From Streptomyces sp. NBC_01788 (GTDB lineage: Bacteria > Actinomycetota > Actinomycetes > Streptomycetales > Streptomycetaceae): a DNA stretch of 64,000 nucleotides. A program made the translations under genes and the position numbers. This document shows, piece after piece, positions 1 to 64,000 of this stretch. The notes beneath the pieces are model-generated. The model saw nothing but the letters and a program-made list of their open reading frames with translations. It made no database searches and was not told the origin of the DNA. The first letter of the stretch is position 1; each line of letters begins with the position of its first letter. The stretch covers positions 7,440,001 to 7,504,000 of the forward strand of contig NZ_CP109090.1 in NCBI RefSeq assembly GCF_035917575.1, written 5' to 3'.

Positions 1-573
1 GCCGACGGCATCGGCGCCCCCGAGGCGCGGGTCGCCGCCTCGGTCGCGCACCAGGCGCTCTCCGCCCGGCTGTGGTCGGCCGCACTCGGCTGCGCCGTGC
101 TGTACGGGCGGCTCCCCGACCTGGACGCCCGCCTCGTCCGCTGGGACCCCGCGGGCAGCGCCCCGGACGACCTGTGGCTCACCGAGGTGCGCGCCCGCCC
201 CGCGGACCCGGAGACGGTCGCGGACGTCGTCCTGCACGGCCACCTCGAGCCGCTGGCGGCCGCCCTGCGCGCCCGGTACCGCCTCGCACCGGGGCTGCTG
301 CGGGGCAACGCGGCCTCCGCGCTGGCGGCCGCCGCCCGCCTGCTGGAGAACCAGGCGCGTGCCGGCGGCCGTACCGAGGCGGCCGACCTCACCCGGGAAC
401 TGGCCGCGGGGCTCCTCGCCCATCCCCTCCTCGACGGTGCCGGCACCCTCACCGGCACAGGCTTCCGACGGCGCAGCTGCTGCCTGTACTACCGCGTCCC
501 CGGCGGCGGACTCTGCGGGGACTGCTGCTTCACACGGGTGCCGGGCTCTTCCCCACGGGCCGCATCTGGGTGA
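1..573 (+). CDS. FhuF-like (2Fe-2S)-binding protein, C-terminal part
   Basis: The reading frame is open from the first base, so the N-terminus lies outside the window. The visible 190 residues are alanine- and leucine-rich and end in a cysteine cluster, Cys-Cys-X10-Cys-X2-Cys (RRSCCLYYRVPGGGLCGDCC). This is the [2Fe-2S] ligand pattern of FhuF-type ferric-siderophore reductases and of the related actinobacterial '(2Fe-2S)-binding protein' family. The role is inferred: cytoplasmic reduction and release of iron from imported siderophores. No siderophore transport gene is visible next to it, and the following gene belongs to glucan metabolism, so the context neither supports nor refutes the role. 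The stop is 33 bases before the next start. Confidence 0.75.
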   Translation, partial: ADGIGAPEARVAASVAHQALSARLWSAALGCAVLYGRLPDLDARLVRWDPAGSAPDDLWLTEVRARPADPETVADVVLHGHLEPLAAALRARYRLAPGLLRGNAASALAAAARLLENQARAGGRTEAADLTRELAAGLLAHPLLDGAGTLTGTGFRRRSCCLYYRVPGGGLCGDCCFTRVPGSSPRAASG

Positions 574-606
574 CCATGAAGGCGACCGGCCGCTTCGGAC
601 AGGGGG

Positions 607-1764
607 TTGCGGGTGCGCGTGGGACTGCTGACCCGGGAGTACCCGCCGGACGTGTACGGTGGCGCCGGCGTCCACGTCGAGTTCCTGGCGCGGGAGCTCC
701 GGCCGCTGGTGGACCTGGAGGTGCACTGCTGGGGCGAGGGCCGCGCCGACGGCGTCGTACGCCACCGGCCCTGGTCCGCGCTGGACGGCGCCAACGACGC
801 GCTGCGCACCTTCTCCGTGGACCTCGCCATGGCCGCCGCGCTCAAGGGCCGCGACCTCGTCCACTCCCACACCTGGTACGCCAACCTCGCCGGTCACCTC
901 GGCAAGATGCTGTACGGCGTGCCGCACGTGATGACCGCGCACTCCCTCGAGCCACTGCGCCCCTGGAAGGCCGAACAGCTCGGCGGCGGCTACGCCCTGT
1001 CCGGCTGGGCCGAGCGCACCGCGATCGAGTCCGCCGACGCGGTCGTCGCGGTCTCCGGCGCCATGCGCGAGGACATCCTCGGCTGCTACCCGGCGCTCGA
1101 CCCGGCCCGGGTGCACGTCGTCCACAACGGCATCGACACCACCCTGTACCGGCCGGACCACGGCACGGACGCCCTCGACCGCGTCGGCCTCGACCCGGAC
1201 CGCCCGTACGTGCTGTTCGTCGGCCGCATCACCCGGCAGAAGGGCGTGCCCCATCTGCTGCGGGCGGTACGGGGCATCGACCCGGCGGCGCAGGTGGTGC
1301 TGTGCGCGGGGGCGCCCGACACACCGGAGATCGACCGGGAGTTCCGGGATCTGTACCAGGAGCTGAGCCGGACCCGCGACGGAGTGCACTGGATCCCGCG
1401 GATGCTGCCGCGCCCGGACGTCATCCAGCTCCTCACCCACGCCGCCGTCTTCGTCTGCCCCTCGGTCTACGAGCCGCTGGGCATCGTCAACCTGGAGGCG
1501 ATGGCGTGCGGCACCCCCGTCGTGGCCTCCCGGACCGGCGGGATCCCGGAGGTGGTCGACGACGGCCGCACGGGGGTACTCGTGCCGGTGGACGACGATT
1601 TCGAGTCCGGGCTCGCCCGCGCCCTGGACTCGGTGCTCGCGGACCGGGACGGCGCGCGCCGCATGGGCGAGGCAGGACGGCGGCGCGCGGTGGAGGAGTT
1701 CGGCTGGGACGCGGTCGCCCGGCGCACCGTGCGGCTCTACGAGGAGATCCTCGAACAGGCTTAG
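607..1764 (+). CDS. glgM: GT4 glycosyltransferase, GlgM/GlgA-type (glycogen/maltose-1-phosphate synthase)
   Basis: The 385-residue retaining glycosyltransferase has a GT-B fold. The N-terminal loop YGGAGVHVEF (about residues 17-26) binds the nucleotide sugar, and a C-terminal E-X7-E motif (EPLGIVNLE, residues 289-297) is visible. Length and sequence match the actinobacterial 'glycogen synthase, Corynebacterium type'. The characterised Mycobacterium member (Rv1212c, GlgM) makes alpha-maltose-1-phosphate from ADP-glucose and glucose-1-phosphate for the GlgE alpha-glucan pathway. The next gene is glgC, which makes ADP-glucose, so the pair supplies and uses the same nucleotide sugar. The start is TTG at 607. 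Whether the product is maltose-1-phosphate or linear glucan cannot be decided from sequence alone, and glgA is the older name. Confidence 0.88.
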   Translation: MRVRVGLLTREYPPDVYGGAGVHVEFLARELRPLVDLEVHCWGEGRADGVVRHRPWSALDGANDALRTFSVDLAMAAALKGRDLVHSHTWYANLAGHLGKMLYGVPHVMTAHSLEPLRPWKAEQLGGGYALSGWAERTAIESADAVVAVSGAMREDILGCYPALDPARVHVVHNGIDTTLYRPDHGTDALDRVGLDPDRPYVLFVGRITRQKGVPHLLRAVRGIDPAAQVVLCAGAPDTPEIDREFRDLYQELSRTRDGVHWIPRMLPRPDVIQLLTHAAVFVCPSVYEPLGIVNLEAMACGTPVVASRTGGIPEVVDDGRTGVLVPVDDDFESGLARALDSVLADRDGARRMGEAGRRRAVEEFGWDAVARRTVRLYEEILEQA

Positions 1765-1821
1765 GGCTCAGTCCCTCCTGCTCAGGAGCGGGAGGCAGGC
1801 AACCGGGTGAGGGGAGCGGCC

Positions 1822-3042
1822 ATGCGTCGTGGTGGACCTTCGGTCCTCGGGATCGTCCTCGCGGGCGGAGAGGGCAAACGGCTGATGCCCCTGACCGCGG
1901 ACCGCGCGAAACCCGCGGTCACGTTCGGCGGCACGTACCGGCTCGTCGATTTCGTCCTGTCCAACCTCGTCAACGGCGACATCCTGCGGATCTGCGTGCT
2001 GACCCAGTACAAGTCGCACTCGCTGGACCGGCACATCACCACCACCTGGCGGATGTCCAGTCTGCTCGGCAACTACATCACCCCGGTCCCCGCGCAGCAG
2101 CGGCTCGGGCCCCGCTGGTACCTGGGCAGCGCCGACGCGATCCTTCAGTCGCTCAACCTGATCCACGACGAACAGCCCGACTACGTCGCGGTGTTCGGCG
2201 CCGACCACGTCTACCGCATGGACCCGCGGCAGATGCTCAAGGAGCACATCGAGGGCGGCGCGGGCGTGACGGTCGCGGGGATCCGGGTTCCGCGGGCCGA
2301 GTCGTCGTCGTTCGGGGTGATCACCCCCGGTACGGACGGGCAGACCGTGCAGCGCTTCCTGGAGAAGCCCGCCAACCCTCCGGGCCTGCCCGACGACCCG
2401 GAGAGCGTCTTCGCCTCCATGGGCAACTACGTCTTCTCCACCAAGGTGCTGATCGAGGCGCTCCAGCGGGACGCGGAGGACGAGCGGTCGGCGCACGACA
2501 TGGGCGGCTCGATCCTGCCCCAGCTCACCGATCGCGGAGAGGCGCGGCTCTACGACTTCGGCGCCAACCACGTGCCCGGCGAGACCAGCCGCGACCAGGG
2601 CTACTGGCGGGACGTCGGCACGCTCGACGCGTACTACGACGCCCATATGGACCTGATCGCCGAGCGCCCGGCGTTCAACCTCTACAACCGCGACTGGCCG
2701 ATCTACACCCACTCGGGGCAGCTCTCGCCGGCCCGGTTCAACGCGGGCGGGATCGCGGGCGAGTCGATCATCAGTGCCGGCTGCCTGATCCGCGGGCAGG
2801 TCACCCGTTCCGTGCTGTCGCCGGGGGTCCGGGTCGACCCGGGCGCGGTCGTCCAGGGCTCGGTGCTGCACGACAACGTCCGGGTGGGCCGGGGCGCCAT
2901 CGTGCGTGGCGCGGTCCTGGACAAGAACGTCGAGGTGCCGCCCGGCGCGACCATCGGCGTCAACCCCGAGCGGGACGCCGAGCTGTACACCGTCTCCCCG
3001 GGCGGCGTCATTGCGCTGGGCAAGGGACAACTGGTCCCTTAG
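1822..3042 (+). CDS. glgC: Glucose-1-phosphate adenylyltransferase
   Basis: GlgC converts ATP and glucose-1-phosphate to ADP-glucose and pyrophosphate, the committed step of bacterial glycogen and alpha-glucan synthesis. The 406-residue product has the N-terminal nucleotidyltransferase signature [11 protein letters not shown] with a following RAKP lysine, the GSADAILQS segment, EKP in the sugar-binding region, and a C-terminal left-handed beta-helix (repeats around residues 300-380). I chose ATG 1822 because GGGGAG ends 5 bases before it. An in-frame GTG at 1807 would add five residues but has a poor ribosome site. The gene is 57 bases after glgM and probably co-transcribed with it. A dispersed repeat element directly follows the stop. 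Confidence 0.95.
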
Positions 3043-3072
3043 GGCCTCTCGTCCGGATCAGGCCGGAGTCCG
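3043..3072 (+). repeat. Dispersed palindromic intergenic repeat, copy 1
   Basis: Immediately after the glgC stop the sequence reads GGCCTCTCGTCCGGATCAGG then CCGG, followed by an inverted copy of GTCCGGA. The core CGTYYGGATCAGGCCGG recurs at 27555-27577 (minus) and in both arms at 62427-62491. It may serve as the glgC terminator or belong to a REP-like family. Confidence 0.55.
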
Positions 3073-3239
3073 GACGGAAGACCCTGGCCCGGCGACCTCG
3101 AGCCCGGCGCGGCGGGCGGGGGCGCGCGCCGGGGGCGCGAACCGCGACGCGTCGCGTGCGACACCCGCCGGTTGCCGGGCTGACCGGCCTTCAGACCCGA
3201 TCATGCAGGCAGTGACGTCTCCTTCGGAGGTCTTCCTGC

Positions 3240-5576
3240 ATGAGATGGACCCGGCGCCTGCGGCTGTGCGCGGGGGTGGCGGTGGCAGCGTCCGCGCTGA
3301 CCGCCGCGCCCGTCGCCGCACCGGCCGCCGAAGCGCGCGACGACCGGCTCACCGATCTGGTCGACCCGTTCATCGGCACCGCGAACGAGGGCAACACCTT
3401 CCCCGGCGCGGCCGTGCCCTTCGGCATGGTGCAGCTCTCGCCGGACACCGGCCACAGCACCGGCTACGACCACACCCAGGACCGCGTCCGCGGTTTCTCC
3501 CTGGTCCATCTCTCCGGCGTCGGCTGCCGCATCGGCGGCGACCTGCCGGTGCTGCCCACCACCGGTGACGTCACGCGGACGGACTACACCAAGTACGCGG
3601 CCCCGTTCGGCCACGACACCGAGCGGGCGAGCCCCGGCTACTACCGCGTCGGCCTGTCCTCCGGTGTCGGCGGTTTCGGCGGTATCGGCGCCGAACTGAC
3701 GGCGAGCGCGCGTACCGGGGTGCAGCGCTACACCTTCCCGGCCACGGCCAAGGCCAACGTCCTGCTCAACGCGGCCCAGGCGCTGCACAGACCGGTCGCG
3801 GCGACGGTGGAGATCCTGGGCGACCGCACCGTGCGGACCACGATCACGGGCCGCGGCTTCTGCCGGGACACCCGGCCCTACACCGTGTACACCGTCACCC
3901 GTTTCGACCGCCCGTTCACGGCGTACGGCACCTGGGACGGTGCCACGGTCAGGGCGGGGTCCAGAACCGGACACGGCGGCGCCTACGTCCGCTTCGACAC
4001 CACCGAGGACCGCACGGTGGAGGCGACGACGGCGCTGTCCTACGTCGACGCGGCCGGCGCGGCGGGCAACCTGGCGGCGGAGGGCGGCCGTTCCTTCGAC
4101 GCGGTGCGCGACGCTGCCCGGCGGTCCTGGGAGAGCCGGCTGGACGTCGTACGCGTCCGGGGCGGCGACGCGACCCGGCGCCGTACGTTCTACTCGGCCC
4201 TGTACCACGTGTTCCTGGCGCCGAACGCGGGCAACGACGCCGACGGCCGCTACACCGGCTGGGACCGGCGGATCCACCGTGCGCGGGGATTCACCTACTA
4301 CCAGAACTGGTCGCTGTGGGACACCTACCGCACCCAGGCCCCGCTGCTCGCCCTGCTCGCGCCGCGCGAGTCCCGGGACATGGCGATCTCGGTGATCAGG
4401 GTCGCCGAGGAGAGCGGCTGGCTGCCCAGATGGGGCTACGGCACCGTCGAGACGAACGTCATGACCGGCGACCCGGTCACCCCGTTCCTGGCCAACGCCT
4501 TCCAGCAGGGCCTGCTGCAGGGGTACGAGGAGCGGGCCTACCGGGCGCTGCGGCGGAACGCCGACGGGGTGCCGCCCGCCGGCTCCCCGGCCCTGGGCCG
4601 GGACGCCAACCCGGACTACCTCGCCCGCGGCTACGTCCCGTACCTCCAGGGCCACGAGCCCGCGAAGCCGGGCCACTCCGACTACGCGTTCGGCGCGTCG
4701 GCGACCCTGGAGTACGCCCTGTCGGACGCCGTGCTCGCCCAGATGGCCCGCGCCCTCGGCCACCACGCGGACGCCGCACGGTACGCCGCCCGCTCCCGCG
4801 GCTACCGCGCGCTGTTCGACCCCACCACCGGCTTCTTCCGCGCCCGCGACGCCTCCGGCGCCTTCACCGGACCGGCGGACCCGGCCCGCGGCCCCGGTTT
4901 CCACGAGGGCACGTCCTGGCAGTACCAGTGGCTCGTACCGCAGGACCTGCCCGGCCTGGTGCGCCTGATCGGCGGCCGGCGCGCCGCCAACGAGCGTCTG
5001 GACACGTTCTTCGCCTACGCCGGCCTGCTGAAGGACCCGGAGCGCACCGTCCGCGAGACCTGGGTCCGCGGGCCGTACGCCTACTACGGCAGCGCCACGT
5101 ACAACCCGATGAACGAGCCGGACCTCGCCGCGCCGTACGCCTACCTCTCGACGGGGCAGCCGTGGAAGACCACCGACGTGGTGCACGCCGCGCTGACCCT
5201 GTTCACCGACGAACCGGCCGGGCTGAGCGGGAACGACGACCTGGGCACCATGTCCGCCTGGAACGTGCTGGCCTCCATCGGCCTGTTCCCCGTCCAGCCG
5301 GGCTTTTCCACCTGGGGCCTGTCCACGCCCGTCTTCGAACGCGTCGACCTGCGCCTGGACGACGGCCACCACCCGCGCGGCCTGACCATCACGGCGCCGG
5401 GCACCTCGCGGAAGGACCGTTACATCCAGTCGGTCCGGGCCGGCGCGGTGCCGCACGACCGGACGTATCTGACCACCCTCGCCCTGCGGTCGATCGGCAC
5501 CCTGCGCTACACCGTGGGGCCCCGGCCCTCGGCGTGGGGCACGGCCGCGCAGGCCGCGCCACCCGCCCTGAGGTAA
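3240..5576 (+). CDS. Secreted GH92 alpha-mannosidase
   Basis: A 778-residue secreted glycosidase. Residues 1-32 form a signal peptide (Arg-rich start, hydrophobic core, AxA-like cleavage). The mature protein begins with the GH92 signature VDPFIGT (41-47) and GNTFPGAAVPFGMVQLSPD (51-69), and carries the late family motif SGNDDLGTMSAWNVL near residue 662. GH92 enzymes are calcium-dependent exo-acting alpha-mannosidases, mostly cleaving alpha-1,2 linkages of mannans and glycoprotein glycans. The likely job is extracellular scavenging of fungal or plant mannose polymers. GGAGG 10 bases before ATG 3240 supports the start. A cytoplasmic-type GH38 mannosidase lies 8 kb downstream and could finish the same substrate. 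Exact linkage specificity is not deducible here. Confidence 0.93.
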   Translation: MRWTRRLRLCAGVAVAASALTAAPVAAPAAEARDDRLTDLVDPFIGTANEGNTFPGAAVPFGMVQLSPDTGHSTGYDHTQDRVRGFSLVHLSGVGCRIGGDLPVLPTTGDVTRTDYTKYAAPFGHDTERASPGYYRVGLSSGVGGFGGIGAELTASARTGVQRYTFPATAKANVLLNAAQALHRPVAATVEILGDRTVRTTITGRGFCRDTRPYTVYTVTRFDRPFTAYGTWDGATVRAGSRTGHGGAYVRFDTTEDRTVEATTALSYVDAAGAAGNLAAEGGRSFDAVRDAARRSWESRLDVVRVRGGDATRRRTFYSALYHVFLAPNAGNDADGRYTGWDRRIHRARGFTYYQNWSLWDTYRTQAPLLALLAPRESRDMAISVIRVAEESGWLPRWGYGTVETNVMTGDPVTPFLANAFQQGLLQGYEERAYRALRRNADGVPPAGSPALGRDANPDYLARGYVPYLQGHEPAKPGHSDYAFGASATLEYALSDAVLAQMARALGHHADAARYAARSRGYRALFDPTTGFFRARDASGAFTGPADPARGPGFHEGTSWQYQWLVPQDLPGLVRLIGGRRAANERLDTFFAYAGLLKDPERTVRETWVRGPYAYYGSATYNPMNEPDLAAPYAYLSTGQPWKTTDVVHAALTLFTDEPAGLSGNDDLGTMSAWNVLASIGLFPVQPGFSTWGLSTPVFERVDLRLDDGHHPRGLTITAPGTSRKDRYIQSVRAGAVPHDRTYLTTLALRSIGTLRYTVGPRPSAWGTAAQAAPPALR

Positions 5577-5583
5577 CCCTTGC

Positions 5584-5611
5584 GGGGCCCCTGAGTGACC
5601 TCAAAGGCCCC
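5584..5611 (+). terminator. Weak hairpin after GH92 gene
   Basis: GGGGCC (5584-5589) pairs with GGCCCC (5606-5611) just after the mannosidase stop. The stem is short and there is no U-tract, so this is a tentative terminator. Confidence 0.3.
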
Positions 5612-5639
5612 ATGTGTCCCACCCCTTTCCCCCGGGTCG

Positions 5640-5727
5640 GACTTAATCTGTTGTTAACTGAGCGTAGCTTGATCGTACTTGACTGTAATCGGTCGAGGGC
5701 GGTTGACTGCCAAAACACCCACCGCCG
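5640..5727 (+). promoter_or_regulatory. A+T-rich promoter-like region before WS/DGAT gene
   Basis: This stretch is markedly poorer in G+C than its surroundings and carries TTGTTA, TTGATC and two TTGACT hexamers. No single -35/-10 pair with 17-18 base spacing stands out, so the transcription start is unassigned. Confidence 0.35.
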
Positions 5728-5742
5728 ATGCGAGGCAAGCCA

Positions 5743-7104
5743 TTGACTCCCGACCTGCTCGCTCCCCTCGACCTGGCGTTCTGGAACATCGAGTCCGCCG
5801 ACCACCCCATGCACCTCGGCGCCCTCGGGGTCTTCTCCGCCCACTCGCCGACCGCGGGAGCGCACGCGGCCGACCTGCTCGCCGCCCGCGCGGCCGGAGT
5901 GCCCGGCCTGCGCATGCGGATCCGGGACGTGTGGCGGCCGCTCGACCTGCGCCTGTCCCTAGCCCAGGCACTCCGTCCGCCGCTCGGCTTCGGCGGCGCC
6001 GCCCGCGAGCCCGACCCCGGCTTCGACCCGCTCAACCACGTCCGGCTGCACGCCCCGGCCACGGACTTCCACGCCGAGGCGGGCCGGCTCATGCAGCGCC
6101 CGCTGCAGCGCAACCGCCCGCCGTGGGAGGCGCACGTGCTGCCCGGCGAGGACGGTGTCTCCTTCGCCGTGCTGTTCAAGTTCCACCACGCCCTCGCCGA
6201 CGGCCTGCGCGCCCTGACCCTCGCCGCGGCGGTCCTCGATCCCATGGACATGCCCACCTCCCGGCCCCGCCCGGCCGCGCCCGCCCGCGGTCCGCTCCCC
6301 GACGTGCGCAAGCTGCCCGAGGCGCTGCGCGGCGCCCTGTCCGACGTGGGCCGCGCCCTGGACATCGGCACCTCGGTCGCCCGCTCGTCCCTCGCCACCC
6401 GGTCCACCCCGGCGCTCACCGCCGAGCCCACCGGAACCCGCCGCACCGCCGGCGCGGTCGTCGACATCGACGACGTGCACCTGGTCCGCAAGGCCGTCGG
6501 CGGCACCGTCAACGACGTACTGATCGCCGTCGTGGCCGGCGCCCTGCGGCGCTGGCTCGACGAGCGGGGCGAGGGCACCGACGGGATCGCGCCCCGCGCC
6601 CTGATCCCGGTCTCCAGGCGCCGCCCGCGCACCGCCCACCCGCAGGGCAACCGGCTCTCCGGCTATCTGATGGAACTCCCCGTCGGCGACGCGGACCCGC
6701 TGCGCCGGCTCGCCGCCGTCCGCGCGGCCATGGACCGCAACAAGGACGCCGGACCCAACCGCGGCGCGGGCGCCGTCGCGCTGCTGGCCGACCATGTGCC
6801 CGCCCTCGGCCACCGGCTCGGCGGACCGCTGGTCGCCCAGGCCGCCCGGCTGTGGTTCGACATCCTGGTCACCAGCGTGCCGCTGCCCGGCATCGGCCTC
6901 AGGCTCGGCGGCCACCCGCTGACCGAGGTCTACCCCTTCGCGCCGCTGGCCCGCGGCCAGTCCCTGGCCGTCGCGGTCTCCACCTACCGCAGCCAGGTCC
7001 ACTACGGGCTCGTCGCGGACGCCAAGGCCGTGCCCGACCTGAACCGGCTCGCCCGCGCCGTGACCGAGGAGGTGGAGACCCTGATCACGGTCTGCGGATC
7101 CTGA
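5743..7104 (+). CDS. WS/DGAT wax ester synthase/diacylglycerol acyltransferase
   Basis: The product is about 453 residues, the usual WS/DGAT length. The acyltransferase active-site motif HHALADG (HHxxxDG) lies near residue 148, after the conserved opening 'PLDLAFW...HPMHLGALGVF'. These enzymes join an acyl-CoA to a fatty alcohol or diacylglycerol and make the storage triacylglycerols abundant in Streptomyces. Two starts are possible: ATG 5728, which has no ribosome site, and TTG 5743, which has GAGG seven bases upstream and gives the expected short N-terminus. I favour TTG. The preceding 90 bases are unusually A+T-rich with repeated TTGA-type hexamers and probably hold the promoter. No partner lipid gene is adjacent. 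Confidence 0.87.
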   Translation: MTPDLLAPLDLAFWNIESADHPMHLGALGVFSAHSPTAGAHAADLLAARAAGVPGLRMRIRDVWRPLDLRLSLAQALRPPLGFGGAAREPDPGFDPLNHVRLHAPATDFHAEAGRLMQRPLQRNRPPWEAHVLPGEDGVSFAVLFKFHHALADGLRALTLAAAVLDPMDMPTSRPRPAAPARGPLPDVRKLPEALRGALSDVGRALDIGTSVARSSLATRSTPALTAEPTGTRRTAGAVVDIDDVHLVRKAVGGTVNDVLIAVVAGALRRWLDERGEGTDGIAPRALIPVSRRRPRTAHPQGNRLSGYLMELPVGDADPLRRLAAVRAAMDRNKDAGPNRGAGAVALLADHVPALGHRLGGPLVAQAARLWFDILVTSVPLPGIGLRLGGHPLTEVYPFAPLARGQSLAVAVSTYRSQVHYGLVADAKAVPDLNRLARAVTEEVETLITVCGS

Positions 7105-7206
7105 TCACCGGCGTTTGGCCTACCGGCCCGGCGCTGCCGTAAAATCCCCCGTTCGAAAGCAGGCGCGAGTCGGAGCGCCGCACGGTGATCAGGGAACGGC
7201 AGCGCG

Positions 7207-8682
7207 ATGACGGTGACAGACGAGGGCCCGACGGCCACGGACGAAGTGGTGTACGGGCCCGGGATCGACCCCGAACGCCTGGCCGTGTGCCTCGAAGTGC
7301 TCAAGGAGCTCGACGGGATCGACGTGGACCACCCGGACGCCGTCGCCGTGCGCCGGGCCACCTCGCAGATCTACCGCACGGTCAAGCAGCGCCGCCGCCA
7401 GGAGCGCCGGGCCGCCAAGACCGCGAACGACAAGGCGGTCACGGAGGCCACGGCCACCGGATCCGCGCAGCGCATCGACGACGAGACCGAGGGCATCCTG
7501 CCCTCGTCCACGACGGGGGCGGGACGGATCGCGGGCATACTCGAGCGCCCGCGCTCCTGCTACGTCTGCAAGACCCGCTACGTCGAGGTCGACTACTTCT
7601 ACCACCAGCTCTGCCCGCGGTGCGCGCTCGAGAACCGCGCCCGCAGGGACGCCCGCGCCGACCTCACGGGCAGGCGCGCCCTGCTCACCGGCGGCCGCGC
7701 CAAGATCGGCATGTACATCGCGCTGCGGCTGCTGCGCGACGGCGCGCACACGACGATCACGACCCGGTTCCCGAGCGACGCCATCCGCCGCTTCAAGGCC
7801 CAGCCGGACAGCGACGAGTGGATCCAACGGCTGAAGATCGTCGGCATCGACCTGCGCGACCCGGCCCAGGTGGTGGCCCTGGCCGACTCGGTCGCCGCCG
7901 AGGGACCGCTGGACATTCTGATCAACAACGCCGCCCAGACCGTACGGCGCTCCCCGCAGGCCTACAGCGAGCTGGTCGCCGCCGAGTCGGCCCCGCTGCC
8001 GGCCGGTGAGCTGCCCGCGGCCGAGGTGATCGGCACGTTCGGCTCGGGGGCGGTCGCGGAGCTGCCGGTGGCGGGCGGCGGCGCGCTCACCGCCCAGGAC
8101 GTCACCGAACTGGCCCTGGTCTCCGGCTCGGCGTCCCTGGAGCGGATCGCCGCCGGCACGGCCATCGACGCCGGCGGTCTCGTGCCCGACCTGCACGACA
8201 CCAACAGCTGGATCCAGGCGGTGGAGGACGTCACGCCGGTGGAGCTGCTCGAGGTCCAGCTGTGCAACTCGACGGCGCCCTTCATCCTGATCAGCCGTCT
8301 GCGTCCGGCGATGGCGGCCGCCGCGGCCCGCCGCGCCTACATCGTGAACGTCTCCGCCATGGAGGGCGTGTTCAACCGCGGCTACAAGGGCGCGGGACAC
8401 CCGCACACCAACATGGCCAAGGCCGCCCTGAACATGCTCACGCGGACCAGCGCCGAGGAGATGTTCCAGAAGGACCGCATCCTGATGACGGCCGTCGACA
8501 CCGGCTGGATCACCGACGAGCGCCCGCACCCGGACAAGGTCCGCCTCGCCGAGGCCGGCTTCCACGCCCCGCTCGACCTGGTGGACGGCGCCGCCCGCGT
8601 CTACGACCCGATCGTGCGCGGCGAGGCGGGCGAGGACCTGTACGGCGTCTTCCTCAAGGACTACGCGCCGGGCAAGTGGTGA
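7207..8682 (+). CDS. Atypical SDR-family protein with N-terminal zinc ribbon
   Basis: The 491-residue protein has three parts. A charged helical N-terminus (1-110) is followed by a four-cysteine knuckle, Cys118-X2-Cys121 and Cys136-X2-Cys139, likely a zinc ribbon. From residue 155 a Rossmann short-chain dehydrogenase/reductase domain has the NAD(P) loop TGGRAKIGMYIA (161-172) and the NNAAQ motif. A serine sits where the catalytic Ser is expected (about 383). The usual Tyr-X3-Lys is replaced by Thr401-X3-Lys405 (TNMAK), so classical SDR chemistry is doubtful. An insertion of about 80 residues (255-345) separates the NNAA motif from the later strands. The substrate is unknown. The gene stands alone between the acyltransferase and an oppositely oriented gene. 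Confidence 0.8.
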   Translation: MTVTDEGPTATDEVVYGPGIDPERLAVCLEVLKELDGIDVDHPDAVAVRRATSQIYRTVKQRRRQERRAAKTANDKAVTEATATGSAQRIDDETEGILPSSTTGAGRIAGILERPRSCYVCKTRYVEVDYFYHQLCPRCALENRARRDARADLTGRRALLTGGRAKIGMYIALRLLRDGAHTTITTRFPSDAIRRFKAQPDSDEWIQRLKIVGIDLRDPAQVVALADSVAAEGPLDILINNAAQTVRRSPQAYSELVAAESAPLPAGELPAAEVIGTFGSGAVAELPVAGGGALTAQDVTELALVSGSASLERIAAGTAIDAGGLVPDLHDTNSWIQAVEDVTPVELLEVQLCNSTAPFILISRLRPAMAAAAARRAYIVNVSAMEGVFNRGYKGAGHPHTNMAKAALNMLTRTSAEEMFQKDRILMTAVDTGWITDERPHPDKVRLAEAGFHAPLDLVDGAARVYDPIVRGEAGEDLYGVFLKDYAPGKW

Positions 8683-8715
8683 GCCGGACGCCGGCCCGAT
8701 GCCTCTGACGAGGTA

Positions 8716-9135
8716 TCAGTCCACGGTCCGTAGCCGGTAGTTGCCCGCCGCGACGAGTTCGAGGACCGTGCGCCAGTCCTCCAGGACGCCCGCGTCGAAG
8801 CCGGCGGCGCGGGCCTCCTCGGCCGCCTGGCGCAGCGACAGCGCGTCCTCCTCGGCCAGGCGGCCGTCGGCGGGCGCCGCATGTTGTCGCAGAAGGCGGG
8901 AGACGCGCTCGCCGAGCAGGGCGCGCACCGCGTCCGCCGCCGGGTCGGCAGCACCGTCGACGCCGCCCGGCCGCAGCAGCCGGCCGATGCCGTGGACCAG
9001 GCCCGCCACCTGGAGCTCCTTGTCGGCCGGGTGGCGCCGGCGCAGCAGGGCGGCGGTGCGCAACGCGTGGGCGCGGGCGTCGGGCGGGCAGGCGTACAGC
9101 AGGTCCATGAGCTCCTCGGCGCTGCGCAGCTCCAT
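8716..9135 (-). CDS. HD-domain-like small protein
   Basis: The 139-residue soluble protein resembles small actinobacterial HD-like or inositol-oxygenase-like proteins. Its core reads HALRTAALLRRRHPADKELQ followed by VAGLVHGIG, so the expected His-Asp pair is His-Gly here and the metal site may be degenerate. A good ribosome site (GGGAGG, 8 bases upstream) supports the ATG at 9135. It converges with the SDR-like gene. Function is unassigned. Phosphohydrolase ancestry is the most that can be said. Confidence 0.6.
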   Translation of the reverse strand: MELRSAEELMDLLYACPPDARAHALRTAALLRRRHPADKELQVAGLVHGIGRLLRPGGVDGAADPAADAVRALLGERVSRLLRQHAAPADGRLAEEDALSLRQAAEEARAAGFDAGVLEDWRTVLELVAAGNYRLRTVD

Positions 9136-9540
9136 GCGTCGGTCCTCCCGCGAGAAAGCCGTCGTGGTGGGTCAGCAGATCATGGCGAGCTTGCGGCGCG
9201 GCCAACGGAACCTGAACCCCGCCCGGCACATGATGCGACAAATCACCCCGCAAGTGGTCCAATCAACACGCGCGACGTCAGATAGTTACCTGGTCTTTGC
9301 CGCGCTATCGAGCGGGAGGCCGCTCATTTGGTTAATCTGGGGTGGACGGACAGCGACTACGGGTTCCATCCACACCCATGGTCCGTCCCGGGGCAAGCCG
9401 GTGCACCACGGCCTGCTCGCACCTCAGTTGCCGACGCCACCGCGTCCGAGATGCATACCAACCAGACCCGAGCGGGCTTGGGCGGCGCGGTGCGTACCGG
9501 CCGCATGCCCCGAGGGTGACCGACACATAAGGAGTGCGCG
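9136..9540. other. 405-base intergenic stretch with a candidate short reading frame
   Basis: Lies between the HD-like gene (leftward) and a 57-residue gene (rightward). Bases 9230-9350 are relatively A+T-rich and probably hold the rightward promoter. A TTG-started frame at 9328-9519 (63 codons, GGGAGG 8 bases upstream) ends 21 bases before the next gene. Its third-position G+C (about two thirds) is below that of neighbouring genes, so I do not call it a gene. Confidence 0.5.
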
Positions 9541-9714
9541 GTGACACCGGAGAAGACGAATCGCGAGCAGCGCCCCAACGAACGCATGGAGCGCGCGGGC
9601 CGAAGGCCCGCGGACCTGGGCAGCCTCGACGTGTGGGCCCGCTCGGCCCCGATCCGCCTGGCGGGGTACGAGGACGACCTGGCCGAGCCCCACATCCTGC
9701 CCAGCGTGGACTGA
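9541..9714 (+). CDS. Small conserved-type hypothetical protein (57 aa)
   Basis: A 57-residue hydrophilic protein begins with GTG at 9541, preceded by AAGGAG with 6-base spacing, the best ribosome site in this neighbourhood. It opens MTPEKTNREQRP and ends with LAGYEDDLAEPHILPSVD. The tail is acidic, there is no signal peptide or membrane segment, and codon use is normal for the genome (third positions almost all G or C). I do not recognise a characterised family. Size, charge and the compact conserved-looking tail suggest a small regulatory or interaction protein, but that is a guess. Confidence 0.7.
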   Translation: MTPEKTNREQRPNERMERAGRRPADLGSLDVWARSAPIRLAGYEDDLAEPHILPSVD

Positions 9715-9745
9715 GCGGCCAGAACCCGTCGCGATCGCCGACCGC

Positions 9746-9771
9746 ATGGGCGTGCCAGACTCACGCCCATG
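9746..9771 (+). promoter_or_regulatory. Inverted repeat and -10-like box overlapping the GNAT start
   Basis: ATGGGCGTG (9746-9754) and CACGCCCAT (9762-9770) are perfect inverted repeats with a 7-base loop, and the right arm contains the first bases of the start codon. The loop holds CAGACT, a good -10 box placing the transcript start at about 9768. The mRNA would then be leaderless, and the repeat would act as DNA rather than RNA. Confidence 0.5.
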
Positions 9772-10251
9772 CTGATCAGAGAAGCCACGGCCGGGGACTG
9801 GCCGCGGATCTGGCCGTTCTGGCACCGGATCGTGGCCGCCGCCGAGACGTACGCCTGGGACCCGGACACCTCCGAGGAGGATGCCCGGGCCTTGTGGATG
9901 GGCCCCGCCAAACGCGTGTACGTCGCCGAGGACGACACCGGCGCGGTCGTCGGCTCCGCCTACGTCACCCCCAACTACGGCGGTCCCGCCGCCCGCGTCG
10001 CCAACGCGGGTTTCATGGTCGACCCCGACCGGTCCGGCCTGGGTATCGGCCGCGCCCTGGCCGAGCACGTCCTCCGGGCCGCGACGGCCGCCGGCTACCG
10101 GGCGATGGTCTTCAACGCCGTTGTGGAGACCAACCCCGCCGTCGGGCTGTGGACCTCGCTCGGCTTCCGGATCCTCGGCACGGTTCCGGAGGCCTACGAG
10201 CACCCCCGGCACGGCCCGGTGGGCCTGCACATCATGTACCGGGCCCTGTAG
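9769..10251 (+). CDS. GNAT-family N-acetyltransferase
   Basis: The 160-residue single-domain GNAT enzyme transfers acetyl from acetyl-CoA to an amine. It shows the acetyl-CoA pyrophosphate loop as DRSGLGIGRALAEHVL (about residues 86-101, the R/Q-x-x-G-x-G/A pattern), preceded by strand VANAGFMVDP and followed by the C-terminal VETNPAVGLWTSLGF segment typical of the phosphinothricin/MnaT-like branch. That branch acetylates phosphinothricin, methionine sulfone or related amino acids, so the substrate is only tentative. There is no ribosome site, and a -10-like hexamer sits 7-8 bases upstream, consistent with leaderless translation. Confidence 0.87.
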   Translation: MLIREATAGDWPRIWPFWHRIVAAAETYAWDPDTSEEDARALWMGPAKRVYVAEDDTGAVVGSAYVTPNYGGPAARVANAGFMVDPDRSGLGIGRALAEHVLRAATAAGYRAMVFNAVVETNPAVGLWTSLGFRILGTVPEAYEHPRHGPVGLHIMYRAL

Positions 10252-10289
10252 GCGAGGCGCTCCGAACGGGCCCTCCGGAGACCCGGTCC

Positions 10290-11642
10290 CTACGACCCCG
10301 GCGGCAGGTCCGCCGTCCTCGGCCAGGGACGCAGTCGCTCGATCTGCTCCGCCAGGTCCAGCAGATCCGCTTCCGCACCCGGACGCCCCACCAGTTGAAC
10401 GGCGCACGGGGCGCCCGAGGGCAGCGTGCCGAACGGCACCGCCATCGCGGGCCATCCGGCCAGGTTCCACGGCGGAGTCATCGGCGAATAGAGGGTGTCG
10501 GCCAGCACATTGCGCAGCCAGCCCCGCTCGTGCCAGGGCCCGGCCTGCGGGGAGCGGCGGGCCAGCGCGGGGGTGAGCAGCACGTCGTGCTCGGCGAAGA
10601 ACGGCTCCATCCGCCGCCGCAACTCCTCCCGGCGCGTGTCCGCGCGCACCCCCTTCAGGAACCGGCGCCCCAGGGCGGCGTGCACCCGGGTGCGCCGGGT
10701 CAGCCGCCGCGGGTCAATGCCCGCCGCGTCCACGGCCGTGCCCGCCGTCCAGTGCCGCAGAGCCGTCACGCCCAGCGACACCGGATACGGCGGCTCGGCC
10801 CGGCGCACCCGGTGACCCGCCCCGGCCAGCAGCCGCGCCGCGTCCCTGGTGGCGGCGGCGTAGGGCCTGCTCACGCCCACCCCGGCAAGCGGGCTGCGCA
10901 CGGACACGGCGATCGTGCGCGGGCTCGCCTCCCGCCCGCTCTCGGCCTCGGTGCCGGCCAGCACGGAGAGCATCAGCCGGGCGTCCTCGACGGTAGTGGC
11001 GAGCGGCCCGTTCTCGGACATGCCGAACCAGTCGCCCTCGCCGATCCCGGCGGGCACCACCCCGTGACCGGGTTTGACGGTGACCAGGCCACAGTTGGCG
11101 GCCGGGATGCGCAGGGAGCCCATGCCGTCGTTGCCGAGGGCGAGCGGGACCATGCCGGCGGCGACCGCGGCCGCGCCGCCGCCCGAGGAACCGCCCGCGT
11201 TCCGGCTGGTGTCCCACGGGTTGCGGGTGATGCCGTGGACGCCCTCCGTGGTGCCGAACACGCACAGCTCGGGCACGTTCGTCAGCCCGACGACCACCGC
11301 GCCCGCCGCCCGCAGCCGGGCCACGGTGACATGGTCGTCGGCGGCCGGCGTGTCCGGAGTCGCGGACGACCCCACGCGGCTGGACTCGCCCCGCACCGCC
11401 AGGTTGTCCTTCACGGCCACCGGCACGCCCGCGAGCGGCAGTACGGCCAGATCGCCGCGGGCCGCCACCTCGTCGGCCTCCGCGAGCGCGGCCTCGGCGC
11501 GGACGGTGCGAAAGGCGCCGACACGGCCGTCGAGCCGCTCGATCCGGGCGAGGTGCTCGGCCACCACCTCGCGGGGCGTGGCCCGCCCGTCGCGTACGGC
11601 GGCGGCGATCTCGGCGGCACTGCGGCCGGCCCACTTGGTCAC
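10290..11642 (-). CDS. Amidase (amidase-signature family)
   Basis: The 450-residue hydrolase of the amidase-signature family uses a Ser-cisSer-Lys triad. The lysine is in VAVKDNLAV (near residue 78), and the glycine/serine-rich signature reads NAGGSSGGGAAAVAAGM. The GSLRIPAANCG segment carries the nucleophile region. Members hydrolyse aliphatic or aryl amides, including indole-acetamide-like or nylon-oligomer substrates, and the natural substrate cannot be read here. I chose the GTG at 11642 because AGGAG ends 5 bases upstream. Longer frames only run into the divergent promoter region. It converges with the GNAT gene. Confidence 0.9.
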   Translation of the reverse strand: MTKWAGRSAAEIAAAVRDGRATPREVVAEHLARIERLDGRVGAFRTVRAEAALAEADEVAARGDLAVLPLAGVPVAVKDNLAVRGESSRVGSSATPDTPAADDHVTVARLRAAGAVVVGLTNVPELCVFGTTEGVHGITRNPWDTSRNAGGSSGGGAAAVAAGMVPLALGNDGMGSLRIPAANCGLVTVKPGHGVVPAGIGEGDWFGMSENGPLATTVEDARLMLSVLAGTEAESGREASPRTIAVSVRSPLAGVGVSRPYAAATRDAARLLAGAGHRVRRAEPPYPVSLGVTALRHWTAGTAVDAAGIDPRRLTRRTRVHAALGRRFLKGVRADTRREELRRRMEPFFAEHDVLLTPALARRSPQAGPWHERGWLRNVLADTLYSPMTPPWNLAGWPAMAVPFGTLPSGAPCAVQLVGRPGAEADLLDLAEQIERLRPWPRTADLPPGS

Positions 11643-11798
11643 GGGCGCTCCTCGGAAAGGGGGCGGACGGTTGGGTACTCGCGAGTATGCAGGCACGACC
11701 GTGCCCGGCGGCAGGTGCCGCGTCGAGACGTGCCCGCCGGTGGAAAGGGCCGGTGGAAAGGCCCGTGCAGCGCCGTATGCGGGCCGTCCGAGTGGGTC

Positions 11799-11804
11799 TA
11801 AGGT
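11799..11804 (+). promoter_or_regulatory. Putative -10 box for NfeD-like/SPFH operon
   Basis: TAAGGT at 11799-11804 fits the streptomycete TANNNT -10 box and lies about 39 bases before ATG 11843, with GAGGGG in the leader. A convincing -35 is not visible. Confidence 0.35.
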
Positions 11805-11842
11805 CGAAGACAGAGGACGCGTACGAGGGGAACCGGTCGGCA

Positions 11843-12094
11843 ATGGCACAGGACGAGGCCGTGATCGGCTGCACGGGGGAGATTCTCATCGGCACGCGCG
11901 GTTCCGCGGGCCCGGGCGAGATCCTGGTGCGGGTCAGAGGCGGCTGCGAGACCTTCCTCGCCTGGTCGCAGGAACCGCTGCCGATCGGTGCGACGGTGCT
12001 CGTGGTCGAGTCACGCGGACGCCGCGAGGTCGACGTCATCGCGTGGGGCGACCCCTTGGAGAGATTGCGGGACGTTCCTGTCGATCCGGGGTGA
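11843..12094 (+). CDS. Soluble NfeD-like OB-fold protein
   Basis: An 83-residue protein consisting of little more than one small beta-barrel: GCTGEILIGTRGSAGPGEILVRV, then an alternating hydrophobic segment ending VVESRGRREVDVIAW. This matches the C-terminal OB-fold of NfeD proteins, without the protease and membrane parts. NfeD-like OB-folds are commonly encoded next to flotillin/SPFH genes, and the next gene is an SPFH protein 46 bases downstream, which supports the call. The partner relationship suggests a role in membrane microdomains. Start ATG 11843 gives the compact domain. Confidence 0.72.
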   Translation: MAQDEAVIGCTGEILIGTRGSAGPGEILVRVRGGCETFLAWSQEPLPIGATVLVVESRGRREVDVIAWGDPLERLRDVPVDPG

Positions 12095-12124
12095 GCCCCG
12101 GGCTGATCCCGGGCTGACCCGGGC
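12087..12124 (+). repeat. Three short direct repeats between NfeD-like and SPFH genes
   Basis: CCGGGCTGA occurs twice and CCGGGCTAA once at 11-base spacing, starting at the end of the NfeD-like gene and running up to the AAGGAG ribosome site of the SPFH gene. It could be local slippage or a small regulatory array. Confidence 0.5.
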
Positions 12125-12140
12125 TAAGGAGAACAAGGCC

Positions 12141-13370
12141 ATGTTCGGTTACCGCGTTCCCGCCCCCGACGAGGCGATGCTGATCTCCGGAGGCAGGCGG
12201 GGACTGGGGGGCGCGCCGTTCCGGGTGGTGACGGGACACGGTAAGTTCGTGCTGCCCGTCTTCCGCAAGGTCCGCTTCCTGACCCTGTCGATGTGCGAGT
12301 CCGAGGTCGTGGAGACCTGCGTCACCAAGCAGGGCATCGCGCTGCACGTGCGCGCCGTCATCGCCTTCAAGGTCGGCAACGACACCGAGAGCATCATCAA
12401 CGCGGGTCAGCGCTTCCTCTCCGACCAGGACCAGATGTCGGTCCTGACCGGCCGGATCTTCGCCGGCCATCTGCGGGCCATCATCGGCTCGATGACGGTC
12501 GAGGAGATCGTCACCGAACGTCAGAAGCTCGCCGCGGAGGTACTGGACACCTCCAAGACCGAGATGGCGAAGATCGGCCTGATCGTGGACTCGCTGCAGA
12601 TCCAGTCGATCGACGACGGGGACACCGGCTACATCGACGCGATGTCCGCGCCGCACAAGGCGGCCATCCGGCGGCAGGCCCAGATCGCGCAGGCCCAGGC
12701 CAACCAGGCCGCCGCCCAGGCCGAGCAGGAGGCGGCGCGCAAGCAGGCCGAGTACGCCCGGCAGACCGCGGTGGTGAAGGCGGAGTATTCGGCCGAGGTG
12801 GACCGGGCCCAGGCGCAGGCGGCCCAGGCAGGCCCGCTGGCGCAGGCGCACGCCCGGCAGGAGGTGCTCGACGCCCAGACCGAACTGGCCCAGCGGCAGG
12901 CCAGGCTGCGCCAGCAGGAGCTGGTGGCGGAGATCGTGAAGCCCGCCGAGGCCGAGGCCGAGCGCGTCCGGGTCCTCGCCGCCGCCGAGGCGCAGCGGAT
13001 GAAGGTCCAGGCCGAGGCCGCCGCGTCGTACGACCGCGTCGCCCTGGACCGGATGCTCATCGACCAGCTCCCGCTGATCGTGAAGGAGGCCGCGGGCGGT
13101 CTTTCCGGGGCCAACGTCAACGTTCTGAACGGTGCCGACGGACTCGGCGAGATAGCGGCCGGCCTGGTCGCCCAGGGCCTGACGATCCTGGACTCGGTCC
13201 GGCAGAACCTGAACGGCCCAGGCGATCGGCATCCCGGCGGCGCCCGCCCCGAGGAGGGCGACGGCAGGCCCGCACTGCGCGGCCCGAGCGCGCCGCGGCC
13301 CGGAACCGGGCAAGAGGAGCCGGGCGAGGGCACGTCCGACGGTGAGCGGCCCGATTCCCGCACCCGCTGA
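12141..13370 (+). CDS. SPFH/flotillin-like membrane-associated protein
   Basis: The 409-residue protein has an N-terminal SPFH (band 7) domain at about residues 20-190 (the run VTKQGIALHVRAVIAFKVGN is typical). A long alanine/glutamine/glutamate-rich coiled coil follows (about 175-310, 'AQAQANQAAAQAEQEAARKQ'), then a region ending in LTILDSVRQNL and a disordered charged tail. Flotillins assemble as large rings on the cytoplasmic membrane face and organise lipid domains. There is no N-terminal membrane segment, so attachment is probably peripheral. AAGGAG 9 bases before ATG 12141 fixes the start. It probably forms an operon with the preceding NfeD-like gene. Confidence 0.88.
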   Translation: MFGYRVPAPDEAMLISGGRRGLGGAPFRVVTGHGKFVLPVFRKVRFLTLSMCESEVVETCVTKQGIALHVRAVIAFKVGNDTESIINAGQRFLSDQDQMSVLTGRIFAGHLRAIIGSMTVEEIVTERQKLAAEVLDTSKTEMAKIGLIVDSLQIQSIDDGDTGYIDAMSAPHKAAIRRQAQIAQAQANQAAAQAEQEAARKQAEYARQTAVVKAEYSAEVDRAQAQAAQAGPLAQAHARQEVLDAQTELAQRQARLRQQELVAEIVKPAEAEAERVRVLAAAEAQRMKVQAEAAASYDRVALDRMLIDQLPLIVKEAAGGLSGANVNVLNGADGLGEIAAGLVAQGLTILDSVRQNLNGPGDRHPGGARPEEGDGRPALRGPSAPRPGTGQEEPGEGTSDGERPDSRTR

Positions 13371-13420
13371 GGTCCGCGCCGCGCCGCACCGCTGTCCGCC
13401 CACCCCACGGAGCCTGACTC

Positions 13421-16400
13421 ATGCATGACGACCCCGGCCTGGTCGAGGCCCGCCTCCGGCGGGTGCTCGACGAGCGCATCCGTCCCGCCGTGTATCCCGA
13501 GTCCGTTCCGCTGGAGGTCGCGGTCCGGCACGCGCCCGGCGAACCCGTACCGGTCGCCGAGGGCCTGGCCGCTGAACCCGAGCCGATCGAGGCGGGCACT
13601 CGGTGGGGTGCGCCGTGGGGCACCAGCTGGTTCCGGGTGACCGGCACCGTGCCCGAGGCATGGGCCGGGAGGACCGTCGAAGCGCTCCTCGACCTCGGCT
13701 TCGACCAGAACATGCCCGGCTTCCAGTGCGAGGGCCTGGTGTACCGGCCGGACGGCACCCCGGTGAAGGGGCTCAACCCGCGCACCTCCTGGGTCCGCGT
13801 CGGCGCCCCCGCCCGGGGCGGCGAGGAGGTGCGCCTGCACATCGAGGCCGCCTCCAACCCCGTCATCCCCGGCTTCCTGCCCACCCCGCTCGGCGACCCG
13901 GAGACGGCGGGCGACGAACCGCAGTACACGCTCGGGCGCATGGACCTCGCCGTGTTCGACGAGAACGTATGGCGGCTGGTCATCGACCTGGAGGTGCTGG
14001 GGGAGCTGATGGCCGAGCTGCCGCCCGACGCGCAGCGCCGCTGGGAGATCCTGCGCGCGGTGGACCGGGCGCTCGACGCGGTCGACCTCCAGGACGTGAA
14101 CGGCACCGCCGGGCGGGCCCGGGCCCGGCTCACCGAGGTGCTTGCCGCGCCCGCAGCCGCCTCCGCGCACCGGATCAGCGCGGTCGGGCACGCCCACATC
14201 GACTCGGCGTGGCTGTGGCCGCTGCGCGAGACCGTGCGCAAGGTGGCCCGCACCGCCTCCAACATGACCGCGCTGCTCGAGGACGAGCCCGAGTTCGTCT
14301 TCGCGATGTCCCAGGCCCAGCAGTGGGCGTGGCTCAAGGAGCGGCGGCCCGAGGTGTGGACGCGGGTGAAGAAGGCCGTGGCGGACGGGCGGTTCGTGCC
14401 GGCCGGCGGCATGTGGGTGGAGTCCGACACCAACATGCCAGGATCGGAGGCGATGGCCCGGCAGTTCGTGCACGGCAAACGGTTCTTCCTCGACGAGTTC
14501 GGCATCGAGAACGACGAGGCCTGGCTGCCCGACACCTTCGGCTTCGCCGCCGGACTGCCCCAGATCATCAGGGCGGCGGGCTCCACCCGGCTGCTCACAC
14601 AGAAGATCTCCTGGTCCCGCACCAACGCCTTCCCGCATCACACCTTCTGGTGGGAAGGCATCGACGGCACGCGGATCTTCACCCACTTCCCGCCCGTCGA
14701 CACCTACAACTGCTCCATGACGGGCCACGAACTCGCCCACGCGGCACGCAACTTCAAGGACAAGGGCGCCGCCCGGCACTCCCTCGCCCCCACCGGCTGG
14801 GGTGACGGAGGCGGCGGCACCACCCGGGAGATGGTCGCCAAGGCGGCCCGGTTGCGCGACCTGGAGGGCTCGCCGCGGGTGGTGTGGGAGACACCGCGGG
14901 AGTTCTTCGACCGGGCCCAGGCCGAGTACCCGCAAGCCCCCGTCTGGGTCGGCGAGTTGTACCTGGAACTGCACCGCGCCACCCTCACCAGCCAGGCCGG
15001 TACCAAGCGGGGCAACCGGTGCAGCGAACACCTGCTGCGGGAGGCGGAGCTGTGGGCGGCGACTGCCGCCGTACGCACTGGATTCGCCTATCCCTACGAC
15101 GAGTTGGACCGGATCTGGAAAACGGTGCTGCTGCACCAGTTCCACGACATCCTGCCCGGCTCCTCCATCGCCTGGGTGCACCGCGAGGCACGCGCCACCT
15201 ACGAGCGGATCGCCGGGGAGCTGAACCGGATCGTCGAGTCGGCCCAGCGCGCGCTGGCGGGCGAGGGCGCCGTACCGCTGGTCTTCAACGCGGCCCCGCA
15301 CACACGGGCCGGCGTCCCGGCCGGCGGCGCCGCCACCCCGGTCACCGAGGGCCGCACGGAGCTGAGGTCCCGCGCGGGCGGCGGATTCGTCCTGGACAAC
15401 GGTCTGCTGCGGATCGGGATCGACGAGCGGGGCCTGGTCGTCTCGGCGTACGACATCGAGGCCGACCGCGAGACGATCGCCGAGGGCCGGGCCGCGAACC
15501 TCCTCCAACTGCACCCGGACCTCCCGAACATGTGGGACGCCTGGGACGTGGACGAGTTCTACCGCAACACGGTCACCGACCTCACCGACGCCGAGTCCGT
15601 CACGGCCCGCGAGGACGGCGCCTCGGTAGGTGTCGTACGGAACTTCGGGGACTCCCGGGTCACCCAGGTGCTGTCGCTTCCGGCGGGGGAGCGGCGGCTG
15701 GTGCTGGACACCGAGGTGGACTGGTACGAGACGGAGAGGTTCCTCAAGCTGGCCTTCCCGCTCGACGTGCACGCCGAACGGTACGCGTCCGAGACGCAGT
15801 TCGGGCACTTCTACCGCCCCACCCACACCAACACCTCGTGGGACGCGGCCAGGTTCGAGGCCTGCAACCACCGTTTCGTGCACGTGGCCGAGCCCGGCTG
15901 GGGCGTCGCCGTCGTCAACGACTCGACGTACGGCCACGATGTGACCCGCACGGTCCGCACCGACGGCGACCGGGGCACCACCACCACGGTCCGGATGTCC
16001 CTGCTGCGTGCCCCGCGCTTCCCCGACCCCGCCACCGACCAGGGCGTCCACCGCTTCCGGCACGCCCTGGTGCCGGGAGCGGACATCGGGGACGCGGTCC
16101 GCGAGGGCTGGCGGATCAACCTGCCCGAGCGGCGGCTGACCGGCGGCGGGGACGTGGCTCCGCTGGTGACGGTGGACGAGGACGCGGTGGTCGTGACGGC
16201 GGTGAAACTCGCGGACGACGGCAGCGGCGACGTGGTGGTCCGCTTCCACGAGGCCCACGGCGGCCGGGCGCGGGCGACGCTCACGGCCGGGTTCGACGTC
16301 GCGGACGTGACGGTGACGGACCTGCTGGAGCGGCCCCTGCCCCAGGAGGCGCCGGAGCGGGACGGCGGCCGGATCGCCCTGCGGCTGCAGCCGTTCGAGC

Positions 16401-16429
16401 TGATGACGCTGCGGCTGCGGCGCGCGTGA
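13421..16429 (+). CDS. GH38 alpha-mannosidase
   Basis: A 1002-residue zinc-dependent retaining alpha-mannosidase of family GH38 that releases terminal alpha-linked mannose. The metal site is in HAHIDSAWLWPL (His257, His259 and Asp261 by count). The catalytic nucleophile is the aspartate of LPDTFGFAAG (about Asp371), and QFHDILPGSS contributes the distal histidine and aspartate. N-terminal, catalytic, three-helix and C-terminal beta domains are all present at full length. There is no signal peptide, so it is cytoplasmic and probably acts on imported manno-oligosaccharides, for example those made by the secreted GH92 enzyme upstream. ATG 13421 has GGAG 8 bases before it. Confidence 0.94.
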   Translation: MHDDPGLVEARLRRVLDERIRPAVYPESVPLEVAVRHAPGEPVPVAEGLAAEPEPIEAGTRWGAPWGTSWFRVTGTVPEAWAGRTVEALLDLGFDQNMPGFQCEGLVYRPDGTPVKGLNPRTSWVRVGAPARGGEEVRLHIEAASNPVIPGFLPTPLGDPETAGDEPQYTLGRMDLAVFDENVWRLVIDLEVLGELMAELPPDAQRRWEILRAVDRALDAVDLQDVNGTAGRARARLTEVLAAPAAASAHRISAVGHAHIDSAWLWPLRETVRKVARTASNMTALLEDEPEFVFAMSQAQQWAWLKERRPEVWTRVKKAVADGRFVPAGGMWVESDTNMPGSEAMARQFVHGKRFFLDEFGIENDEAWLPDTFGFAAGLPQIIRAAGSTRLLTQKISWSRTNAFPHHTFWWEGIDGTRIFTHFPPVDTYNCSMTGHELAHAARNFKDKGAARHSLAPTGWGDGGGGTTREMVAKAARLRDLEGSPRVVWETPREFFDRAQAEYPQAPVWVGELYLELHRATLTSQAGTKRGNRCSEHLLREAELWAATAAVRTGFAYPYDELDRIWKTVLLHQFHDILPGSSIAWVHREARATYERIAGELNRIVESAQRALAGEGAVPLVFNAAPHTRAGVPAGGAATPVTEGRTELRSRAGGGFVLDNGLLRIGIDERGLVVSAYDIEADRETIAEGRAANLLQLHPDLPNMWDAWDVDEFYRNTVTDLTDAESVTAREDGASVGVVRNFGDSRVTQVLSLPAGERRLVLDTEVDWYETERFLKLAFPLDVHAERYASETQFGHFYRPTHTNTSWDAARFEACNHRFVHVAEPGWGVAVVNDSTYGHDVTRTVRTDGDRGTTTTVRMSLLRAPRFPDPATDQGVHRFRHALVPGADIGDAVREGWRINLPERRLTGGGDVAPLVTVDEDAVVVTAVKLADDGSGDVVVRFHEAHGGRARATLTAGFDVADVTVTDLLERPLPQEAPERDGGRIALRLQPFELMTLRLRRA

Positions 16430-16511
16430 GGTCCTGCGACAGGGGGCGACTCGGCGGGATCGCGCCGTGCCGCTCTTTCCCGGTGGGGCGCGCGGCCACG
16501 ATGATGTGGCG

Positions 16512-16979
16512 ATGACACGAAGAACGGTGCCCGACCACTCCTGGGCCGCCCAGCCGGACCCGCTGCTGGCGCTGGCCGAACGTGAGTTGGCGTTCTACAG
16601 CCGGTCCTGCGACCGCGCCAGGCGGCTGCACCGCGGTACGGAGCTGGGCGCCCTCACCACCACCTCGGTGACGGTCGTGGCCGCCGGTCTGCACGCGCCG
16701 GCCTGGCTGACCGCGATGATCGCGGGCGGCGCCGTGTTCTTCACCGGCATGCGCCAGCTGTTCGACCCCGGCTCCCGCTGGGTGCTCACCGCGCAGGCAC
16801 GCGAGACCCTGCGCCGGGCCGTCGACCGGTACCTGCTCCTGCCCGAAGCGGAACGCGACGCCGTGGCCCGGCAGACCCTGCGGCACGTGATCGAGGAGGT
16901 CGGCGCCGACGAACTGCGCGAATGGTCCGATTCCCGGACCCGTCGCCCGGAACCACCGGTGCCGGCCCCCGGCCCCTGA
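16512..16979 (+). CDS. DUF4231/SLATT-like two-helix membrane protein
   Basis: The 155-residue protein has an N-terminal helix (LLALAERELAFYSRSCDRAR) and two closely spaced membrane segments (GALTTTSVTVVAAGLHAP and WLTAMIAGGAVFFTGM). These are followed by a helical cytoplasmic tail with an arginine/proline end. This is the architecture of DUF4231, related to SLATT domains, which in other genomes act as pore-like effectors beside nucleotide-sensing genes. No nucleotide cyclase or SLOG gene is next to it here, so a conflict role is not supported. The start ATG 16512 was chosen for the usual short N-terminus. Confidence 0.68.
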   Translation: MTRRTVPDHSWAAQPDPLLALAERELAFYSRSCDRARRLHRGTELGALTTTSVTVVAAGLHAPAWLTAMIAGGAVFFTGMRQLFDPGSRWVLTAQARETLRRAVDRYLLLPEAERDAVARQTLRHVIEEVGADELREWSDSRTRRPEPPVPAPGP

Positions 16980-17135
16980 CCACGACCGGAACCCGGGGAC
17001 GACCGCGAGCGTTCCCCCACCGACCGAAAGGACATCCGTGCCCCCGACGCCCGTCCGCACCCGCGCACGTGACGCCCACGACCCCCGTCATCCCGCCCCG
17101 CACCAGCCCGACGTCGACGGTCAGGGCCCACGGCC

Positions 17136-18116
17136 GTGCCCGGCGGCCCGGTGAGGACGCTGGGCGGGAGCGGGGTCGAGGTCAGCGCCCTCGGCTTCGG
17201 CGCCGCCGCCATCGGCAACCTCTACACCGAGGTGGACGAGGAGCAGGCGCGGGCGGCCGTGGCCGCCGCCTGGGAGCAGGGCATCCGCTACTTCGACACC
17301 GCCCCGCACTACGGCCTCGGCCTGTCCGAACGCCGCCTCGGCGCGGCCCTGCGCGGCCTTCCGCGCTCCGCGTACACGGTCTCCACGAAGGTCGGCCGGC
17401 TGCTCGAACCCTCGGACGCGGGTGGGAGCGATCTCGCCCACGGTTTCGCCGTGCCCGCCGCCCACCGCCGCGTGTGGGACTTCAGCGCGGACGGGGTACG
17501 GCGCGGCCTTGAGGCCAGTCTCGAACGGCTCGGCCTGGACCGCGTCGACGTCGTCTACCTCCACGACCCCGACGACCACGCCGAGCAGGCCTTCCGCGAG
17601 GGCTACCCGGCGCTGGAGGAACTGCGCGCCCAGGGCGTGGTCGGGGCCATCGGGGCAGGCATGAACCAGTCGGAGATGCTGACCCGCTTCGTCCGCGACA
17701 CGGACGTGGACGTGGTGCTGTGCGCCGGCCGGTACACCCTGCTCGACCAGCGCGCCGAGTCGGAGCTGCTGCCCGCGGCCGCCGAGCGCGGCGTGTCCGT
17801 CGTCGTCGGCGGCGCCTTCAACTCCGGCCTGCTGGCGGACCCCAGGCCCGGAGCGACGTACAACTATGCCAGCGCGGCAACCGAGTTGGTGGAGCGCGCC
17901 CAGCGCATGAAGGCGGTGGCCGGCCGGCACGGAATCACCCTGCGGGCCGCGGCCCTGCGCTTCTGCGCCGGCCACCCGGCCGTGGCCTCCGTCCTGGTCG
18001 GCACCCGCTCGGCCGCTGAGGTCCGCGACTGCGCCGAGCAGTTCGCCGCACCCGTGCCCGCCGCCTTCTGGCAGGAGCTGAGAGACACCGGTCTGCTGCC
18101 CGCCTCCGGGACCTGA
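17136..18116 (+). CDS. Aldo/keto reductase, aldose/L-fucose dehydrogenase type
   Basis: The 326-residue NAD(P)-dependent oxidoreductase folds as a (beta/alpha)8 barrel. The catalytic tetrad is visible: Asp in RYFDTAPHYG, Tyr in the same motif, Lys in TVSTKVG, and His in VVYLHDPDD. The segment FDTAPHYGLGLSERRLG and overall similarity suggest the D-threo-aldose 1-dehydrogenase/L-fucose dehydrogenase branch, which oxidises free sugars to lactones. Sugar metabolism fits the neighbouring mannosidase. The start is GTG 17136; GTG 17151 would also be acceptable, and neither has a strong ribosome site. Confidence 0.87.
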   Translation: MPGGPVRTLGGSGVEVSALGFGAAAIGNLYTEVDEEQARAAVAAAWEQGIRYFDTAPHYGLGLSERRLGAALRGLPRSAYTVSTKVGRLLEPSDAGGSDLAHGFAVPAAHRRVWDFSADGVRRGLEASLERLGLDRVDVVYLHDPDDHAEQAFREGYPALEELRAQGVVGAIGAGMNQSEMLTRFVRDTDVDVVLCAGRYTLLDQRAESELLPAAAERGVSVVVGGAFNSGLLADPRPGATYNYASAATELVERAQRMKAVAGRHGITLRAAALRFCAGHPAVASVLVGTRSAAEVRDCAEQFAAPVPAAFWQELRDTGLLPASGT

Positions 18117-18126
18117 CGGGGACCGG

Positions 18127-19548
18127 TCACGGCTCCCGGGTGCCAGGGCCCAGCCGGGTCGGCGGCAGGAAATCGCGCACGTAGGAGCGGTCCCAGCAGG
18201 CACCGGTCGCCCGCAGTTGCCGCCAGGTCGTGAAGTGGTAGCGGAACAGCCGGGCGCGGACGTAGCGCGGCGGCTCGTCCGGCGGGAAGGGGGAGCGGCG
18301 CAGCAGCCTGAGGGTGTCGCGGTCGTTCTCCAGGAGCCGCTCCACCATCGCGCCGAACCAGACGCCCGCGTAGGCCGGGGAGAGCGCGGCGAACCACATC
18401 ATCCAGTCCAGGCGCAGATGGTACGGCGCGAACTGGCGCGGCCAGTGCCGAGTATCACCGGGCTTGCCCCGGAACTCGTACTCCCGCCAGTCCGCGTCCT
18501 CGTGCGGCACCTCGTCCAGCGTGCCCTCCACCACCACCTCGTAGCGGACACGGCTGACGCTGCCGAACGCGCCGTAGGTGTTGACCAGGTGCAGCGGGTC
18601 GAAGGAGCGGTTCATGACCTGGCGGCGGGAGACCATGTTGACCACCGGGCGGTAGCTGAGGAGCACCAGCAGCGCGGCCACGGCGAGGACCACGACCTCG
18701 TACCACAGCGGCGCGGCGGGCCCGGACGGCGCGCTCCCCGGGAAGCGGACCGCCGACAGCGCCAGCACGATCGCGATCCAGTTCAGCCAGGAGAAGTTCC
18801 CGGACAGCACCAGCCACAGCTGGGTGACGATCATCAGCGAGGCACCGATCGTGGCGATCGGCTGCGGAGTGAACAGCAGGAACGGCACGATCAGCTGCGT
18901 GACGTGGTTGGCGGCCACCTCCGCCTTGTGCAGCGGCCCCGGCAGATGGTGGAAGAACCAGCTCAGCGGGCCCGGCATCGGCTGGGTCTCGTGGTGATAG
19001 TGCAGGCAGGTCAGCTTGCGCCAGCAGGCGTCGCCGCGCAGCTTGATCAGCCCCGCGCCGAACTCGACGCGGAAGAGGATCCAGCGCAGCAGGAACAGCA
19101 CGACCACGGGCGGGGCCACCTCGTTGTTGCCGAGGAAGACCGCGAGGAACCCGGTCTCCAGCAGCAGGGACTCCCAGCCGAAGCCGTACCAGGTCTGCCC
19201 GACGTTGACGATCGACAGGTACAGCGCCCAGGGGACGAACCACAGCAGCATCGCGGCCCACAACGGCACCAGCGAGTCCACGCCCGCGACGAGCGCCGCC
19301 GACACCGCGCACCCGGTCCAGGCGACCGCCGCGAAGAGCCGGTCGGAGTAGCGCAGGTGGAACAGGCTCGGCGCCCGGGTGAACGGCACCCGCTGGAGGA
19401 AACGGGGGATGGGCAACATGCCCCGTTCGCCGAGCAGCGCGCGGAACTGGAGTGCCGCCGTCAGAAAGGCGACGAGATACACCACGGCCAGCGCGCGCTG
19501 GAAGACCAGCCGGCTCAGCCAGTACTCGGGTGCGGTGAACCAACCCAC
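18127..19548 (-). CDS. Lipase maturation factor family protein
   Basis: A 473-residue polytopic membrane protein of the LMF1/LMF2 family. At least six membrane segments occupy residues 15-300. Motifs shared with vertebrate lipase maturation factor are visible: YGFGWESLLLETGFLAVF, LLRWILFRVEFGAGLIKLRGD, WRKLTCLHYHHETQPMP and the LSGNFSWLNW loop. In animals LMF1 assists folding of secreted lipases in the endoplasmic reticulum. The bacterial role is unknown, and an envelope function in disulfide or lipase export is only inferred. The start is GTG 19548. It converges with the aldo/keto reductase and diverges from the phosphatase gene. Confidence 0.9.
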   Translation of the reverse strand: MGWFTAPEYWLSRLVFQRALAVVYLVAFLTAALQFRALLGERGMLPIPRFLQRVPFTRAPSLFHLRYSDRLFAAVAWTGCAVSAALVAGVDSLVPLWAAMLLWFVPWALYLSIVNVGQTWYGFGWESLLLETGFLAVFLGNNEVAPPVVVLFLLRWILFRVEFGAGLIKLRGDACWRKLTCLHYHHETQPMPGPLSWFFHHLPGPLHKAEVAANHVTQLIVPFLLFTPQPIATIGASLMIVTQLWLVLSGNFSWLNWIAIVLALSAVRFPGSAPSGPAAPLWYEVVVLAVAALLVLLSYRPVVNMVSRRQVMNRSFDPLHLVNTYGAFGSVSRVRYEVVVEGTLDEVPHEDADWREYEFRGKPGDTRHWPRQFAPYHLRLDWMMWFAALSPAYAGVWFGAMVERLLENDRDTLRLLRRSPFPPDEPPRYVRARLFRYHFTTWRQLRATGACWDRSYVRDFLPPTRLGPGTREP

Positions 19549-19649
19549 GGTCGAGCGCTCCTCTCCTCTCGTCCTCCGGGAAAGTCACGGGCCCCGGCTA
19601 CCCCACCCCCGGCTCGAAGAATCAGGCGATCCCTGGCAAGGTGTCCTGC

Positions 19650-21737
19650 ATGGCTGAACAGGGAGCGCCCGCCCTGTCACTCCCGGAGGACTGGCCCGCC
19701 CGCCCGGATCCCATTCTGGCGCTCAACGGCATGGGCACCTTCGACTGGGACCTGGACGCCGGGCTCGTGCACCTGGACGCCCAGGCCCACCGGATCTTCG
19801 ACCTCACCCCGGAGGAGAACGACCGCCGTCCGGGCACCGTGGGCAAGCGGCTGCTGCCGTCCGAGCGCGATCGCCTGGACGCCCTGGTCGCCCGGGCGAT
19901 GAAGGAGGGCCGCCGGAACTACGGCACCTACGTCCGCCTGCGCCTGCGCGACGGCGGCCTGCGCTGGGCCCACGTGCAGGGCTACATCCAGCGCGACGGG
20001 ACGGGCCGGCCGAGCAGGATCACCGGGATCCTCCGCGACGCCTCCGAGGAAATCGGCGACATCGACGCCCGCCGGGAGCGGGCCGCCCAGGCCGCGGCCC
20101 GGCGCAGGCAGACCAACGTCGTGGAGGCCGCCACCGCCGCCCTCGCCCACGCGCGCACCGTGCAGGACGTCATCGAGGTCGTCAAGGACTCCCACGGACT
20201 GGCACTCCTCGGCTCCAAGAGCCTGGTCCTCGGCCTGGTCGAGGCCGGCCGCATCCGGCTCGTCGCCGAGGGCCCCGAGGGCTCCTCCGTGCCGGGCACC
20301 CGCGTCACCCGGATCGACGAGCCCTACCCGATGAGCGAGGCCGTGCGCACCCTCAGCCCCCGCTTCATCGAGTCCCCGGAGGAGTTCGCCGAGCGCTACC
20401 CCATCCTGTGGCCGCGCATCACCGGACTGGACATCACCTCGGCGGCCTATCTGCCGCTGATAGCCCAGGCGCGCCCGATCGGCGGAATGGGCCTGCTCTA
20501 CAGCGACCGGCGCGGCTTCACCCCGGACGAGCGCAACGTCCTGATTGCCCTCGGCAGCAGCATCGCGCAGAGCCTCCAGCGGGCCATGTTCTACGAGCAG
20601 GAGAAGGACCTCGCCCAGAGCCTGCAACAGGCCATGCTGCCGCGCACCATCCCCAGCGTGCCCGGAGCCGACATCGCCGTCCGCTACCGCTCCGGCTACG
20701 CGGGCGGCTCCCTGGGCCGCGACATCGGCGGCGACTGGTACGACCTGATCCCGCTGCCCGGGGGCCGGGTCGGTGCCGTCATCGGCGACGTCCAGGGCCA
20801 CGACACGCACGCCGCCGCCGTCATGGGCCAGCTCCGCATCGTGCTGCGCGCCTACGCCGCCGAGGGGCACGCACCGGCCACCGTGATGGCCCGCGCCTCG
20901 CTCTTCCTGCACGAACTCGACACCGACCGCTTCGCCACCTGCCTGTACGCGGAGGCCGACCTGTCCACCGGCGTCGTGCAGCTGGTGCGGGCCGGGCACA
21001 TCGACCCGCTGGTCCGGCACAGCGACGGAAGCTGCCACCTGATAGGCGTCGACGGGGGGCTGCCGCTCGGCCTGTCCGCCGAGTTCGGCAGCCTGGAGTA
21101 CCCGGTCGGCACCATGGAGCTCGACCCCGGTCAGACCCTGGTGCTGTGCACCGACGGCCTGGTCGAACAGCCCGGCGCCGACCTCGACGACGGCATGCGG
21201 GCGCTGGCGCGGTCCGTCGCCGACGGGCCCGACGACGTACGGGACCTCGCCGACCGGCTGATCACGATGGCCGAGGCGCGCGGCGGCGACGACGACGTGG
21301 CCCTGCTCGTCCTGCGCCGCCAGGTGCCGGCCGAGCGGCAGCCCGTCGGCCGGCTCCAGCAGTACGTGGCCCCCGGGGACCCCGAGGCCCTCAGCCGGGC
21401 CCGGCACATGATCCGCACGGCGGTGCGGGCCTGGGGCGCCGAGGAGGACTCGTACGAGATCGAACTCGTGGCCGACGAACTGATCACCAACGCCCTGATC
21501 CACACCGAGGGCGCCGCGATCGTCACCCTGCGGGTCCTCAGCGGGTCCGGACGGCGGCTGCGGATCGAGGTCGAGGACTCCTCCAGCGCCCTGCCGCGCC
21601 GCCGCGAACCGGGGGCGGACGGCGTCTCCGGCCGGGGGCTGCTGCTCGTAGACCGGCTCACCGACGTGTGGGGCGTGGAGGCGCGCGGCGGCGGCAAGTG
21701 CGTGTGGTGCGAGTTCGCGGTGCCCGGCGAGAGCTGA
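19650..21737 (+). CDS. PAS-GAF-SpoIIE phosphatase with RsbW-like ATPase domain
   Basis: The 695-residue multidomain signalling protein has four parts. PAS (about 25-135) contains FDWDLDAGLVHLDAQAHRIF and the PAC-like GITGILRDA. GAF spans about 155-320. A PP2C-type SpoIIE/RsbU phosphatase domain (about 325-560) has the metal-binding RDIGGDWYDLIPL, GDVQGHD, LCTDGLVE and GGDDDVALLVL motifs. A C-terminal GHKL ATPase of the RsbW kind has an N box (ELVADELITNALIHTEG) and a glycine box (GRGLLLVDRL). Such proteins regulate anti-sigma/anti-anti-sigma partners by dephosphorylation and phosphorylation. The partner STAS protein is not nearby. ATG 19650 is preferred over GTG 19641 because AAGG precedes it. 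Confidence 0.92.
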   Translation: MAEQGAPALSLPEDWPARPDPILALNGMGTFDWDLDAGLVHLDAQAHRIFDLTPEENDRRPGTVGKRLLPSERDRLDALVARAMKEGRRNYGTYVRLRLRDGGLRWAHVQGYIQRDGTGRPSRITGILRDASEEIGDIDARRERAAQAAARRRQTNVVEAATAALAHARTVQDVIEVVKDSHGLALLGSKSLVLGLVEAGRIRLVAEGPEGSSVPGTRVTRIDEPYPMSEAVRTLSPRFIESPEEFAERYPILWPRITGLDITSAAYLPLIAQARPIGGMGLLYSDRRGFTPDERNVLIALGSSIAQSLQRAMFYEQEKDLAQSLQQAMLPRTIPSVPGADIAVRYRSGYAGGSLGRDIGGDWYDLIPLPGGRVGAVIGDVQGHDTHAAAVMGQLRIVLRAYAAEGHAPATVMARASLFLHELDTDRFATCLYAEADLSTGVVQLVRAGHIDPLVRHSDGSCHLIGVDGGLPLGLSAEFGSLEYPVGTMELDPGQTLVLCTDGLVEQPGADLDDGMRALARSVADGPDDVRDLADRLITMAEARGGDDDVALLVLRRQVPAERQPVGRLQQYVAPGDPEALSRARHMIRTAVRAWGAEEDSYEIELVADELITNALIHTEGAAIVTLRVLSGSGRRLRIEVEDSSSALPRRREPGADGVSGRGLLLVDRLTDVWGVEARGGGKCVWCEFAVPGES

Positions 21738-21772
21738 CGGGGCGCCCCGCGGCCACGTGGCACTCTGAACCT

Positions 21773-22636
21773 ATGCCGGAACTGCCCGAGGTCGAAGCGC
21801 TGAAGGACTTCCTGACCGACCATCTGGTCGGCCACGAGATCGTGCGCGTGCTGCCCGTCGCGATCAGCGTGCTGAAGACGTACGACCCGCCGGTCACCGC
21901 CCTGGAGGGCCGCGAGGTCACCGCGGTGCGCCGGCACGGCAAGTTCCTGGACCTGGAAACCGGCGGCGGCCCGCACCTCGTCACCCATCTGGCCCGTGGG
22001 GGCTGGCTCCAGTGGAAGGACCCGCTGCCCGACGGCGTGCCCCGGCCCGGCAAGGGCCCGCTCGCCCTGCGCGTCGCCCTGGAGACCGGCGCGGGCTTCG
22101 ACCTCACCGAGGCCGGCACCCAGAAGCGGCTCGCGGTGTACGTCGTACGGGATCCGGGGGAGGTGCCAGGGGTGGCGCGTCTCGGTCCCGACCCGCTGGC
22201 CGACGGCTTCGACGAGGAGCGGTTCGCCCGGCTGCTCGCGGGGGAGCGGCGGCAGATCAAGGGCGCCCTGCGCGACCAGAGCCTGATCGCGGGCGTCGGA
22301 AACGCCTACAGCGACGAGATCCTGCACGCGGCGAGGATGTCCCCGTTCAAGCTGGCCGCCTCTCTGACGCCGCAGGAGACGCACACCCTGTACGAGGCAC
22401 TGCGCACCACCCTGACGGAGGCGGTCGCGCGCTCCAGGGGCCTTGCGGCCGGGCGGCTGAAGGCGGAGAAGAAGGGCGGCCTGCGCGTGCACGGCCGCAC
22501 GGGCGAGCCCTGTCCGGTGTGCGGGGACACCGTCCGCGAGGTGTCCTTCAGCGACTCCTCGCTCCAGTACTGCCCGACCTGTCAGACGGGCGGGAAACCG
22601 CTGGCCGACCGGCGCCTGTCCCGGCTGCTCAAGTGA
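21773..22636 (+). CDS. Fpg/Nei-family DNA glycosylase/AP lyase
   Basis: The 287-residue base-excision repair enzyme has the invariant N-terminus MPELPEVE, with Pro2 as the catalytic amine and Glu3. It has a beta-hairpin lysine in RRHGKFLDLE and a helix-two-turn-helix segment (LRDQSLIAGVGNAYSDEIL). The C-terminal zinc finger is CPVC with CPTC. It removes oxidised bases and nicks the abasic site. The Nei/Nei2 versus MutM (8-oxoguanine) preference is uncertain. The actinobacterial 'Fpg/Nei family' form with GIxNxYxDEI fits best. It follows the phosphatase gene by 35 bases and may be co-transcribed. Confidence 0.93.
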   Translation: MPELPEVEALKDFLTDHLVGHEIVRVLPVAISVLKTYDPPVTALEGREVTAVRRHGKFLDLETGGGPHLVTHLARGGWLQWKDPLPDGVPRPGKGPLALRVALETGAGFDLTEAGTQKRLAVYVVRDPGEVPGVARLGPDPLADGFDEERFARLLAGERRQIKGALRDQSLIAGVGNAYSDEILHAARMSPFKLAASLTPQETHTLYEALRTTLTEAVARSRGLAAGRLKAEKKGGLRVHGRTGEPCPVCGDTVREVSFSDSSLQYCPTCQTGGKPLADRRLSRLLK

Positions 22637-22652
22637 CGGCCCGGCCGGCGGC

Positions 22653-23303
22653 TCACCGCGAGTCGAGGGTCACCAGGGGCCGCCCGTCCGCGGTGCGCAC
22701 CTCGAAGCGGTCGATCTGCCCGGGATGCATCGTCGTGCCGCCCGCCACCGTGCTGGTGCCCGCGTCGTGCGCGAGGACGCTCCAGGTTGTCACGGTCTGC
22801 TCCGAGCCGTCGCGGCCGACCACGACGAGCCGGCAGGAATGGGGACCCGAGCCGTCCCTGACCCGCACCTCCAGATCGCTGCCCCAGTCCCGGTCGGCGG
22901 CTTTGATCTCGGCCCAGACGCCCGTGGTCGCGTCGGTCGCCGCGTACCGGGCGGGGCCGCCGTGGTGTCCGGCGACGGCGGCGACCGCGGGTCCGCACAC
23001 GGCGAGCACCACCGAGGCGGCCAGACCGTAGAGGAACCGCCGGCGTCCGGCCCGGCGCCGCCGGGCGACCTCGCCGACCAGCCGGTCCAGCAGCCCCGGG
23101 CCGGGCCGGGTCATCGGGTGCACGAAGCGCGGCGTGGCCCGCCGGTACAGCATCAGCTGCCGGGTCGTGGGGCCGAACTCGGTGACGTGCGCCGCGCAGC
23201 GAGGGCACTCCGCGAGGTGGTCCTCGAAGCGGAAGGCGTCCGCCTCGTCCAGCATGCCGAGCGCGTACGCGCCGGCGTCGCGATGCCGTTCCAGGGACCT
23301 CAT
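22653..23303 (-). CDS. Zinc-containing anti-sigma factor (zf-HC2)
   Basis: The 216-residue membrane-anchored anti-sigma factor has an N-terminal zinc motif, His-X3-Cys-X2-Cys (HLAECPRC, residues 29-36), with an upstream histidine. A linker with a single membrane segment follows (RRRFLYGLAASVVLAVCGPAVAAVA, about 89-113), then an extracytoplasmic domain of about 100 residues. It is predicted to hold an ECF sigma factor inactive at the membrane until a signal is sensed outside. The cognate sigma gene is 850 bases away in the same direction (24153-24701), separated by one gene. GAGGA before ATG 23303 supports the start. Confidence 0.86.
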   Translation of the reverse strand: MRSLERHRDAGAYALGMLDEADAFRFEDHLAECPRCAAHVTEFGPTTRQLMLYRRATPRFVHPMTRPGPGLLDRLVGEVARRRRAGRRRFLYGLAASVVLAVCGPAVAAVAGHHGGPARYAATDATTGVWAEIKAADRDWGSDLEVRVRDGSGPHSCRLVVVGRDGSEQTVTTWSVLAHDAGTSTVAGGTTMHPGQIDRFEVRTADGRPLVTLDSR

Positions 23304-23488
23304 GCCGAATCCTCGTGCCTGTGAGTGCGGGTGGGGTTACTCGTTGCTCCCACCCGTACGAGCCCGGCACCGGAATCACTCAGCCGCGTTCCGAATCGTA
23401 ATCAAGACGTTCGGAGCGGCCGGTCCCGCGGATTGGTCGGAATCCGGCCGCGTTCCGAAAGGCCCCGAATCCGGGAAGAACCCGGGTC

Positions 23489-24004
23489 TTAGAAGAGGTG
23501 GATGGCCAGATGTCCGAGGGGCAGTCCGAGCTGCCAGGCGGGCGTCCACACCTTCGGTCCCTCGTCCTCGCCGAACACGCTCGCGCCGCCCGGCACCGCG
23601 TCCAGATCGGGCGCGAGCAGCTCGGTCTCCTCCAGCCAGCGCCAGGCCGCCTCGGCCAGCGCCAGGTCGGGCGACGGCATCCCGCGGGTGTCCGCCTCGT
23701 CCGCGAGGCCGGCCATCCGCTCGCACACCCAGTCCTGCCACGGCTGGTCGTAGGCGGTCAGCGACAGCCAGGTCTCCAGCTGGGAGACCACCCGGACGCG
23801 GGAGAGCTCGCCACCGGTGTCGGACAGGAAGATGGTGAGCGCCAGCGCGTCCCGCCCGGCGCGGAACTCGAACGACGTCGGCGGCATCAGATCGCCGGTG
23901 CGCAGCAGCTCGTCGGCGATGTACTCGGCGTACAACCAGGCCATGGGTACGGCCAGTTCGCCGCCGTCCGGGCCGTCCGTGCCCTCGTGACCTCTGTGCA
24001 GCAT
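23489..24004 (-). CDS. Hypothetical protein in sigma/anti-sigma locus
   Basis: A 171-residue acidic, soluble protein (Trp-rich, beginning MLHRGHEGTDGPDGGEL and containing PTSFEFRAGRDALALTIFL and VVSQLETWLSLTAYDQPWQDWV). I do not recognise a family. It lies on the same strand between the sigma gene (upstream, 148 bases) and the anti-sigma gene (downstream, 185 bases). The gaps are large enough for separate promoters. Its position suggests a link to the sigma regulon, but nothing in the sequence shows it. There is no signal peptide or membrane segment. Confidence 0.72.
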   Translation of the reverse strand: MLHRGHEGTDGPDGGELAVPMAWLYAEYIADELLRTGDLMPPTSFEFRAGRDALALTIFLSDTGGELSRVRVVSQLETWLSLTAYDQPWQDWVCERMAGLADEADTRGMPSPDLALAEAAWRWLEETELLAPDLDAVPGGASVFGEDEGPKVWTPAWQLGLPLGHLAIHLF

Positions 24005-24152
24005 CCCTTCCTGCCCTCCTCCGGTGCGCTCTCCTCGCCCGACCCCGGGTCCCGGGGTCCCGCCCCCTGTCGGAACACGGATGAGGACAGCCGATTACTC
24101 AACAGCGGTCCACGGCAAGGCGCTTTACGGAGGTTTGACCAGGCGGCCGGTT

Positions 24153-24701
24153 TCACCGCAGGTCGGCCGCGTATCCCGGAAGCATCCGGCGCAGGGCGCG
24201 CAGCGCGTAGTATGCGCGGGACTTCACGGTACCGGGCGGGATGCCCAGGGCCTGGGCGGCCTCCGCCACACTGGCCCCCCGGAAGTACACCAGCACCAGG
24301 ACTTCACGGTGCTCGGGAGTGAGAGTCTTCACAGCCTCCCGGACGTCGAGCGTCGCGGCGGACCGCTCGGCGTGGTCGGCGATGACCCGCGCGTTCTCCA
24401 GGTCCGCGTCCCCGACCTCCGGCGGCCGGGCCTGCCGGGCGCGGCGCGCGTCGATGGCGAGCCGGCGCGCCACGGTCAGCAGCCAGGGCCGCACCGAGTC
24501 GAAGGCGTCGGCGCGCAGCGCCTCGGGGTGCTGCCAGGCGCGCACGAGCGTCTCCTGGAGCAGGTCCTCGGCGCGCTGGCGGTCGCCGTCGCACAGGCGC
24601 AGCAGCAGCGCGAAGAGCGGTCGGCCGTGCTCGCGTTGCAGCGCGGCGAGCTCGTGCTCGGCGGTCGTCGTCCCGTGCGGGAGGGTGGTTCCGGCCGTCA
24701 T
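24153..24701 (-). CDS. ECF-type RNA polymerase sigma factor
   Basis: The 182-residue group 4 sigma factor has region 2 (LLQETLVRAWQHPEAL, then RPWLLTVARRLAIDARRAR, about residues 45-85) and region 4 (LTPEHREVLVLVYFRGASVAEAAQ, then GIPPGTVKSRAYYALRALR, about 125-175). A short linker without sigma3 joins them. It directs core polymerase to a small set of envelope or stress promoters. The zinc anti-sigma gene downstream on the same strand is the likely antagonist, resembling the SigK/SigL type of pair. ATG 24701 was chosen over a 15-residue longer frame with an Arg-rich start. Confidence 0.92.
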   Translation of the reverse strand: MTAGTTLPHGTTTAEHELAALQREHGRPLFALLLRLCDGDRQRAEDLLQETLVRAWQHPEALRADAFDSVRPWLLTVARRLAIDARRARQARPPEVGDADLENARVIADHAERSAATLDVREAVKTLTPEHREVLVLVYFRGASVAEAAQALGIPPGTVKSRAYYALRALRRMLPGYAADLR

Positions 24702-24911
24702 GGCCGTATGGCATCGCAGGGGGCCGCGCGGGGACAGGGCGTGCACACGGCTGTGCGACGGACGGTCGATCGCGTCGGCGAACGGTACGACGAACGGTCC
24801 GTCAGGCCCCTTCTCTTACACGAACGGGCCAACGCAGCGCCCATACCGTTTGCGAAAGCCGTCAGATTCGTACCCATTTGTCTGTCCATACGACCGCCAT
24901 GGGGTGAACTG

Positions 24912-26075
24912 ATGATCGCACGCAGACAGCAGGTGTCCCTGGTCGTGACGGCCCTCCTCGCCGCGGCCGCCGCCTGCCAGGCCCACCAACGGGAACAGCA
25001 GACTCCGCCCGGACGAGCCGCCCCGACCGCCCCGAACTCCGCGAGCGCGCCCGGCGCGTTCACGCTCGTCGCCTCCGGCGGCATCCTGCCGGACGCCTCG
25101 GTGCTGGAGCGGGCCGCCTTCGACGCGGGCGGCGCGGGCCACGACTTCCGGCCGATGCTCGAAGGCGTCAAGGACATCGTCTCCCGGGCCGACCTGGCGC
25201 TGTGTCACCTGGGCACCGCCTTCGGAGCGGGCGCGCCCTACACCGGCGCCCCCCGCTACAAGTCCCCGCCCGAGCTGGCGTCGTCCCTCGCCGCGGCGGG
25301 CTACGACAGCTGCGCCACCGCCTCCGAGCACGCCCTGGACGACGGCGCAGACGGCGTCCGGCGCACCCTGGAGGCCCTCGACGGCGCCGGCCTGCGGCAC
25401 GCAGGCTCGGCGCGGGGCGAGGCTGAGGCGCGCGGCACCCTCCTCCGGGCCGGACGCGCCGTGGTGGCCCACCTCGCCTACACCTACGGCACCAACGACC
25501 CCCTCCCACCCGATCAGCCGTGGGCCGTCCGTGTGATCGACGAGAAGCGGATCGTCGAGGACGCCCGAGCCGCCCGCAAGGCGGGTGCCCAGGTCGTGGT
25601 CGTGTCCCTGACCTGGGGTCGGGCCTGGCAGGACGCGCCCGACGCCCAGCAACTGGACCTCGCCCGGAAGCTGACCGCCTCGCACTCCGGCGGCCGGCCC
25701 GACGTCGACCTGATCCTCGGCAGCCATGCCCATGTCCCGCAGGCCTACGAGAAGGTCAACGGCACCTGGGTGGTCTACGGGCTCGGCGACCAGATCGCAG
25801 GCGCCACCACCGACGACAGCGGCCGGCGCAACCCGCGCGCCAACCAGAGCACGCTGGCCCGCTTCACCTTCTCCCCGCCCGCCAAGCAGGGCGGGCGCTG
25901 GGAGGTGGCCCGGGCAGAGTTCGTCCCCGAGGTGTTCGACCTCGACGCCGGCCGGGTGGTGAACCTCGGCAAGGCCATCGCCCGCGGCGCCGACCTCCAG
26001 GGCGTGCGCGACCGGATCCGCACCGCGGTGCTCAGCCGGGGTGCGGCGAAGGACGGGCTCGTCATGGGGGAGTGA
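24912..26075 (+). CDS. CapA-family lipoprotein (poly-gamma-glutamate biosynthesis-type)
   Basis: The 387-residue secreted lipoprotein has an N-terminal hydrophobic segment ending in lipobox AAAC (Cys about 19). The mature part is a PGA_cap metallophosphoesterase-like domain: LVASGGILPD, DLALCHLGTAFG, YDSCATASEHALDDG, and the late motif DLILGSHAHVPQAYEKVNG followed by VVYGLGDQ. In Bacillus CapA takes part in anchoring or making poly-gamma-glutamate capsule. In Streptomyces the homologues are uncharacterised and lack capBC, as here. GGGGTGA just before ATG 24912 supports the start. The last codons run into a 26-base tandem repeat that continues through the intergenic region. Confidence 0.85.
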   Translation: MIARRQQVSLVVTALLAAAAACQAHQREQQTPPGRAAPTAPNSASAPGAFTLVASGGILPDASVLERAAFDAGGAGHDFRPMLEGVKDIVSRADLALCHLGTAFGAGAPYTGAPRYKSPPELASSLAAAGYDSCATASEHALDDGADGVRRTLEALDGAGLRHAGSARGEAEARGTLLRAGRAVVAHLAYTYGTNDPLPPDQPWAVRVIDEKRIVEDARAARKAGAQVVVVSLTWGRAWQDAPDAQQLDLARKLTASHSGGRPDVDLILGSHAHVPQAYEKVNGTWVVYGLGDQIAGATTDDSGRRNPRANQSTLARFTFSPPAKQGGRWEVARAEFVPEVFDLDAGRVVNLGKAIARGADLQGVRDRIRTAVLSRGAAKDGLVMGE

Positions 26076-26195
26076 GACCGGCCAGTCGACCGGGGGAGCG
26101 GGACCGGCCGGTCGGCCGGGGGAGTGAGACCGGCCGGTCGGCCGGGGGAGCGGGACCGGCCGGTCGACCGCGGCACTGGGGCCGGTCAGTCGACG
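26076..26195. repeat. 26-base tandem repeat between convergent capA-like and marR genes
   Basis: Four full units and a partial fifth start at 26076, 26102, 26128, 26154 and 26180. The unit is about GACCGGCCGGTCGGCCGGGG plus GAGCGG. Units 2-4 contain the 12-base perfect palindrome GACCGGCCGGTC. The CapA stop codon lies in a half-unit just before the array, and the MarR stop lies in the last partial unit. It may act as a bidirectional terminator. Confidence 0.9.
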
Positions 26196-26683
26196 TCCGC
26201 GTGCTCGAAGAGGTCGAGCATCTCACCCAGCACGCGCAGGCACGCCCGTACCTCGGAGTCCGTCAGATCGCCCCCGACCCGGCGCAGCAGCAGGTGCTCA
26301 CGGTCCAGCACCGAGGTGATCGCCGCCCGGCCCGCGTCCGTGAGCCGGATCAGCGACGAGCGCTGGTGCGCCGGGTTCGGGACGCTGATCACCAGGTCAC
26401 GGGCCACCGCGTCGTTCACCATGCGCTGCACGAACTGGCGGCTGATCGCCTGCGCGCGTCCCATCTGGGGGACGGTCATCGGGCCGTGCTTGTGCAGCAG
26501 GTCGAGCACGGCCCGTACGCCGACGGACAGCCCCTCGACGGCCTCGCCCTGCTCGACCTTGCGCTGCACCCGCCGGTACAGCGGGCCCACCAGATCGAAC
26601 ACCGCGGTGAGGCGATGGCCGAGTTCGTCCGGCGGGAGAGGGGCGTCGGGCCCGTCGTCGAGGTCGCTGTCGATGTCGCTCAT
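26186..26683 (-). CDS. MarR-family transcriptional regulator
   Basis: The 165-residue winged helix-turn-helix regulator has a recognition region MTVPQMGRAQAISRQFVQRM and a wing DLVISVPNPAHQRSSLIRLT, flanked by helices for dimerisation (start to residue 50, and 130 to the end). It is probably a repressor of the divergent alpha/beta hydrolase gene and of itself: two inverted repeats of the form TGACA-N7-TGYCA lie in the 58-base intergenic region, one near its own start and one overlapping the hydrolase start codon. The ligand is unknown. ATG 26683 was preferred to a longer frame because the extension would run through the operator. Confidence 0.9.
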   Translation of the reverse strand: MSDIDSDLDDGPDAPLPPDELGHRLTAVFDLVGPLYRRVQRKVEQGEAVEGLSVGVRAVLDLLHKHGPMTVPQMGRAQAISRQFVQRMVNDAVARDLVISVPNPAHQRSSLIRLTDAGRAAITSVLDREHLLLRRVGGDLTDSEVRACLRVLGEMLDLFEHADVD

Positions 26684-26693
26684 CGCACCATCA

Positions 26694-26742
26694 TGACACC
26701 TTGGTTGCCAAACAGGTCCGCACAATGACACCCTGGTTGTCA
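26694..26742. promoter_or_regulatory. Two MarR operator-like inverted repeats
   Basis: Site 1 (26694-26710) is TGACA-N7-TGCCA and site 2 (26726-26742) is TGACA-N7-TGTCA. The inner bases are also alike (CC[T/C]TGGT). They repeat at 32-base spacing, three helical turns, on the same face. Site 2 touches the hydrolase ATG at 26742, so binding would block hydrolase transcription or initiation. Confidence 0.72.
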
Positions 26743-27563
26743 TGAATGCTGCTGCGGATCTGCGTTTCGCGCCGTCCTCCGACGGCGACCTCGCCTACCT
26801 CGACACCGGCAGCGGGGACCTGGTGGTCCTGCTGCACTCCGGCTGGGTCGACCACCGCGTCCTCGACGCGGCGATCTCGGCCCTCGCCGCCGAGTTCCGG
26901 GTCGTCGCCCCGGACGTTCGCGGCCACGGCCGCTCCGCCAACGCGACCAGGCCGTTCCGCTGGGCCGACGACCTCGCCACGCTGCTGCGCCACCTCGACG
27001 CCGGCCCGGCGGCCCTCGTCGGCGTCTCGATGGGTGGCGCCATCGCCACCGACACCGTGCTCGAGTACCCGGAACTGGTCCGCGGGGTGGTCGTCTGCGG
27101 CGCCGCGACCAGCGAGTTCCAGTACGCCGACCCCTGGGCGCGGCAGGCGCAGGCGGCGTCGGCCCGTGCCCTCGGCGCCGGTGACATCGAGGGCTGGCTC
27201 GCGTCCTTCCTGCGCTTCGCGCCCGGCCCGCACCGCACCCCGGACGACATGGACCAGGACATCCTGCGCCGGCTGCGCGACATGGCCCTGCACACCCTGT
27301 CCAAGCACACCGCCGACGAGAAGAACTGGCACGTGCCCCTGACCGGCACCTGGGAGCGCGTGCCGAAGATCGGCGTTCCCGTGCTCACCGTCAACGGCGC
27401 CCTCGAGACACCCGACCTCATCGCCGAGGCCGAGCGCCTCGCCCGCACCGTCCCCGACGGCCGCTCCGTCACGATCGAGGGCACCGCCCACTACCCGAAC
27501 CTGGAGAGGCCGGAGGAGTTCAACGGGATCGTCGCGGACTTCCTCCGCGCCCTCCCGGCCTGA
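26742..27563 (+). CDS. Alpha/beta hydrolase
   Basis: The 273-residue alpha/beta-hydrolase has the nucleophile elbow VGVSMGGA (Ser96), an oxyanion-hole strand (LLHSGWVDHRV), an Asp in the VLTVNGALE region, and a C-terminal histidine in GTAHYPNLERPEEF. The 3-oxoadipate enol-lactonase/haloperoxidase-like group is closest, but the substrate is unassigned. No ribosome site precedes ATG 26742, and the promoter-operator region ends at the start codon, so a leaderless mRNA is likely. The MarR regulator upstream probably represses it, which suggests induction by a small hydrophobic or phenolic compound. Confidence 0.85.
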   Translation: MNAAADLRFAPSSDGDLAYLDTGSGDLVVLLHSGWVDHRVLDAAISALAAEFRVVAPDVRGHGRSANATRPFRWADDLATLLRHLDAGPAALVGVSMGGAIATDTVLEYPELVRGVVVCGAATSEFQYADPWARQAQAASARALGAGDIEGWLASFLRFAPGPHRTPDDMDQDILRRLRDMALHTLSKHTADEKNWHVPLTGTWERVPKIGVPVLTVNGALETPDLIAEAERLARTVPDGRSVTIEGTAHYPNLERPEEFNGIVADFLRALPA

Positions 27564-27577
27564 TCCGGACGAAGGAC
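27555..27577 (-). repeat. Dispersed palindromic intergenic repeat, copy 2
   Basis: Read on the minus strand, the sequence is GTCCTTCGTCCGGATCAGG then CCGG, nearly identical to the copy after glgC (3043) and to the arms at 62427-62491. It overlaps the hydrolase stop codon and ends two bases before the permease stop. Confidence 0.55.
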
Positions 27578-27578
27578 G

Positions 27579-28991
27579 CTAACGCCGGGCCAGCTCCGAG
27601 CGCTTGTACGAGTATCCGAAGTAGATCACGCACCCGATCAGGAACCACACGGCGAACCGCACCCAGGTCTCCCACTTCAGGAACGTGATCAGCCACAGCG
27701 AGAAGACGACACCCAGCGCCGGCACGAACGGCATCCACGGCGTACGGAAACCGCGCGGCAGGTCCGGCTGCCGGTAGCGCAGCACGATCACCGCCGTGCA
27801 CACCACCACGAACGCCAGCAGAATGCCGATGTTGGTCAGTTCGGCCGCCTCCGCGATCGGCAGGAACCCCGCGATGGCGGCCGACGCCACCCCGACGATC
27901 CACGTCACCCGCGTCGGCACGTGCCGCGTGGGGTGCGTCTTCGCGAACCACTTGGGCAGCAGCCCGTCCCGGGACATGGCGAACCAGACCCGGGTCACGC
28001 CCAGCATGAACGTGAACATGACCGTAAGGATGCCGATGATCGCGCCCACCGCGATCACGTCCGCCAGCCGGCTCAGCCCCACCGACTTGAACGCGGTGGA
28101 GAAGCCGCTCTCCCTGTTGATGTCCTTGTAGTTCTGCATGCCTGTCAGCACCAGGCACGCCGCCACGTACAGCACCATCGCGATCGCCAGCGAGTAGATG
28201 ATCGCCTTCGGCATGTGCCGCCGCGCGTCCTTGGACTCCTCGGCCGCCGTCGACATCGCGTCATAGCCGAAGACCGCGAAGAACACCGTCGCCGCACCGG
28301 TGAACGCCCCGCCGACGCCGTAGGGGAAGAACGGGTGGTAGTGGGCGGTGTTGATGTGGAACACGCCGACCACGATCACCACCAGCACCACGACCACCTT
28401 CAGCGCCACCACGAGGGTCTCGAAGCGGGCCGCGCTGCGGATGCCGAGGTTCAGCAGCCAGGCGATCAGCAGGCACAGGATCGCCGCGAACAGGTCGACC
28501 CTGTGCCCGGCGCCGGTGCCGGGCGCGCCCAGCATCCAGGCGGGCAGATGCGCGCCCATGTCCTCGACCAGGAAGCTGAAGTACCCGGAGATGCCGATCG
28601 CGACCACCGCCACGATCGCCGTGTACTCGAGGAGCAGGTCCCAGCCGATGAACCAGCCGGCGAACTCGCCGAGCACCGCGTAGCCGTAGGTGTAGGCGGA
28701 GCCCGCCTTCGGGATCAGGCCCGCGAACTCGGCGTACGACAGGGCCGCCGCCGCGCTGGCCACACCCGCGATCAGGAAGGACACCAGCACCGCGGGACCC
28801 GCCGTACCGTTGGCCACCGTGCCGGCGAGGGTGAAGATGCCCGCGCCGATGATGCCACCCACACCGATCGCGGTCAGCTGCCACAACCCGAGTGATCGCT
28901 CAAGGCGTGGTCCTTCGCCGGCTTCCGTCTCCTCGATGTGTTCGATGGGCTTGCGGCGGAGAATGCCCTCACCCATCCGGAGCCCGGCCAT
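27579..28991 (-). CDS. APC-superfamily amino acid permease
   Basis: The 470-residue transporter has about 12-14 membrane segments. The first helix carries the APC substrate motif GVGGIIGAGIFTLAG, and the run AALSYAEFAGLIPKAGSAYTY is typical of the cationic amino acid transporter (CAT) branch, as is FFAVFGYDAMSTAAEES. It is predicted to import basic or neutral amino acids by proton symport across the cytoplasmic membrane. The start ATG 28991 has GAGG 8 bases upstream. Longer frames would extend into the divergent region shared with nothing coding. The gene stands alone, with a universal stress protein gene on the same strand upstream. Confidence 0.92.
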   Translation of the reverse strand: MAGLRMGEGILRRKPIEHIEETEAGEGPRLERSLGLWQLTAIGVGGIIGAGIFTLAGTVANGTAGPAVLVSFLIAGVASAAAALSYAEFAGLIPKAGSAYTYGYAVLGEFAGWFIGWDLLLEYTAIVAVVAIGISGYFSFLVEDMGAHLPAWMLGAPGTGAGHRVDLFAAILCLLIAWLLNLGIRSAARFETLVVALKVVVVLVVIVVGVFHINTAHYHPFFPYGVGGAFTGAATVFFAVFGYDAMSTAAEESKDARRHMPKAIIYSLAIAMVLYVAACLVLTGMQNYKDINRESGFSTAFKSVGLSRLADVIAVGAIIGILTVMFTFMLGVTRVWFAMSRDGLLPKWFAKTHPTRHVPTRVTWIVGVASAAIAGFLPIAEAAELTNIGILLAFVVVCTAVIVLRYRQPDLPRGFRTPWMPFVPALGVVFSLWLITFLKWETWVRFAVWFLIGCVIYFGYSYKRSELARR

Positions 28992-29132
28992 GCGTCTCAC
29001 CTCTTCCCGTACGGCAAACGGCTGACGCCGGATCATGATGACCCAGGTACCGCCGGGTATGGAAGACGCCACGCACGGATCCGACGCCGCCCGGCGGCCG
29101 CCCGCCGCGGTGTCCGGACACCGGGAGAGTAC

Positions 29133-29612
29133 CTACGGAACCACCGTCACCGGCCAGCGTCCCGCCTTCACCAGGCGGACCGCGACCGAGCCGATGATCC
29201 GGTGGCCGGCCTGCTCGGAGGCGCCCACGACCACCGCGTCGGCCCGCAGCTCGTCGGCGGCCTTCACCAGCCCGTTGAACGGGTCGCCGCGGAAGGTGTG
29301 GAACTCCCAGCGGACCTCGAATATCCCCTTCAGCCGCTCCGTGGACTCCCGGATGTACCGCACCAGGTCCTCGGCGATCTCGTCGGTCGTCTCCGCCACC
29401 GGCGCCCCGAGCGCCGCCCCCGCCGTCATCACCGGCTGCACGTACACGAGAGCGAGCAGCGCGCCCTGCCGCCGGGCGAGACCGGCGGCGTACGCGGCGG
29501 CCCGCAACGAGGACTCGGAGCCGTCCACGCCGGCCACGATGACCTTCGGCCCGTCCGTGCCCCGCTCGAACCGGTGCGCGGGCCGCTCGTGCTGCTCGTG
29601 CTGTTCCGTCAC
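29133..29612 (-). CDS. Universal stress protein (UspA family)
   Basis: A single UspA domain of 159 residues. The N-terminal strand [19 protein letters not shown] and the C-terminal [23 protein letters not shown] segment correspond to the ATP-binding P-loop region of the family. The expected G-X2-G-X9-GS spacing is partly changed, so nucleotide binding is uncertain. The N-terminal tail is rich in His and Glu ([12 protein letters not shown]). Roles in dormancy or membrane stress are typical. The start is GTG 29612. It is on the same strand as, and upstream of, the permease, and divergent from lysX with a 92-base gap. Confidence 0.88.
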
Positions 29613-29691
29613 ATGTGCGAGGCTATCGGAATCCCCGGTTCCCACCGCCGCCCGGGGCACGCTCCGACGGGCGCCCCGCCCGCCCTGTTCC

Positions 29692-29697
29692 TACAGT
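29692..29697 (+). promoter_or_regulatory. Putative -10 box, leaderless lysX
   Basis: TACAGT at 29692-29697 fits TANNNT and places the transcript start at about 29704-29705, exactly at the lysX ATG. No ribosome site is present, so a leaderless mRNA is likely. Confidence 0.45.
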
Positions 29698-29704
29698 CGG
29701 AAGC

Positions 29705-32700
29705 ATGAGCGCCGCCACCGGCGCCGTCCCCTCCCGGGGCGCCGCCGACCCCGCCCGGCCGCCGCGCAGGAACGGCCTCCTCAGCAGGGTGCCGGAGGGC
29801 TTCGCCACCTTCTTCGGCGCTCTGGCCGTGCTGTGCGCGCTGCTCGACCTCATCGCCCCGCTGCGGGTCCTGCTCCATCCCGTCGTCCGCGTCCTGGACC
29901 TGCTCCTCGTCCCGGTCAGCGTCAACCTCGCCTACGCCGTCTTCCTCGTCCTGCTGGCCGGCGCCACCGCCGCCCGCAAGAAGGTCGCCTGGTGGCTGGT
30001 CGTCGGCTACCTCGGCCTGGTGATCCTCGGCGACGTCGTCGGCCTCGCCGCCGGCGAGTACGCCGAGTCGGCGCCGTCCCTCGTGCTGTGCGGCCTGGCA
30101 CTGGTGCTGCTGATCGCGGCCAGAGGCGAGTTCTACGCCGCCTCCCGCCGCGGCGCCTGGTGGCGGGCGCTGGCCGTGCTGGCCGCCGGCCTCGCCGTGG
30201 CCGTCCTGGCCGGCTGGGGCCTGGTCGCGCTCCTGCCCGGCACCCTGCCCTCCGGCCTGCACCTGGCGTGGTCCGCCAACCGCGTCCTCGGCGGACTCGT
30301 CTCCGCCCAGGACTTCGCCGGCCGCCCGCCGCGCCCGGTGACCTTCCTGATCGGCCTGTTCGGAGCACTCGCCCTGCTCAACGCCGCCGCCACACTGTTC
30401 CGTTCGCAGCGCCTCGAGGCGGCCCTGCACGGCGACGAGGAACCCCGCATCCGCGCCCTGCTCAAGGCCTACGGCGAGGACGACTCCCTCGGCTACTTCG
30501 CCACCCGCCGCGACAAGGCCGTCGTCTTCTCACCCAGCGGCAAGGCCGCCGTCACCTACCGCGTCGAGACCGGTGTGTGCCTGGCCAGCGGCGATCCCGT
30601 CGGCGACCGCGAGGCCTGGCCGCACGCCATCGCCGCCTGGCTGGACGTCGCCCGCCGCTACGCCTGGGCGCCCGCCGTCATGGGCGCGTCAGAGGAGGGC
30701 GCCCGCGCCTACGCCCGCGCCGGGCTCGGCGCCCTCCAGCTCGGCGACGAGGCGATCGTGCACGTCGCCGGCTTCGACCTCGACGGCCGGGACATGCGCG
30801 TGACCCGCCAGGCCGTGCGCCGCGTCCGCCGCACCGGCGCCACCTGCCGCATCCGCCGGCACACCACCCTCACCGACGCCGAGATGGAGGAGATCGTCGA
30901 CAAAGCGGACGCCTGGCGCGACACCGAGACCGAGCGCGGATTCTCCATGGCGCTGGACCGCCTGGGCGACCCGGCCGACGGAGACTGCCTCCTGGTCGAG
31001 GCCCTCGACACGGAAGGCCGGCTCCTCGCCCTGCTGTCCTTCGTGCCCTGGGGCCGCGACGGCGCCTCCCTCGACCTGATGCGCCGGGACCGCACCGCGC
31101 CCAACGGCGTCATGGAGTACATGGTCGCCGAGCTCTGCGCCACCGCCCCGAAACTCGGCGTACGCCGCCTCTCGCTGAACTTCGCGGTGTTCCGCTCGGT
31201 GTTCGAGGAGGGCGCCCGCATCGGAGCCGGGCCCGTGCTGCGGCTGTGGCGCGGCCTGCTGCTGTTCTTCTCCCGCTGGTGGCAGCTCGAAGCCCTGTAC
31301 CGGTCCAACGCCAAATACCACCCCGAGTGGTACCCGAGGTTCCTCTGCTACGGCGAGACCGCCTCCCTCGCCAGGATCGGCCTGGCCTCCGGCATCGCCG
31401 AGGGCTTCGTCGCCGTACCCTCGCTGCGCAAGCTCTGGGGCAAGGGCCACCCGGCCCACCCCGCCACCGGACCGCGCCCTGCCACCACCGAGGGCCTGCC
31501 CCCGCTCACGGCGCTCGGACTCGACGCGGGTGCACGGGCCGAAGCTGCCCGGACACACGCCGGCCTGCCCGAACAGGTCCGCGTCCGGCACGCGAAACTC
31601 GACCGGCTGCGCGCCGCCGGTACCGACCCCTACCCGGTGGGGACGAGCACCCGCACCCGCACCCTCGCCGAGGTCCGCGAAGGGGAGCAGCTCACCGTGG
31701 CCGGCCGCGTCCTGCTCGTCCGGGACTTCGGCGGCATCGTCTTCGTCGTGCTCCGCGACTGGTCGGGCGACCACCAACTCGCCCTCACCCGAGACCGGAC
31801 AGGACCCGCCGCGCTGAAACGCTTCACCGCCGACACCGACATCGGCGACCACATCACCGCCACCGGCCGGGCCGGACGGAGCGACCAGGGCGAACCCACC
31901 GTCTTCGTCACCTCCTGGCGGCTGCTCGGCAAGTGCCTGCGCCCCCTGCCCGACAAACACCGCGGACTGGCCGACCCCGAGGCCAAGGTGCGCCTGCGCT
32001 ACCTCGACCTGGTCACCAGCCCCCGGGCCCGCGAGGTCGTCCGCATCCGCTCCACCGCCGTACAGGCCCTGCGCCAGGGCCTGCTGGACCGCGGCTTCCT
32101 GGAGGTCGAGACGCCGATGCTCCAGCAGATCCACGGCGGCGCCAACGCCCGGCCCTTCACCACCCACAGCAACGCCTACGACCTCGACCTGTACCTGCGC
32201 ATCGCACCCGAGCTGTATCTGAAGCGCCTGTGCGTCGGCGGTCTGGAGAAGGTCTTCGAGATGGGCCGCACCTTCCGCAACGAGGGCGTCTCCCCCAAGC
32301 ACAACCCCGAGTTCACGATGCTGGAGGCCTACCAGGCCCACGCCGACTACGACGTCATGCTCGACCTCACCCGCGAGCTGGTCCAGGGCGCCGCCACCGC
32401 CGCCTTCGGCAGCCCGGTCGCCCACAAGGACGGCACGGCGTACGACATCTCCGGGCCCTGGCCGGTCAGGACCGTGCACGGCGCGATCTCCGAGGTGCTC
32501 GGGGAGGAGATCGGCCCGGGCACCGGCCCGGAGGCACTGCGCCGGCACTGCGACCGCGCCGGCGTGCCGTACACCGCGGACGACACGCCCGGCGAGATCG
32601 TCCTGGAGATGTACGAGCGGCTGGTGGAGGAGCGCACCGGACCGCCCGTCTTCTACAAGGACTTCCCGACCGAGGTCTCCCCGCTCACCCGGCAGCACCG

Positions 32701-32998
32701 CACCGACCCGCGGCTCGCCGAACGCTGGGACCTGGTGGCCTTCGGCACCGAACTGGGCACCGCCTACTCCGAGCTCACCGACCCCGTCGAACAGCGCCGC
32801 CGGCTGACCGCCCAGTCCCTGCTCGCCGCCGGGGGAGACCCGGAGGCGATGGAACTGGACGAGGACTTCCTCGACGCCCTCGAGTACGCCATGCCGCCCA
32901 CCGGCGGCCTCGGCCTCGGCGTCGACCGGCTGGTCATGTTCCTCACCGGCCTGACGATCCGTGAGACGCTGCCGTTCCCCCTGGTGCGCCACCGCTGA
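29705..32998 (+). CDS. lysX: Bifunctional lysylphosphatidylglycerol synthase/lysyl-tRNA synthetase LysX
   Basis: A 1097-residue fusion. Residues 30-240 hold about six membrane helices. Residues 250-590 are the MprF-type DUF2156 lysyl transferase domain (GNAT-like fold). An OB-fold tRNA-binding domain follows ([18 protein letters not shown], about 660), then a class II lysyl-tRNA synthetase core with [20 protein letters not shown], motif 2 [20 protein letters not shown] and motif 3 [12 protein letters not shown]. The synthetase charges tRNA-Lys, and the transferase moves lysine to phosphatidylglycerol, lowering membrane negative charge and protecting from cationic peptides. The fused form is typical of Actinobacteria (M. 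tuberculosis LysX). The housekeeping LysS is presumably elsewhere. Confidence 0.95.
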
Positions 32999-33131
32999 GG
33001 CACCCTCCGCGGCACCCGCCGAAGCTCCCTTCGAGGCACCCGCGCGCAACTGCCGCCGGGCGCTGGGCCGGGCAGGTGCTTTCGTCGCGCCGTCCCGGGG
33101 TAGAGGCACAACGCCCGGACACTGATGACTC

Positions 33132-33974
33132 ATGAAGAAGGATCAGTTGCTCACCCGGCGCCGGGCGTTGCTCGCCGGCGCCGTCGCGCTCGGAGCGGCG
33201 GGAGCGGCCGGCACAGCCGGTCTGCTGCTCTCCGGTTCCTCCGACACACCGGTACCGCCCGCCCCCGCCGCGGGTCCCGAGGCACGCAGCGCCCTCAAGC
33301 CCTCCGCCTACCGTCTGAGCCCCCTGGCCGGCGACGCCCCGCAGCGGGCGGCGCCGCTGCCGGCCAAGGTGCGCACCTCGCCGATCCTGCGGTTCTCCGG
33401 ACGCGGCGACACCATGATGCTGACGTTCGACGACGGACCCCACCCCGAGTTCACCCCGCACGTCCTGGACATCCTGTCCCAGTACGACGTCCGGGCCACC
33501 TTCATGGTCTGCGGGGAGATGGCCGACTGGAACAGGGACCTGCTGGCCCGGATGGCCGACGAGGGACACGTCGTCGGCAACCACACCTGGAGCCACCCGC
33601 TGCTCACCCAGCTCGACCGCCGCGGCATCCGCAGCGAGCTCGAACGCACCAGCGACGTCATCGAGAAGGCCTACGGCGAACGGCCGTTGTGGTTCCGCGC
33701 CCCCTACGGCGCCTGGAACCGCGACGTGTTCAAGCTCAACGCCGAACTGGGCATGGAGCCGCTGGCCTGGAGCGTCGACAGCCTCGACTGGACCACGCCC
33801 GGCACCGGCGCCATCGTGCGCCGGATCGAGAGCGGCGCCGCCCCCGGGGTCGTCGTGCTCTCCCACGACGCCGGGGGCGACCGGTCGCAGACCGTCCGCG
33901 CGCTGCGCAAGTACCTCCCCAAGCTCCTCGACGAAGGCCGCCACTTCACCGTGCCGCGCCGGCAGTACACCTGA
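33132..33974 (+). CDS. Secreted polysaccharide deacetylase (NodB/CE4)
   Basis: The 280-residue exported protein has an N-terminal signal with twin arginines (LLTRRRALLAGAV), suggesting Tat or lipoprotein-like export. The NodB homology domain starts near residue 93. The catalytic motif TFDDGP (Asp100, Asp101), the metal-binding H-X3-H (NHTWSH, His151 and His155) and RAPYGAWN are visible. CE4 enzymes remove acetyl groups from N-acetylglucosamine or muramic acid in peptidoglycan, or from chitin and xylan. It could modify the cell wall together with the neighbouring sortase. It converges with the sortase gene, and their stop codons share one hairpin. Confidence 0.92.
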   Translation: MKKDQLLTRRRALLAGAVALGAAGAAGTAGLLLSGSSDTPVPPAPAAGPEARSALKPSAYRLSPLAGDAPQRAAPLPAKVRTSPILRFSGRGDTMMLTFDDGPHPEFTPHVLDILSQYDVRATFMVCGEMADWNRDLLARMADEGHVVGNHTWSHPLLTQLDRRGIRSELERTSDVIEKAYGERPLWFRAPYGAWNRDVFKLNAELGMEPLAWSVDSLDWTTPGTGAIVRRIESGAAPGVVVLSHDAGGDRSQTVRALRKYLPKLLDEGRHFTVPRRQYT

Positions 33975-34023
33975 GCCGGGCCCCGCGCACGGCCCGCCGC
34001 CCGCCCGGCCGGGGTCCGCTCAG
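33971..34023. terminator. Shared bidirectional hairpin holding both stop codons
   Basis: CTGAGC (33971-33976) and GCTCAG (34018-34023) begin imperfect arms continuing with GGGCCCCG/CGGGGTCC. The TGA of the deacetylase and the complement of the sortase stop both sit in the arms. Confidence 0.6.
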
Positions 34024-34697
34024 CGGACCTCGACCAGGCGGGCGAACACGACGACGTTCCCCTGATATCCGGTCTGCTTCGTGTAACCGCCGCCGCAGGT
34101 GATGACCCGCAGTTCCGGAGTTCCCTTCGAGCCGTACACACGGTCTCCGGGGAAATCGTCCTTCTGGAACACCTCGACGCCGTACACCTCGAATACGGCC
34201 GTCTTTCCGTCCTGGCGGTCGATTTCGACGCGGTTTCCATTCTGCAGGGCGCCGAGCCCGTAGAACACGGCGGGCCCCGCTTTGTTGTCCACATGGCCGA
34301 CGACGACCGACGTGCCGTCTTCCCCCGGCGTGACCGCGCCGTTGAACCAGCCGGCCAGATTCGGGTCCTCCGGCGGCGGCGCGGCGACCCAGCCGTCCGG
34401 GTCCACGCCGACCGGTGTGACGGGCGCGTCGACCTGGATCACCGGGATCCTGATCCGGTCCGGCACCGAGCGCGACACGGACTGAAGGCCCGTCGCCGAG
34501 GGGAGCGGCGTGTGCCTGATGTCCGGCGCTGCCGCCGTCGCGGGCTGGGGCGGGCCGACGTCGAACTCCCCGGAGCCGTTGCGGATCAGGGCGAGTCCGG
34601 TCAGCAGGGCCAGCGCTATCACGCCCCACGGCGCACGCCTCCTCCGTGGCTCCCGCTCCTCCTCCTCGATGAATCCGGTCAGCTCTCTCGCAGGCAT
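34020..34697 (-). CDS. Class F sortase
   Basis: The 225-residue cysteine transpeptidase has one N-terminal membrane anchor (GVIALALLTGLALI, about residues 25-38) after an acidic/arginine-rich cytoplasmic tail. It has the sortase beta-barrel with catalytic His135 (VVVGHVDN), Cys201 (VITCGGGY) and Arg220. Class F sortases are the actinobacterial type. They cleave sorting signals and join surface proteins to the wall, or act in polymerisation. Two neighbouring secreted glycine-rich proteins have membrane segments with basic tails at the C-terminus and may be partners, though no LPXTG motif is evident. Its promoter shares a spaced motif with the gene at 36376. Confidence 0.93.
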   Translation of the reverse strand: MPARELTGFIEEEEREPRRRRAPWGVIALALLTGLALIRNGSGEFDVGPPQPATAAAPDIRHTPLPSATGLQSVSRSVPDRIRIPVIQVDAPVTPVGVDPDGWVAAPPPEDPNLAGWFNGAVTPGEDGTSVVVGHVDNKAGPAVFYGLGALQNGNRVEIDRQDGKTAVFEVYGVEVFQKDDFPGDRVYGSKGTPELRVITCGGGYTKQTGYQGNVVVFARLVEVR

Positions 34698-35029
34698 TCG
34701 ACAACCCCTCTCGACCCGGCCGTCGCCGTGTCAGTCGCGCATGCGAAAACGCTAAGTCCGGCGCGCGCAACCGGCGACGTGGCGCATGCGAACGGGTGGC
34801 GGGGCGGTTTTCCCGTGCGCCATCCGAGGCGGTCCGTAAGGGTCATTTCTGACGGTCCGTGACCTGCGTCGATCTTCAATGGGGTGAAGGTCCCGGTGGA
34901 TTCGCTCACCGAGACGGACCAGCCCCGAAATGCGCCCGCGTGGAGCGCGTCCGAGGGTCGGTAGCGGGAGGTGCTTTCTCACCGATCGACCGGGTACGGG
35001 TCCCCGGGGCGCCTTCCGCGGAGGATCAC
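34698..35029. other. 332-base divergent regulatory region between sortase and glycine-rich protein genes
   Basis: No gene is visible here. It holds two copies of GCGCATGCGAA (34737-34747 and 34782-34792, starts 45 bases apart), each with palindrome CGCATGCG, and the sortase promoter motif at 34746-34796. On the right side GGAGG precedes the glycine-rich gene. Confidence 0.6.
34746..34796 (-). promoter_or_regulatory. Sortase promoter motif CCCGTTCGC-N33-TAGCGTTTT
   Basis: On the minus strand CCCGTTCGC (34796-34788) is followed after exactly 33 bases by TAGCGTTTT (34754-34746). The same pair at the same spacing occurs before the gene at 36376-36795. TAGCGT fits a TANNNT -10 box about 50 bases before the sortase ATG. 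Confidence 0.65.
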
Positions 35030-36202
35030 ATGCGTACTGCTCGTACCCTCTTGGCCCCCTCGGTCCCCTTGGTGGTGCTGGCCGCGGCGGTCGCCGCGGT
35101 CGGGATCGCCGCCCCGGCGGCCGCGGCGAAGGGCGGCGAAGTCCCCGGCGTGGCACGGGACGGCGGGGTGGGAGGCGCCCACGGAGGCGGCGGCTCAGGA
35201 GGTGGCCCAGGGGGCGGGCCTGGAGGCGGCCCTGGAGGGGGTCCGGGATTCGGGCCGGGGTTCGGACCCGGAGCGGGTCCGGGGTTCGGATTCGGTCCCG
35301 GGGTCGGCCCCGGCTTCGGATTCGGTCCCGGGGTCGGCCCGGGGTTCGGGCCGGGCCCCGGAGGGGTCGGCGGCTTCGGCGAGTTCCGCGGCTTCGGAGA
35401 GTTCGGCGAGTTCCGAGGCTTCGGAGAGTTCCGGGGTCGCCCGGGGGACCGGTTCGGTGAGTTCCGCGGGTTCGGTGAGTGGCGCGGTCCCGGCCGGGGT
35501 GAGAGGTTCGGCGAGTTCCCCGGCTTCGGTCCGGGGCCCGGAGTCGGCGGCTTCGGCGGGAACTTCGGCGGTCCTGGCGGCTTCGGCGGTCCCGGCGGTC
35601 CCGGTGGTCCTGGCGGTCCCGGTGGTCCTGGCGGTCCCGGCGGGCTCGGTGGCGTGGGGGGCTTCGACAAGGGAGGCGAGGGCGCGGCTCCCGGCGTCGG
35701 TCCTGGTGGCGGTCTGGGCGTCGGTCCCGGTGGCGGTCTCGGCGTCGGTCCCGGGAACGGTTCTGTCGGTCGCGGCGGTGCTCCCGGCCACGGTGCGGGC
35801 GGCCTCAACAGCATCGTGCCCATGCCCGGTGTGATTGCCCGCGGCGGTCAGCTGGTGGTCACGATCGACGGCTGCCGCAACGGCGGGACCATGTCGTCGA
35901 ACGTGTTCTCCCGGGCCACGGTGCGGCCGTTCGACGAAGCCGGCGAGCGCGCGCAGGGTGTCGTGACCATCCGCGACGACGCCCGTCCCGGCACGTACGA
36001 CATCACGGTCGACTGCAACGGCCGGCGGCTGACCCGGCCGGCGGCCTTCACCGTCGTCGGCGGTGTCCGCGGTGGAGTGGGCGGCGGCATCACCACCGGT
36101 GCCACCCCGGCCGACATGGCCATCGGCGGCGGGCTGATGGCCGCGGGCGCGGTCGGCGGCGGCGTCCTCTGGATGCGGCGCCGCGCCGACAAGCGCTCCT
36201 GA
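35030..36202 (+). CDS. Glycine-rich collagen/elastin-like surface protein with C-terminal anchor
   Basis: The 390-residue exported protein has a signal peptide (1-33, ending APAAAA). A low-complexity region (about 45-275) follows, made of GGGP, GPGFG, FGEFRG and GGP repeats, collagen- or silk-like with Gly at almost every second or third place. Next comes a compact domain with two cysteines (MPGVIARGGQLVVTIDGC and GTYDITVDCNG), likely disulfide-bonded beta strands. The C-terminal membrane segment (ADMAIGGGLMAAGAVGGGVL) has a basic tail WMRRRADKRS. That tail resembles a sorting signal without LPXTG. The divergent class F sortase suggests wall attachment. ATG 35030 has GGAGG 5 bases upstream. 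A strong terminator follows. Confidence 0.82.
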   Translation: MRTARTLLAPSVPLVVLAAAVAAVGIAAPAAAAKGGEVPGVARDGGVGGAHGGGGSGGGPGGGPGGGPGGGPGFGPGFGPGAGPGFGFGPGVGPGFGFGPGVGPGFGPGPGGVGGFGEFRGFGEFGEFRGFGEFRGRPGDRFGEFRGFGEWRGPGRGERFGEFPGFGPGPGVGGFGGNFGGPGGFGGPGGPGGPGGPGGPGGPGGLGGVGGFDKGGEGAAPGVGPGGGLGVGPGGGLGVGPGNGSVGRGGAPGHGAGGLNSIVPMPGVIARGGQLVVTIDGCRNGGTMSSNVFSRATVRPFDEAGERAQGVVTIRDDARPGTYDITVDCNGRRLTRPAAFTVVGGVRGGVGGGITTGATPADMAIGGGLMAAGAVGGGVLWMRRRADKRS

Positions 36203-36215
36203 CGGCCCCGCCCCG

Positions 36216-36248
36216 GATCCGGCCCCGCACCCTGTGCGGGGCCGGATC
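36216..36248 (+). terminator. Terminator of glycine-rich protein gene
   Basis: A perfect 14-base stem, GATCCGGCCCCGCA (36216-36229) with its complement at 36235-36248 and a 5-base loop, 14 bases after the stop. Confidence 0.8.
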
Positions 36249-36311
36249 TCTTCGTGCCCGCGGGGACTTCGTCCACGGCCCGCGCGCACCAGGGGGCGTC
36301 CGCTCGTACCA

Positions 36312-36357
36312 ACAGGCCTTCGCCCCGGACCTGGAGAGGTCCGGGGCGAGGGCCTGT
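36312..36357. terminator. Second hairpin, terminator for the gene at 36376
   Basis: CGCCCCGGACCT (36321-36332) pairs with 36337-36348 around loop GGAG, extended after a small bulge by ACAGGCC/GGCCTGT. It lies just after the leftward stop at 36376 and probably works in that direction. Confidence 0.75.
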
Positions 36358-36375
36358 CCCTGGGGAGGGGCGCGG

Positions 36376-36795
36376 TCAGGCGGCACCCTCCTCGCCGGTG
36401 CGCCGGCGCGAGAGGCAGTACGCCGTGCCGAGCGAGCCGCCGATGAGCGCGGTGCCCATGCCGATCTGCTTCAGGTCGAAACCGCCCACGGTCCCGCCCA
36501 CACCCGCGCGGACGCCGTGCCGGTAGTGGTCCGATCCGCCGCCGCCGCGGCCGCCGAAGCGGCCCTCGCCGTCGTCATCGCCGTAGCCGGAGCGGCCGTT
36601 GCCGCCGCCGTGGGAGCGTCCGCCCCCACCGGAGTAGCGGCCCTCGTCACCGCCGCCACCTCCGTAAGAGCGACCGTCGCCGTTACCGTTGCCGTAGGAG
36701 TGGCTGTCACCGGCGCTGGCGACGGCCGCCGGCGCGCAGAAGGTGAGGGCGCAGACGCCCAGCAGTGCGGCCGAGACAACACCTGTTACGCGCAT
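36376..36795 (-). CDS. Small glycine-rich secreted protein with C-terminal membrane tail
   Basis: The 139-residue protein has a signal peptide (1-28, cleavage near AVASAG). A hydrophilic glycine/serine/tyrosine/aspartate region follows (NGNGDGRSYGGGGGDEG...), then a C-terminal hydrophobic segment IGMGTALIGGSLGTAYCL and a basic/acidic tail SRRRTGEEGAA. The layout (signal, Gly-rich stalk, C-terminal helix, Arg tail) repeats that of the larger glycine-rich protein 170 bases away. It shares an 18-base two-part promoter motif with the sortase gene, so the two are likely co-regulated. A role as a wall-anchored surface protein is inferred, and no family is recognised. Confidence 0.78.
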   Translation of the reverse strand: MRVTGVVSAALLGVCALTFCAPAAVASAGDSHSYGNGNGDGRSYGGGGGDEGRYSGGGGRSHGGGNGRSGYGDDDGEGRFGGRGGGGSDHYRHGVRAGVGGTVGGFDLKQIGMGTALIGGSLGTAYCLSRRRTGEEGAA

Positions 36796-36867
36796 GATGG
36801 GTCCTCCGGTCCCCGAGGAGCAGCAGCGGTCCTGTTCCGCTTGTGCCGGATATGCGCCTCGCTGACC

Positions 36868-36918
36868 AAAACGCTAGGGAGGTGTGCACCGCGGCGCGAT
36901 TGCACCCGGGCGAACGGG
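36868..36918 (-). promoter_or_regulatory. Second copy of promoter motif CCCGTTCGC-N33-TAGCGTTTT
   Basis: On the minus strand CCCGTTCGC (36918-36910), 33 bases, then TAGCGTTTT (36876-36868), about 73 bases before the start at 36795. All 18 motif bases and the spacing equal those before the sortase gene, while the 33 bases between differ. Confidence 0.65.
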
Positions 36919-36955
36919 GCAACGGTTGCGCCGCCCAGGGGATTCACGGGTCACG

Positions 36956-37720
36956 TCACCGCGTCAGATGGGGGAACAGGTCCAGGAACGGTCCGGCGGT
37001 GGCCGAGACGCCGCGGCTGTAGGGGGCGTCGAAGTCCCAGATCAGGAAGAGGAGGAAGGTGATCAGCGCGGAGAACAGCCCCGCGAGGATCAGCTCCCGC
37101 CTTGTGCGCCGGATCTGGAGCGCGAACACCATGCCGATGGTGATGACGCCCCCCGAGAGCAGGCCGAACCACACCACCCCCGGCATCGTCGCCCCCATGG
37201 AGCCGGCGCGTGCGGTGCGGGCCTGGGAGGCGGCGGCCACCTGGTCCACCAGCGGCTGGTAGGCCTGCGCCTCGAAGTCCGTCTTGGGCTGGTAGTCGGT
37301 GACGTCGGCGCGGACGCGTTCCATCAGTTCGTCGCCCCGCGTGGTGACGCGGCCGTGGTCGGCCATGGTCTTCCACTCGGTGGTCACGACGTGTCCGGCG
37401 TAGGCGTCGACGTCGGCGCGGATGCGGTCGCGGACATCGGCCGGATAGACGCGGACGCGTTCGGAGACCTCGTGCAGCGCCTGGGCCTCCGCCTGGACGT
37501 GGTCCTGGGCGGCGACGCGCGCCTCCCAGACACCGGCGATGGCCAGACCCAGCACGATCGCGTAGACCACGCCGATCCACATGGTCATGTACTCGATGAC
37601 GTCCGGAGTCTCGCTGGGATCGTCGTCCACGGCCTTCGTGCGGTGCCGCAGGACGGTGATGACGACGACCATCGCACAGGCGGCCAGCATCGCGAGAAGG
37701 AGAACAAGCCATTCCGACAA
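36956..37720 (-). CDS. DUF4239 integral membrane protein
   Basis: The 254-residue membrane protein has an N-terminal helix (LVLLLAMLAACAMVVVITVL), a second (MWIGVVYAIVLGLAIAGVW), a large alpha-helical hydrophilic domain (about 68-175), and two C-terminal helices (VVWFGLLSGGVITIGMVFAL and LILAGLFSALITFLLFLIW). This is the bestrophin-like DUF4239 fold, proposed but not shown to be a channel. It starts 16 bases downstream of the next leftward gene (37737) and may be co-transcribed with it. Confidence 0.82.
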   Translation of the reverse strand: MSEWLVLLLAMLAACAMVVVITVLRHRTKAVDDDPSETPDVIEYMTMWIGVVYAIVLGLAIAGVWEARVAAQDHVQAEAQALHEVSERVRVYPADVRDRIRADVDAYAGHVVTTEWKTMADHGRVTTRGDELMERVRADVTDYQPKTDFEAQAYQPLVDQVAAASQARTARAGSMGATMPGVVWFGLLSGGVITIGMVFALQIRRTRRELILAGLFSALITFLLFLIWDFDAPYSRGVSATAGPFLDLFPHLTR

Positions 37721-37736
37721 CGGGTTCCTCCAGGGG

Positions 37737-38396
37737 TCAGCGCGGGCGGAGCGCGGCCACGGCGGCCAGTGCGGGCACCGCGATGAGCAGGACGTAGGTG
37801 AGGGGCGAGGGGCTGCGCCGGGGTGTCGCCCGGTGCGGCTGGGCGTGGTGGCGCGGGTAGGTCACCGGCGCCACGGACGGGCTGGGACGGGGCTTGGGGG
37901 CCGGTCTTGGGGCCGGCGGCGGAGGCGGTGCGGGCTGCGGGGGTGGTGGGGGAGCGGGCCGGGCCTGCGGAGCGGCCGGGGCCGGGCGCGGAGGTGGCGG
38001 GGGTTCGGGAGTGGGGGTGGGCCTCGGCTTCGGTGGCGGGGTGGGCTCGGGCGGCGGAGGCGGCGTCGGCGTGGGCGTCGGGGTAGGCGTGGGCGTGGGC
38101 GTGGGCGTGGGCGTGGGCGTGGGCGTGGGCGTCGGTGTCGGGGTGGGGCTCGGGCTGGGCGTCGGCGTCGGTGTCGGCCTCCGGCACGGCGGTGGAAGGG
38201 GCGGAAAGGAGGGCCAGGAGCCGCCGGCCACCGCCACCGCCTCCATGCCGTCCGGGCCCGTGGAGGCGTACGCGCAGGCGTCGGCCGCGGCCGGGGCGGC
38301 TCCGCCCACACACGTCCATGCCAGCAGGGCCGGCGCCAATACCCGCAGCATCAGGGCGGATCGCGTCGGTTCGGGTCGTTGCACGAGCGAGATCAT
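37737..38396 (-). CDS. Proline/threonine-repeat envelope protein
   Basis: The 219-residue protein has a signal-like N-terminus (MLRVLAPALLAWTCVGGAAP within the first 36 residues, cleavage near AAADA). A short region with two cysteines follows. Then comes a long Pro-Thr tract (TPTPTP repeats, about 75-115), a proline-rich wall-spanning-type region to residue 190, and a C-terminal membrane segment (YVLLIAVPALAAVAAL) with tail RPR. PT stalks typically span peptidoglycan. The C-terminal helix and Arg resemble the other surface proteins in this block. An internal ATG at 38351 is an alternative start. The DNA encoding the TP tract is a hexamer tandem repeat. Confidence 0.72.
   Translation of the reverse strand: MISLVQRPEPTRSALMLRVLAPALLAWTCVGGAAPAAADACAYASTGPDGMEAVAVAGGSWPSFPPLPPPCRRPTPTPTPSPSPTPTPTPTPTPTPTPTPTPTPTPTPTPTPPPPPEPTPPPKPRPTPTPEPPPPPRPAPAAPQARPAPPPPPQPAPPPPPAPRPAPKPRPSPSVAPVTYPRHHAQPHRATPRRSPSPLTYVLLIAVPALAAVAALRPR
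38073..38140 (-). repeat. Hexanucleotide tandem repeat encoding the Thr-Pro tract
   Basis: GTGGGC-type hexamers (plus strand) are repeated about eleven times with few variants, encoding TPTPTP on the minus strand. It is slippage-prone, so repeat number may vary between strains. Confidence 0.85.
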
Positions 38397-38655
38397 GAGC
38401 TGTCGTGGACCAGGGCACGCCGCGGTGGGCGCGGATTGCCCCGAAGGAGGGAAACCACAGGTCGGAGGGTTTGATCGGCGGTCCGGTGCGCCGCCCCGAT
38501 GGGTACGCGCGTACGGGGTGGCACCAGGCGCGTCACATGTTGCGGAAATAAATCGCGGCCGCGGTTGAACACAACCGCCTGTGCCGTCCGTACCCAGTGT
38601 CGTGCGGCGGCGCAGTAGGGCGTTGCAACACCATAAGGATTATGAGGAGTTGACG

Positions 38656-39606
38656 ATGAACACCTCCTGGCGGAGCGCCTCACTCGTGGCGGCGGCCGCG
38701 GCCGTGCTGGCGCTGACGACGGCGTGCGGTCAGGAAAGCGCCCCTTCAGCGGGCAGCCAGAACGTGGGCGCGACCGCCCAGGCCGGCGGATTCGGCAGCG
38801 CCGGGACGAGCGCCGGCACTGCTACGGGAAGCGCCGCCGGCAACGGTTACGGCGCCGACGGCCAGCAGGCCGCCCCCAAGCCCGCCGGGCAGCTCACGGT
38901 CGCCACCAACGTGAAGCTGGGCAAGGTGGTCACCGACAGCGCCGGAATGACGCTGTACCGCTTCGACGCGGATACGGCCCAGCCCCCCACGTCCAACTGT
39001 GACGGCGACTGCGCCACGGCCTGGCCGCCGGTTCCCGCCGACGACGCCGCCGCCGGGCCCGGTATCGACAAGGCCCTGCTCGGCGAGGTCACCCGCTCCG
39101 ATGGCACCAAGCAGCTCACGATCGGTGGCTGGCCCGCGTACCGCTACGCGAAGGACACCGAGGTCGGTGACGCCAACGGCCAGGGCGTGAACGACAAGTG
39201 GTTCGCCCTGGCGGCCGACGGCAAGAAGGCCTCACTGGCGGACCTGCCGGGCCTGTCCGTGAAGAAGACCGAACTGGGCAACGTCGTCGTCGACCGGAAC
39301 GGCATGACGGTCTACCGCTTCTCGAAGGACCAGGCGTGGCCGAAGTCGGTCTCCGCCTGCACCGGTTCCTGCCTGGAGAAGTGGCCGGCCGTGGCCCCCG
39401 TCGCCGTGAACGACACCAAGGGCGTGCTGACGAAGGGCATGATGCCCTTCACCCGGCCCGACGGCGTCAAGCAGATGACCATCAACTGCTGGCCCCTCTA
39501 CACCTTCTCCGGGGACAAGGCGCCCGGGGACGTCAACGGCCAAGGCATCGGCGGTACTTGGTTCGCCGTCTCCCCCGACGGAAAGGCGATCGGCGCCCCG
39601 CAGTAG
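38656..39606 (+). CDS. SCO0930-family lipoprotein (secreted repeat domains)
   Basis: The 316-residue lipoprotein has a signal peptide ending in TTAC (lipobox-like, Cys about 21), a Gly/Ala/Ser-rich linker to about 75, then tandem copies of the 'secreted repeat of unknown function'. The units contain LYRFDADT...CDGDCATAWPPV and VYRFSKDQ...CTGSCLEKWPAV, each with a close Cys pair and a W-P-x-V ending, plus companion segments (GWPAYRYAKD, CWPLYTFSGD). Family function is unknown; electron transfer or metal binding has been guessed. GAGGAG about 7 bases before ATG 38656 fixes the start. A strong terminator follows. It matches the family named after S. coelicolor SCO0930. Confidence 0.88.
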   Translation: MNTSWRSASLVAAAAAVLALTTACGQESAPSAGSQNVGATAQAGGFGSAGTSAGTATGSAAGNGYGADGQQAAPKPAGQLTVATNVKLGKVVTDSAGMTLYRFDADTAQPPTSNCDGDCATAWPPVPADDAAAGPGIDKALLGEVTRSDGTKQLTIGGWPAYRYAKDTEVGDANGQGVNDKWFALAADGKKASLADLPGLSVKKTELGNVVVDRNGMTVYRFSKDQAWPKSVSACTGSCLEKWPAVAPVAVNDTKGVLTKGMMPFTRPDGVKQMTINCWPLYTFSGDKAPGDVNGQGIGGTWFAVSPDGKAIGAPQ

Positions 39607-39639
39607 CGACAACCGCCTCCGGCAGACCGGACCCGAACC

Positions 39640-39676
39640 GGACCGCCCCCTCCGCGCCGCACGGAGGGGGCGGTCC
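39640..39676 (+). terminator. Terminator of SCO0930-like gene
   Basis: A perfect 15-base stem, GGACCGCCCCCTCCG (39640-39654) with its complement at 39662-39676 and a 7-base loop. Confidence 0.82.
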
Positions 39677-39845
39677 ATCGTGTGCGCAGACCATGGCAAT
39701 TCACCGCGATGCGGATGCGAGGGTGGCCCGGAAGCGCAGGTGGTGACCGGGAACGGATGGTCAATTTCCGTTTCCACTCGCCCGTTCGGCGGGCGATCAG
39801 TAGCCTCTGCTCGAACACCGGATCGCCTACGCAGTGGAGAGATGG

Positions 39846-40658
39846 ATGGAGCGTCCCGCCTGGGCTCCGCGGAGCATCGACATCTCGGTGCCGAGCGTCG
39901 CCCGCATCTACGACTTCTACCTGGGCGGTTCGCACAACTTCGAGGTCGACCGGCAAGCGGCCCGCAGGGCCATGGAGTTCATGCCGGGGCTGCCCAAGAT
40001 CAGCCAGGCGAACCGGGCGTTCATGCGCCGGGCCGTGGAGTTCGCCGCTGAGGAGGGCATCACCCAGTTCCTGGACATCGGGTCCGGCATCCCCGCCTTC
40101 GGCAACGTCCACGAGGTCGCCCAGGCCGCCCGGCCTGGCGCGCGGGTGGTGTACGTCGATCACGACCCGGTGGCCGTGAGCCACAGCAAGGCCGTTCTGG
40201 CGGGCAACGAGGACGCGAACGTGGTCGCGGCCGACCTGCGCAAGCCCCAGGAAATCCTCGCGAGCCCCGAGTTGGGGCGGCTGATCGACCCGAATCGGCC
40301 AGTCGCGCTGCTTCTCGTTGCCATACTGCATTTCGTGGAAGACGCGGACGACCCCTACGGCGCGGTGGCCGAGCTGCGCGACGCGCTCGCGCCGGGGAGC
40401 CTGCTCGTCCTCACCCATGCCTCGTACGAGGGCATCCCGCTCCCCGCGAAGCGGAGCCGGTCCCTGGTGGACGTGTACGAAAACATTCGCAACCCGCTGA
40501 TCATGCGCTCGCGCGAGGAGATCGCGCGGTTCTTCGAGGGGTACGACATGGTGGAACCCGGGCTGGTGCCGATGCCGAACTGGCGGCCGCGTACGGCGCC
40601 GGAGGACGAGGACCCCTATGCCTTCTCCGGTTTCGCGGGCGTGGGGCGTACGGCGTGA
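39846..40658 (+). CDS. SAM-dependent methyltransferase (DUF574 type)
   Basis: The 270-residue protein is of the Methyltransf_19/DUF574 family, highly expanded in Streptomyces. It begins with the typical PSVARIYDFYLGGSHNFEVDR, has the SAM-binding glycine motif QFLDIGSGIP, and an acidic ribose-contact residue in ARVVYVDHDPVAV. The methyl acceptor is unknown for nearly all family members. The stop overlaps the GTG start of rmdA (GTGA), so the two are translationally coupled and may be functionally linked to c-di-GMP signalling. ATG 39846 is preferred over GTG 39834 because GGAGA lies 5 bases upstream. Confidence 0.9.
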   Translation: MERPAWAPRSIDISVPSVARIYDFYLGGSHNFEVDRQAARRAMEFMPGLPKISQANRAFMRRAVEFAAEEGITQFLDIGSGIPAFGNVHEVAQAARPGARVVYVDHDPVAVSHSKAVLAGNEDANVVAADLRKPQEILASPELGRLIDPNRPVALLLVAILHFVEDADDPYGAVAELRDALAPGSLLVLTHASYEGIPLPAKRSRSLVDVYENIRNPLIMRSREEIARFFEGYDMVEPGLVPMPNWRPRTAPEDEDPYAFSGFAGVGRTA

Positions 40659-42796
40659 TCACGGCATCGGACGGGCCGGAGGGCAGACTGCGCCGGCTGA
40701 CGACGATCTGGAGCCGGGCCGTCTTCCCGGTGACCTCGACGTCGCTGACCCGCCCGGAGTTCGAGGAACTGCTCCTGCCGCTCGCCCGCCGGCTGAGATC
40801 GGCGCTGCGGGACCGGGTCTTCGACGCGCGGGAGGGCGAGGCGGTCGGCGCCGCACTGGTCGACGCGCACTGCACCGCGCCCGAGGCGCTCAGCCACTCC
40901 CTGGACTGCCTCGACGCCTACCTCGTGCTGTACTGCGGCGAGGACGGTGACCGGGAGGACCTGCGGGCGCGGTCCGCGCGGTTGCAGCACTCGATGGCGG
41001 CCGGGTTCGCACGGGCGCTGCGCGAACGCACGCTGGCCGAGCAGGAGGCGATAGCCCAGGCCGCGCTGCGCGCCCAGGGCGTGGTCGCACTGGCGCTGCA
41101 CGCCAGCGAGGCCCGCTTCCGCGCCGTGTTCGAAGGCGCCGCGATCGGCATCGCCATCGCCGACCTCCAGGGCAACGTCCTCCAGGTCAACAGCGCGCTG
41201 CTGCGCATGTTCGGCGGCGCGGAGCGGACCGTGCGCGGCCGCAACGTACGGGAGTGGATCCACTCCGACGACGCCCCGCATCTGTGCCGGCTGTACGAGG
41301 AACTGGTGCGCGGCGAACGCGAGCACTACCACGTGGAGAAGGCCTTCTACCGGCCTGACGGAACGGTTCTGTGGACCAACCTGACCGTCTCCCTGCTCCG
41401 CGACGCCGACGGCTGTCCCCAGTACCAGCTCGCCCTCATGGAGGACACCACCGAGCGGCGGCTGCTCAATCTGAGGCTGCGGTACGAGGCCACCCACGAC
41501 GCTCTGACCGGACTGCCCAACCGCACCCTGTTCTTCGAGCGCCTGGAGAAGGCGCTGAACGCGGGCGAGGGGCAGCGTTTCGGCCTGTGCTACCTCGACC
41601 TGGACGGCTTCAAGACCATCAACGACAGCCTCGGCCACGCGGCCGGGGACCGGCTGCTGGTCGAGGTCGCCGACCGGCTCCAGGCGTGCGCGACCGCGCC
41701 CGGCGAGATGGTCGCCCGGCTCGGCGGTGACGAGTTCGTCGCGCTGACCACCGGCCCCGGCACCCGGCAGGAGGTCGACGAGCTGGCCACGCGGATCACG
41801 AACGCGCTGGTCGCCCCGGTCCGCATCGACGGCCGGGAACTGGCCGTGCGCGGCAGCATCGGCATCGTCGAGGGGCCGGCGGGCGAGCGCAGCGCGGCGG
41901 AGGTGCTGCGCAGCGCGGACATCACCATGTACCGGGCCAAGTCGGCCGGCGGCAACCGCTTTGAGCTCGCCGACCCGGAGGCCGACGCCCGCGCCATCAC
42001 CCGGCACGGACTGACCACGGCGCTGCCGACCGCGCTGGACCGGGGTGAGTTCTTCATCGAGTACCAGCCACTGGTGTGCCTCGGCGACGGCAGCGTGCGC
42101 GGAGCCGAGGCGCTGGTGCGCTGGCTGCACCCGCAGCACGGCGTCCTCGGTCCCGACCGGTTCATCCCGCTCGCCGAGCACACCGGGCTGATCGTCCCGC
42201 TGGGCCGCTGGGTCCTGGAGCAGTCGGTGCGCCAGGCCGGCCGATGGCGGGAGCTGCACGGGGACGGCGGCGAGGGTCCGCTGCGCATCAACGTCAACCT
42301 CTCGCCGTGCCAGCTCACCCACCCCGGGCTCGTCCAGGACACCGTCGACATCCTGGAGCGCGCGGGTGTGCAACCGGACGCGCTGTGCCTGGAGGTCACC
42401 GAGTCGGCGCTCATCGGCGCCGACGACGACCTGCTCAAGCCGTTGCGCCGACTGGCCGAGATGGGCATCGACATAGCCCTGGACGACTTCGGCACCGGCT
42501 ACTCCAACCTGGCCAACCTGCGCCGGCTGCCGGTGAGCGTGCTCAAGCTGGACCGTTCCTTCACGCAGGGCATGCAGCAGTTCCCGGCCGACCCCGTCGA
42601 TCTGAAGATCGTCGAGGGCATCGTCGCCCTCGCCCACAGCCTGAACCTGGCGGTCACCGTGGAGGGCGTGGAAACCGGCGCCCAGGCCGAACAACTCCGC
42701 GTCCTGGGCTGCGACACGGCCCAGGGCTGGTACTACGCCCGCCCCGGCCCCCCGGACCGCCTGCACGACCTGGCCCTGGCAGACACGACGAGTTGA
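40655..42796 (+). CDS. rmdA: PAS-GGDEF-EAL cyclic-di-GMP protein, RmdA-like
   Basis: The 713-residue protein has an N-terminal helical region (1-140), PAS/PAC (about 145-270), GGDEF with an intact active-site RLGGDEFVAL (about 355) and EAL with GAEALVRW, plus VTESALIG, LDDFGTGYSNL and TVEGVET metal-binding motifs, all intact. It could both make and degrade c-di-GMP. Length, order and neighbours (methyltransferase, SCO0930-like lipoprotein, LysR, sdhCAB) match S. coelicolor SCO0928/RmdA, one of two paired phosphodiesterases that govern aerial development. GTG 40655 overlaps the stop of the methyltransferase. A strong bidirectional terminator follows. The symbol rests on synteny recalled from memory. 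Confidence 0.9.
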   Translation: MITASDGPEGRLRRLTTIWSRAVFPVTSTSLTRPEFEELLLPLARRLRSALRDRVFDAREGEAVGAALVDAHCTAPEALSHSLDCLDAYLVLYCGEDGDREDLRARSARLQHSMAAGFARALRERTLAEQEAIAQAALRAQGVVALALHASEARFRAVFEGAAIGIAIADLQGNVLQVNSALLRMFGGAERTVRGRNVREWIHSDDAPHLCRLYEELVRGEREHYHVEKAFYRPDGTVLWTNLTVSLLRDADGCPQYQLALMEDTTERRLLNLRLRYEATHDALTGLPNRTLFFERLEKALNAGEGQRFGLCYLDLDGFKTINDSLGHAAGDRLLVEVADRLQACATAPGEMVARLGGDEFVALTTGPGTRQEVDELATRITNALVAPVRIDGRELAVRGSIGIVEGPAGERSAAEVLRSADITMYRAKSAGGNRFELADPEADARAITRHGLTTALPTALDRGEFFIEYQPLVCLGDGSVRGAEALVRWLHPQHGVLGPDRFIPLAEHTGLIVPLGRWVLEQSVRQAGRWRELHGDGGEGPLRINVNLSPCQLTHPGLVQDTVDILERAGVQPDALCLEVTESALIGADDDLLKPLRRLAEMGIDIALDDFGTGYSNLANLRRLPVSVLKLDRSFTQGMQQFPADPVDLKIVEGIVALAHSLNLAVTVEGVETGAQAEQLRVLGCDTAQGWYYARPGPPDRLHDLALADTTS

Positions 42797-42900
42797 CCGG
42801 CACCGCCGGTGGCCTTTCAGGGGCGCGGGGAACTGCGCGCCCAGCCCCGACGGACCCGCGGACGAACGCAGCCCTCGCCCCGGCAAACGGGCGCGGGCGC

Positions 42901-42948
42901 GACACGGTCGCGGCCTGCCGACACTGTCGGCAGGCCCGCGACCGTGTC
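42901..42948. terminator. Strong bidirectional terminator between rmdA and lysR genes
   Basis: The left arm (42901-42923) begins GACACGGTCGCGG and continues CCTGCCGACA. The right arm (42925-42948) is complementary with one bulged base, and the loop is a single C. About 23 base pairs lie between two convergent genes. Confidence 0.88.
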
Positions 42949-42996
42949 ACTCGAACCCGCGGCACCGCCGCCACGTCCCTGTGAGCGGACACCGCC

Positions 42997-43884
42997 TCAC
43001 CGCTCCAGCAGCATCCGCTGGAGTTCCCTCGCGGCCCTCGGCGGAGCCACATCGCTGCGGTGGGCCAGCGCGATCGTACGGTGCAGTCCGGGACGGGCCA
43101 GCGGGGTGACCCGCAGGCCGTGTCCTGAGCGCGTCGCGACCATGCGCGGGACGACGGCCACCCCGAGCCCCGCCCGCACGAACCCCAGCACCGCGTCCAT
43201 CTCGCCGCCCTCGACGGCCAGGTCCGGCTCGAAGCCCTCCGCGCGGCACGCGGCGACCGTCAGCTCCCGCAGGTCGTAGCCGTGCCGGAACATCACCAGG
43301 CGCTCGCCCTCCAGGTCCGCGATGCCGACCGAGCGCCGCCCCGGGCCGCCGGGCGCCGGCGCCTCCGGCGAGGAGACCACCACCAGGTCCTCGCGCAGCA
43401 GCTCCACCGTGGTCAGGGCGGGGGACGGGGTGGGCAGCGGAAGCACGACCAGCGCCAGGTCGAGGGCGCCGCGGGCCAGCTCCCGCACCAGGTCGTGGGA
43501 GCCTCCCTCCTCGACCAGCAGCCGGATGCCCGGGTAGCGGTCGTGAAAGGCACGCAGCACGTCCGGCAGCAGGCCGGTGCACAGGCTCGGGGTGGCGCCG
43601 AGCCGCACCCGGCCCCGGCGCAGCTGCACCAGTTCCTGCACCTCGTGCCGCGCCGTGTCGGCGTCGGCGAGGATGCGCCGGGCCAGCGGCAGCAGCGCCT
43701 CCCCGGCGTCGGTGAGCGTGATGTTCCCCCGCGCCCGCAGGAACAGATCGGCGCCCAACTCCCGCTCCAGCGCCTTGATCTGCTGCGACAGCGACGGCTG
43801 GGCGACATGGACCAGATCGGCCGCGCGGGTGAAGTGCCGGGTCTCGGCGACCGCCACGAAGTACTGGAGCTGCTGGAACTGCAC
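42997..43884 (-). CDS. LysR-family regulator divergent from sdhCAB
   Basis: The 295-residue regulator has an N-terminal winged HTH (residues 1-60, TRAADLVHVAQPSLSQQIKA) and a periplasmic-binding-like effector domain (about 90-290). It is transcribed away from the succinate dehydrogenase genes, with 84 bases between starts. The gap contains ATAG-N7-CTAT, a textbook T-N11-A LysR box (43894-43908). It is likely a regulator of this respiratory complex and of itself. The effector, perhaps a C4-dicarboxylate, is inferred. The start is GTG 43884. It corresponds in position to S. coelicolor SCO0925. Confidence 0.9.
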   Translation of the reverse strand: MQFQQLQYFVAVAETRHFTRAADLVHVAQPSLSQQIKALERELGADLFLRARGNITLTDAGEALLPLARRILADADTARHEVQELVQLRRGRVRLGATPSLCTGLLPDVLRAFHDRYPGIRLLVEEGGSHDLVRELARGALDLALVVLPLPTPSPALTTVELLREDLVVVSSPEAPAPGGPGRRSVGIADLEGERLVMFRHGYDLRELTVAACRAEGFEPDLAVEGGEMDAVLGFVRAGLGVAVVPRMVATRSGHGLRVTPLARPGLHRTIALAHRSDVAPPRAARELQRMLLER

Positions 43885-43893
43885 GAGACCATC

Positions 43894-43908
43894 ATAGCCA
43901 GTCCCTAT
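43894..43908. promoter_or_regulatory. LysR box (ATAG-N7-CTAT)
   Basis: ATAGCCAGTCCCTAT is a dyad with T-N11-A spacing, 10 bases upstream of the lysR start and about 60 before sdhC, the usual place for a LysR autoregulatory and activation site. Confidence 0.6.
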
Positions 43909-43954
43909 CGAAACAAGCCGGACCATGTCTTGGACCGATGGGGTCCTTCGGCCC

Positions 43955-43960
43955 TACCGT
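43955..43960 (+). promoter_or_regulatory. Putative -10 box of sdhCAB
   Basis: TACCGT (TANNNT) ends 8 bases before ATG 43969, predicting a transcript start at about 43967 and a near-leaderless sdhC mRNA. Confidence 0.4.
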
Positions 43961-43968
43961 CCTGAGAC

Positions 43969-44676
43969 ATGGCACTGGCAACGCGGACGGACCGACGGCC
44001 GTCCATGGCACGCACCGTGTGGGGCTCGACCGTCGGCAAGAAGACCGTGATGGCGGTCAGCGGCCTGATCATGCTGCTGTACCTGGTCGTCCACATGATC
44101 GGGAACCTGAAGATCTTCTTCGGGGCGGGCGAGTTCAACCACTACGCCCACTGGCTGCGCACGGTCGGCGAGCCGTTCATGCACTACGAGTGGACGCTCT
44201 GGCTGGTCCGCGTGGTGCTCGTGGTCGCCGTCGTCGCCCACGCTGTCTCCGCCTACCAGCTCAGCCGCCGCGACATCAGGGCGCGGCCCAGCAAGTACGT
44301 GCACGCGAGGCCAAGGGCCGGTTACGCCACCCGCACCATGCGCTGGGGCGGGATCATCCTCGCCCTGTTCATCGTCTGGCACATCCTGGACCTGACCACC
44401 GGGACCGTGCACTCCGGCGGATTCCAGCCGGGCCACCCGTACCAGAACGTCGTGGACACCTTCTCCACCTGGTACGGCAACGTCATCTACATCGTCGCCA
44501 TGCTGGCGCTCGGCCTGCACATCCGGCACGGCTTCTGGAGCGCCGCCCAGACCCTCGGCGTCGGCAGCCGCACCCGCGACCGTGCCCTCAAGACCGCCGC
44601 CAACGTTCTCGCACTGCTGCTCACGGCCGGCTTCATCGCCGTCCCGGTGGGCGTCATGACCGGAGTGGTGAGCTGA
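43969..44676 (+). CDS. sdhC: Succinate dehydrogenase/fumarate reductase cytochrome b subunit
   Basis: The 235-residue five-helix membrane anchor is of the B-type (single-subunit) succinate:quinone oxidoreductases. Membrane segments are [20 protein letters not shown], then about 80-105, 125-145, 165-190 and 205-230. Haem-ligand histidines occur at [25 protein letters not shown] and LGLHIRHG, enough for two b haems. It passes electrons from the SdhAB head to menaquinone. It starts the three-gene operon, and sdhA follows by 1 base after the stop. Confidence 0.92.
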
Positions 44677-44677
44677 C

Positions 44678-46623
<1,946 letters not shown>

Positions 46624-46627
<4 letters not shown>

Positions 46628-47373
46628 GGCTCACCCTGCGCGTCTGGCGGCAGAAGAACGCCGACGCCGACGGCGCCATGTCCACCTACGAGGTGGACGA
46701 CATCTCGCCCGACATGTCCTTCCTGGAGATGCTGGACGTCCTCAACGAACGGCTCATCCTCTCCGGCGAGGACCCCGTCGCCTTCGACCACGACTGCAGG
46801 GAGGGCATCTGCGGCGCGTGCAGCCTGGTCATCAACGGCGACGCGCACGGCCCGGAACGCACCACCACCTGCCAGCTCCACATGCGGTCCTTCAAGGACG
46901 GCGACACGATCGACATCGAGCCGTGGCGCGCCGCCGCCTTCCCGGTGGTGAAGGACCTGGTCGTCGACCGCTCGGCCTTCGACCGGATCATCCAGGCCGG
47001 CGGCTACGTCACCGCACCCACCGGCGCCGCGCCCGAGGCCCACGCCACGCCCGTACCGAAGCCGGACGCCGACTTCGCCTTCGAGCACGCCGAATGCATC
47101 GGCTGCGGCGCCTGCGTCGCCGCCTGCCCCAACGGCGCGGCGATGCTGTTCACCTCCGCCAAGATCAACCACCTCAACGTGCTGCCACAGGGCGCGCCCG
47201 AGCGCGAGACCCGCGTCCTGGACATGGTGGCCCAGATGGACGAGGAGGGGTTCGGCGGCTGCACCCTGACCGGCGAGTGCGCCACCGCCTGCCCCAAGGG
47301 CATCCCCCTCGTGTCGATCACCAGCATGAACAAGGAGTGGCTGCGCGCGACCCGCAAGGCGTCCAAGCGGTAG
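46624..47373 (+). CDS. sdhB: Succinate dehydrogenase/fumarate reductase iron-sulfur subunit
   Basis: The 249-residue subunit carries three clusters. The N-terminal ferredoxin fold has [2Fe-2S] ligands in CREGICGAC and TTTCQLH. The C-terminal domain has [11 protein letters not shown] and [14 protein letters not shown] for the [4Fe-4S] and [3Fe-4S] clusters. It links the flavin to the quinone site in SdhC. The four-base overlap with sdhA indicates translational coupling. A clear hairpin terminator follows 33 bases after the stop, ending the operon. Confidence 0.95.
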
Positions 47374-47406
47374 CCCATCACAGAACGTTCGCCGAGGGGG
47401 CGGACG

Positions 47407-47443
47407 GGCGGGGCCGGGAGTGGTGCTCATCCCCGGCCCCGCC
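47407..47443 (+). terminator. Terminator of sdhCAB operon
   Basis: A perfect 12-base stem, GGCGGGGCCGGG (47407-47418) with CCCGGCCCCGCC (47432-47443) and a 13-base loop. Confidence 0.8.
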
Positions 47444-47609
47444 TCGAATTTCTCCCCAGGGCAACCGCCCGCGCCGTTCAACATCCCCACATCCGTTCTC
47501 CCGGCACAGGTCACGCGGACGCAAGCCGGCATCGGAAGAACAGGGAGGACGGACCGCACCGCCGGTCCGCCGTCCCTCTTCCGTACCGGGTCCACGACCA
47601 GGAGAGAAC

Positions 47610-48383
47610 ATGACCGGCGTCTCCACCCTCGAAAGCCCCCCGCAGCCCGCGCCGCCCACCCGTTACACCGTCGCCCTCGCCCGTGACGAGACGGACGTGC
47701 GGGCCGCGCAGCGGCTGCGCCACGATGTCTTCGCCGGGGAGATGGGCGCCCTGCTGTCCACTCCGCAGCCGGGATACGACGTCGATCCCTTCGACGCCTA
47801 CTGCGACCACCTGCTCGTGCGCGACACGACCACCGGGCAGGTCGTCGGCACCTACCGGCTGCTCCCGCCGGAGCGCGCCGCGATCGCCGGACGGCTGTAC
47901 GCGGAGGGCGAGTTCGACCTCACCGCGCTGGCCCCGATCCGCCCCGGCCTGGTGGAGGTGGGCCGCTCCTGCGTGCACCCCGACCACCGCGACGGCACCG
48001 TGATCGGGCTGATCTGGGCCGGGCTGGCCCGCTACATGGTGGACCGCGGCCACGAGTGGCTGGCGGGCTGCTGCTCCATACCGCTCGCCGACGGCGGCGC
48101 CCTCGCCTCCGCCACCTGGGAGCGGGTGCGCGAGAAGAACCTGGCACCTCAGGAGCACCGGGTGCGCCCGCTGCTCCCGTGGATCCCGCGGGCAGGCCTT
48201 CCGGCCGCTCCCCGCACCGAACTGCCCGCCCTCCTGCGCGGCTACCTCCGGCTCGGCGCCCAGGTCTGCGGCGCGCCCGCACACGACCCCGACTTCGGGG
48301 TCGCCGACCTCTACGTCCTGCTGTCGATGCGCCGGGTCAGCCCCCGCTACCTGCGGCACTTCCTCTCCCTCGTACCGGCCTGA
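47610..48383 (+). CDS. olsB: L-ornithine N-alpha-acyltransferase (OlsB-like)
   Basis: The 257-residue GNAT-like acyl-ACP/acyl-CoA acyltransferase opens TRYTVALARDETDVRAAQRLRHDVF and contains DPFDAYCDHLLVRD, VVGTYRLLPP and VEVGRSCVHPDHRDG, the signature of the OlsB/PlsC-associated acyltransferase family. It attaches a 3-hydroxy fatty acid to ornithine, the first step of ornithine-lipid synthesis. The overlapping next gene is an OlsA-type O-acyltransferase, making the complete two-step pathway. GGAGAG lies just before ATG 47610. The position after sdhB matches the S. coelicolor SCO0921-SCO0920 pair as I recall it. The protein could instead be called a hemolysin-like acyltransferase. Confidence 0.85.
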   Translation: MTGVSTLESPPQPAPPTRYTVALARDETDVRAAQRLRHDVFAGEMGALLSTPQPGYDVDPFDAYCDHLLVRDTTTGQVVGTYRLLPPERAAIAGRLYAEGEFDLTALAPIRPGLVEVGRSCVHPDHRDGTVIGLIWAGLARYMVDRGHEWLAGCCSIPLADGGALASATWERVREKNLAPQEHRVRPLLPWIPRAGLPAAPRTELPALLRGYLRLGAQVCGAPAHDPDFGVADLYVLLSMRRVSPRYLRHFLSLVPA

Positions 48384-49300
48384 TGAGCCTCTGGCTGCCC
48401 AGCGCGCCCTGCACCCCGAGGGCGTGCGTGGAGACGGGAACGAGGTCCACGACGGCCGTACCGCGCGCCGTGCTGCGGCTGACGCTGGTCGTGGCCCTCG
48501 TACTCACCGGGGTCGCGCTGTCGCCGCTGGGCGCCCGGATCCCCGCCGGCTGGGTGCGGCGCTGGTGCCGGACGGTCGTCAGGGCCTCGGGGGTCAGGGT
48601 CCGCATCACCGGCACCGCCCCGCCCACCGGCGGCCTCCTGCTGGTCGCCAACCACATCTCCTGGCTGGACATCCCGCTGCTGGCCGCCGTCCGCCCGGCC
48701 CGGATGCTCGCCAAGACGGAGATCCGCGGCTGGCCGGTGGCCGGCGTGCTCGCCGCGCGCGGCGGCGCCCTGTTCATCGAACGGGACCGTCTGCGCGCCC
48801 TGCCCGCGACGGTGGCGCACATCGCCGGGGAACTGCGCGCCGGCGCCGCGGTCGCCGCCTTCCCCGAGGGCAGCACCTGGTGCGGCCGCGCCCAGGGCGC
48901 CTTCCACCGAGCCGTCTTCCAGGCCGCCCTCGACGCCGGGGTGCCCGTCCAGTCGGTCCGCATCCGCTACCTGAGCCACTCCGGGGGAGCGGCCAGCACG
49001 GCCCCTGCCTTCGTCGGCGACGACTCCCTGATCACGTCCCTGTGGCGGGTGGCCACGGCACGCGGCCTGGTCGCCGAGGTCGACGTGCGCCCCGTGCTTC
49101 CCCCGGGCACCTGCCCCGACCGCCGCACGCTGGCCCGCGCGGCGCAGCAGGACGACCCCGGCGACGAAGACCGGGGTGCTGACCCGCGCTCCACGTCAAC
49201 CTGCGGGCACGCGAGTGCTGTTCACGTGGGTGCCACCCCGGTGCCTCCGCCCCGAGTGCCGTCGCAGACGCGGCGCGCGGAGTGCGGGGACCCGGCGTAG
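48383..49300 (+). CDS. olsA: Lyso-ornithine-lipid O-acyltransferase/1-acylglycerol-3-phosphate acyltransferase (OlsA/PlsC)
   Basis: The 305-residue membrane-associated acyltransferase of the PlsC family has an N-terminal hydrophobic helix (LRLTLVVALVLTGVALSPL), the catalytic H-X4-D box NHISWLD, motif II around GGALFIERDR and motif III FPEGST. It adds the second acyl chain to lyso-ornithine lipid, given its one-base overlap (TGATG) with olsB. Some PlsC activity is possible. The C-terminal 60 residues are unusually hydrophilic and Thr/Ser-rich, beyond the normal end of the family. Confidence 0.86.
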   Translation: MSLWLPSAPCTPRACVETGTRSTTAVPRAVLRLTLVVALVLTGVALSPLGARIPAGWVRRWCRTVVRASGVRVRITGTAPPTGGLLLVANHISWLDIPLLAAVRPARMLAKTEIRGWPVAGVLAARGGALFIERDRLRALPATVAHIAGELRAGAAVAAFPEGSTWCGRAQGAFHRAVFQAALDAGVPVQSVRIRYLSHSGGAASTAPAFVGDDSLITSLWRVATARGLVAEVDVRPVLPPGTCPDRRTLARAAQQDDPGDEDRGADPRSTSTCGHASAVHVGATPVPPPRVPSQTRRAECGDPA

Positions 49301-49349
49301 CCGAGGCCGAGGGGCCCGGGCAGCACCAGCACCCGACAGTGCTCGTCCG

Positions 49350-49393
49350 CCTCACGTAGGGGGGTGTTGAGCCTCACGTACGGGGGCGTTGGG
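49350..49393. repeat. 22-base tandem duplication at the UvrA2-like 3' end
   Basis: CCTCACGTAGGGGGGTGTTG at 49350 and CCTCACGTACGGGGGCGTTG at 49372, two bases apart from a perfect register of 22. The right copy encodes the last residues and stop of the leftward UvrA2-like gene. The left copy lies beyond the stop. Confidence 0.7.
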
Positions 49394-51755
49394 CGGCCGA
49401 GCCCGCGGCCGGGCCCTCGCCGTTCCCCCGTACCACCCGAGCCAGATAAGGAGCCGTGGCGCTGCCCGCCGCCCGGGCGACCTCGGCCGGCGGTCCCGCC
49501 GCCACGATCCGGCCGCCTTCGTCGCCGCCGCCCGGCCCGAGGTCGACGACCCAGTCGGCGCCGGCCACGACGGACATGTCGTGCTCGACGACGATCACGG
49601 TGTGCCCGGCGTCGACCAGACCGTGCAACTGCCGCATCAGCACCTCGACATCGGCCGGGTGCAGACCGGTCGTCGGCTCGTCCAGGAGGTAGAGGGTGTG
49701 GCCGCGGCGGCCGCGTTGCAGTTCACTCGCGAGCTTGATGCGCTGGGCCTCACCGCCGGACAGCTCGGTGGCGGGCTGACCGAGGCGCAGATAGCCGAGG
49801 CCGACGTCGAGCAGGGCGCCGAGACTGCGGGCCACCGCCGGGACGTCGGCGAAGAACTCCGCCGCGCTCTCCACCGTGAGGTCGAGCACCTCGCCGATGT
49901 TCCGGCCTCGGTACGTCACTTGGAGCGTCTCGGGGTTGTAGCGGGCCCCGCCGCAGTCCGGGCACGGGGCGTACGTGCTCGGCAGGAACAGCAGTTCCAC
50001 GCTGACGAACCCCTCGCCCTGGCAGGTCTCGCACCGGCCTCCCGCCACGTTGAAGGAGAACCGTCCGACCCCGTAACCGCGCCCGCGCGCCTCGCCGGTG
50101 TCGGCGAACACCTTCCGCACCACGTCGAACAGGCCTGTGTAGGTGGCCAGGTTGGAACGCGGAGTGCGCCCGATCGGCCTCTGGTCCACCGAGACCAGCC
50201 GCCCGACCCCTGCCAGCTCCGGCGTGATCGCACCGATGAGCGTGGACTTGCCCGACCCCGACACCCCGGTGACCGCGGTGAACGCGCCGAGCGGGAACTC
50301 TGCCGTCACGGCCCGCAGGTTGTGCCGGGTGACCGGCCCCACCGTCAACAGGCCGCGCCCACGGCGCACTTCCCGCAACGGCGCGGGGGAGCGGTCGAAC
50401 AGGAACCGGCCCGTCGCCGACTCCGCGACCTGCGCCAGCTCGGCGACCGGCCCGCTGTGCAGTACCCGCCCGCCGTGCTCACCGGCCAGCGGACCGACGT
50501 CGACGACCCAGTCGGCACCGCGTACCACGTCGAGATGGTGCTCCACCACGAACACCGAGTTGCCCGCCGCCTTGAGCCGCTGCAACACCGTGAGCAGGGC
50601 CTCGGTGTCCGCCGGGTGCAGCCCCGCAGACGGCTCGTCGAGCACGTACACCACCCCGAAGAGCCCCGACCGCAACTGTGTGGCGAGCCGCAGCCGCTGC
50701 AACTCGCCCGCCGACAGCGTGGGCGTAGTCCGGTCCAGGCTGAGGTAACCGAGCCCGAGCTCCACGACGGGCACGATGCGTGACCTCAGATCCTCGGTGA
50801 GGACGCGAGCGGCCTCGGACGTGCCCCGCAGGTGTCCGGCGAGTTCGGTCAGCGGCAGTGCGGCCAGCTCGGCGATGGTGTGCCCAGCGCAGGTCACGGC
50901 CAGCGCCTCGGGCCGCAGCCGGCTGCCGCCGCAGGCCGGGCAGGGCGCGGCGGTGAGGAACCGCTCGGCCTTGGCCCGCAGGGCAGCGCTCTTCGAATCG
51001 GCGAAGGTCTTCATCACGTACCGCCGGGCGCTCATGTACGTGCCCTGGTAGGGCCGTTGGATCCGCTCGGCATCCCGCACCGGGTGCACGGTCACCACCG
51101 GCTGTTCGTCCGTGAACAGGATCCACTCCCGCTGTTCGGCGGGCAGTTCACGCCACGGCCGGTCCACGTCGTAGCCCAGCGCGTCGAGGATGTCCCGCAG
51201 GTTCTTGCCCTGCCAGGCACCCGGCCAGGCGGCGATCGCGCCTTCACGGATCGACAGCGAGGGGTCGGGCACCAGCAGCGCCTCCTCCGTCCGGTGCACC
51301 TGCCCGAGGCCGTGGCACTGGGGGCAGGCCCCGGCCGCCGTGTTCGGCGAGAACGCGTCCGAGTCCAGCCGCTCGGCCCCCGGCGGATAGTCCCCGGCCC
51401 GGGAGAACAGCATCCGCAGCGAGTTCGACAGATTGGTGACGGTGCCCACGGAGGACCGCGACGTCGGCGCCGCGCGCCGCTGCTCCAGCGACACGGCCGG
51501 CGGCAGCCCGGAGATCTCCCCGACCTTGGGCGCCCCCACCTGGTGGATCAACCGCCGCGCGTAGGGCGCCACCGACTCGAAGTACCGCCGTTGAGCCTCC
51601 GCGTAGATCGTCCCGAACGCCAGCGAAGACTTCCCCGACCCCGACACCCCCGTGAACACCACGAGCGCGTCCCGCGGAACATCGACGTCCACCCCTTGGA
51701 GGTTGTGCTCACGAGCACCACGGACACGGACGTACGGGTCGTGAGGGCTGTGCAT
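49374..51755 (-). CDS. UvrA2-like excinuclease ABC subunit A paralogue
   Basis: The 793-residue twin ABC ATPase has Walker A motifs [13 protein letters not shown] (about 36-48) and [12 protein letters not shown] (about 475), ABC signatures [15 protein letters not shown] and [15 protein letters not shown], and zinc modules (CPACGG and CETCQGEG...CPDCGG). It is shorter than housekeeping UvrA (about 950 residues) because the UvrB-binding domain is reduced. This is the UvrA2/DrrC class found near antibiotic and DNA-damage resistance genes. It probably protects DNA from intercalators or alkylating metabolites. No biosynthetic cluster is present here. It is divergent from the HMG-CoA reductase gene. 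Confidence 0.92.
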
Positions 51756-51998
51756 GGAGGGGCTCCGTACGAGGCGCGGGCGGCAAGGGGGGCAAACCCC
51801 GCAATTCTATGCAACCCGCGGCCGGCCGCCCGGCAGGGGCGGAAGAAGTGTCGGTGACGTGAAGGGGGTGTGCTCGTTGGGCTGTCCGGGGGAGCCGCGA
51901 GCAACCGCACGAAGACGTTGTCAACGGACCTGAGTGATCACGTTGCCGCGAAGAGACCCGTCAGAGAACACCAGCCGAGAAAAGGGAAGTGATGCCGC

Positions 51999-53240
51999 AT
52001 GAGCCTACGAGACGACCCACGTGAAGCTCGCCCGATCCGTTCCGTGGGAAGGTACGTTCCCGCCAGAGGGATCTATACGGAGTCGGCTCGGCTTCAACGG
52101 CTCGACTGGATCCGCTCCGTGACCGGGACCGGTCTGCCTTCCATGGATCGGACGCAACTCGACGCCGGGAGACTGACCGGAAACATCGAGGGGTTCGTCG
52201 GAAGCGTCGAGATCCCGGTCGGTCTGGCAGGGCCACTGCTGTTCCGCGGGGAGAACGTGCAGGGCGAAATCTACGCGCCCATGGCGACCACCGAGGGCGC
52301 CCTGGTCTCTTCGGCGACCCGTGGATCGCTGGCCGTCACCATGGCCGGCGGAGTCAGCACCTGTGCCGTCGCGCAGAGCATGACCCGCGCACCGGTGTTC
52401 GCCTTCTCCAGGATGCCGGCAGCCAGGCTCTTCGCGTTGACGATCAGCCAGTACCTCAACGACCTCCGAACCGTCGTCCGGCAGGTGTCGAAGCATGCCG
52501 AACTCGTCTCGATCGAGCCCGCCGTGCTGGGCAGGACCGTCCACCTGAAGTTCACCTACACCACCGGTGACGCGGCCGGCCAGAACATGACCACTGCCTG
52601 CACCTGGCATGCCTGTCAATGGATCCTGGAACAGGACCACTTGGTGGACAGCCAGGAACTCGAGTCCTTCATCATCGAGGGAAACACGTCCGGCGACAAA
52701 AAGGCGTCCTTCCAGAGCATGACGGAAGGCCGCGGAATCAGGGTGACCGCCGACTGCGTCCTTCCCGAAGGCATCGTCAAGCGTGTCCTGAACACGACGC
52801 CGGATGAACTGACCATGGGCTATCACCACATCGCGTCCGGGGCCGTCCACGGCGGAGTGCTGGGCTCCACCGCGAACGCCGCCAACATCGTGGCGGCCAT
52901 TTTCACCGCGACGGGTCAGGACATCGCATGCGTTCATGAGTCGAGCGTGGGGCAGTTCATCCTCGAACGGACATCGGACGGCGGCGTCTATGCCAGCATG
53001 ACCCTCCCCGGACTGGCGCTCGGGACGGTCGGCGGCGGCACCCACCTTCCCGCCCAGCGCGAACTCCTGGAGATGATGGGCTGCACGGGGAAGGGAAGCG
53101 CCGTCCGCCTGGCCGAGGTGATCGCCGGTTTCGCACTCGCCCTCGACCTCTCGACGGTCTCGGCAGCCGTCTCCGGGCATTTCGTCAGCGCCCACGAACG
53201 ACTCGGGCGCAACAGACCCGGTGCGGTCCCCTGCGCGTAA
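51999..53240 (+). CDS. Hydroxymethylglutaryl-CoA reductase, class I type (orphan)
   Basis: The 413-residue enzyme consists of the catalytic domain only. The active-site residues of class I HMG-CoA reductase align: Glu99 (PMATTEGALV), Lys234 (SGDKKASF), Asp308 (TGQDIACV) and His399 (SGHFVSAHE). The canonical DAMGMN NADPH-binding motif reads DAAGQN (191-196). It would reduce HMG-CoA to mevalonate. No other mevalonate-pathway gene (HMG-CoA synthase, mevalonate kinase, IPP isomerase) or terpene synthase lies in this window, so its context is unusual. Codon use is slightly less G+C-biased than in the neighbours, consistent with transfer. ATG 51999 follows an AGGGAAG ribosome site. Confidence 0.88.
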   Translation: MSLRDDPREARPIRSVGRYVPARGIYTESARLQRLDWIRSVTGTGLPSMDRTQLDAGRLTGNIEGFVGSVEIPVGLAGPLLFRGENVQGEIYAPMATTEGALVSSATRGSLAVTMAGGVSTCAVAQSMTRAPVFAFSRMPAARLFALTISQYLNDLRTVVRQVSKHAELVSIEPAVLGRTVHLKFTYTTGDAAGQNMTTACTWHACQWILEQDHLVDSQELESFIIEGNTSGDKKASFQSMTEGRGIRVTADCVLPEGIVKRVLNTTPDELTMGYHHIASGAVHGGVLGSTANAANIVAAIFTATGQDIACVHESSVGQFILERTSDGGVYASMTLPGLALGTVGGGTHLPAQRELLEMMGCTGKGSAVRLAEVIAGFALALDLSTVSAAVSGHFVSAHERLGRNRPGAVPCA

Positions 53241-53739
53241 CCGTCCCCTAGCGCCCCGCTCGCGCCGCAGGACAGCCCGACGGTCTCCGCGCCCCACTGC
53301 CCGCCCGTTCCCAGCGTGCGTGGGGTGGGCGCGGGGGACAAGTTGCCGTCCACACCACACGCTTGGAGGGCCGAGTAGCAACCACAAGCTCAGGCGCGGA
53401 ACGGCTCACCCTGGCTCGCGTCGCGGGTTGCGCGGGTCGGGCAAGTCGGAGGCCGGCAAGTTGCCGGCGGCGGCTCACACCCAGCACGACCACTGAGAAC
53501 AGCAAGCGACAAGATGGCCGGGGAGTTGGCAGAGGGCAAGGTCGAGTTCCGGTGGCTGGCCTCGCGCGTGGGTCAACCAGGAGGCACACGGGGCGCGGAG
53601 GTCTCCCGACGGCCGCGCGCGGTGGGGATCATGGTGCGCCGGAGTGCCACTACGCGCTCCCTTGCGAGGGAATGCCGCAAATGCCCGCCGGGCAGTGACT
53701 CAGGCGTAACTGAAGCGCTCAGGAAAGGAGCCACTGCTC
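53241..53739. other. 499-base stretch without a supported gene
   Basis: Between the HMG-CoA reductase stop and a secreted protein gene. Short open frames exist, but none has a good ribosome site with matching codon bias. The only structures seen are a loopless palindrome (GCCGGCAA/TTGCCGGC around 53452-53468) and an AAGGAG ribosome site at the right end. It may be degenerate coding sequence. Confidence 0.5.
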
Positions 53740-54246
53740 ATGAGGTCACGTACGGCCCGTCCCGCCGCACTCGCCACTTCGGCCGCACTGCTCGCCGGAG
53801 GCCTGCTGGCGGCGACCGTACCCGCCGCCACCGCCGCACCCGCGAAGTACTCGCAGGCTGCCGCCGAGCAGCAGCTGAAGCGGGCGGGTGTCACGTGGGT
53901 CTCGTCGGGCGGGTGCAGCAACCGGGACAACAGCAGGTGCACCTCCTTCGAGCAGATCAACAAGAGCACCGTCGATGGGGTGATCGACTTCAAGAAGGCG
54001 AGCAAGTGCGCGGTGACGCTCACCGCCGGCACGGAGAAGGGGCACGCCTCCGGTACGTACAGCCACTGGAACGGCTACAAGATCGACGTCAAGCTGACGT
54101 CGTGCGTGAACTCGTACATCACCCGCACGTTCCGCTACGTGGGCGAGCGCAGTGACCGCGCGAAGCAGTACAAGGCGCCGTCGGGGAACATCTACGCCCG
54201 CGAGGGCTCGCACTGGGACGTCACCTACTACCGCGGCAGCCGCTGA
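53740..54246 (+). CDS. Small secreted protein, possibly D-Ala-D-Ala-peptidase-like
   Basis: The 168-residue exported protein has a clear signal peptide (1-33, AATVPAATAAPA) preceded by a strong AAAGGAG ribosome site. The mature part has six cysteines (CSNRDNSRC and later), and the segment GTEKGHASGTYSHWNGYKID. Its SH-W-N-G-X3-D spacing is reminiscent of the zinc-binding SxHxxGxAxD motif of M15/VanX-type D-Ala-D-Ala peptidases. The resemblance is partial, and I do not claim activity. No neighbour helps. A strong hairpin terminator follows within 8 bases of the stop, so it is a single-gene unit. Confidence 0.75.
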   Translation: MRSRTARPAALATSAALLAGGLLAATVPAATAAPAKYSQAAAEQQLKRAGVTWVSSGGCSNRDNSRCTSFEQINKSTVDGVIDFKKASKCAVTLTAGTEKGHASGTYSHWNGYKIDVKLTSCVNSYITRTFRYVGERSDRAKQYKAPSGNIYAREGSHWDVTYYRGSR

Positions 54247-54252
54247 CGCGGA

Positions 54253-54288
54253 GCGATGGCGGGGCCGGATCGCCGGCCTCGCCATCGC
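54253..54288 (+). terminator. Terminator of small secreted protein gene
   Basis: GCGATGGCG + GGCCGG (54253-54268, one internal mismatch) pairs with CCGGCC + CGCCATCGC (54273-54288), loop ATCG. Confidence 0.82.
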
Positions 54289-54665
54289 AGGCAGTCGTGC
54301 GTTGGGCGTCCGTGCCTCGTCCCGGTTCCGTACCTGGCCCGGGTGCTGTCCCGACTCGGCGTCCTGTGCGCGGGGGTCTCGCCCCGCATCCGGCGCTGGG
54401 CCGCCGTCGAGACCGAACGGGCCTTCGCCGCGTACGCGATTCCACCGTGCGCCATGCCACCACGGCTTTCCCTCACGCCGACCCAGTCTGTGGCGGACCA
54501 GTCGGCGAAGAAGAGGAAATCCAAGCCGAAGTTGCGGGGTTACGCCAAAATCGACCGGCGTGTGGGGGCTCGACAACAGGGGGCGCCGCGCCAGAAGAGA
54601 AGCCGGCGACGGCACTCGAAGGGCTGCGGAAGAGTGCCGGGCCGGACGCGGGGACGCGTGGTGCG
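54289..54665. other. 377-base stretch without a supported gene
   Basis: Lies between the terminator at 54253 and the OGG-fold remnant. No frame shows family similarity or a ribosome site. Its lower, irregular third-position bias and position beside a truncated gene suggest decayed DNA. Confidence 0.45.
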
Positions 54666-54956
54666 TCACCGCAGCCGTTTGCCGTATCGGAACAGCGTGG
54701 CCTCGACCTGGTCCGGCAGGACACCCACCCGGTGTGCGTGGTCATGGGCGAGGGACAGGTACCGCTCGTACTGCGGCGTCGTCCAGCCGCCACCCGGCCA
54801 CTTCACGTCGGCGTCCGCAGTCCGCAACGCGCGTGCGACGACACTGTCCAGGATCAGCGGACGGAACGGTTCAACCGATCGCTCGTGACCGGCGAAGTAC
54901 AGCACCTTGGTGAAGAACGCCGGTCCGAGGTTGAACGTCGAGCTGAGTAGTTGTAC
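54666..54956 (-). pseudogene. Remnant of an 8-oxoguanine DNA glycosylase OGG-fold protein
   Basis: The open frame (about 97 codons from the in-frame stop at 54957-54959) encodes only the C-terminal half of a family often annotated '8-oxoguanine DNA glycosylase OGG fold protein'. The conserved NLGPAFFTKVLYFAG, PLILDSVVARALR and YLSLAHDHAHRVGV...QVEATLFRYGK segments are clear, down to the natural end GKRLR. The N-terminal part (normally well over 100 residues) is missing: an in-frame stop lies just before, and no upstream frame continues it. A GTG inside could start a 79-residue product, but that would begin in the middle of the conserved core. Such proteins occur in defence-rich regions, so this may be island debris. 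Confidence 0.7.
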
Positions 54957-55022
54957 TCAGTCCGGCACCCGGCGGGTGTGCGGCACGTTCTTCCGCGCCG
55001 CACACCCCGCCAACGGCCGGCC

Positions 55023-56111
55023 TCACCCCTGGTCGTTGAGGCGGACCGGCATCAGCAGAGAGAATGTGTGCTCGTCGTCAGGGCGGCGGATCACGAGTGG
55101 GGCCGTGGGGGCGCCGAACTCCAGGAGCAGTTCGTCCCTGGCACCGGCGGTGAGGGCGTGCAGCAGGAACTCGCGGTTGACGGCGACGTGGTTCCGGTCG
55201 TCGTCGTCCTCGCGGACGGTCACCGTGCCGTCGTTCGCCACGGCGAGCACGCTGAGGTCGTAGGACACGCCGTCCTGCTCGCGCGTCCTGTCCGCACGGA
55301 CGGGGCCCGTCTCCAGAGCCTTGCGGAAGGTGGCCACGTCGATGACCGCCCGGCGCCCGGCGGGCAGGGCGACGATGCGCCGGTAGTCGGGGAAGTCGTG
55401 GTCGAGGCACTGGCCGACCGCCTGGCGGTCCCCGGCCTCCAACGTCACACGGCCGGCGTCCACGGCGAGGTGGACGGGTTCCCCGCCGTCCAGCAGCGCC
55501 CGCATCGCGTCGGCGAGCGGGAGGGGCACGATGACCTGCGCGCGGCCCGCGCCGTGCCGGGCGGTGCGTGCCCGCGCGACGGCCATCCGGTACCGGTCGG
55601 TGGCCACGACACGGAGGTCTTCACCCTCGATGTCGAACAGGAGCCCGCCGAGCATCGGCAGCTCCGGATCGGTACTGGCCGCGAAACGGACCGCGTCGAG
55701 CGCGGCGGCCAGCTCCAGGGCGGAGACGGACAGCCGGGCGGTGGCGGTGCGGAGCGAAGAGGCCATGGGGTTCTCCCTGTGGTCGAGTACTGCTCGGAGC
55801 GCGGAGAACTCACTGCGGGCATCGGACAGACCGAGCTCGAGACGGTGCAGGTGCGCCTGGAGGAGCCTCCGCACCAGGTCGGTGTCCGCGCTGGACCAGC
55901 CGGCCAGCACCAGGCGGATGTCCGCCAGCGGCATGCCGGCCCGGCGCAGGCGGGCCAGCAATCCGGCCTCGTCGCACTGTTCGGGGTCGTACCAGCGGTA
56001 GCCACTCACCGGGTCCACCCAGGCGGGGACCAGTACACCGGCCCGGTCGTAGAACCGGAGCGCGCTCACGCTCAGTCCGCTGTCCCGGGCCATCTCCCCG
56101 ATGCTGCGCAT
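55023..56111 (-). CDS. MerR-type regulator fused to a DNA sliding-clamp (DnaN-like) domain
   Basis: A 362-residue fusion. Residues 1-70 form a MerR HTH (MRSIGEMARDSGLSVSALRF, YDRAGVL, GYRWYD) and 75-110 its dimerisation helix. From about 125 to the end the sequence follows the bacterial beta clamp: LSVSALELAAALDAVRFAAS, GLLFDIEGEDLRVVATDRYR, a second domain with VTLEAGD and HDFPDYRRIV, and the C-terminal LLMPVRL characteristic of DnaN. About two of the three clamp repeats are present. The clamp part could be a sensor or a scaffold for DNA-bound partners. A promoter with a 19-base spacer and dyad (56131-56161) lies just upstream, so it probably regulates itself. Confidence 0.85.
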   Translation of the reverse strand: MRSIGEMARDSGLSVSALRFYDRAGVLVPAWVDPVSGYRWYDPEQCDEAGLLARLRRAGMPLADIRLVLAGWSSADTDLVRRLLQAHLHRLELGLSDARSEFSALRAVLDHRENPMASSLRTATARLSVSALELAAALDAVRFAASTDPELPMLGGLLFDIEGEDLRVVATDRYRMAVARARTARHGAGRAQVIVPLPLADAMRALLDGGEPVHLAVDAGRVTLEAGDRQAVGQCLDHDFPDYRRIVALPAGRRAVIDVATFRKALETGPVRADRTREQDGVSYDLSVLAVANDGTVTVREDDDDRNHVAVNREFLLHALTAGARDELLLEFGAPTAPLVIRRPDDEHTFSLLMPVRLNDQG

Positions 56112-56130
56112 GTCGTTCTCCACACCCGGA

Positions 56131-56161
56131 ACTCTGGGCCCTCCACAAGGTCGAGGGTCAA
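56131..56161 (-). promoter_or_regulatory. MerR-type promoter with 19-base spacer and dyad
   Basis: On the minus strand TTGACC (-35, 56161-56156), 19 bases, CAGAGT (-10, 56136-56131). The spacer carries CCCTC-N9-GAGGG (56157-56139). Over-long 19-20 base spacers with a central dyad are diagnostic of MerR-regulated promoters. Transcription would start about 13 bases before the merR ATG. Confidence 0.72.
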
Positions 56162-56261
56162 CCCCGGTTCGTTCTCGATCACACAGTGGCGCGGAGCCCG
56201 AGCAGGGGAGTGCGGCAGGTGCGAGGCCGCCGAAGGGCATTCGGCGTCGGGCGAACGGCAC

Positions 56262-56269
56262 AATACTCT
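56262..56269 (+). promoter_or_regulatory. -10-like box before the AlbA/Schlafen-type gene
   Basis: AATACT/TACTCT (56262-56269) immediately precedes GTG 56272. No ribosome site is visible, suggesting a leaderless or very short-leader transcript. No -35 was recognised. Confidence 0.4.
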
Positions 56270-56271
56270 GT

Positions 56272-57468
56272 GTGAACGCACATGACGTAGATCTGGCCGA
56301 CGCCCTCGGGACCCGTGAGACCCCGACCCTCGAGTTCAAGCGGACCGCCAAGCGGGAAGGCAAGCGCGGTGACGCCATCGGCAATGCCGTCTGCGCGATG
56401 GCCAACGATCTCGTCGGCACGGGCGGAGGGGACATCCTCATCGGCGTCGCGGACGACGGGACCCCGGTCGACGACGTGGACGTCAGCGACCGGGCTCTGC
56501 TGGCCCTCACCGACCTCCGGGACGACGGCAGGATCCTGGACCGGCCGTCCTTCACCGTCCGGGCGGCGACCTACCGGGGCAAGCCCGTGGTGCACATCCA
56601 CGTGGAGGCATCCGCCGCCTTGCCCGTGCGCTTCGACGGAGTCGTGTGGGTGCGGCCCGGTCCGACCACCCGTAAGGCCACGCGTGAGGACGAGCGAGTC
56701 CTCACCGAGCGTCGGCGGGCCGGAGACGGTCCCTTCGACAGCAGGCCCGTGCCGTGCGCGACCCTCGACGACCTGGACCTCGAACTCTTCCGCAGCGACT
56801 ACCTGCCGTCCATGGTCGGACCTGAGGTCATCGAGGAGAACGGGCGCCCGGTGCACCAGCAGCTCTCCTCCCTGCACCTCACCACCCCGGACGGTCGGCC
56901 GACCGCTCTCGGACTGCTCGCTGTCGGGCTCGACCCCGGCAGCCTGATCCCCGGGGCGTACGTACAGTTCGTCCGGTACCAGGGCGTGGATCTCGACGCG
57001 CCCGTCACCGACGACCAGGAACTGCGCGAGAACCTTGTGGGCATGGCGGCCAGACTCGAACCGCTGCTGCGCAGCAACCTTCGTACGCGTCTGGTGGAGG
57101 AGGGATTCCGGGAGACTCCGCAGCCCGACTATCCGCTGGAGGCGCTGCGGGAGGTGTCGATGAACGCCTTGATGCACCGCAACTACGAGACCTCGTACGC
57201 CCCCGTGCGCATCGCCTGGTTCGACGACCGGATCGAGGTGACCAATCCCGGAGGACCCTACGGGCAGGTCCGGGACGACAACTTCGACCGGGTGAACGAC
57301 TACCGCAACCCATCCCTCGCCGCGGCGATGAAAGGGCTCGGCTATGTGAACCGGTTCGGGCGGGGGATCGGACGGGTACGGGCATCGCTCGCGCGCAACG
57401 GGAATCCCCCCGCCGAATTCCAGGTCGACGCGTCGTCGTGGGCCGTCATCCTCCGGAGGGCCTCATGA
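56272..57468 (+). CDS. AlbA/Schlafen-domain ATP-binding protein
   Basis: The 398-residue protein has an N-terminal Schlafen AlbA_2 domain (about 12-135: ETPTLEFKRTAKREGKRGDA, AVCAMANDLVGTGGGDILIGV). The C-terminal half is GHKL/HATPase_c_4-like (LREVSMNALMHRNYETSYAP, IEVTNPGGPYG, NRFGRGIGRVRASL). Proteins of this layout (COG2865) are often called transcriptional regulators, but many sit in phage-defence islands, where AlbA_2 resembles nucleic-acid cleavage or binding domains. It heads an operon: its stop overlaps the ATG of the ParA gene (ATGA). It is divergent from the MerR-clamp gene, whose operator lies in the shared 160-base promoter region. Confidence 0.85.
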   Translation: MNAHDVDLADALGTRETPTLEFKRTAKREGKRGDAIGNAVCAMANDLVGTGGGDILIGVADDGTPVDDVDVSDRALLALTDLRDDGRILDRPSFTVRAATYRGKPVVHIHVEASAALPVRFDGVVWVRPGPTTRKATREDERVLTERRRAGDGPFDSRPVPCATLDDLDLELFRSDYLPSMVGPEVIEENGRPVHQQLSSLHLTTPDGRPTALGLLAVGLDPGSLIPGAYVQFVRYQGVDLDAPVTDDQELRENLVGMAARLEPLLRSNLRTRLVEEGFRETPQPDYPLEALREVSMNALMHRNYETSYAPVRIAWFDDRIEVTNPGGPYGQVRDDNFDRVNDYRNPSLAAAMKGLGYVNRFGRGIGRVRASLARNGNPPAEFQVDASSWAVILRRAS

Positions 57469-58496
57469 AGCGGACGTCGATCGCGCTCTTCAACAACAAG
57501 GGTGGGGTGGGAAAGACGACCCTGACCTACCACCTGGCCCACATGTTCCGCAGGCTCGGTCTGACGGTGCTGGCCGTCGATCTCGACCCTCAGGCGAACC
57601 TCACCTCGATGTGCCTGGACGAGACCGAGATCGAGGAACTGTGGGACAACCAGTCCGAGCTGATCGCTCAGGGCGCTGTCGCCTCCGCGCTGCCCGGCAC
57701 CGGCCGGGTGCGCAACGGGCAGACGATCGCCGACGCGGTGCGGCCCATCCTGGAGGGCACGGGAGACGTTGCCCCCATCGAACCGGCCGAACTCCAGCCG
57801 GGGCTCTGGCTATTGACCGGTAGCCTTGATCTGAGCCGCTTCGAGGACAAGCTGTCCAACGAGTGGTTCAAGACCTTTGCCGGTGACATCGCGGCGATCC
57901 GCACCACCACGGCCTTCCACCGCGTGGTGGAGCAGGCGGCCGACGGGATTGACGCCGACATCGTCCTGATCGACGTGGGGCCCAACCTCGGGGCGATCAA
58001 CAGGGCTGCGCTCATCGCGGCCGACAATGTGCTGATGCCGCTCGCCGCCGACCTCTTCTCCCTCAAGGGGCTCAGCAACCTCGGCCCCACCCTGCGCGAT
58101 TGGCGCAGGGACTGGCAGCAACTCGTCCTGCCCCGGGTTCCCGCCGGTTTCTCCGCGCCGCGCGCCGAGATGCGCCCCCTCGGCTATGTGATCATGCAGC
58201 CGGAGATGCGGCTGGACAGACCCGTGAAGGCGTACGAGCGGTGGCTGCAGCGCATCCCCTGGGTCTACTCCGCGGCCGTACTGGGCGAGGGAGCGCCGGA
58301 GCAAGGTGGCGACCGGCACCGCATCGCCACCTTGCGCAACTACCGCAGTCTCACGCCGCTCGCGCACGATGCGAGGAAACCCATGTTCGACCTGAAAGCG
58401 GCCGACGGCGCGCTCGGCAGCACCCAGAAGTACGTGCAGACCTGCTACCGGGAGTTCCGTGAGCTGGCGAAGGAGGTTCTGGCTCGAGCCCGGTAA
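57465..58496 (+). CDS. ParA-family ATPase
   Basis: The 343-residue P-loop ATPase has a deviant Walker A, FNNKGGVGKTTLTYHLAH (residues 9-26), Walker A' VDLDPQANLTS and Walker B VLIDVGPNLGAINRAAL, with an MPLAADLFSLKGLSNLGPTL switch region. ParA proteins move plasmids or chromosomes with ParB partners. Here no parB or parS-like gene follows. Instead it is translationally coupled to an AlbA/HATPase gene and followed by the remains of a PLD-type nuclease gene. That points to an ATP-switch role in a defence or mobile-element module rather than partitioning. A bulky insertion between Walker A' and B (about 45-150) distinguishes it from chromosomal ParA/Soj. Confidence 0.88.
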   Translation: MKRTSIALFNNKGGVGKTTLTYHLAHMFRRLGLTVLAVDLDPQANLTSMCLDETEIEELWDNQSELIAQGAVASALPGTGRVRNGQTIADAVRPILEGTGDVAPIEPAELQPGLWLLTGSLDLSRFEDKLSNEWFKTFAGDIAAIRTTTAFHRVVEQAADGIDADIVLIDVGPNLGAINRAALIAADNVLMPLAADLFSLKGLSNLGPTLRDWRRDWQQLVLPRVPAGFSAPRAEMRPLGYVIMQPEMRLDRPVKAYERWLQRIPWVYSAAVLGEGAPEQGGDRHRIATLRNYRSLTPLAHDARKPMFDLKAADGALGSTQKYVQTCYREFRELAKEVLARAR

Positions 58497-58612
58497 GTGG
58501 GCAGCGCGTGAACGGCGGAAGACGGAGACGCCTGAGGCCGCGCGACCGTGACCACGGCTGCGCGGCCTCACAGAAACGCGCGTCAGCTGTCGTCGGGGGA
58601 CAGCCATCCCAC

Positions 58613-58921
58613 ATGGCGCAGAACGGGTGCGACGCGGAAGTGAACGAAGGCGACCGGCACCGGTTCGAGGCCGCCGTCGAGGCCGCGGTGGCGGCCCTCG
58701 GACTGTACCGAGGCAAGGACCTGGTTGGCCTGCTGGCACAACGACGTTCTAGGGAAAGGGCGTTGACCGAGCTCGCGACCTCGGGAGTCGGTGTCGCCGT
58801 CGCAGAGGTGTACGACGCCATGGAAGCGGAGTCGGTCCCGCCGGCCGAGGCGGCCGCCTTGTGCGGGGATATGTCGCCGCCTTGCTGCGGGCGCGGGACA
58901 CGGTCCAGGTCCGCACCGTGT
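58613..58921 (+). pseudogene. Phospholipase-D-like (DrmC-type) gene, 5' part, frameshifted and interrupted
   Basis: Codons from ATG 58613 read MAQNGCDAEVNEGDRHRFEA and continue in normal codon usage to about 58860 (VYDAMEAESVPPAEAA). Downstream, coding quality moves to another frame: RLVRGYVAALLRARDTVQVR then TVW. That frame carries a stop near 58749 when read further upstream, so a real frameshift lies between about 58840 and 58870. The second frame runs up to the IS insertion after base 58921 and continues, if the IS is removed, at 60700 with SGPSTPAVPVRATAQVL. The assembled protein resembles the N-terminal part of PLD-family nucleases such as DISARM DrmC. It is third in the AlbA-ParA operon. 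Confidence 0.68.
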
Positions 58922-58951
58922 GGACGCTGTTGGTAAATCGGGTGCGGGCGT

Positions 58952-58996
58952 GACGACGGCCTGGATGACCCCGTTGGGGTTGTGCAGGCCGTCGTC
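58952..58996 (+). other. Hairpin upstream of transposase
   Basis: GACGACGGCCTG (58952-58963) and CAGGCCGTCGTC (58985-58996) are perfect inverted repeats enclosing a second hairpin (ACCCC-GTT-GGGGT, 58968-58980). In external transcripts it would fold just before the transposase ribosome site, a known way for IS elements to limit read-through expression. Confidence 0.65.
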
Positions 58997-59015
58997 GTGT
59001 TGAGGGGTGGGTTCG

Positions 59016-60662
59016 GTGTCCCTGCGTGGGGTGGATCTGGCGGAGATTCCGGAGGAGACCGCTCGGCTGGCACGTGCGGTGTTCCCGAAGGGCTGCCCGG
59101 TTATGCGGGTGCGGGATGCGCTCGGGCCGGTGTTCTCGGATGCCGATTTCGAGGAACTGTTTCCGGTCAGGGGGCGGCCGGCGGTGTCTCCGGCCCGGCT
59201 CGCGCTGGTGTCGGTGTTGCAGTTCGCCGAGGGGCTGACCGACAGGCAGGCCGCACACGCGGTCCGCTCCCGTCTGGACTGGAAGTACGCCCTCTCGCTG
59301 GAGTTGGCAGACACCGGATTCGACTTCTCGGTACTCAGCGAGTTCCGTGCCCGGCTGGTCGACGGCGAGGCCGTCCAGATGATGTTCGATGCAGTACTCC
59401 GGGCGGCCGGCGAGGCAGGGCTGGTCAAGGCGGGCAAGCGGCAGCGCACGGATGCCACGCATGTGCTGGCCGCAACAAGAGACCTGAACCGTCTGGAGTT
59501 CGTGGTCGAGACACTGCGGGCGGCACTGAACCAGGTGGCGGCGGAGGCCGGGGACTGGCTGGTGACGGTGTCGCCGCCGGAGTGGTTCGACCGCTACTCG
59601 GCCAGGCCGGAGGACAGCCGCTTCGCGTCCCGGTGGGCGGCCCGCGTCGAACACGCCGACCAGTGCGGGACCGACGGCATGACGCTGCTGGAGGCCGTCT
59701 GGTCGGCCGCGTCACCGCCCACGTTGCAGAGCCTGCCCGCAGTGGAGTTCCTGCGGCAGACCTGGGTGCAGCAGTTCCACCACGTTGAGGGCGCCGTGCG
59801 CTGGCGGGGGACGAAGGACCTCCCGCCGGGCCTGATCCGCTTACGGACCCCCTACGAACCCGAGGCCCGCACTGGTTCGAAACGGGATCTGGGCTGGTCC
59901 GGTTACAAGGTCCACCTCAGCGAGACCTGCGAGCCCGACGCACCGCATCTGATCACCCACATTCGCACCACGCCGGCGCCCGTCAACGACGTCCTCGTCC
60001 TGGAGGACATCCACACCGCCCTGGCCGAACGGGGCCTGCTGCCGGACGAGCACCTGGTGGACGCCGGATACATCGACGCCGAACAGATCCACCACGCCCG
60101 CCGCGATCACGACATCGAACTGGTCGGTCCGGTCAAGCCCACCACCGTGAAGGGACAGGCGACCGGGAACGTCTTCAACAACACCCGCTTCACCATCGAC
60201 TGGGACCAACGCAAGGCCGTCTGCCCCGGAGGCCAAACCAGCGTCCAGTGGCGGGAAGCCCAAAGCCAGTGGGAGGCCCCAGTCACCCGGGTCCGGTTCG
60301 CTGCCCGGCACTGCGACCCCTGCGAACTGCGGACCTCGTGCACCAGCTCCAGGACCGGCCGCAATCTGACCCTGAGACCGAAGACCGAGCACGACATCCT
60401 TCAACAGGCCCGTATCGAGCAGGACACCGACCACTGGCGCCGCCGCTACGGACACCGAGCCGGCGTCGAGGGCACCATCTCACAGAGCGTCCAGGCGTTC
60501 GGCCTGCGCAGATCCCGCTACCGCGGCCTCACCAAGACCCGGTTGCAGCACTACTGCACCGGCGCCGCCATCAACCTCGCCCGCATCGATGCCTGGCTCA
60601 CCGGCAGACCACTCGCCAAGACTCGCGTTTCGCCCTTCGCAGCACTCCGCCCCGCTGGATGA
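59016..60662 (+). CDS. IS1182-family transposase
   Basis: The 548-residue DDE transposase has a DUF772-type N-terminal domain (GRPAVSPARLALVSVLQFAEGLTDRQAAHAVRSRLDWKYAL), a core with SEFRARL, KRQRTDATHVLA (first Asp), DLGWSGYKVHLSET, EHLVDAGYIDAEQI (second Asp), a Cys-rich insertion CDPCELRTSC, and the ending RRRYGHRAGVEGTISQSVQAFGLRRSRYRGL (final Glu). Full length and intact, so the element is probably active. The start GTG 59016 has GAGGGG 8 bases upstream; GTG 59007 would overlap that site. A hairpin terminator contains the stop codon. Confidence 0.93.
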   Translation: MSLRGVDLAEIPEETARLARAVFPKGCPVMRVRDALGPVFSDADFEELFPVRGRPAVSPARLALVSVLQFAEGLTDRQAAHAVRSRLDWKYALSLELADTGFDFSVLSEFRARLVDGEAVQMMFDAVLRAAGEAGLVKAGKRQRTDATHVLAATRDLNRLEFVVETLRAALNQVAAEAGDWLVTVSPPEWFDRYSARPEDSRFASRWAARVEHADQCGTDGMTLLEAVWSAASPPTLQSLPAVEFLRQTWVQQFHHVEGAVRWRGTKDLPPGLIRLRTPYEPEARTGSKRDLGWSGYKVHLSETCEPDAPHLITHIRTTPAPVNDVLVLEDIHTALAERGLLPDEHLVDAGYIDAEQIHHARRDHDIELVGPVKPTTVKGQATGNVFNNTRFTIDWDQRKAVCPGGQTSVQWREAQSQWEAPVTRVRFAARHCDPCELRTSCTSSRTGRNLTLRPKTEHDILQQARIEQDTDHWRRRYGHRAGVEGTISQSVQAFGLRRSRYRGLTKTRLQHYCTGAAINLARIDAWLTGRPLAKTRVSPFAALRPAG

Positions 60663-60677
60663 GATCCAGCGGGGCGG
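60647..60677 (+). terminator. Transposase terminator overlapping its stop codon
   Basis: CCGCCCCGCTGGAT (60647-60660) pairs with 60664-60677 around loop GAG. A perfect 14-base stem, with the TGA spanning stem and loop. Confidence 0.85.
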
Positions 60678-60695
60678 AATTAACCAACAGCGTCC

Positions 60696-60815
60696 GTGTG
60701 GAGCGGGCCCTCGACACCGGCCGTCCCGGTGCGTGCCACAGCCCAGGTGCTCGTCGAGGTCATCGACCAGGCCCGCGAGGAGCTGCTGGCCATGACCTAC
60801 GCCGCCCGCCCGACG
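60696..60815 (+). pseudogene. PLD-like gene, 3' fragment after the IS
   Basis: Continues the interrupted gene: VWSGPSTPAVPVRATAQVLV, then EVIDQAREELLAMTYAARP, in the frame joined to 58918-58921 once the IS is excised. This is the conserved 'V-W-[ST]-G-P...V-P-V-R...L-[IL]' entry to the PLD domain. After about 60815 similarity stops abruptly: no HxKxxxxD catalytic motif occurs before the next gene, so the catalytic part has been deleted. Confidence 0.7.
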
Positions 60816-60827
60816 TGCGCAGCCTCG

Positions 60828-60852
60828 CCTTCGCATACTTCGTTCGTGCGAA
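60828..60852. other. Small hairpin near the end of the PLD remnant
   Basis: CTTCGCA and TGCGAAG are inverted repeats with an 11-base loop. The hairpin lies downstream of the leftward DinB-like gene and could end its transcript. Confidence 0.35.
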
Positions 60853-60921
60853 GCCGGGGCGGCCTTTTGCGCTCACGCCCAGGCGCCTGTCCCAGCACAG
60901 CCGAGCGGGATCAGCGCCCTC

Positions 60922-61521
60922 TCAGTCCTCGCCCGCCTCCCGTGCGGTGCGCTCCAGTCGGCGTCGGTGGTTCTCCCACCGGACGCGATCGCCCGGAGGG
61001 ATGTGGGCGGCGCCCTGTGACAGGCCTACGGTCCCGTCGATGAGTTCCCGGACGATGTCGGCGTGGCCGGCGTGCCGCTGGGTGTCGGACAGTACGCGGA
61101 CCAGGATGTGGTGGAGGGTCACCTCTCGCCGTTCCTCCGGCCACCACGGGACCCGACCAGTCGCGTCGAGCGGCAGCTGCGTGATCGTCCCGTCCGCATG
61201 CTCCCAGGCCTGCCGGTAGAGCCCGGTGATCTCCTCGCGCGACTCGTCCGCGGCGGCCCACATGTCCGCGTTGGGCTCGGCGTCCTCCGTGTACCACCAG
61301 GGCGGCGGATCCCCCCTGAAGAACGGCCGGCCGAACGTGTCGCCGAAGTAGCCGAGTTCCACGCCCGCGGTGTGCTTGACCAGCCCCAACAGGTTGGTGC
61401 CGGTGGGGGTCAGAGGGCGGCGTACGTCGTATTCCGAGAGCCCTTCGAGCTTCCAGAGCAGGGCGTCACGGGCGTCTTGCAGATAGCGGAGAAGGTTCGC
61501 CTTCGGGTCTGCTTCGATCAT
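60922..61521 (-). CDS. DinB/DUF664-family protein
   Basis: The 199-residue four-helix DinB-superfamily protein begins MIEADPKANLLRYLQDARDA and has the metal-site histidine in LLGLVKHTAGVELGYFG. A second pair lies in TLHHILVRVLSDTQRHAGHAD. DUF664/DinB proteins in Actinobacteria include mycothiol-dependent S-transferases and maleylpyruvate isomerase-like enzymes, so a thiol-transfer role is plausible but unproven. ATG 61521 was chosen for the canonical N-terminus. Longer frames are not conserved-looking. It ends just outside the island debris. Confidence 0.85.
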   Translation of the reverse strand: MIEADPKANLLRYLQDARDALLWKLEGLSEYDVRRPLTPTGTNLLGLVKHTAGVELGYFGDTFGRPFFRGDPPPWWYTEDAEPNADMWAAADESREEITGLYRQAWEHADGTITQLPLDATGRVPWWPEERREVTLHHILVRVLSDTQRHAGHADIVRELIDGTVGLSQGAAHIPPGDRVRWENHRRRLERTAREAGED

Positions 61522-61820
61522 GCCGGACAGTCTTCCGACCGGCACTGACAACGGGGCCCGTCCGTGCCCGGGTGCGTGGGGCGGATGTGGAAGACAAGCT
61601 GAAGGTACGGGTCCGAGGCAGGTGAGGCATGAGCGACCGGACAGCTGCCGTGATCGAGGCGGTGACCGGCCGGTCGCGATCCGGTCCCGTGCCGAGCGCC
61701 GCCCATGGGGCCGACGGCGTGCGGTGAGGCCATGTGGCCCCATGACAGACGGGGGGCCGCCGGGTGACCGTGGGAAGTGCGCGGGACCCGAGCGCAGGAG
61801 CAGGGAAGAAGGTTGACGGC

Positions 61821-62114
61821 ATGGCCTGGGCATCTTGGACCACCCCCGGGGTCTTCACCGGCCGGGGCGGCGTACGAACGGACGAGGCCGGGGTCGTCAC
61901 CGGCAATCTGACCGTCCACACCACCTGGGACGGCAACGAGGCCGACGTGACGGTCGGGTACACCGGCACCTCCGAATGGTTCACCCTCACCGGTAGCCCC
62001 GTGCCCTGCCGTACCGAGCGGCACAGCCGGGAACTGCACCAGGCCGTGGTGGCCGCCGTAGGCGCGGGCGGCGGAGTCACCATCCAGACGACGCGCGTGA
62101 CGGAAACGACCTGA
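61821..62114 (+). CDS. Hypothetical protein (97 aa)
   Basis: A 97-residue beta-rich protein begins MAWASWTTPGVFTGRGGVRT and contains DVTVGYTGTSEWFTLTGSPV followed by a short helix (SRELHQAVVAAV). There is no signal peptide and no membrane segment, and third-position G+C is normal. I recognise no characterised family; the compact single-domain look suggests a conserved actinobacterial protein. AAGAAGG precedes ATG 61821. The next gene converges. Confidence 0.68.
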   Translation: MAWASWTTPGVFTGRGGVRTDEAGVVTGNLTVHTTWDGNEADVTVGYTGTSEWFTLTGSPVPCRTERHSRELHQAVVAAVGAGGGVTIQTTRVTETT

Positions 62115-62139
62115 AGCGCGCCGAACGCGGCCCCGACGC

Positions 62140-62373
62140 TCAGCCGCGCGTGTTGTCGGGCTCGGGGCCCCAGTACTCAGGGCCGCCCCCGCGCCAGTCG
62201 ATCAGCGGGGAGACCGAGACCTCCACGGGGTCGACGTCGAGCCCCGCGCGGCGCAGGAACTCGGCGACGTCGGCGACGCTGTAGGCAAGCCCCAGGATCT
62301 CGCCGTTCACGCGGACGCGCCGCCCGCCCGTCGGGGAGGGCGGGTGCACGATCACAGGCAGTGCTCCGGGCAT
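62140..62373 (-). CDS. Small conserved-type hypothetical protein (77 aa)
   Basis: A 77-residue soluble protein: VHPPSPTGGRRVRVNGEILG, then LAYSVADVAEFLRRAGLDVD and an acidic Trp-rich end (DWRGGGPEYWGPEPDN). The beta-beta-alpha pattern resembles a small DNA- or RNA-contact or ubiquitin-like module, but no family is recognised. Codon bias is typical of the genome. Ends 26 bases from the convergent gene. Confidence 0.7.
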   Translation of the reverse strand: MPGALPVIVHPPSPTGGRRVRVNGEILGLAYSVADVAEFLRRAGLDVDPVEVSVSPLIDWRGGGPEYWGPEPDNTRG

Positions 62374-62414
62374 GTACCCAGCATGGGATGCGGCCGGGCG
62401 GCCCGCATCCGGAC

Positions 62415-62500
62415 GGCTAGGGTCTTTCGTTTGGATCAGGCCGGATCAGGGAGCGGTGCCAGGGCCCGCGAGCCCGGCCTGATCCAAACGAGTGGCCCTA
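62415..62500. repeat. Long palindromic intergenic element (copy 3, both arms)
   Basis: TCGTTTGGATCAGGCCGG (62427-62444) and its perfect complement (62474-62491) form an 18-base inverted repeat around a 29-base loop. CTAGGG flanks both arms in inverted orientation. The arm sequence recurs at 3043 and 27555. Confidence 0.8.
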
Positions 62501-62553
62501 GGGTCCACGGCGTGCGCGGGCCGCCGAGGGGAGGGCCCGATTACGCTGGCGGG

Positions 62554-63045
62554 GTGACGGACAGCAGCAGACGGCCGCTCGCCGTGTTCGACCTGGACAA
62601 CACCCTCGCCGACACGGCGCACCGGCAGCGTTTCCTCCAGAGCCGCCCGCGAGACTGGGACGGCTTCTTCGCGGCCGCGCCCGAGGATCCGCCGATCCGA
62701 CAGGGTGTGGAGCTGGCCCGCCGGAGCGCGCAGGAGTGCGAGATCGTGTACCTCACCGGGCGGCCGGAGCGGTGCCGCCGCGACACCCTGGACTGGCTGG
62801 CCGCCCACGGGCTGCCCGAGGGCCGCGTGCACATGCGGCGCGACAGCGACCGCAGGCCGGCCCGCCGCACCAAGCTGGAGATCCTGCGAAGGCTCGCCCG
62901 CGGCCGGGAGATCCGCGTCCTCGTGGACGACGACGAGCTGGTGTGCGCGGACGCCGAGCAGGCGGGGTTCCGGGTCCTGCGCGCCCGCTGGACCGCGCCG
63001 TCCGCCGAGTTGAGGACCGCGCAGGAGACCGAGGGACGTACCTGA
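62554..63045 (+). CDS. HAD-superfamily phosphatase (acid phosphatase/PNK-phosphatase-like)
   Basis: The 163-residue HAD hydrolase has all motifs: I DLDNTLAD (nucleophile Asp and general acid Asp near residue 12), II YLTGRP, III a lysine in RRTKLEIL, and IV VDDDE. The small cap and LTGRPE...RRDTLDWLAAHGLP resemble the phosphatase domain of polynucleotide kinase and 5'-nucleotidases, so a nucleotide or nucleic-acid-end 3'-phosphatase is possible. The start GTG 62554 has no ribosome site, and TTACGCT just upstream fits a -10 box for a leaderless mRNA. Confidence 0.85.
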   Translation: MTDSSRRPLAVFDLDNTLADTAHRQRFLQSRPRDWDGFFAAAPEDPPIRQGVELARRSAQECEIVYLTGRPERCRRDTLDWLAAHGLPEGRVHMRRDSDRRPARRTKLEILRRLARGREIRVLVDDDELVCADAEQAGFRVLRARWTAPSAELRTAQETEGRT

Positions 63046-63050
63046 CGTAC

Positions 63051-63084
63051 GAGGGTGACGGACGCGGGTGCGTCAGTCACCCTC
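63051..63084. terminator. Bidirectional terminator between HAD and dodecin genes
   Basis: GAGGGTGACGGACGC (63051-63065) pairs with GCGTCAGTCACCCTC (63070-63084) with one mismatch and loop GGGT. The dodecin stop codon lies in the right arm. Confidence 0.82.
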
Positions 63085-63288
63085 CTCCAGCCGGAAGCCG
63101 ACCTTCAGGCCGACCTGGTAATGCTCGATCCGCCCGTCCTCGATCTGGCCCCTGACCTGGGTCACCTCGAACCAGTCCAGATTGCGCAGGGTCTGCGAGG
63201 CGCGGGTGATGGCGTTGCGGATGGCCTGGTCGACGCCTTCGTGCGAGCTGCCGACGATCTCCGTGACCCGGTACGTGTGGTCGGTCAT
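63073..63288 (-). CDS. Dodecin (flavin-binding storage protein)
   Basis: The 71-residue protein MTDHTYRVTEIVGSSHEGVD...WFEVTQVRGQIEDGRIEHYQVG has the beta-alpha-beta-beta fold of bacterial dodecins. These form hollow dodecamers that bind riboflavin/FMN or lumichrome between a tryptophan pair, buffering free flavins. The conserved Trp (LDWFEV) and Gln (HYQVGLKV) that stack and contact the flavin are present. ATG 63288 with GGAG upstream is the clear start. Confidence 0.93.
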   Translation of the reverse strand: MTDHTYRVTEIVGSSHEGVDQAIRNAITRASQTLRNLDWFEVTQVRGQIEDGRIEHYQVGLKVGFRLEEGD

Positions 63289-63542
63289 GAGGGTGGCTCC
63301 TCTCGGCGGGCGGCGCCGGTGACGCGGGCCCGGGGCGTCACGGCCTCCGGGCGCACGTGTGGCGCGGGTCACTCCACCGTGCCGTATGCCGGGGCGGGGC
63401 GCGAGACGAAGAAGTACGGCAAGCCGGACATCACTTGACCCGGGCATTGGTCCATACCAAAATCGCACACACCCGTGCGAGCCCCCGCTCGTCCCCCCAC
63501 GTCGGGCCCCTTCCCTGTGCCTCGGAAAGAACAGGACCCCTC

Positions 63543-64000
63543 GTGAGACCTCGCCTCGTCGCTCTGCTGTGTGCGTCCTCCTTCCTGGTCTCCTCCTGCG
63601 GTGTGCTGTCGCAGGGCGGCGGCGGGCGGCAGACCGTCACCGTGTGGATGATGAAGGGCAGCGCTTCCCAGGACTTCCTTGACCGCTTCACAGAGGACTT
63701 CGAACGCACGCACGGCGACCTGCGGCTCGACATCCGCATCCAGGAGTGGACCGGCATCGGCCCGAAGGTGCAGACCGCGCTCACGGACCGCGCCGGGGAC
63801 GGCCCCGACGTCATCGAGGTGGGCAACACCCAGGTCGCGCAGTACGCCAAGGGCGGCAGGCTGACCAATCTGACGCTGGAGTCGATGCGGGACTGGGACA
63901 TGGAGGACTGGCTGCCCGGCCTGGCCGAGCCCGGGCTGGACAACTCCTCCCAGTACGGCATCCCCTGGTACGCGGCCAACCGGGTCGTCATCTACCGCAA
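63543..64000 (+). CDS. ABC sugar-type extracellular solute-binding lipoprotein, N-terminal part
   Basis: The first 152 residues of a family 1 solute-binding protein. The signal peptide MRPRLVALLCASSFLVSSC has lipobox VSSC (Cys19). It is followed by TVTVWMMKGSASQDFLDRFT, DIRIQEWTG and GDGPDVIEVGNTQVAQYAKGG, the typical opening of carbohydrate (oligosaccharide) receptors. The frame is cut by the window end. Permease genes are expected just beyond. The start GTG 63543 is the only one giving a proper signal. The sugar is unknown. Confidence 0.92.
   Translation, partial: MRPRLVALLCASSFLVSSCGVLSQGGGGRQTVTVWMMKGSASQDFLDRFTEDFERTHGDLRLDIRIQEWTGIGPKVQTALTDRAGDGPDVIEVGNTQVAQYAKGGRLTNLTLESMRDWDMEDWLPGLAEPGLDNSSQYGIPWYAANRVVIYR

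Follow-up and report, generated by a model that had tools for sequence, protein, structure and literature searches.

Results

An AlbA–ParA gene pair with conserved overlap

In the 64,000-nucleotide stretch of Streptomyces sp. NBC_01788 DNA that we analysed (the window), two overlapping genes encode a Schlafen-type protein, here called AlbA, and a ParA-type ATPase. A divergent gene lies on one side of the pair and an interrupted gene remnant on the other:

55023..56123, minus strand: MerR HTH fused to a DNA polymerase beta-clamp domain (Pfam); neighbour outside the module
56272..57468, plus strand: AlbA, N-terminal SLFN_AlbA_2 and C-terminal GHKL-type HATPase_c_4 domains (Pfam); predicted effector
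57465..58496, plus strand: P-loop ATPase of the ParA type (343 aa; Pfam) whose C-terminal region is family-specific; predicted switch or antitoxin partner
58655..58861, plus strand: DrmC-like PLD remnant, N-terminal piece (PADLOC PDLC02588 positions 3-71); neighbour outside the module
58922..60695 (about), plus strand: IS element splitting the DrmC-like remnant (Pfam DDE_Tnp_1_6 and DUF772; inverted ends agreeing at 16 of 18 bases)
59007-60662, plus strand: transposase ORF (DDE) of the IS element (Pfam)
60675..60815, plus strand: DrmC-like PLD remnant, middle piece (PDLC02588 positions 84-130 with one internal stop in the whole-genome scan, 91-130 in a separate scan)

Pfam finds SLFN_AlbA_2 (7.8e-13, above the cut-off) and HATPase_c_4 (7.4e-18) in AlbA and AAA_31/ParA (4.3e-28) in the next gene, confirming the original prediction of an AlbA_2 protein with a GHKL ATPase half followed by a ParA. 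The AlbA start is more likely the GTG at 56272 than an ATG inside the divergent gene. The ATGA start-stop overlap at 57465..57468 (+), which had also been predicted, is seen in the sequence and couples AlbA to ParA. AlbA carries the Schlafen catalytic motif ExxxxExK as E16xxxxE21xK23, plus D61; all 27 intact AlbA copies keep the motif, which is invariant in an alignment of 26. Excerpts of PMC12215978 report that SLFN14 needs the E and K residues of this motif. The AlbA structure model is poor overall (pLDDT 61) and confident in its N-terminal part; with this low-confidence model Foldseek matched 3lmm (6.2e-11) and, at a TM of about 0.2, human SLFN11 (7.9e-4) and others.

The ParA model is of much better quality (pLDDT 90.7). 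Its best Foldseek match is 3pg5 (DIP2308), which residues 1-322 also match by profile (1.3e-76). A profile of the extra C-terminal region matches family members by construction and is informative in its silence on Soj-type ParAs: it matched none of four outgroup sequences and no ORF at seven loci of the strain's own genome. As predicted, ParA has no ParB beside it, and the genome's sole ParB_N match lies 3.47 Mb away, at 4.028 Mb, adjoining a Soj-type ParA. The ParB of one Vibrio plasmid, a probe that detects close relatives only, had no relative at 147 other loci. On these two results we rejected partition with a ParB.

Neighbouring genes in the window are not part of a recurrent module

The original prediction joined AlbA, ParA, a DrmC-like nuclease and a MerR-clamp regulator into one module. 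Its gene identities were borne out. The divergent gene (scanned as 55026-56111) matches MerR_1 (1.3e-12) and DNA_pol3_beta_2 (3.3e-20), and the two pieces downstream of ParA are the only genome-wide matches to the 256-position PADLOC DrmC model PDLC02588. This gene was correctly described as broken in this strain: an IS element separates its two pieces, and nothing matches the C-terminal half of the model (positions 131-256), so that what remains is a relic. It does not belong to a tight operon, since its first matched residue lies about 160 bp past the ParA stop. We also rejected DISARM as the identity of the locus, with DrmC present only as two fragments and none of the genome's three DrmB-type MZB domain matches falling within 3 Mb of the window.

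Across 38 related loci, the overlapping AlbA–ParA pair alone among the four candidates recurs. Of 26 called intact pairs, 25 have a -4 junction, the two genes sharing 4 bp, and the flanking genes vary from locus to locus. The MerR-clamp gene appears at one of the 38 (L009). When the two DrmC fragments served as tblastn queries, none of the 38 yielded a DrmC part, bar a 39-residue match at L009 that extends no further than residue 8 of the stretch matching DrmC. By the refuting condition attached to the original prediction, the version with four genes falls. Of 101 Streptomyces genomes, 25 carry the MerR-clamp gene by itself, a far higher share than the 14 of 392 with AlbA. That all four genes adjoin in the window, and that L009 retains the MerR-clamp gene, would fit a nuclease module under MerR-clamp control; the counts at related loci refute it as a general rule, and we give it almost no credence.

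Separate searches of 392 Streptomyces genomes matched ParA in 17 and AlbA in 14, a patchy spread, and in all 14 AlbA-positive genomes AlbA lay 0-15 bp from ParA, an adjacency that exceeds chance. A decay table of 39 ParA-selected loci holds 27 with both genes intact, 8 with neither, 3 with intact ParA and non-intact AlbA, 1 with AlbA at a contig edge and 0 with intact AlbA and non-intact ParA. The lack of AlbA without ParA at the 38 loci is biased because these were found through ParA; in an AlbA-centred search, unbiased but small, 11 of 11 intact AlbA genes came with an intact ParA. Intact ParA occurs without intact AlbA at five loci (L010, L012, L041, L163 and L165), and ParA is therefore not strictly dependent on AlbA. 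The cassette in the window is chromosomal. Together, these data support AlbA–ParA as a conserved accessory pair.

Some AlbA–ParA pairs lie in defence loci

Some pairs sit within type I R-M and BREX-2/Pgl loci. At L034 the order is HsdM-HsdS-[pair]-HsdR; at L035 PglX lies upstream of the pair and PglY-PglZ downstream; and at L041 and L043 the pair is flanked by PglX and PglW. PglZ is found with a 4-bp overlap at L079, and a piece of an HmaA-like helicase lies near the pair at L178. Of the 38 loci, 5 have a type IIG R-M homologue nearby, where 0.01 would be expected from its 19 copies in 150 genomes. At least one of 11 probed R-M/BREX/Hma proteins lies near 10 of the 38, compared with 0 of 20 controls, a control that is biased because the probes came from the case loci. 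None of the probed proteins lies near the other 28. The predicted link to defence loci holds for part of the loci. PADLOC assigned 53 families to 83 neighbours and 6 to 88 control genes, with kinase models dominating the 25 rows shown; this contrast, drawn from 20 displaced control regions with the proteins of 11 scanned, proves little.

ParA relatives pair with five kinds of enzyme

We examined 94 ParA relatives from phages and plasmids, comprising 14 of 25 plasmid/phage matches and the best 80 of at least 526 viral relatives. In this sample 55 directly adjoin a recognised enzyme of one of five kinds: SIR2 (23), RelA/SpoT (16), HEPN (10), cyclase-like (4) and Schlafen (2). Another 33 have no recognised partner despite the contig running on. 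SIR2 partners match ThsA/Dsr models and RelA/SpoT partners match RelA_SpoT. Pfam was run on 3 of 23 SIR2, 2 of 16 RelA/SpoT and 3 of 10 HEPN partners, the others being classed by BLAST clustering, and one HEPN partner (L139) falls under the Pfam curated cut-off. The cyclase-like label is drawn from names and a pair of conserved Asp residues, because a PDB sequence search was empty and Pfam found a family in 0 of 4; 3 of 120 listed relatives carry the source name guanylate or class 3 adenylate cyclase.

Catalytic residues are invariant in these partners: N/H of SIR2 in 23 of 23 (22 distinct), YxSxH and ExQ of RelA/SpoT in 16 of 16 (15 distinct), RNxxxH of HEPN in 10 of 10 and D/D of the cyclase-like proteins in 4 of 4. 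All 53 pairs of ParA and effector have junctions (overlaps or gaps) between -32 and +23 bases, and in 23 of these pairs the junction is -4. In a tree that included 11 of 34 called full-length actinobacterial ParAs, the window's among them, ParA clades follow partner type (SIR2 23/23, HEPN 10/10, cyclase-like 4/4, Schlafen 12/12, RelA/SpoT 15/16); the tree has no reliable root, the Soj/MinD outgroups falling inside it with weak support and two of the four outgroup sequences being poor. A Salmonella ParA-SIR2 DNA had no match in E. coli genomes, and a phylum scan gave matches in 5 of 396 genomes.

Discussion

A predicted nucleotide switch for a Schlafen nuclease

Judging from sequence, the pair is probably a mobile two-gene accessory defence module in which a killer enzyme, in this case a Schlafen nuclease, answers to a nucleotide switch of the ParA type. 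AlbA would combine a Schlafen-type metal-dependent nuclease with a GHKL-like ATP-binding half, and would most likely be a toxic endoribonuclease acting on tRNA or rRNA. The translationally coupled ParA would dimerise and act as a nucleotide switch, keeping AlbA inactive, as we infer, or else licensing it. Infection would flip this switch, AlbA would stop translation, and the infected cell would die or stall. The pair may act alone as an abortive system or, in R-M/BREX loci, provide a back-up effector in the manner of PrrC, which sits within a type I R-M operon. Elsewhere, the same ParA family may do the same job with SIR2, RelA/SpoT, HEPN and cyclase-like partners. The predicted logic of an ATP switch beside a nuclease stands, and its ParA side is much broader than foreseen.

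AlbA could instead be a nucleotide-responsive transcription regulator or DNA-binding protein, the pair tuning neighbouring defence genes such as BREX without killing. Proteins with AlbA_2 and HATPase_c_4 domains have long carried the label of regulators, and pairs within BREX/R-M operons would suit such a role. We nevertheless find it unlikely: every intact AlbA copy keeps the nuclease motif, sister ParAs are paired with enzymes rather than regulators, and the 28 loci without probed R-M/BREX/Hma genes often leave no obvious target to regulate. That ParA is a true partition ATPase, with the pair maintaining a plasmid or prophage and AlbA as its DNA-binding, ParB-like partner, is suggested by its fold and Walker motifs, by relatives carried on plasmids and phages, and by PHROG phrog_164, which gives the label 'ParA-like partition protein' to all six family members that were tested. 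Against this, the cassette in the window is chromosomal, the one ParB_N protein is distant and beside another ParA, the Vibrio plasmid ParB (as a probe for close relatives) found none at 147 other loci, and the partners at other loci are enzymes whose active sites are conserved, which makes a partition role quite improbable.

The associations might also be independent, selfish toxin genes of various kinds meeting a promiscuous ParA-like gene in shared prophage or plasmid hot spots with no joint function. Both gene types are mobile, and 33 of the 94 sampled relatives have no recognised partner; the tight junctions in all 53 pairs and the tracking of partner type by ParA clades render chance meeting very unlikely.

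The position of phage and plasmid relatives beside several unrelated predicted killer enzymes suggests that these supposed partition ParAs are switches of anti-virus suicide systems. More tentatively, and with somewhat less than even confidence, we propose that a large family of 'ParA partition proteins' of phages, plasmids and chromosomes has a general control role in bacterial immunity: a single switch, driven by ATP and equipped with its own C-terminal region, would be coupled to interchangeable killers (SIR2, RelA/SpoT, HEPN, cyclase-like, Schlafen), each with its own ParA lineage. The window's pair would be the Schlafen branch, which would also act as a back-up effector in BREX/R-M operons. 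Were this so, genes now classed with DNA partition would encode a widespread switch of immunity, the same control logic would serve several unrelated killer enzymes, and Schlafen proteins of BREX loci would have an overlooked cognate partner. It would also offer a direct way to test what such a switch senses in infection, and Schlafen nucleases would gain a simple bacterial model of two genes, with the DIP2308 and DIP2311 structures already in the PDB.

Comparison with known systems

The closest precedent is the HEPN (MAE_18760)–ParA/Soj dyad, predicted as a toxin-antitoxin system with the ATPase as proposed antitoxin in the excerpted text of Anantharaman et al. 2013 (PMC3710099). Like the present pair, it sets a ParA/Soj-like ATPase gene beside a predicted RNase toxin, and some proteins fuse MAE_18760 HEPN to Schlafen; its ParA may belong to the present family. 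The partners in that text are HEPN only, and SIR2, RelA/SpoT, cyclase-like and AlbA_2-GHKL partners were not found there. The available part of a 2026 study (PMC12839542) describes a Schlafen RNase with a minimal histidine kinase as an auxiliary BREX effector in at least 1017 taxa and proposes it as a back-up suicidal RNase. These proteins resemble AlbA in their AlbA_2 and HATPase-like layout and their position in or beside BREX loci, and they also carry a wHTH; the words ParA, Soj, MinD and SIMIBI are absent from the main text of that study. We found no paper uniting HEPN–ParA dyads (2013) with Schlafen in BREX (2026).

The best PDB matches of ParA and AlbA are Corynebacterium diphtheriae DIP2308 (3pg5) and DIP2311 (3lmm), respectively, at only 22-27% identity, and the DIP2311 chain has 583 aa against 398 in AlbA. 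Both are solved structures without assigned function, and they probably come from one locus because their locus tags are three apart. The ribonucleases SLFN11/13/14 (PMC12215978) share ExxxxExK with AlbA, and our Foldseek comparison gave a weak N-terminal fold match; AlbA, whose nuclease role is predicted, is by comparison short, has a single lobe and a GHKL-like half, and is paired with a ParA. ParA/Soj partition ATPases have the P-loop fold and Walker motifs in common with the window's ParA, which differs in its extra C-terminal region and in having no adjoining ParB. Finally, ThsA/Dsr SIR2 effectors and toxSAS RelA/SpoT toxins are enzymes of the kinds that partner sister ParAs; their second gene is a TIR cyclase, a phage-sensing domain or a known antitoxin, whereas here it is a ParA.

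A two-gene cassette in the window

The window (7,440,001-7,504,000 on one 8.27-Mb contig) was originally predicted to carry a four-gene module: AlbA, ParA, a DrmC-like phospholipase D-type nuclease, and a divergent MerR-clamp regulator. AlbA and ParA are real genes, and their ATGA overlap is seen in the sequence. The resemblance of the third gene to DrmC stood, but it is no working gene: it is a relic in two pieces with an IS element between them. The pieces match positions 3-71 and 91-130 of the 256-position DrmC model, and the remainder of the model is missing.

Features of the window
55023-56123 (-): real gene fusing a MerR HTH to a DNA polymerase beta-clamp domain
56272-57468 (+): AlbA, overlapping ParA by ATGA
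57465-58496 (+): ParA, overlapping AlbA by ATGA
58922-60695: IS1182-like element splitting the DrmC-like remnant; its ends are inverted, and a 4-bp target duplication may flank it

Scanning GTDB genome contigs with the window's ParA gave matches mostly in Streptomyces, at identities up to 100%, which groups the window's contig with that genus, and yielded 38 related loci (L-numbers). Across these, AlbA keeps its place in front of ParA while other neighbours vary by locus. The junction is -4 in 25 of the 26 called intact pairs; the exception, L034, is called at -31, which may reflect start-codon choice. Each gene was also searched for separately in one set of 392 Streptomyces genomes: ParA matched 17 and AlbA 14, with all 14 AlbA matches lying 0-15 bp from ParA. 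Three genomes have a ParA match without an AlbA match: the G133 ParA belongs to another branch (33% identity), the G136 ParA is truncated, and G031 has an intact ParA but no AlbA found at 40% identity. Given this pairing in separate searches and the differing neighbours, the AlbA-ParA pair is an accessory cassette of patchy distribution. The other two proposed members fell away: among the 38 loci, the MerR-clamp gene was found only at L009, and the only hit from the DrmC fragments, also at L009, is 39 residues long and shares no more than 8 residues with the part that matches DrmC.

The MerR-clamp fusion matches 25 of 101 Streptomyces genomes at E<=1e-60, lies near AlbA-ParA only in the window and L009, and is an odd clamp-regulator fusion deserving separate study. 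Genes often flanking the cassette, with family names assigned by eye, are XRE-type regulators (a cluster in 14 loci), small DUF397-like genes (10 loci) and ATP-binding-protein-like genes (8 loci); such loci include L013, L019, L020, L022, L023, L025, L026, L028, L031, L035, L037 and L040.

Defence context and decay of the pair

Defence genes at cassette and family loci
L034: gene order HsdM-HsdS-AlbA-ParA-HsdR, all on the same strand
L035: PglX upstream, separated from the pair by small genes; PglY and PglZ immediately downstream
L041, L043: pair flanked by PglX and PglW; AlbA broken in both
L079: PglZ and ParA overlapping by 4 bp
L178 (same phylum, different family): HmaA-like helicase piece
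L009, L044: GmrSD
L009, L013, L021, L027, L028: type IIG R-M

From a background of 19 type IIG R-M copies in 150 genomes, 0.01 would be expected near the 38 loci under uniform placement, versus 5 seen. An 11-probe test, its probes drawn from the case loci, was positive at 10/38 loci and 0/20 displaced controls; with these same case-derived probes 3/14 genus loci were positive, at least two being the same loci as among the 38. A PADLOC scan matched 53 families among 83 neighbour genes and 6 among 88 control genes, with kinase models dominating the 25 rows shown. On this basis the defence link is clear at about a quarter of loci and may or may not extend to the others.

We tabulated decay in the window and the 38 loci, which were found through ParA: both genes are intact in 27, neither in 8, ParA alone in three (L010, L012, L041), and AlbA lies at a contig edge in one. 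An intact AlbA beside a non-intact ParA was found in none of this ParA-selected set. In an AlbA-centred set of 14, AlbA is intact in 11, broken in 2 and at an edge in 1, and every one of the 14 has an intact ParA. Although one set is ParA-selected and numbers are small, this pattern fits AlbA being the dangerous partner. At L032, L040 and L042, ParA has an altered Walker A where AlbA is absent or broken, as if both genes were decaying together.

AlbA is a predicted Schlafen-type nuclease

An alignment of 26 sequences shows E16xxxxE21xK23 and D61 of the AlbA N-terminal domain to be invariant, and a pattern test found ExxxxExK in 27/27 intact copies. Passages of PMC12215978 report that RNA cleavage by human SLFN14 depends on each of three motif residues, the two Glu and the Lys. 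Overall confidence in the AlbA structure model is low (pLDDT 61), but it is high over about residues 11-140; Foldseek placed 3lmm (DIP2311) top, followed by SLFN11, SLFN13 and other proteins at about 1e-3 to 1e-2. From motif conservation, the SLFN14 residues and the Foldseek matches, we therefore predict that AlbA joins a nuclease of the Schlafen type, whose substrate we infer, to a GHKL-like half. Structural genomics solved both 3pg5 and 3lmm, the C. diphtheriae proteins DIP2308 (ParA-like) and DIP2311 (AlbA-like); the small distance between their locus tags (three apart) suggests a single locus.

One ParA family with several partner types

The ParA family profile matches 3pg5 over its full length (261 bits); Soj proteins score about 90 bits, mostly in the N-terminal half. 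The ParA model is good (pLDDT 90.7) and 3pg5 is again the top structural match, though Soj structures give similar TM-scores (0.55-0.61 against 0.57-0.63). A profile of residues 215-335 matches 105/105 family members, by construction, and found no match among own-genome Soj-type sequences. ParB is absent beside the window's ParA; the genome's single ParB_N match adjoins another ParA, 3.47 Mb away.

We compared partner genes in 94 loci, using 14 of 25 records from tblastn of ParA against annotated plasmids and phages, and the best 80 of at least 526 relatives from a profile scan of viral contigs. Partners directly overlap or follow ParA (<=80 bp) or precede it; clustering recognised one in 55/94.

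Partners in the 94 loci; conserved residues; ParA clade in the tree
SIR2, 23; N and H, 23/23; 23/23, support 1.0, plus two contig-edge cases
RelA/SpoT, 16; YxSxH and ExQ, 16/16; 15/16, support 0.93, L114 placed elsewhere
HEPN, 10; RNxxxH, 10/10; 10/10, support 0.92, plus two partnerless
Cyclase-like, 4; two Asp, 4/4; 4/4, support 0.999
Upstream Schlafen AlbA, 2; (see text); 12/12 Schlafen-linked ParAs of the tree, support 0.999, plus two AlbA-less ParAs

The conserved residues of the first four types are those of the active sites. Pfam confirmed SIR2_2 (three tested) and RelA_SpoT (two tested), with HEPN_RiboL-PSP above cut-off in 2/3; for four SIR2 partners the nearest PADLOC models were ThsA/LmuA/Dsr. 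Because outgroups did not root the tree (approximate ML, 109 sequences), we read it as clades by partner in an unrooted tree, not as monophyly of the whole family. Among the remaining 39 loci, 6 end within 300 nt of ParA and 33 do not, including L096, where ParA precedes RelA/SpoT in two pieces. In L073, a RelA/SpoT case, the start of ParA looks frame-shifted.

A family member in P22-like Salmonella phage ST160 (L068, 5992-7065) adjoins the c2 repressor and has no recognised effector alongside, its upstream neighbour being a DUF3024 protein; related partnerless ParAs make up several clades. At L177 (7463-9352), a divergent Streptomyces family ParA has a 268-aa gene 93 bp upstream, possibly another partner type, and beyond it a DNA cytosine methylase-like gene (by eye).

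Comparison with known systems

HEPN-ParA dyads were predicted as toxin-antitoxin systems in 2013, as passages of PMC3710099 describe, and parts of PMC7159879 mention that other conflict systems contain MinD/ParA-like domains which are inactive. Sections of PMC12839542 (2026) describe auxiliary BREX effectors in which a Schlafen RNase comes with a minimal histidine kinase; the words ParA, Soj, MinD and SIMIBI were not found in its main text. In the literature excluding subscription papers and preprints, we found none linking ParA to SIR2, RelA/SpoT or Schlafen partners. The breadth appears to be new, with five types of partner for a single ParA family, as does a cognate ParA for the Schlafen effector. 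We class the AlbA-ParA pair as a proposed member of the already known two-gene toxin/abortive modules, and not as a new kind of system.
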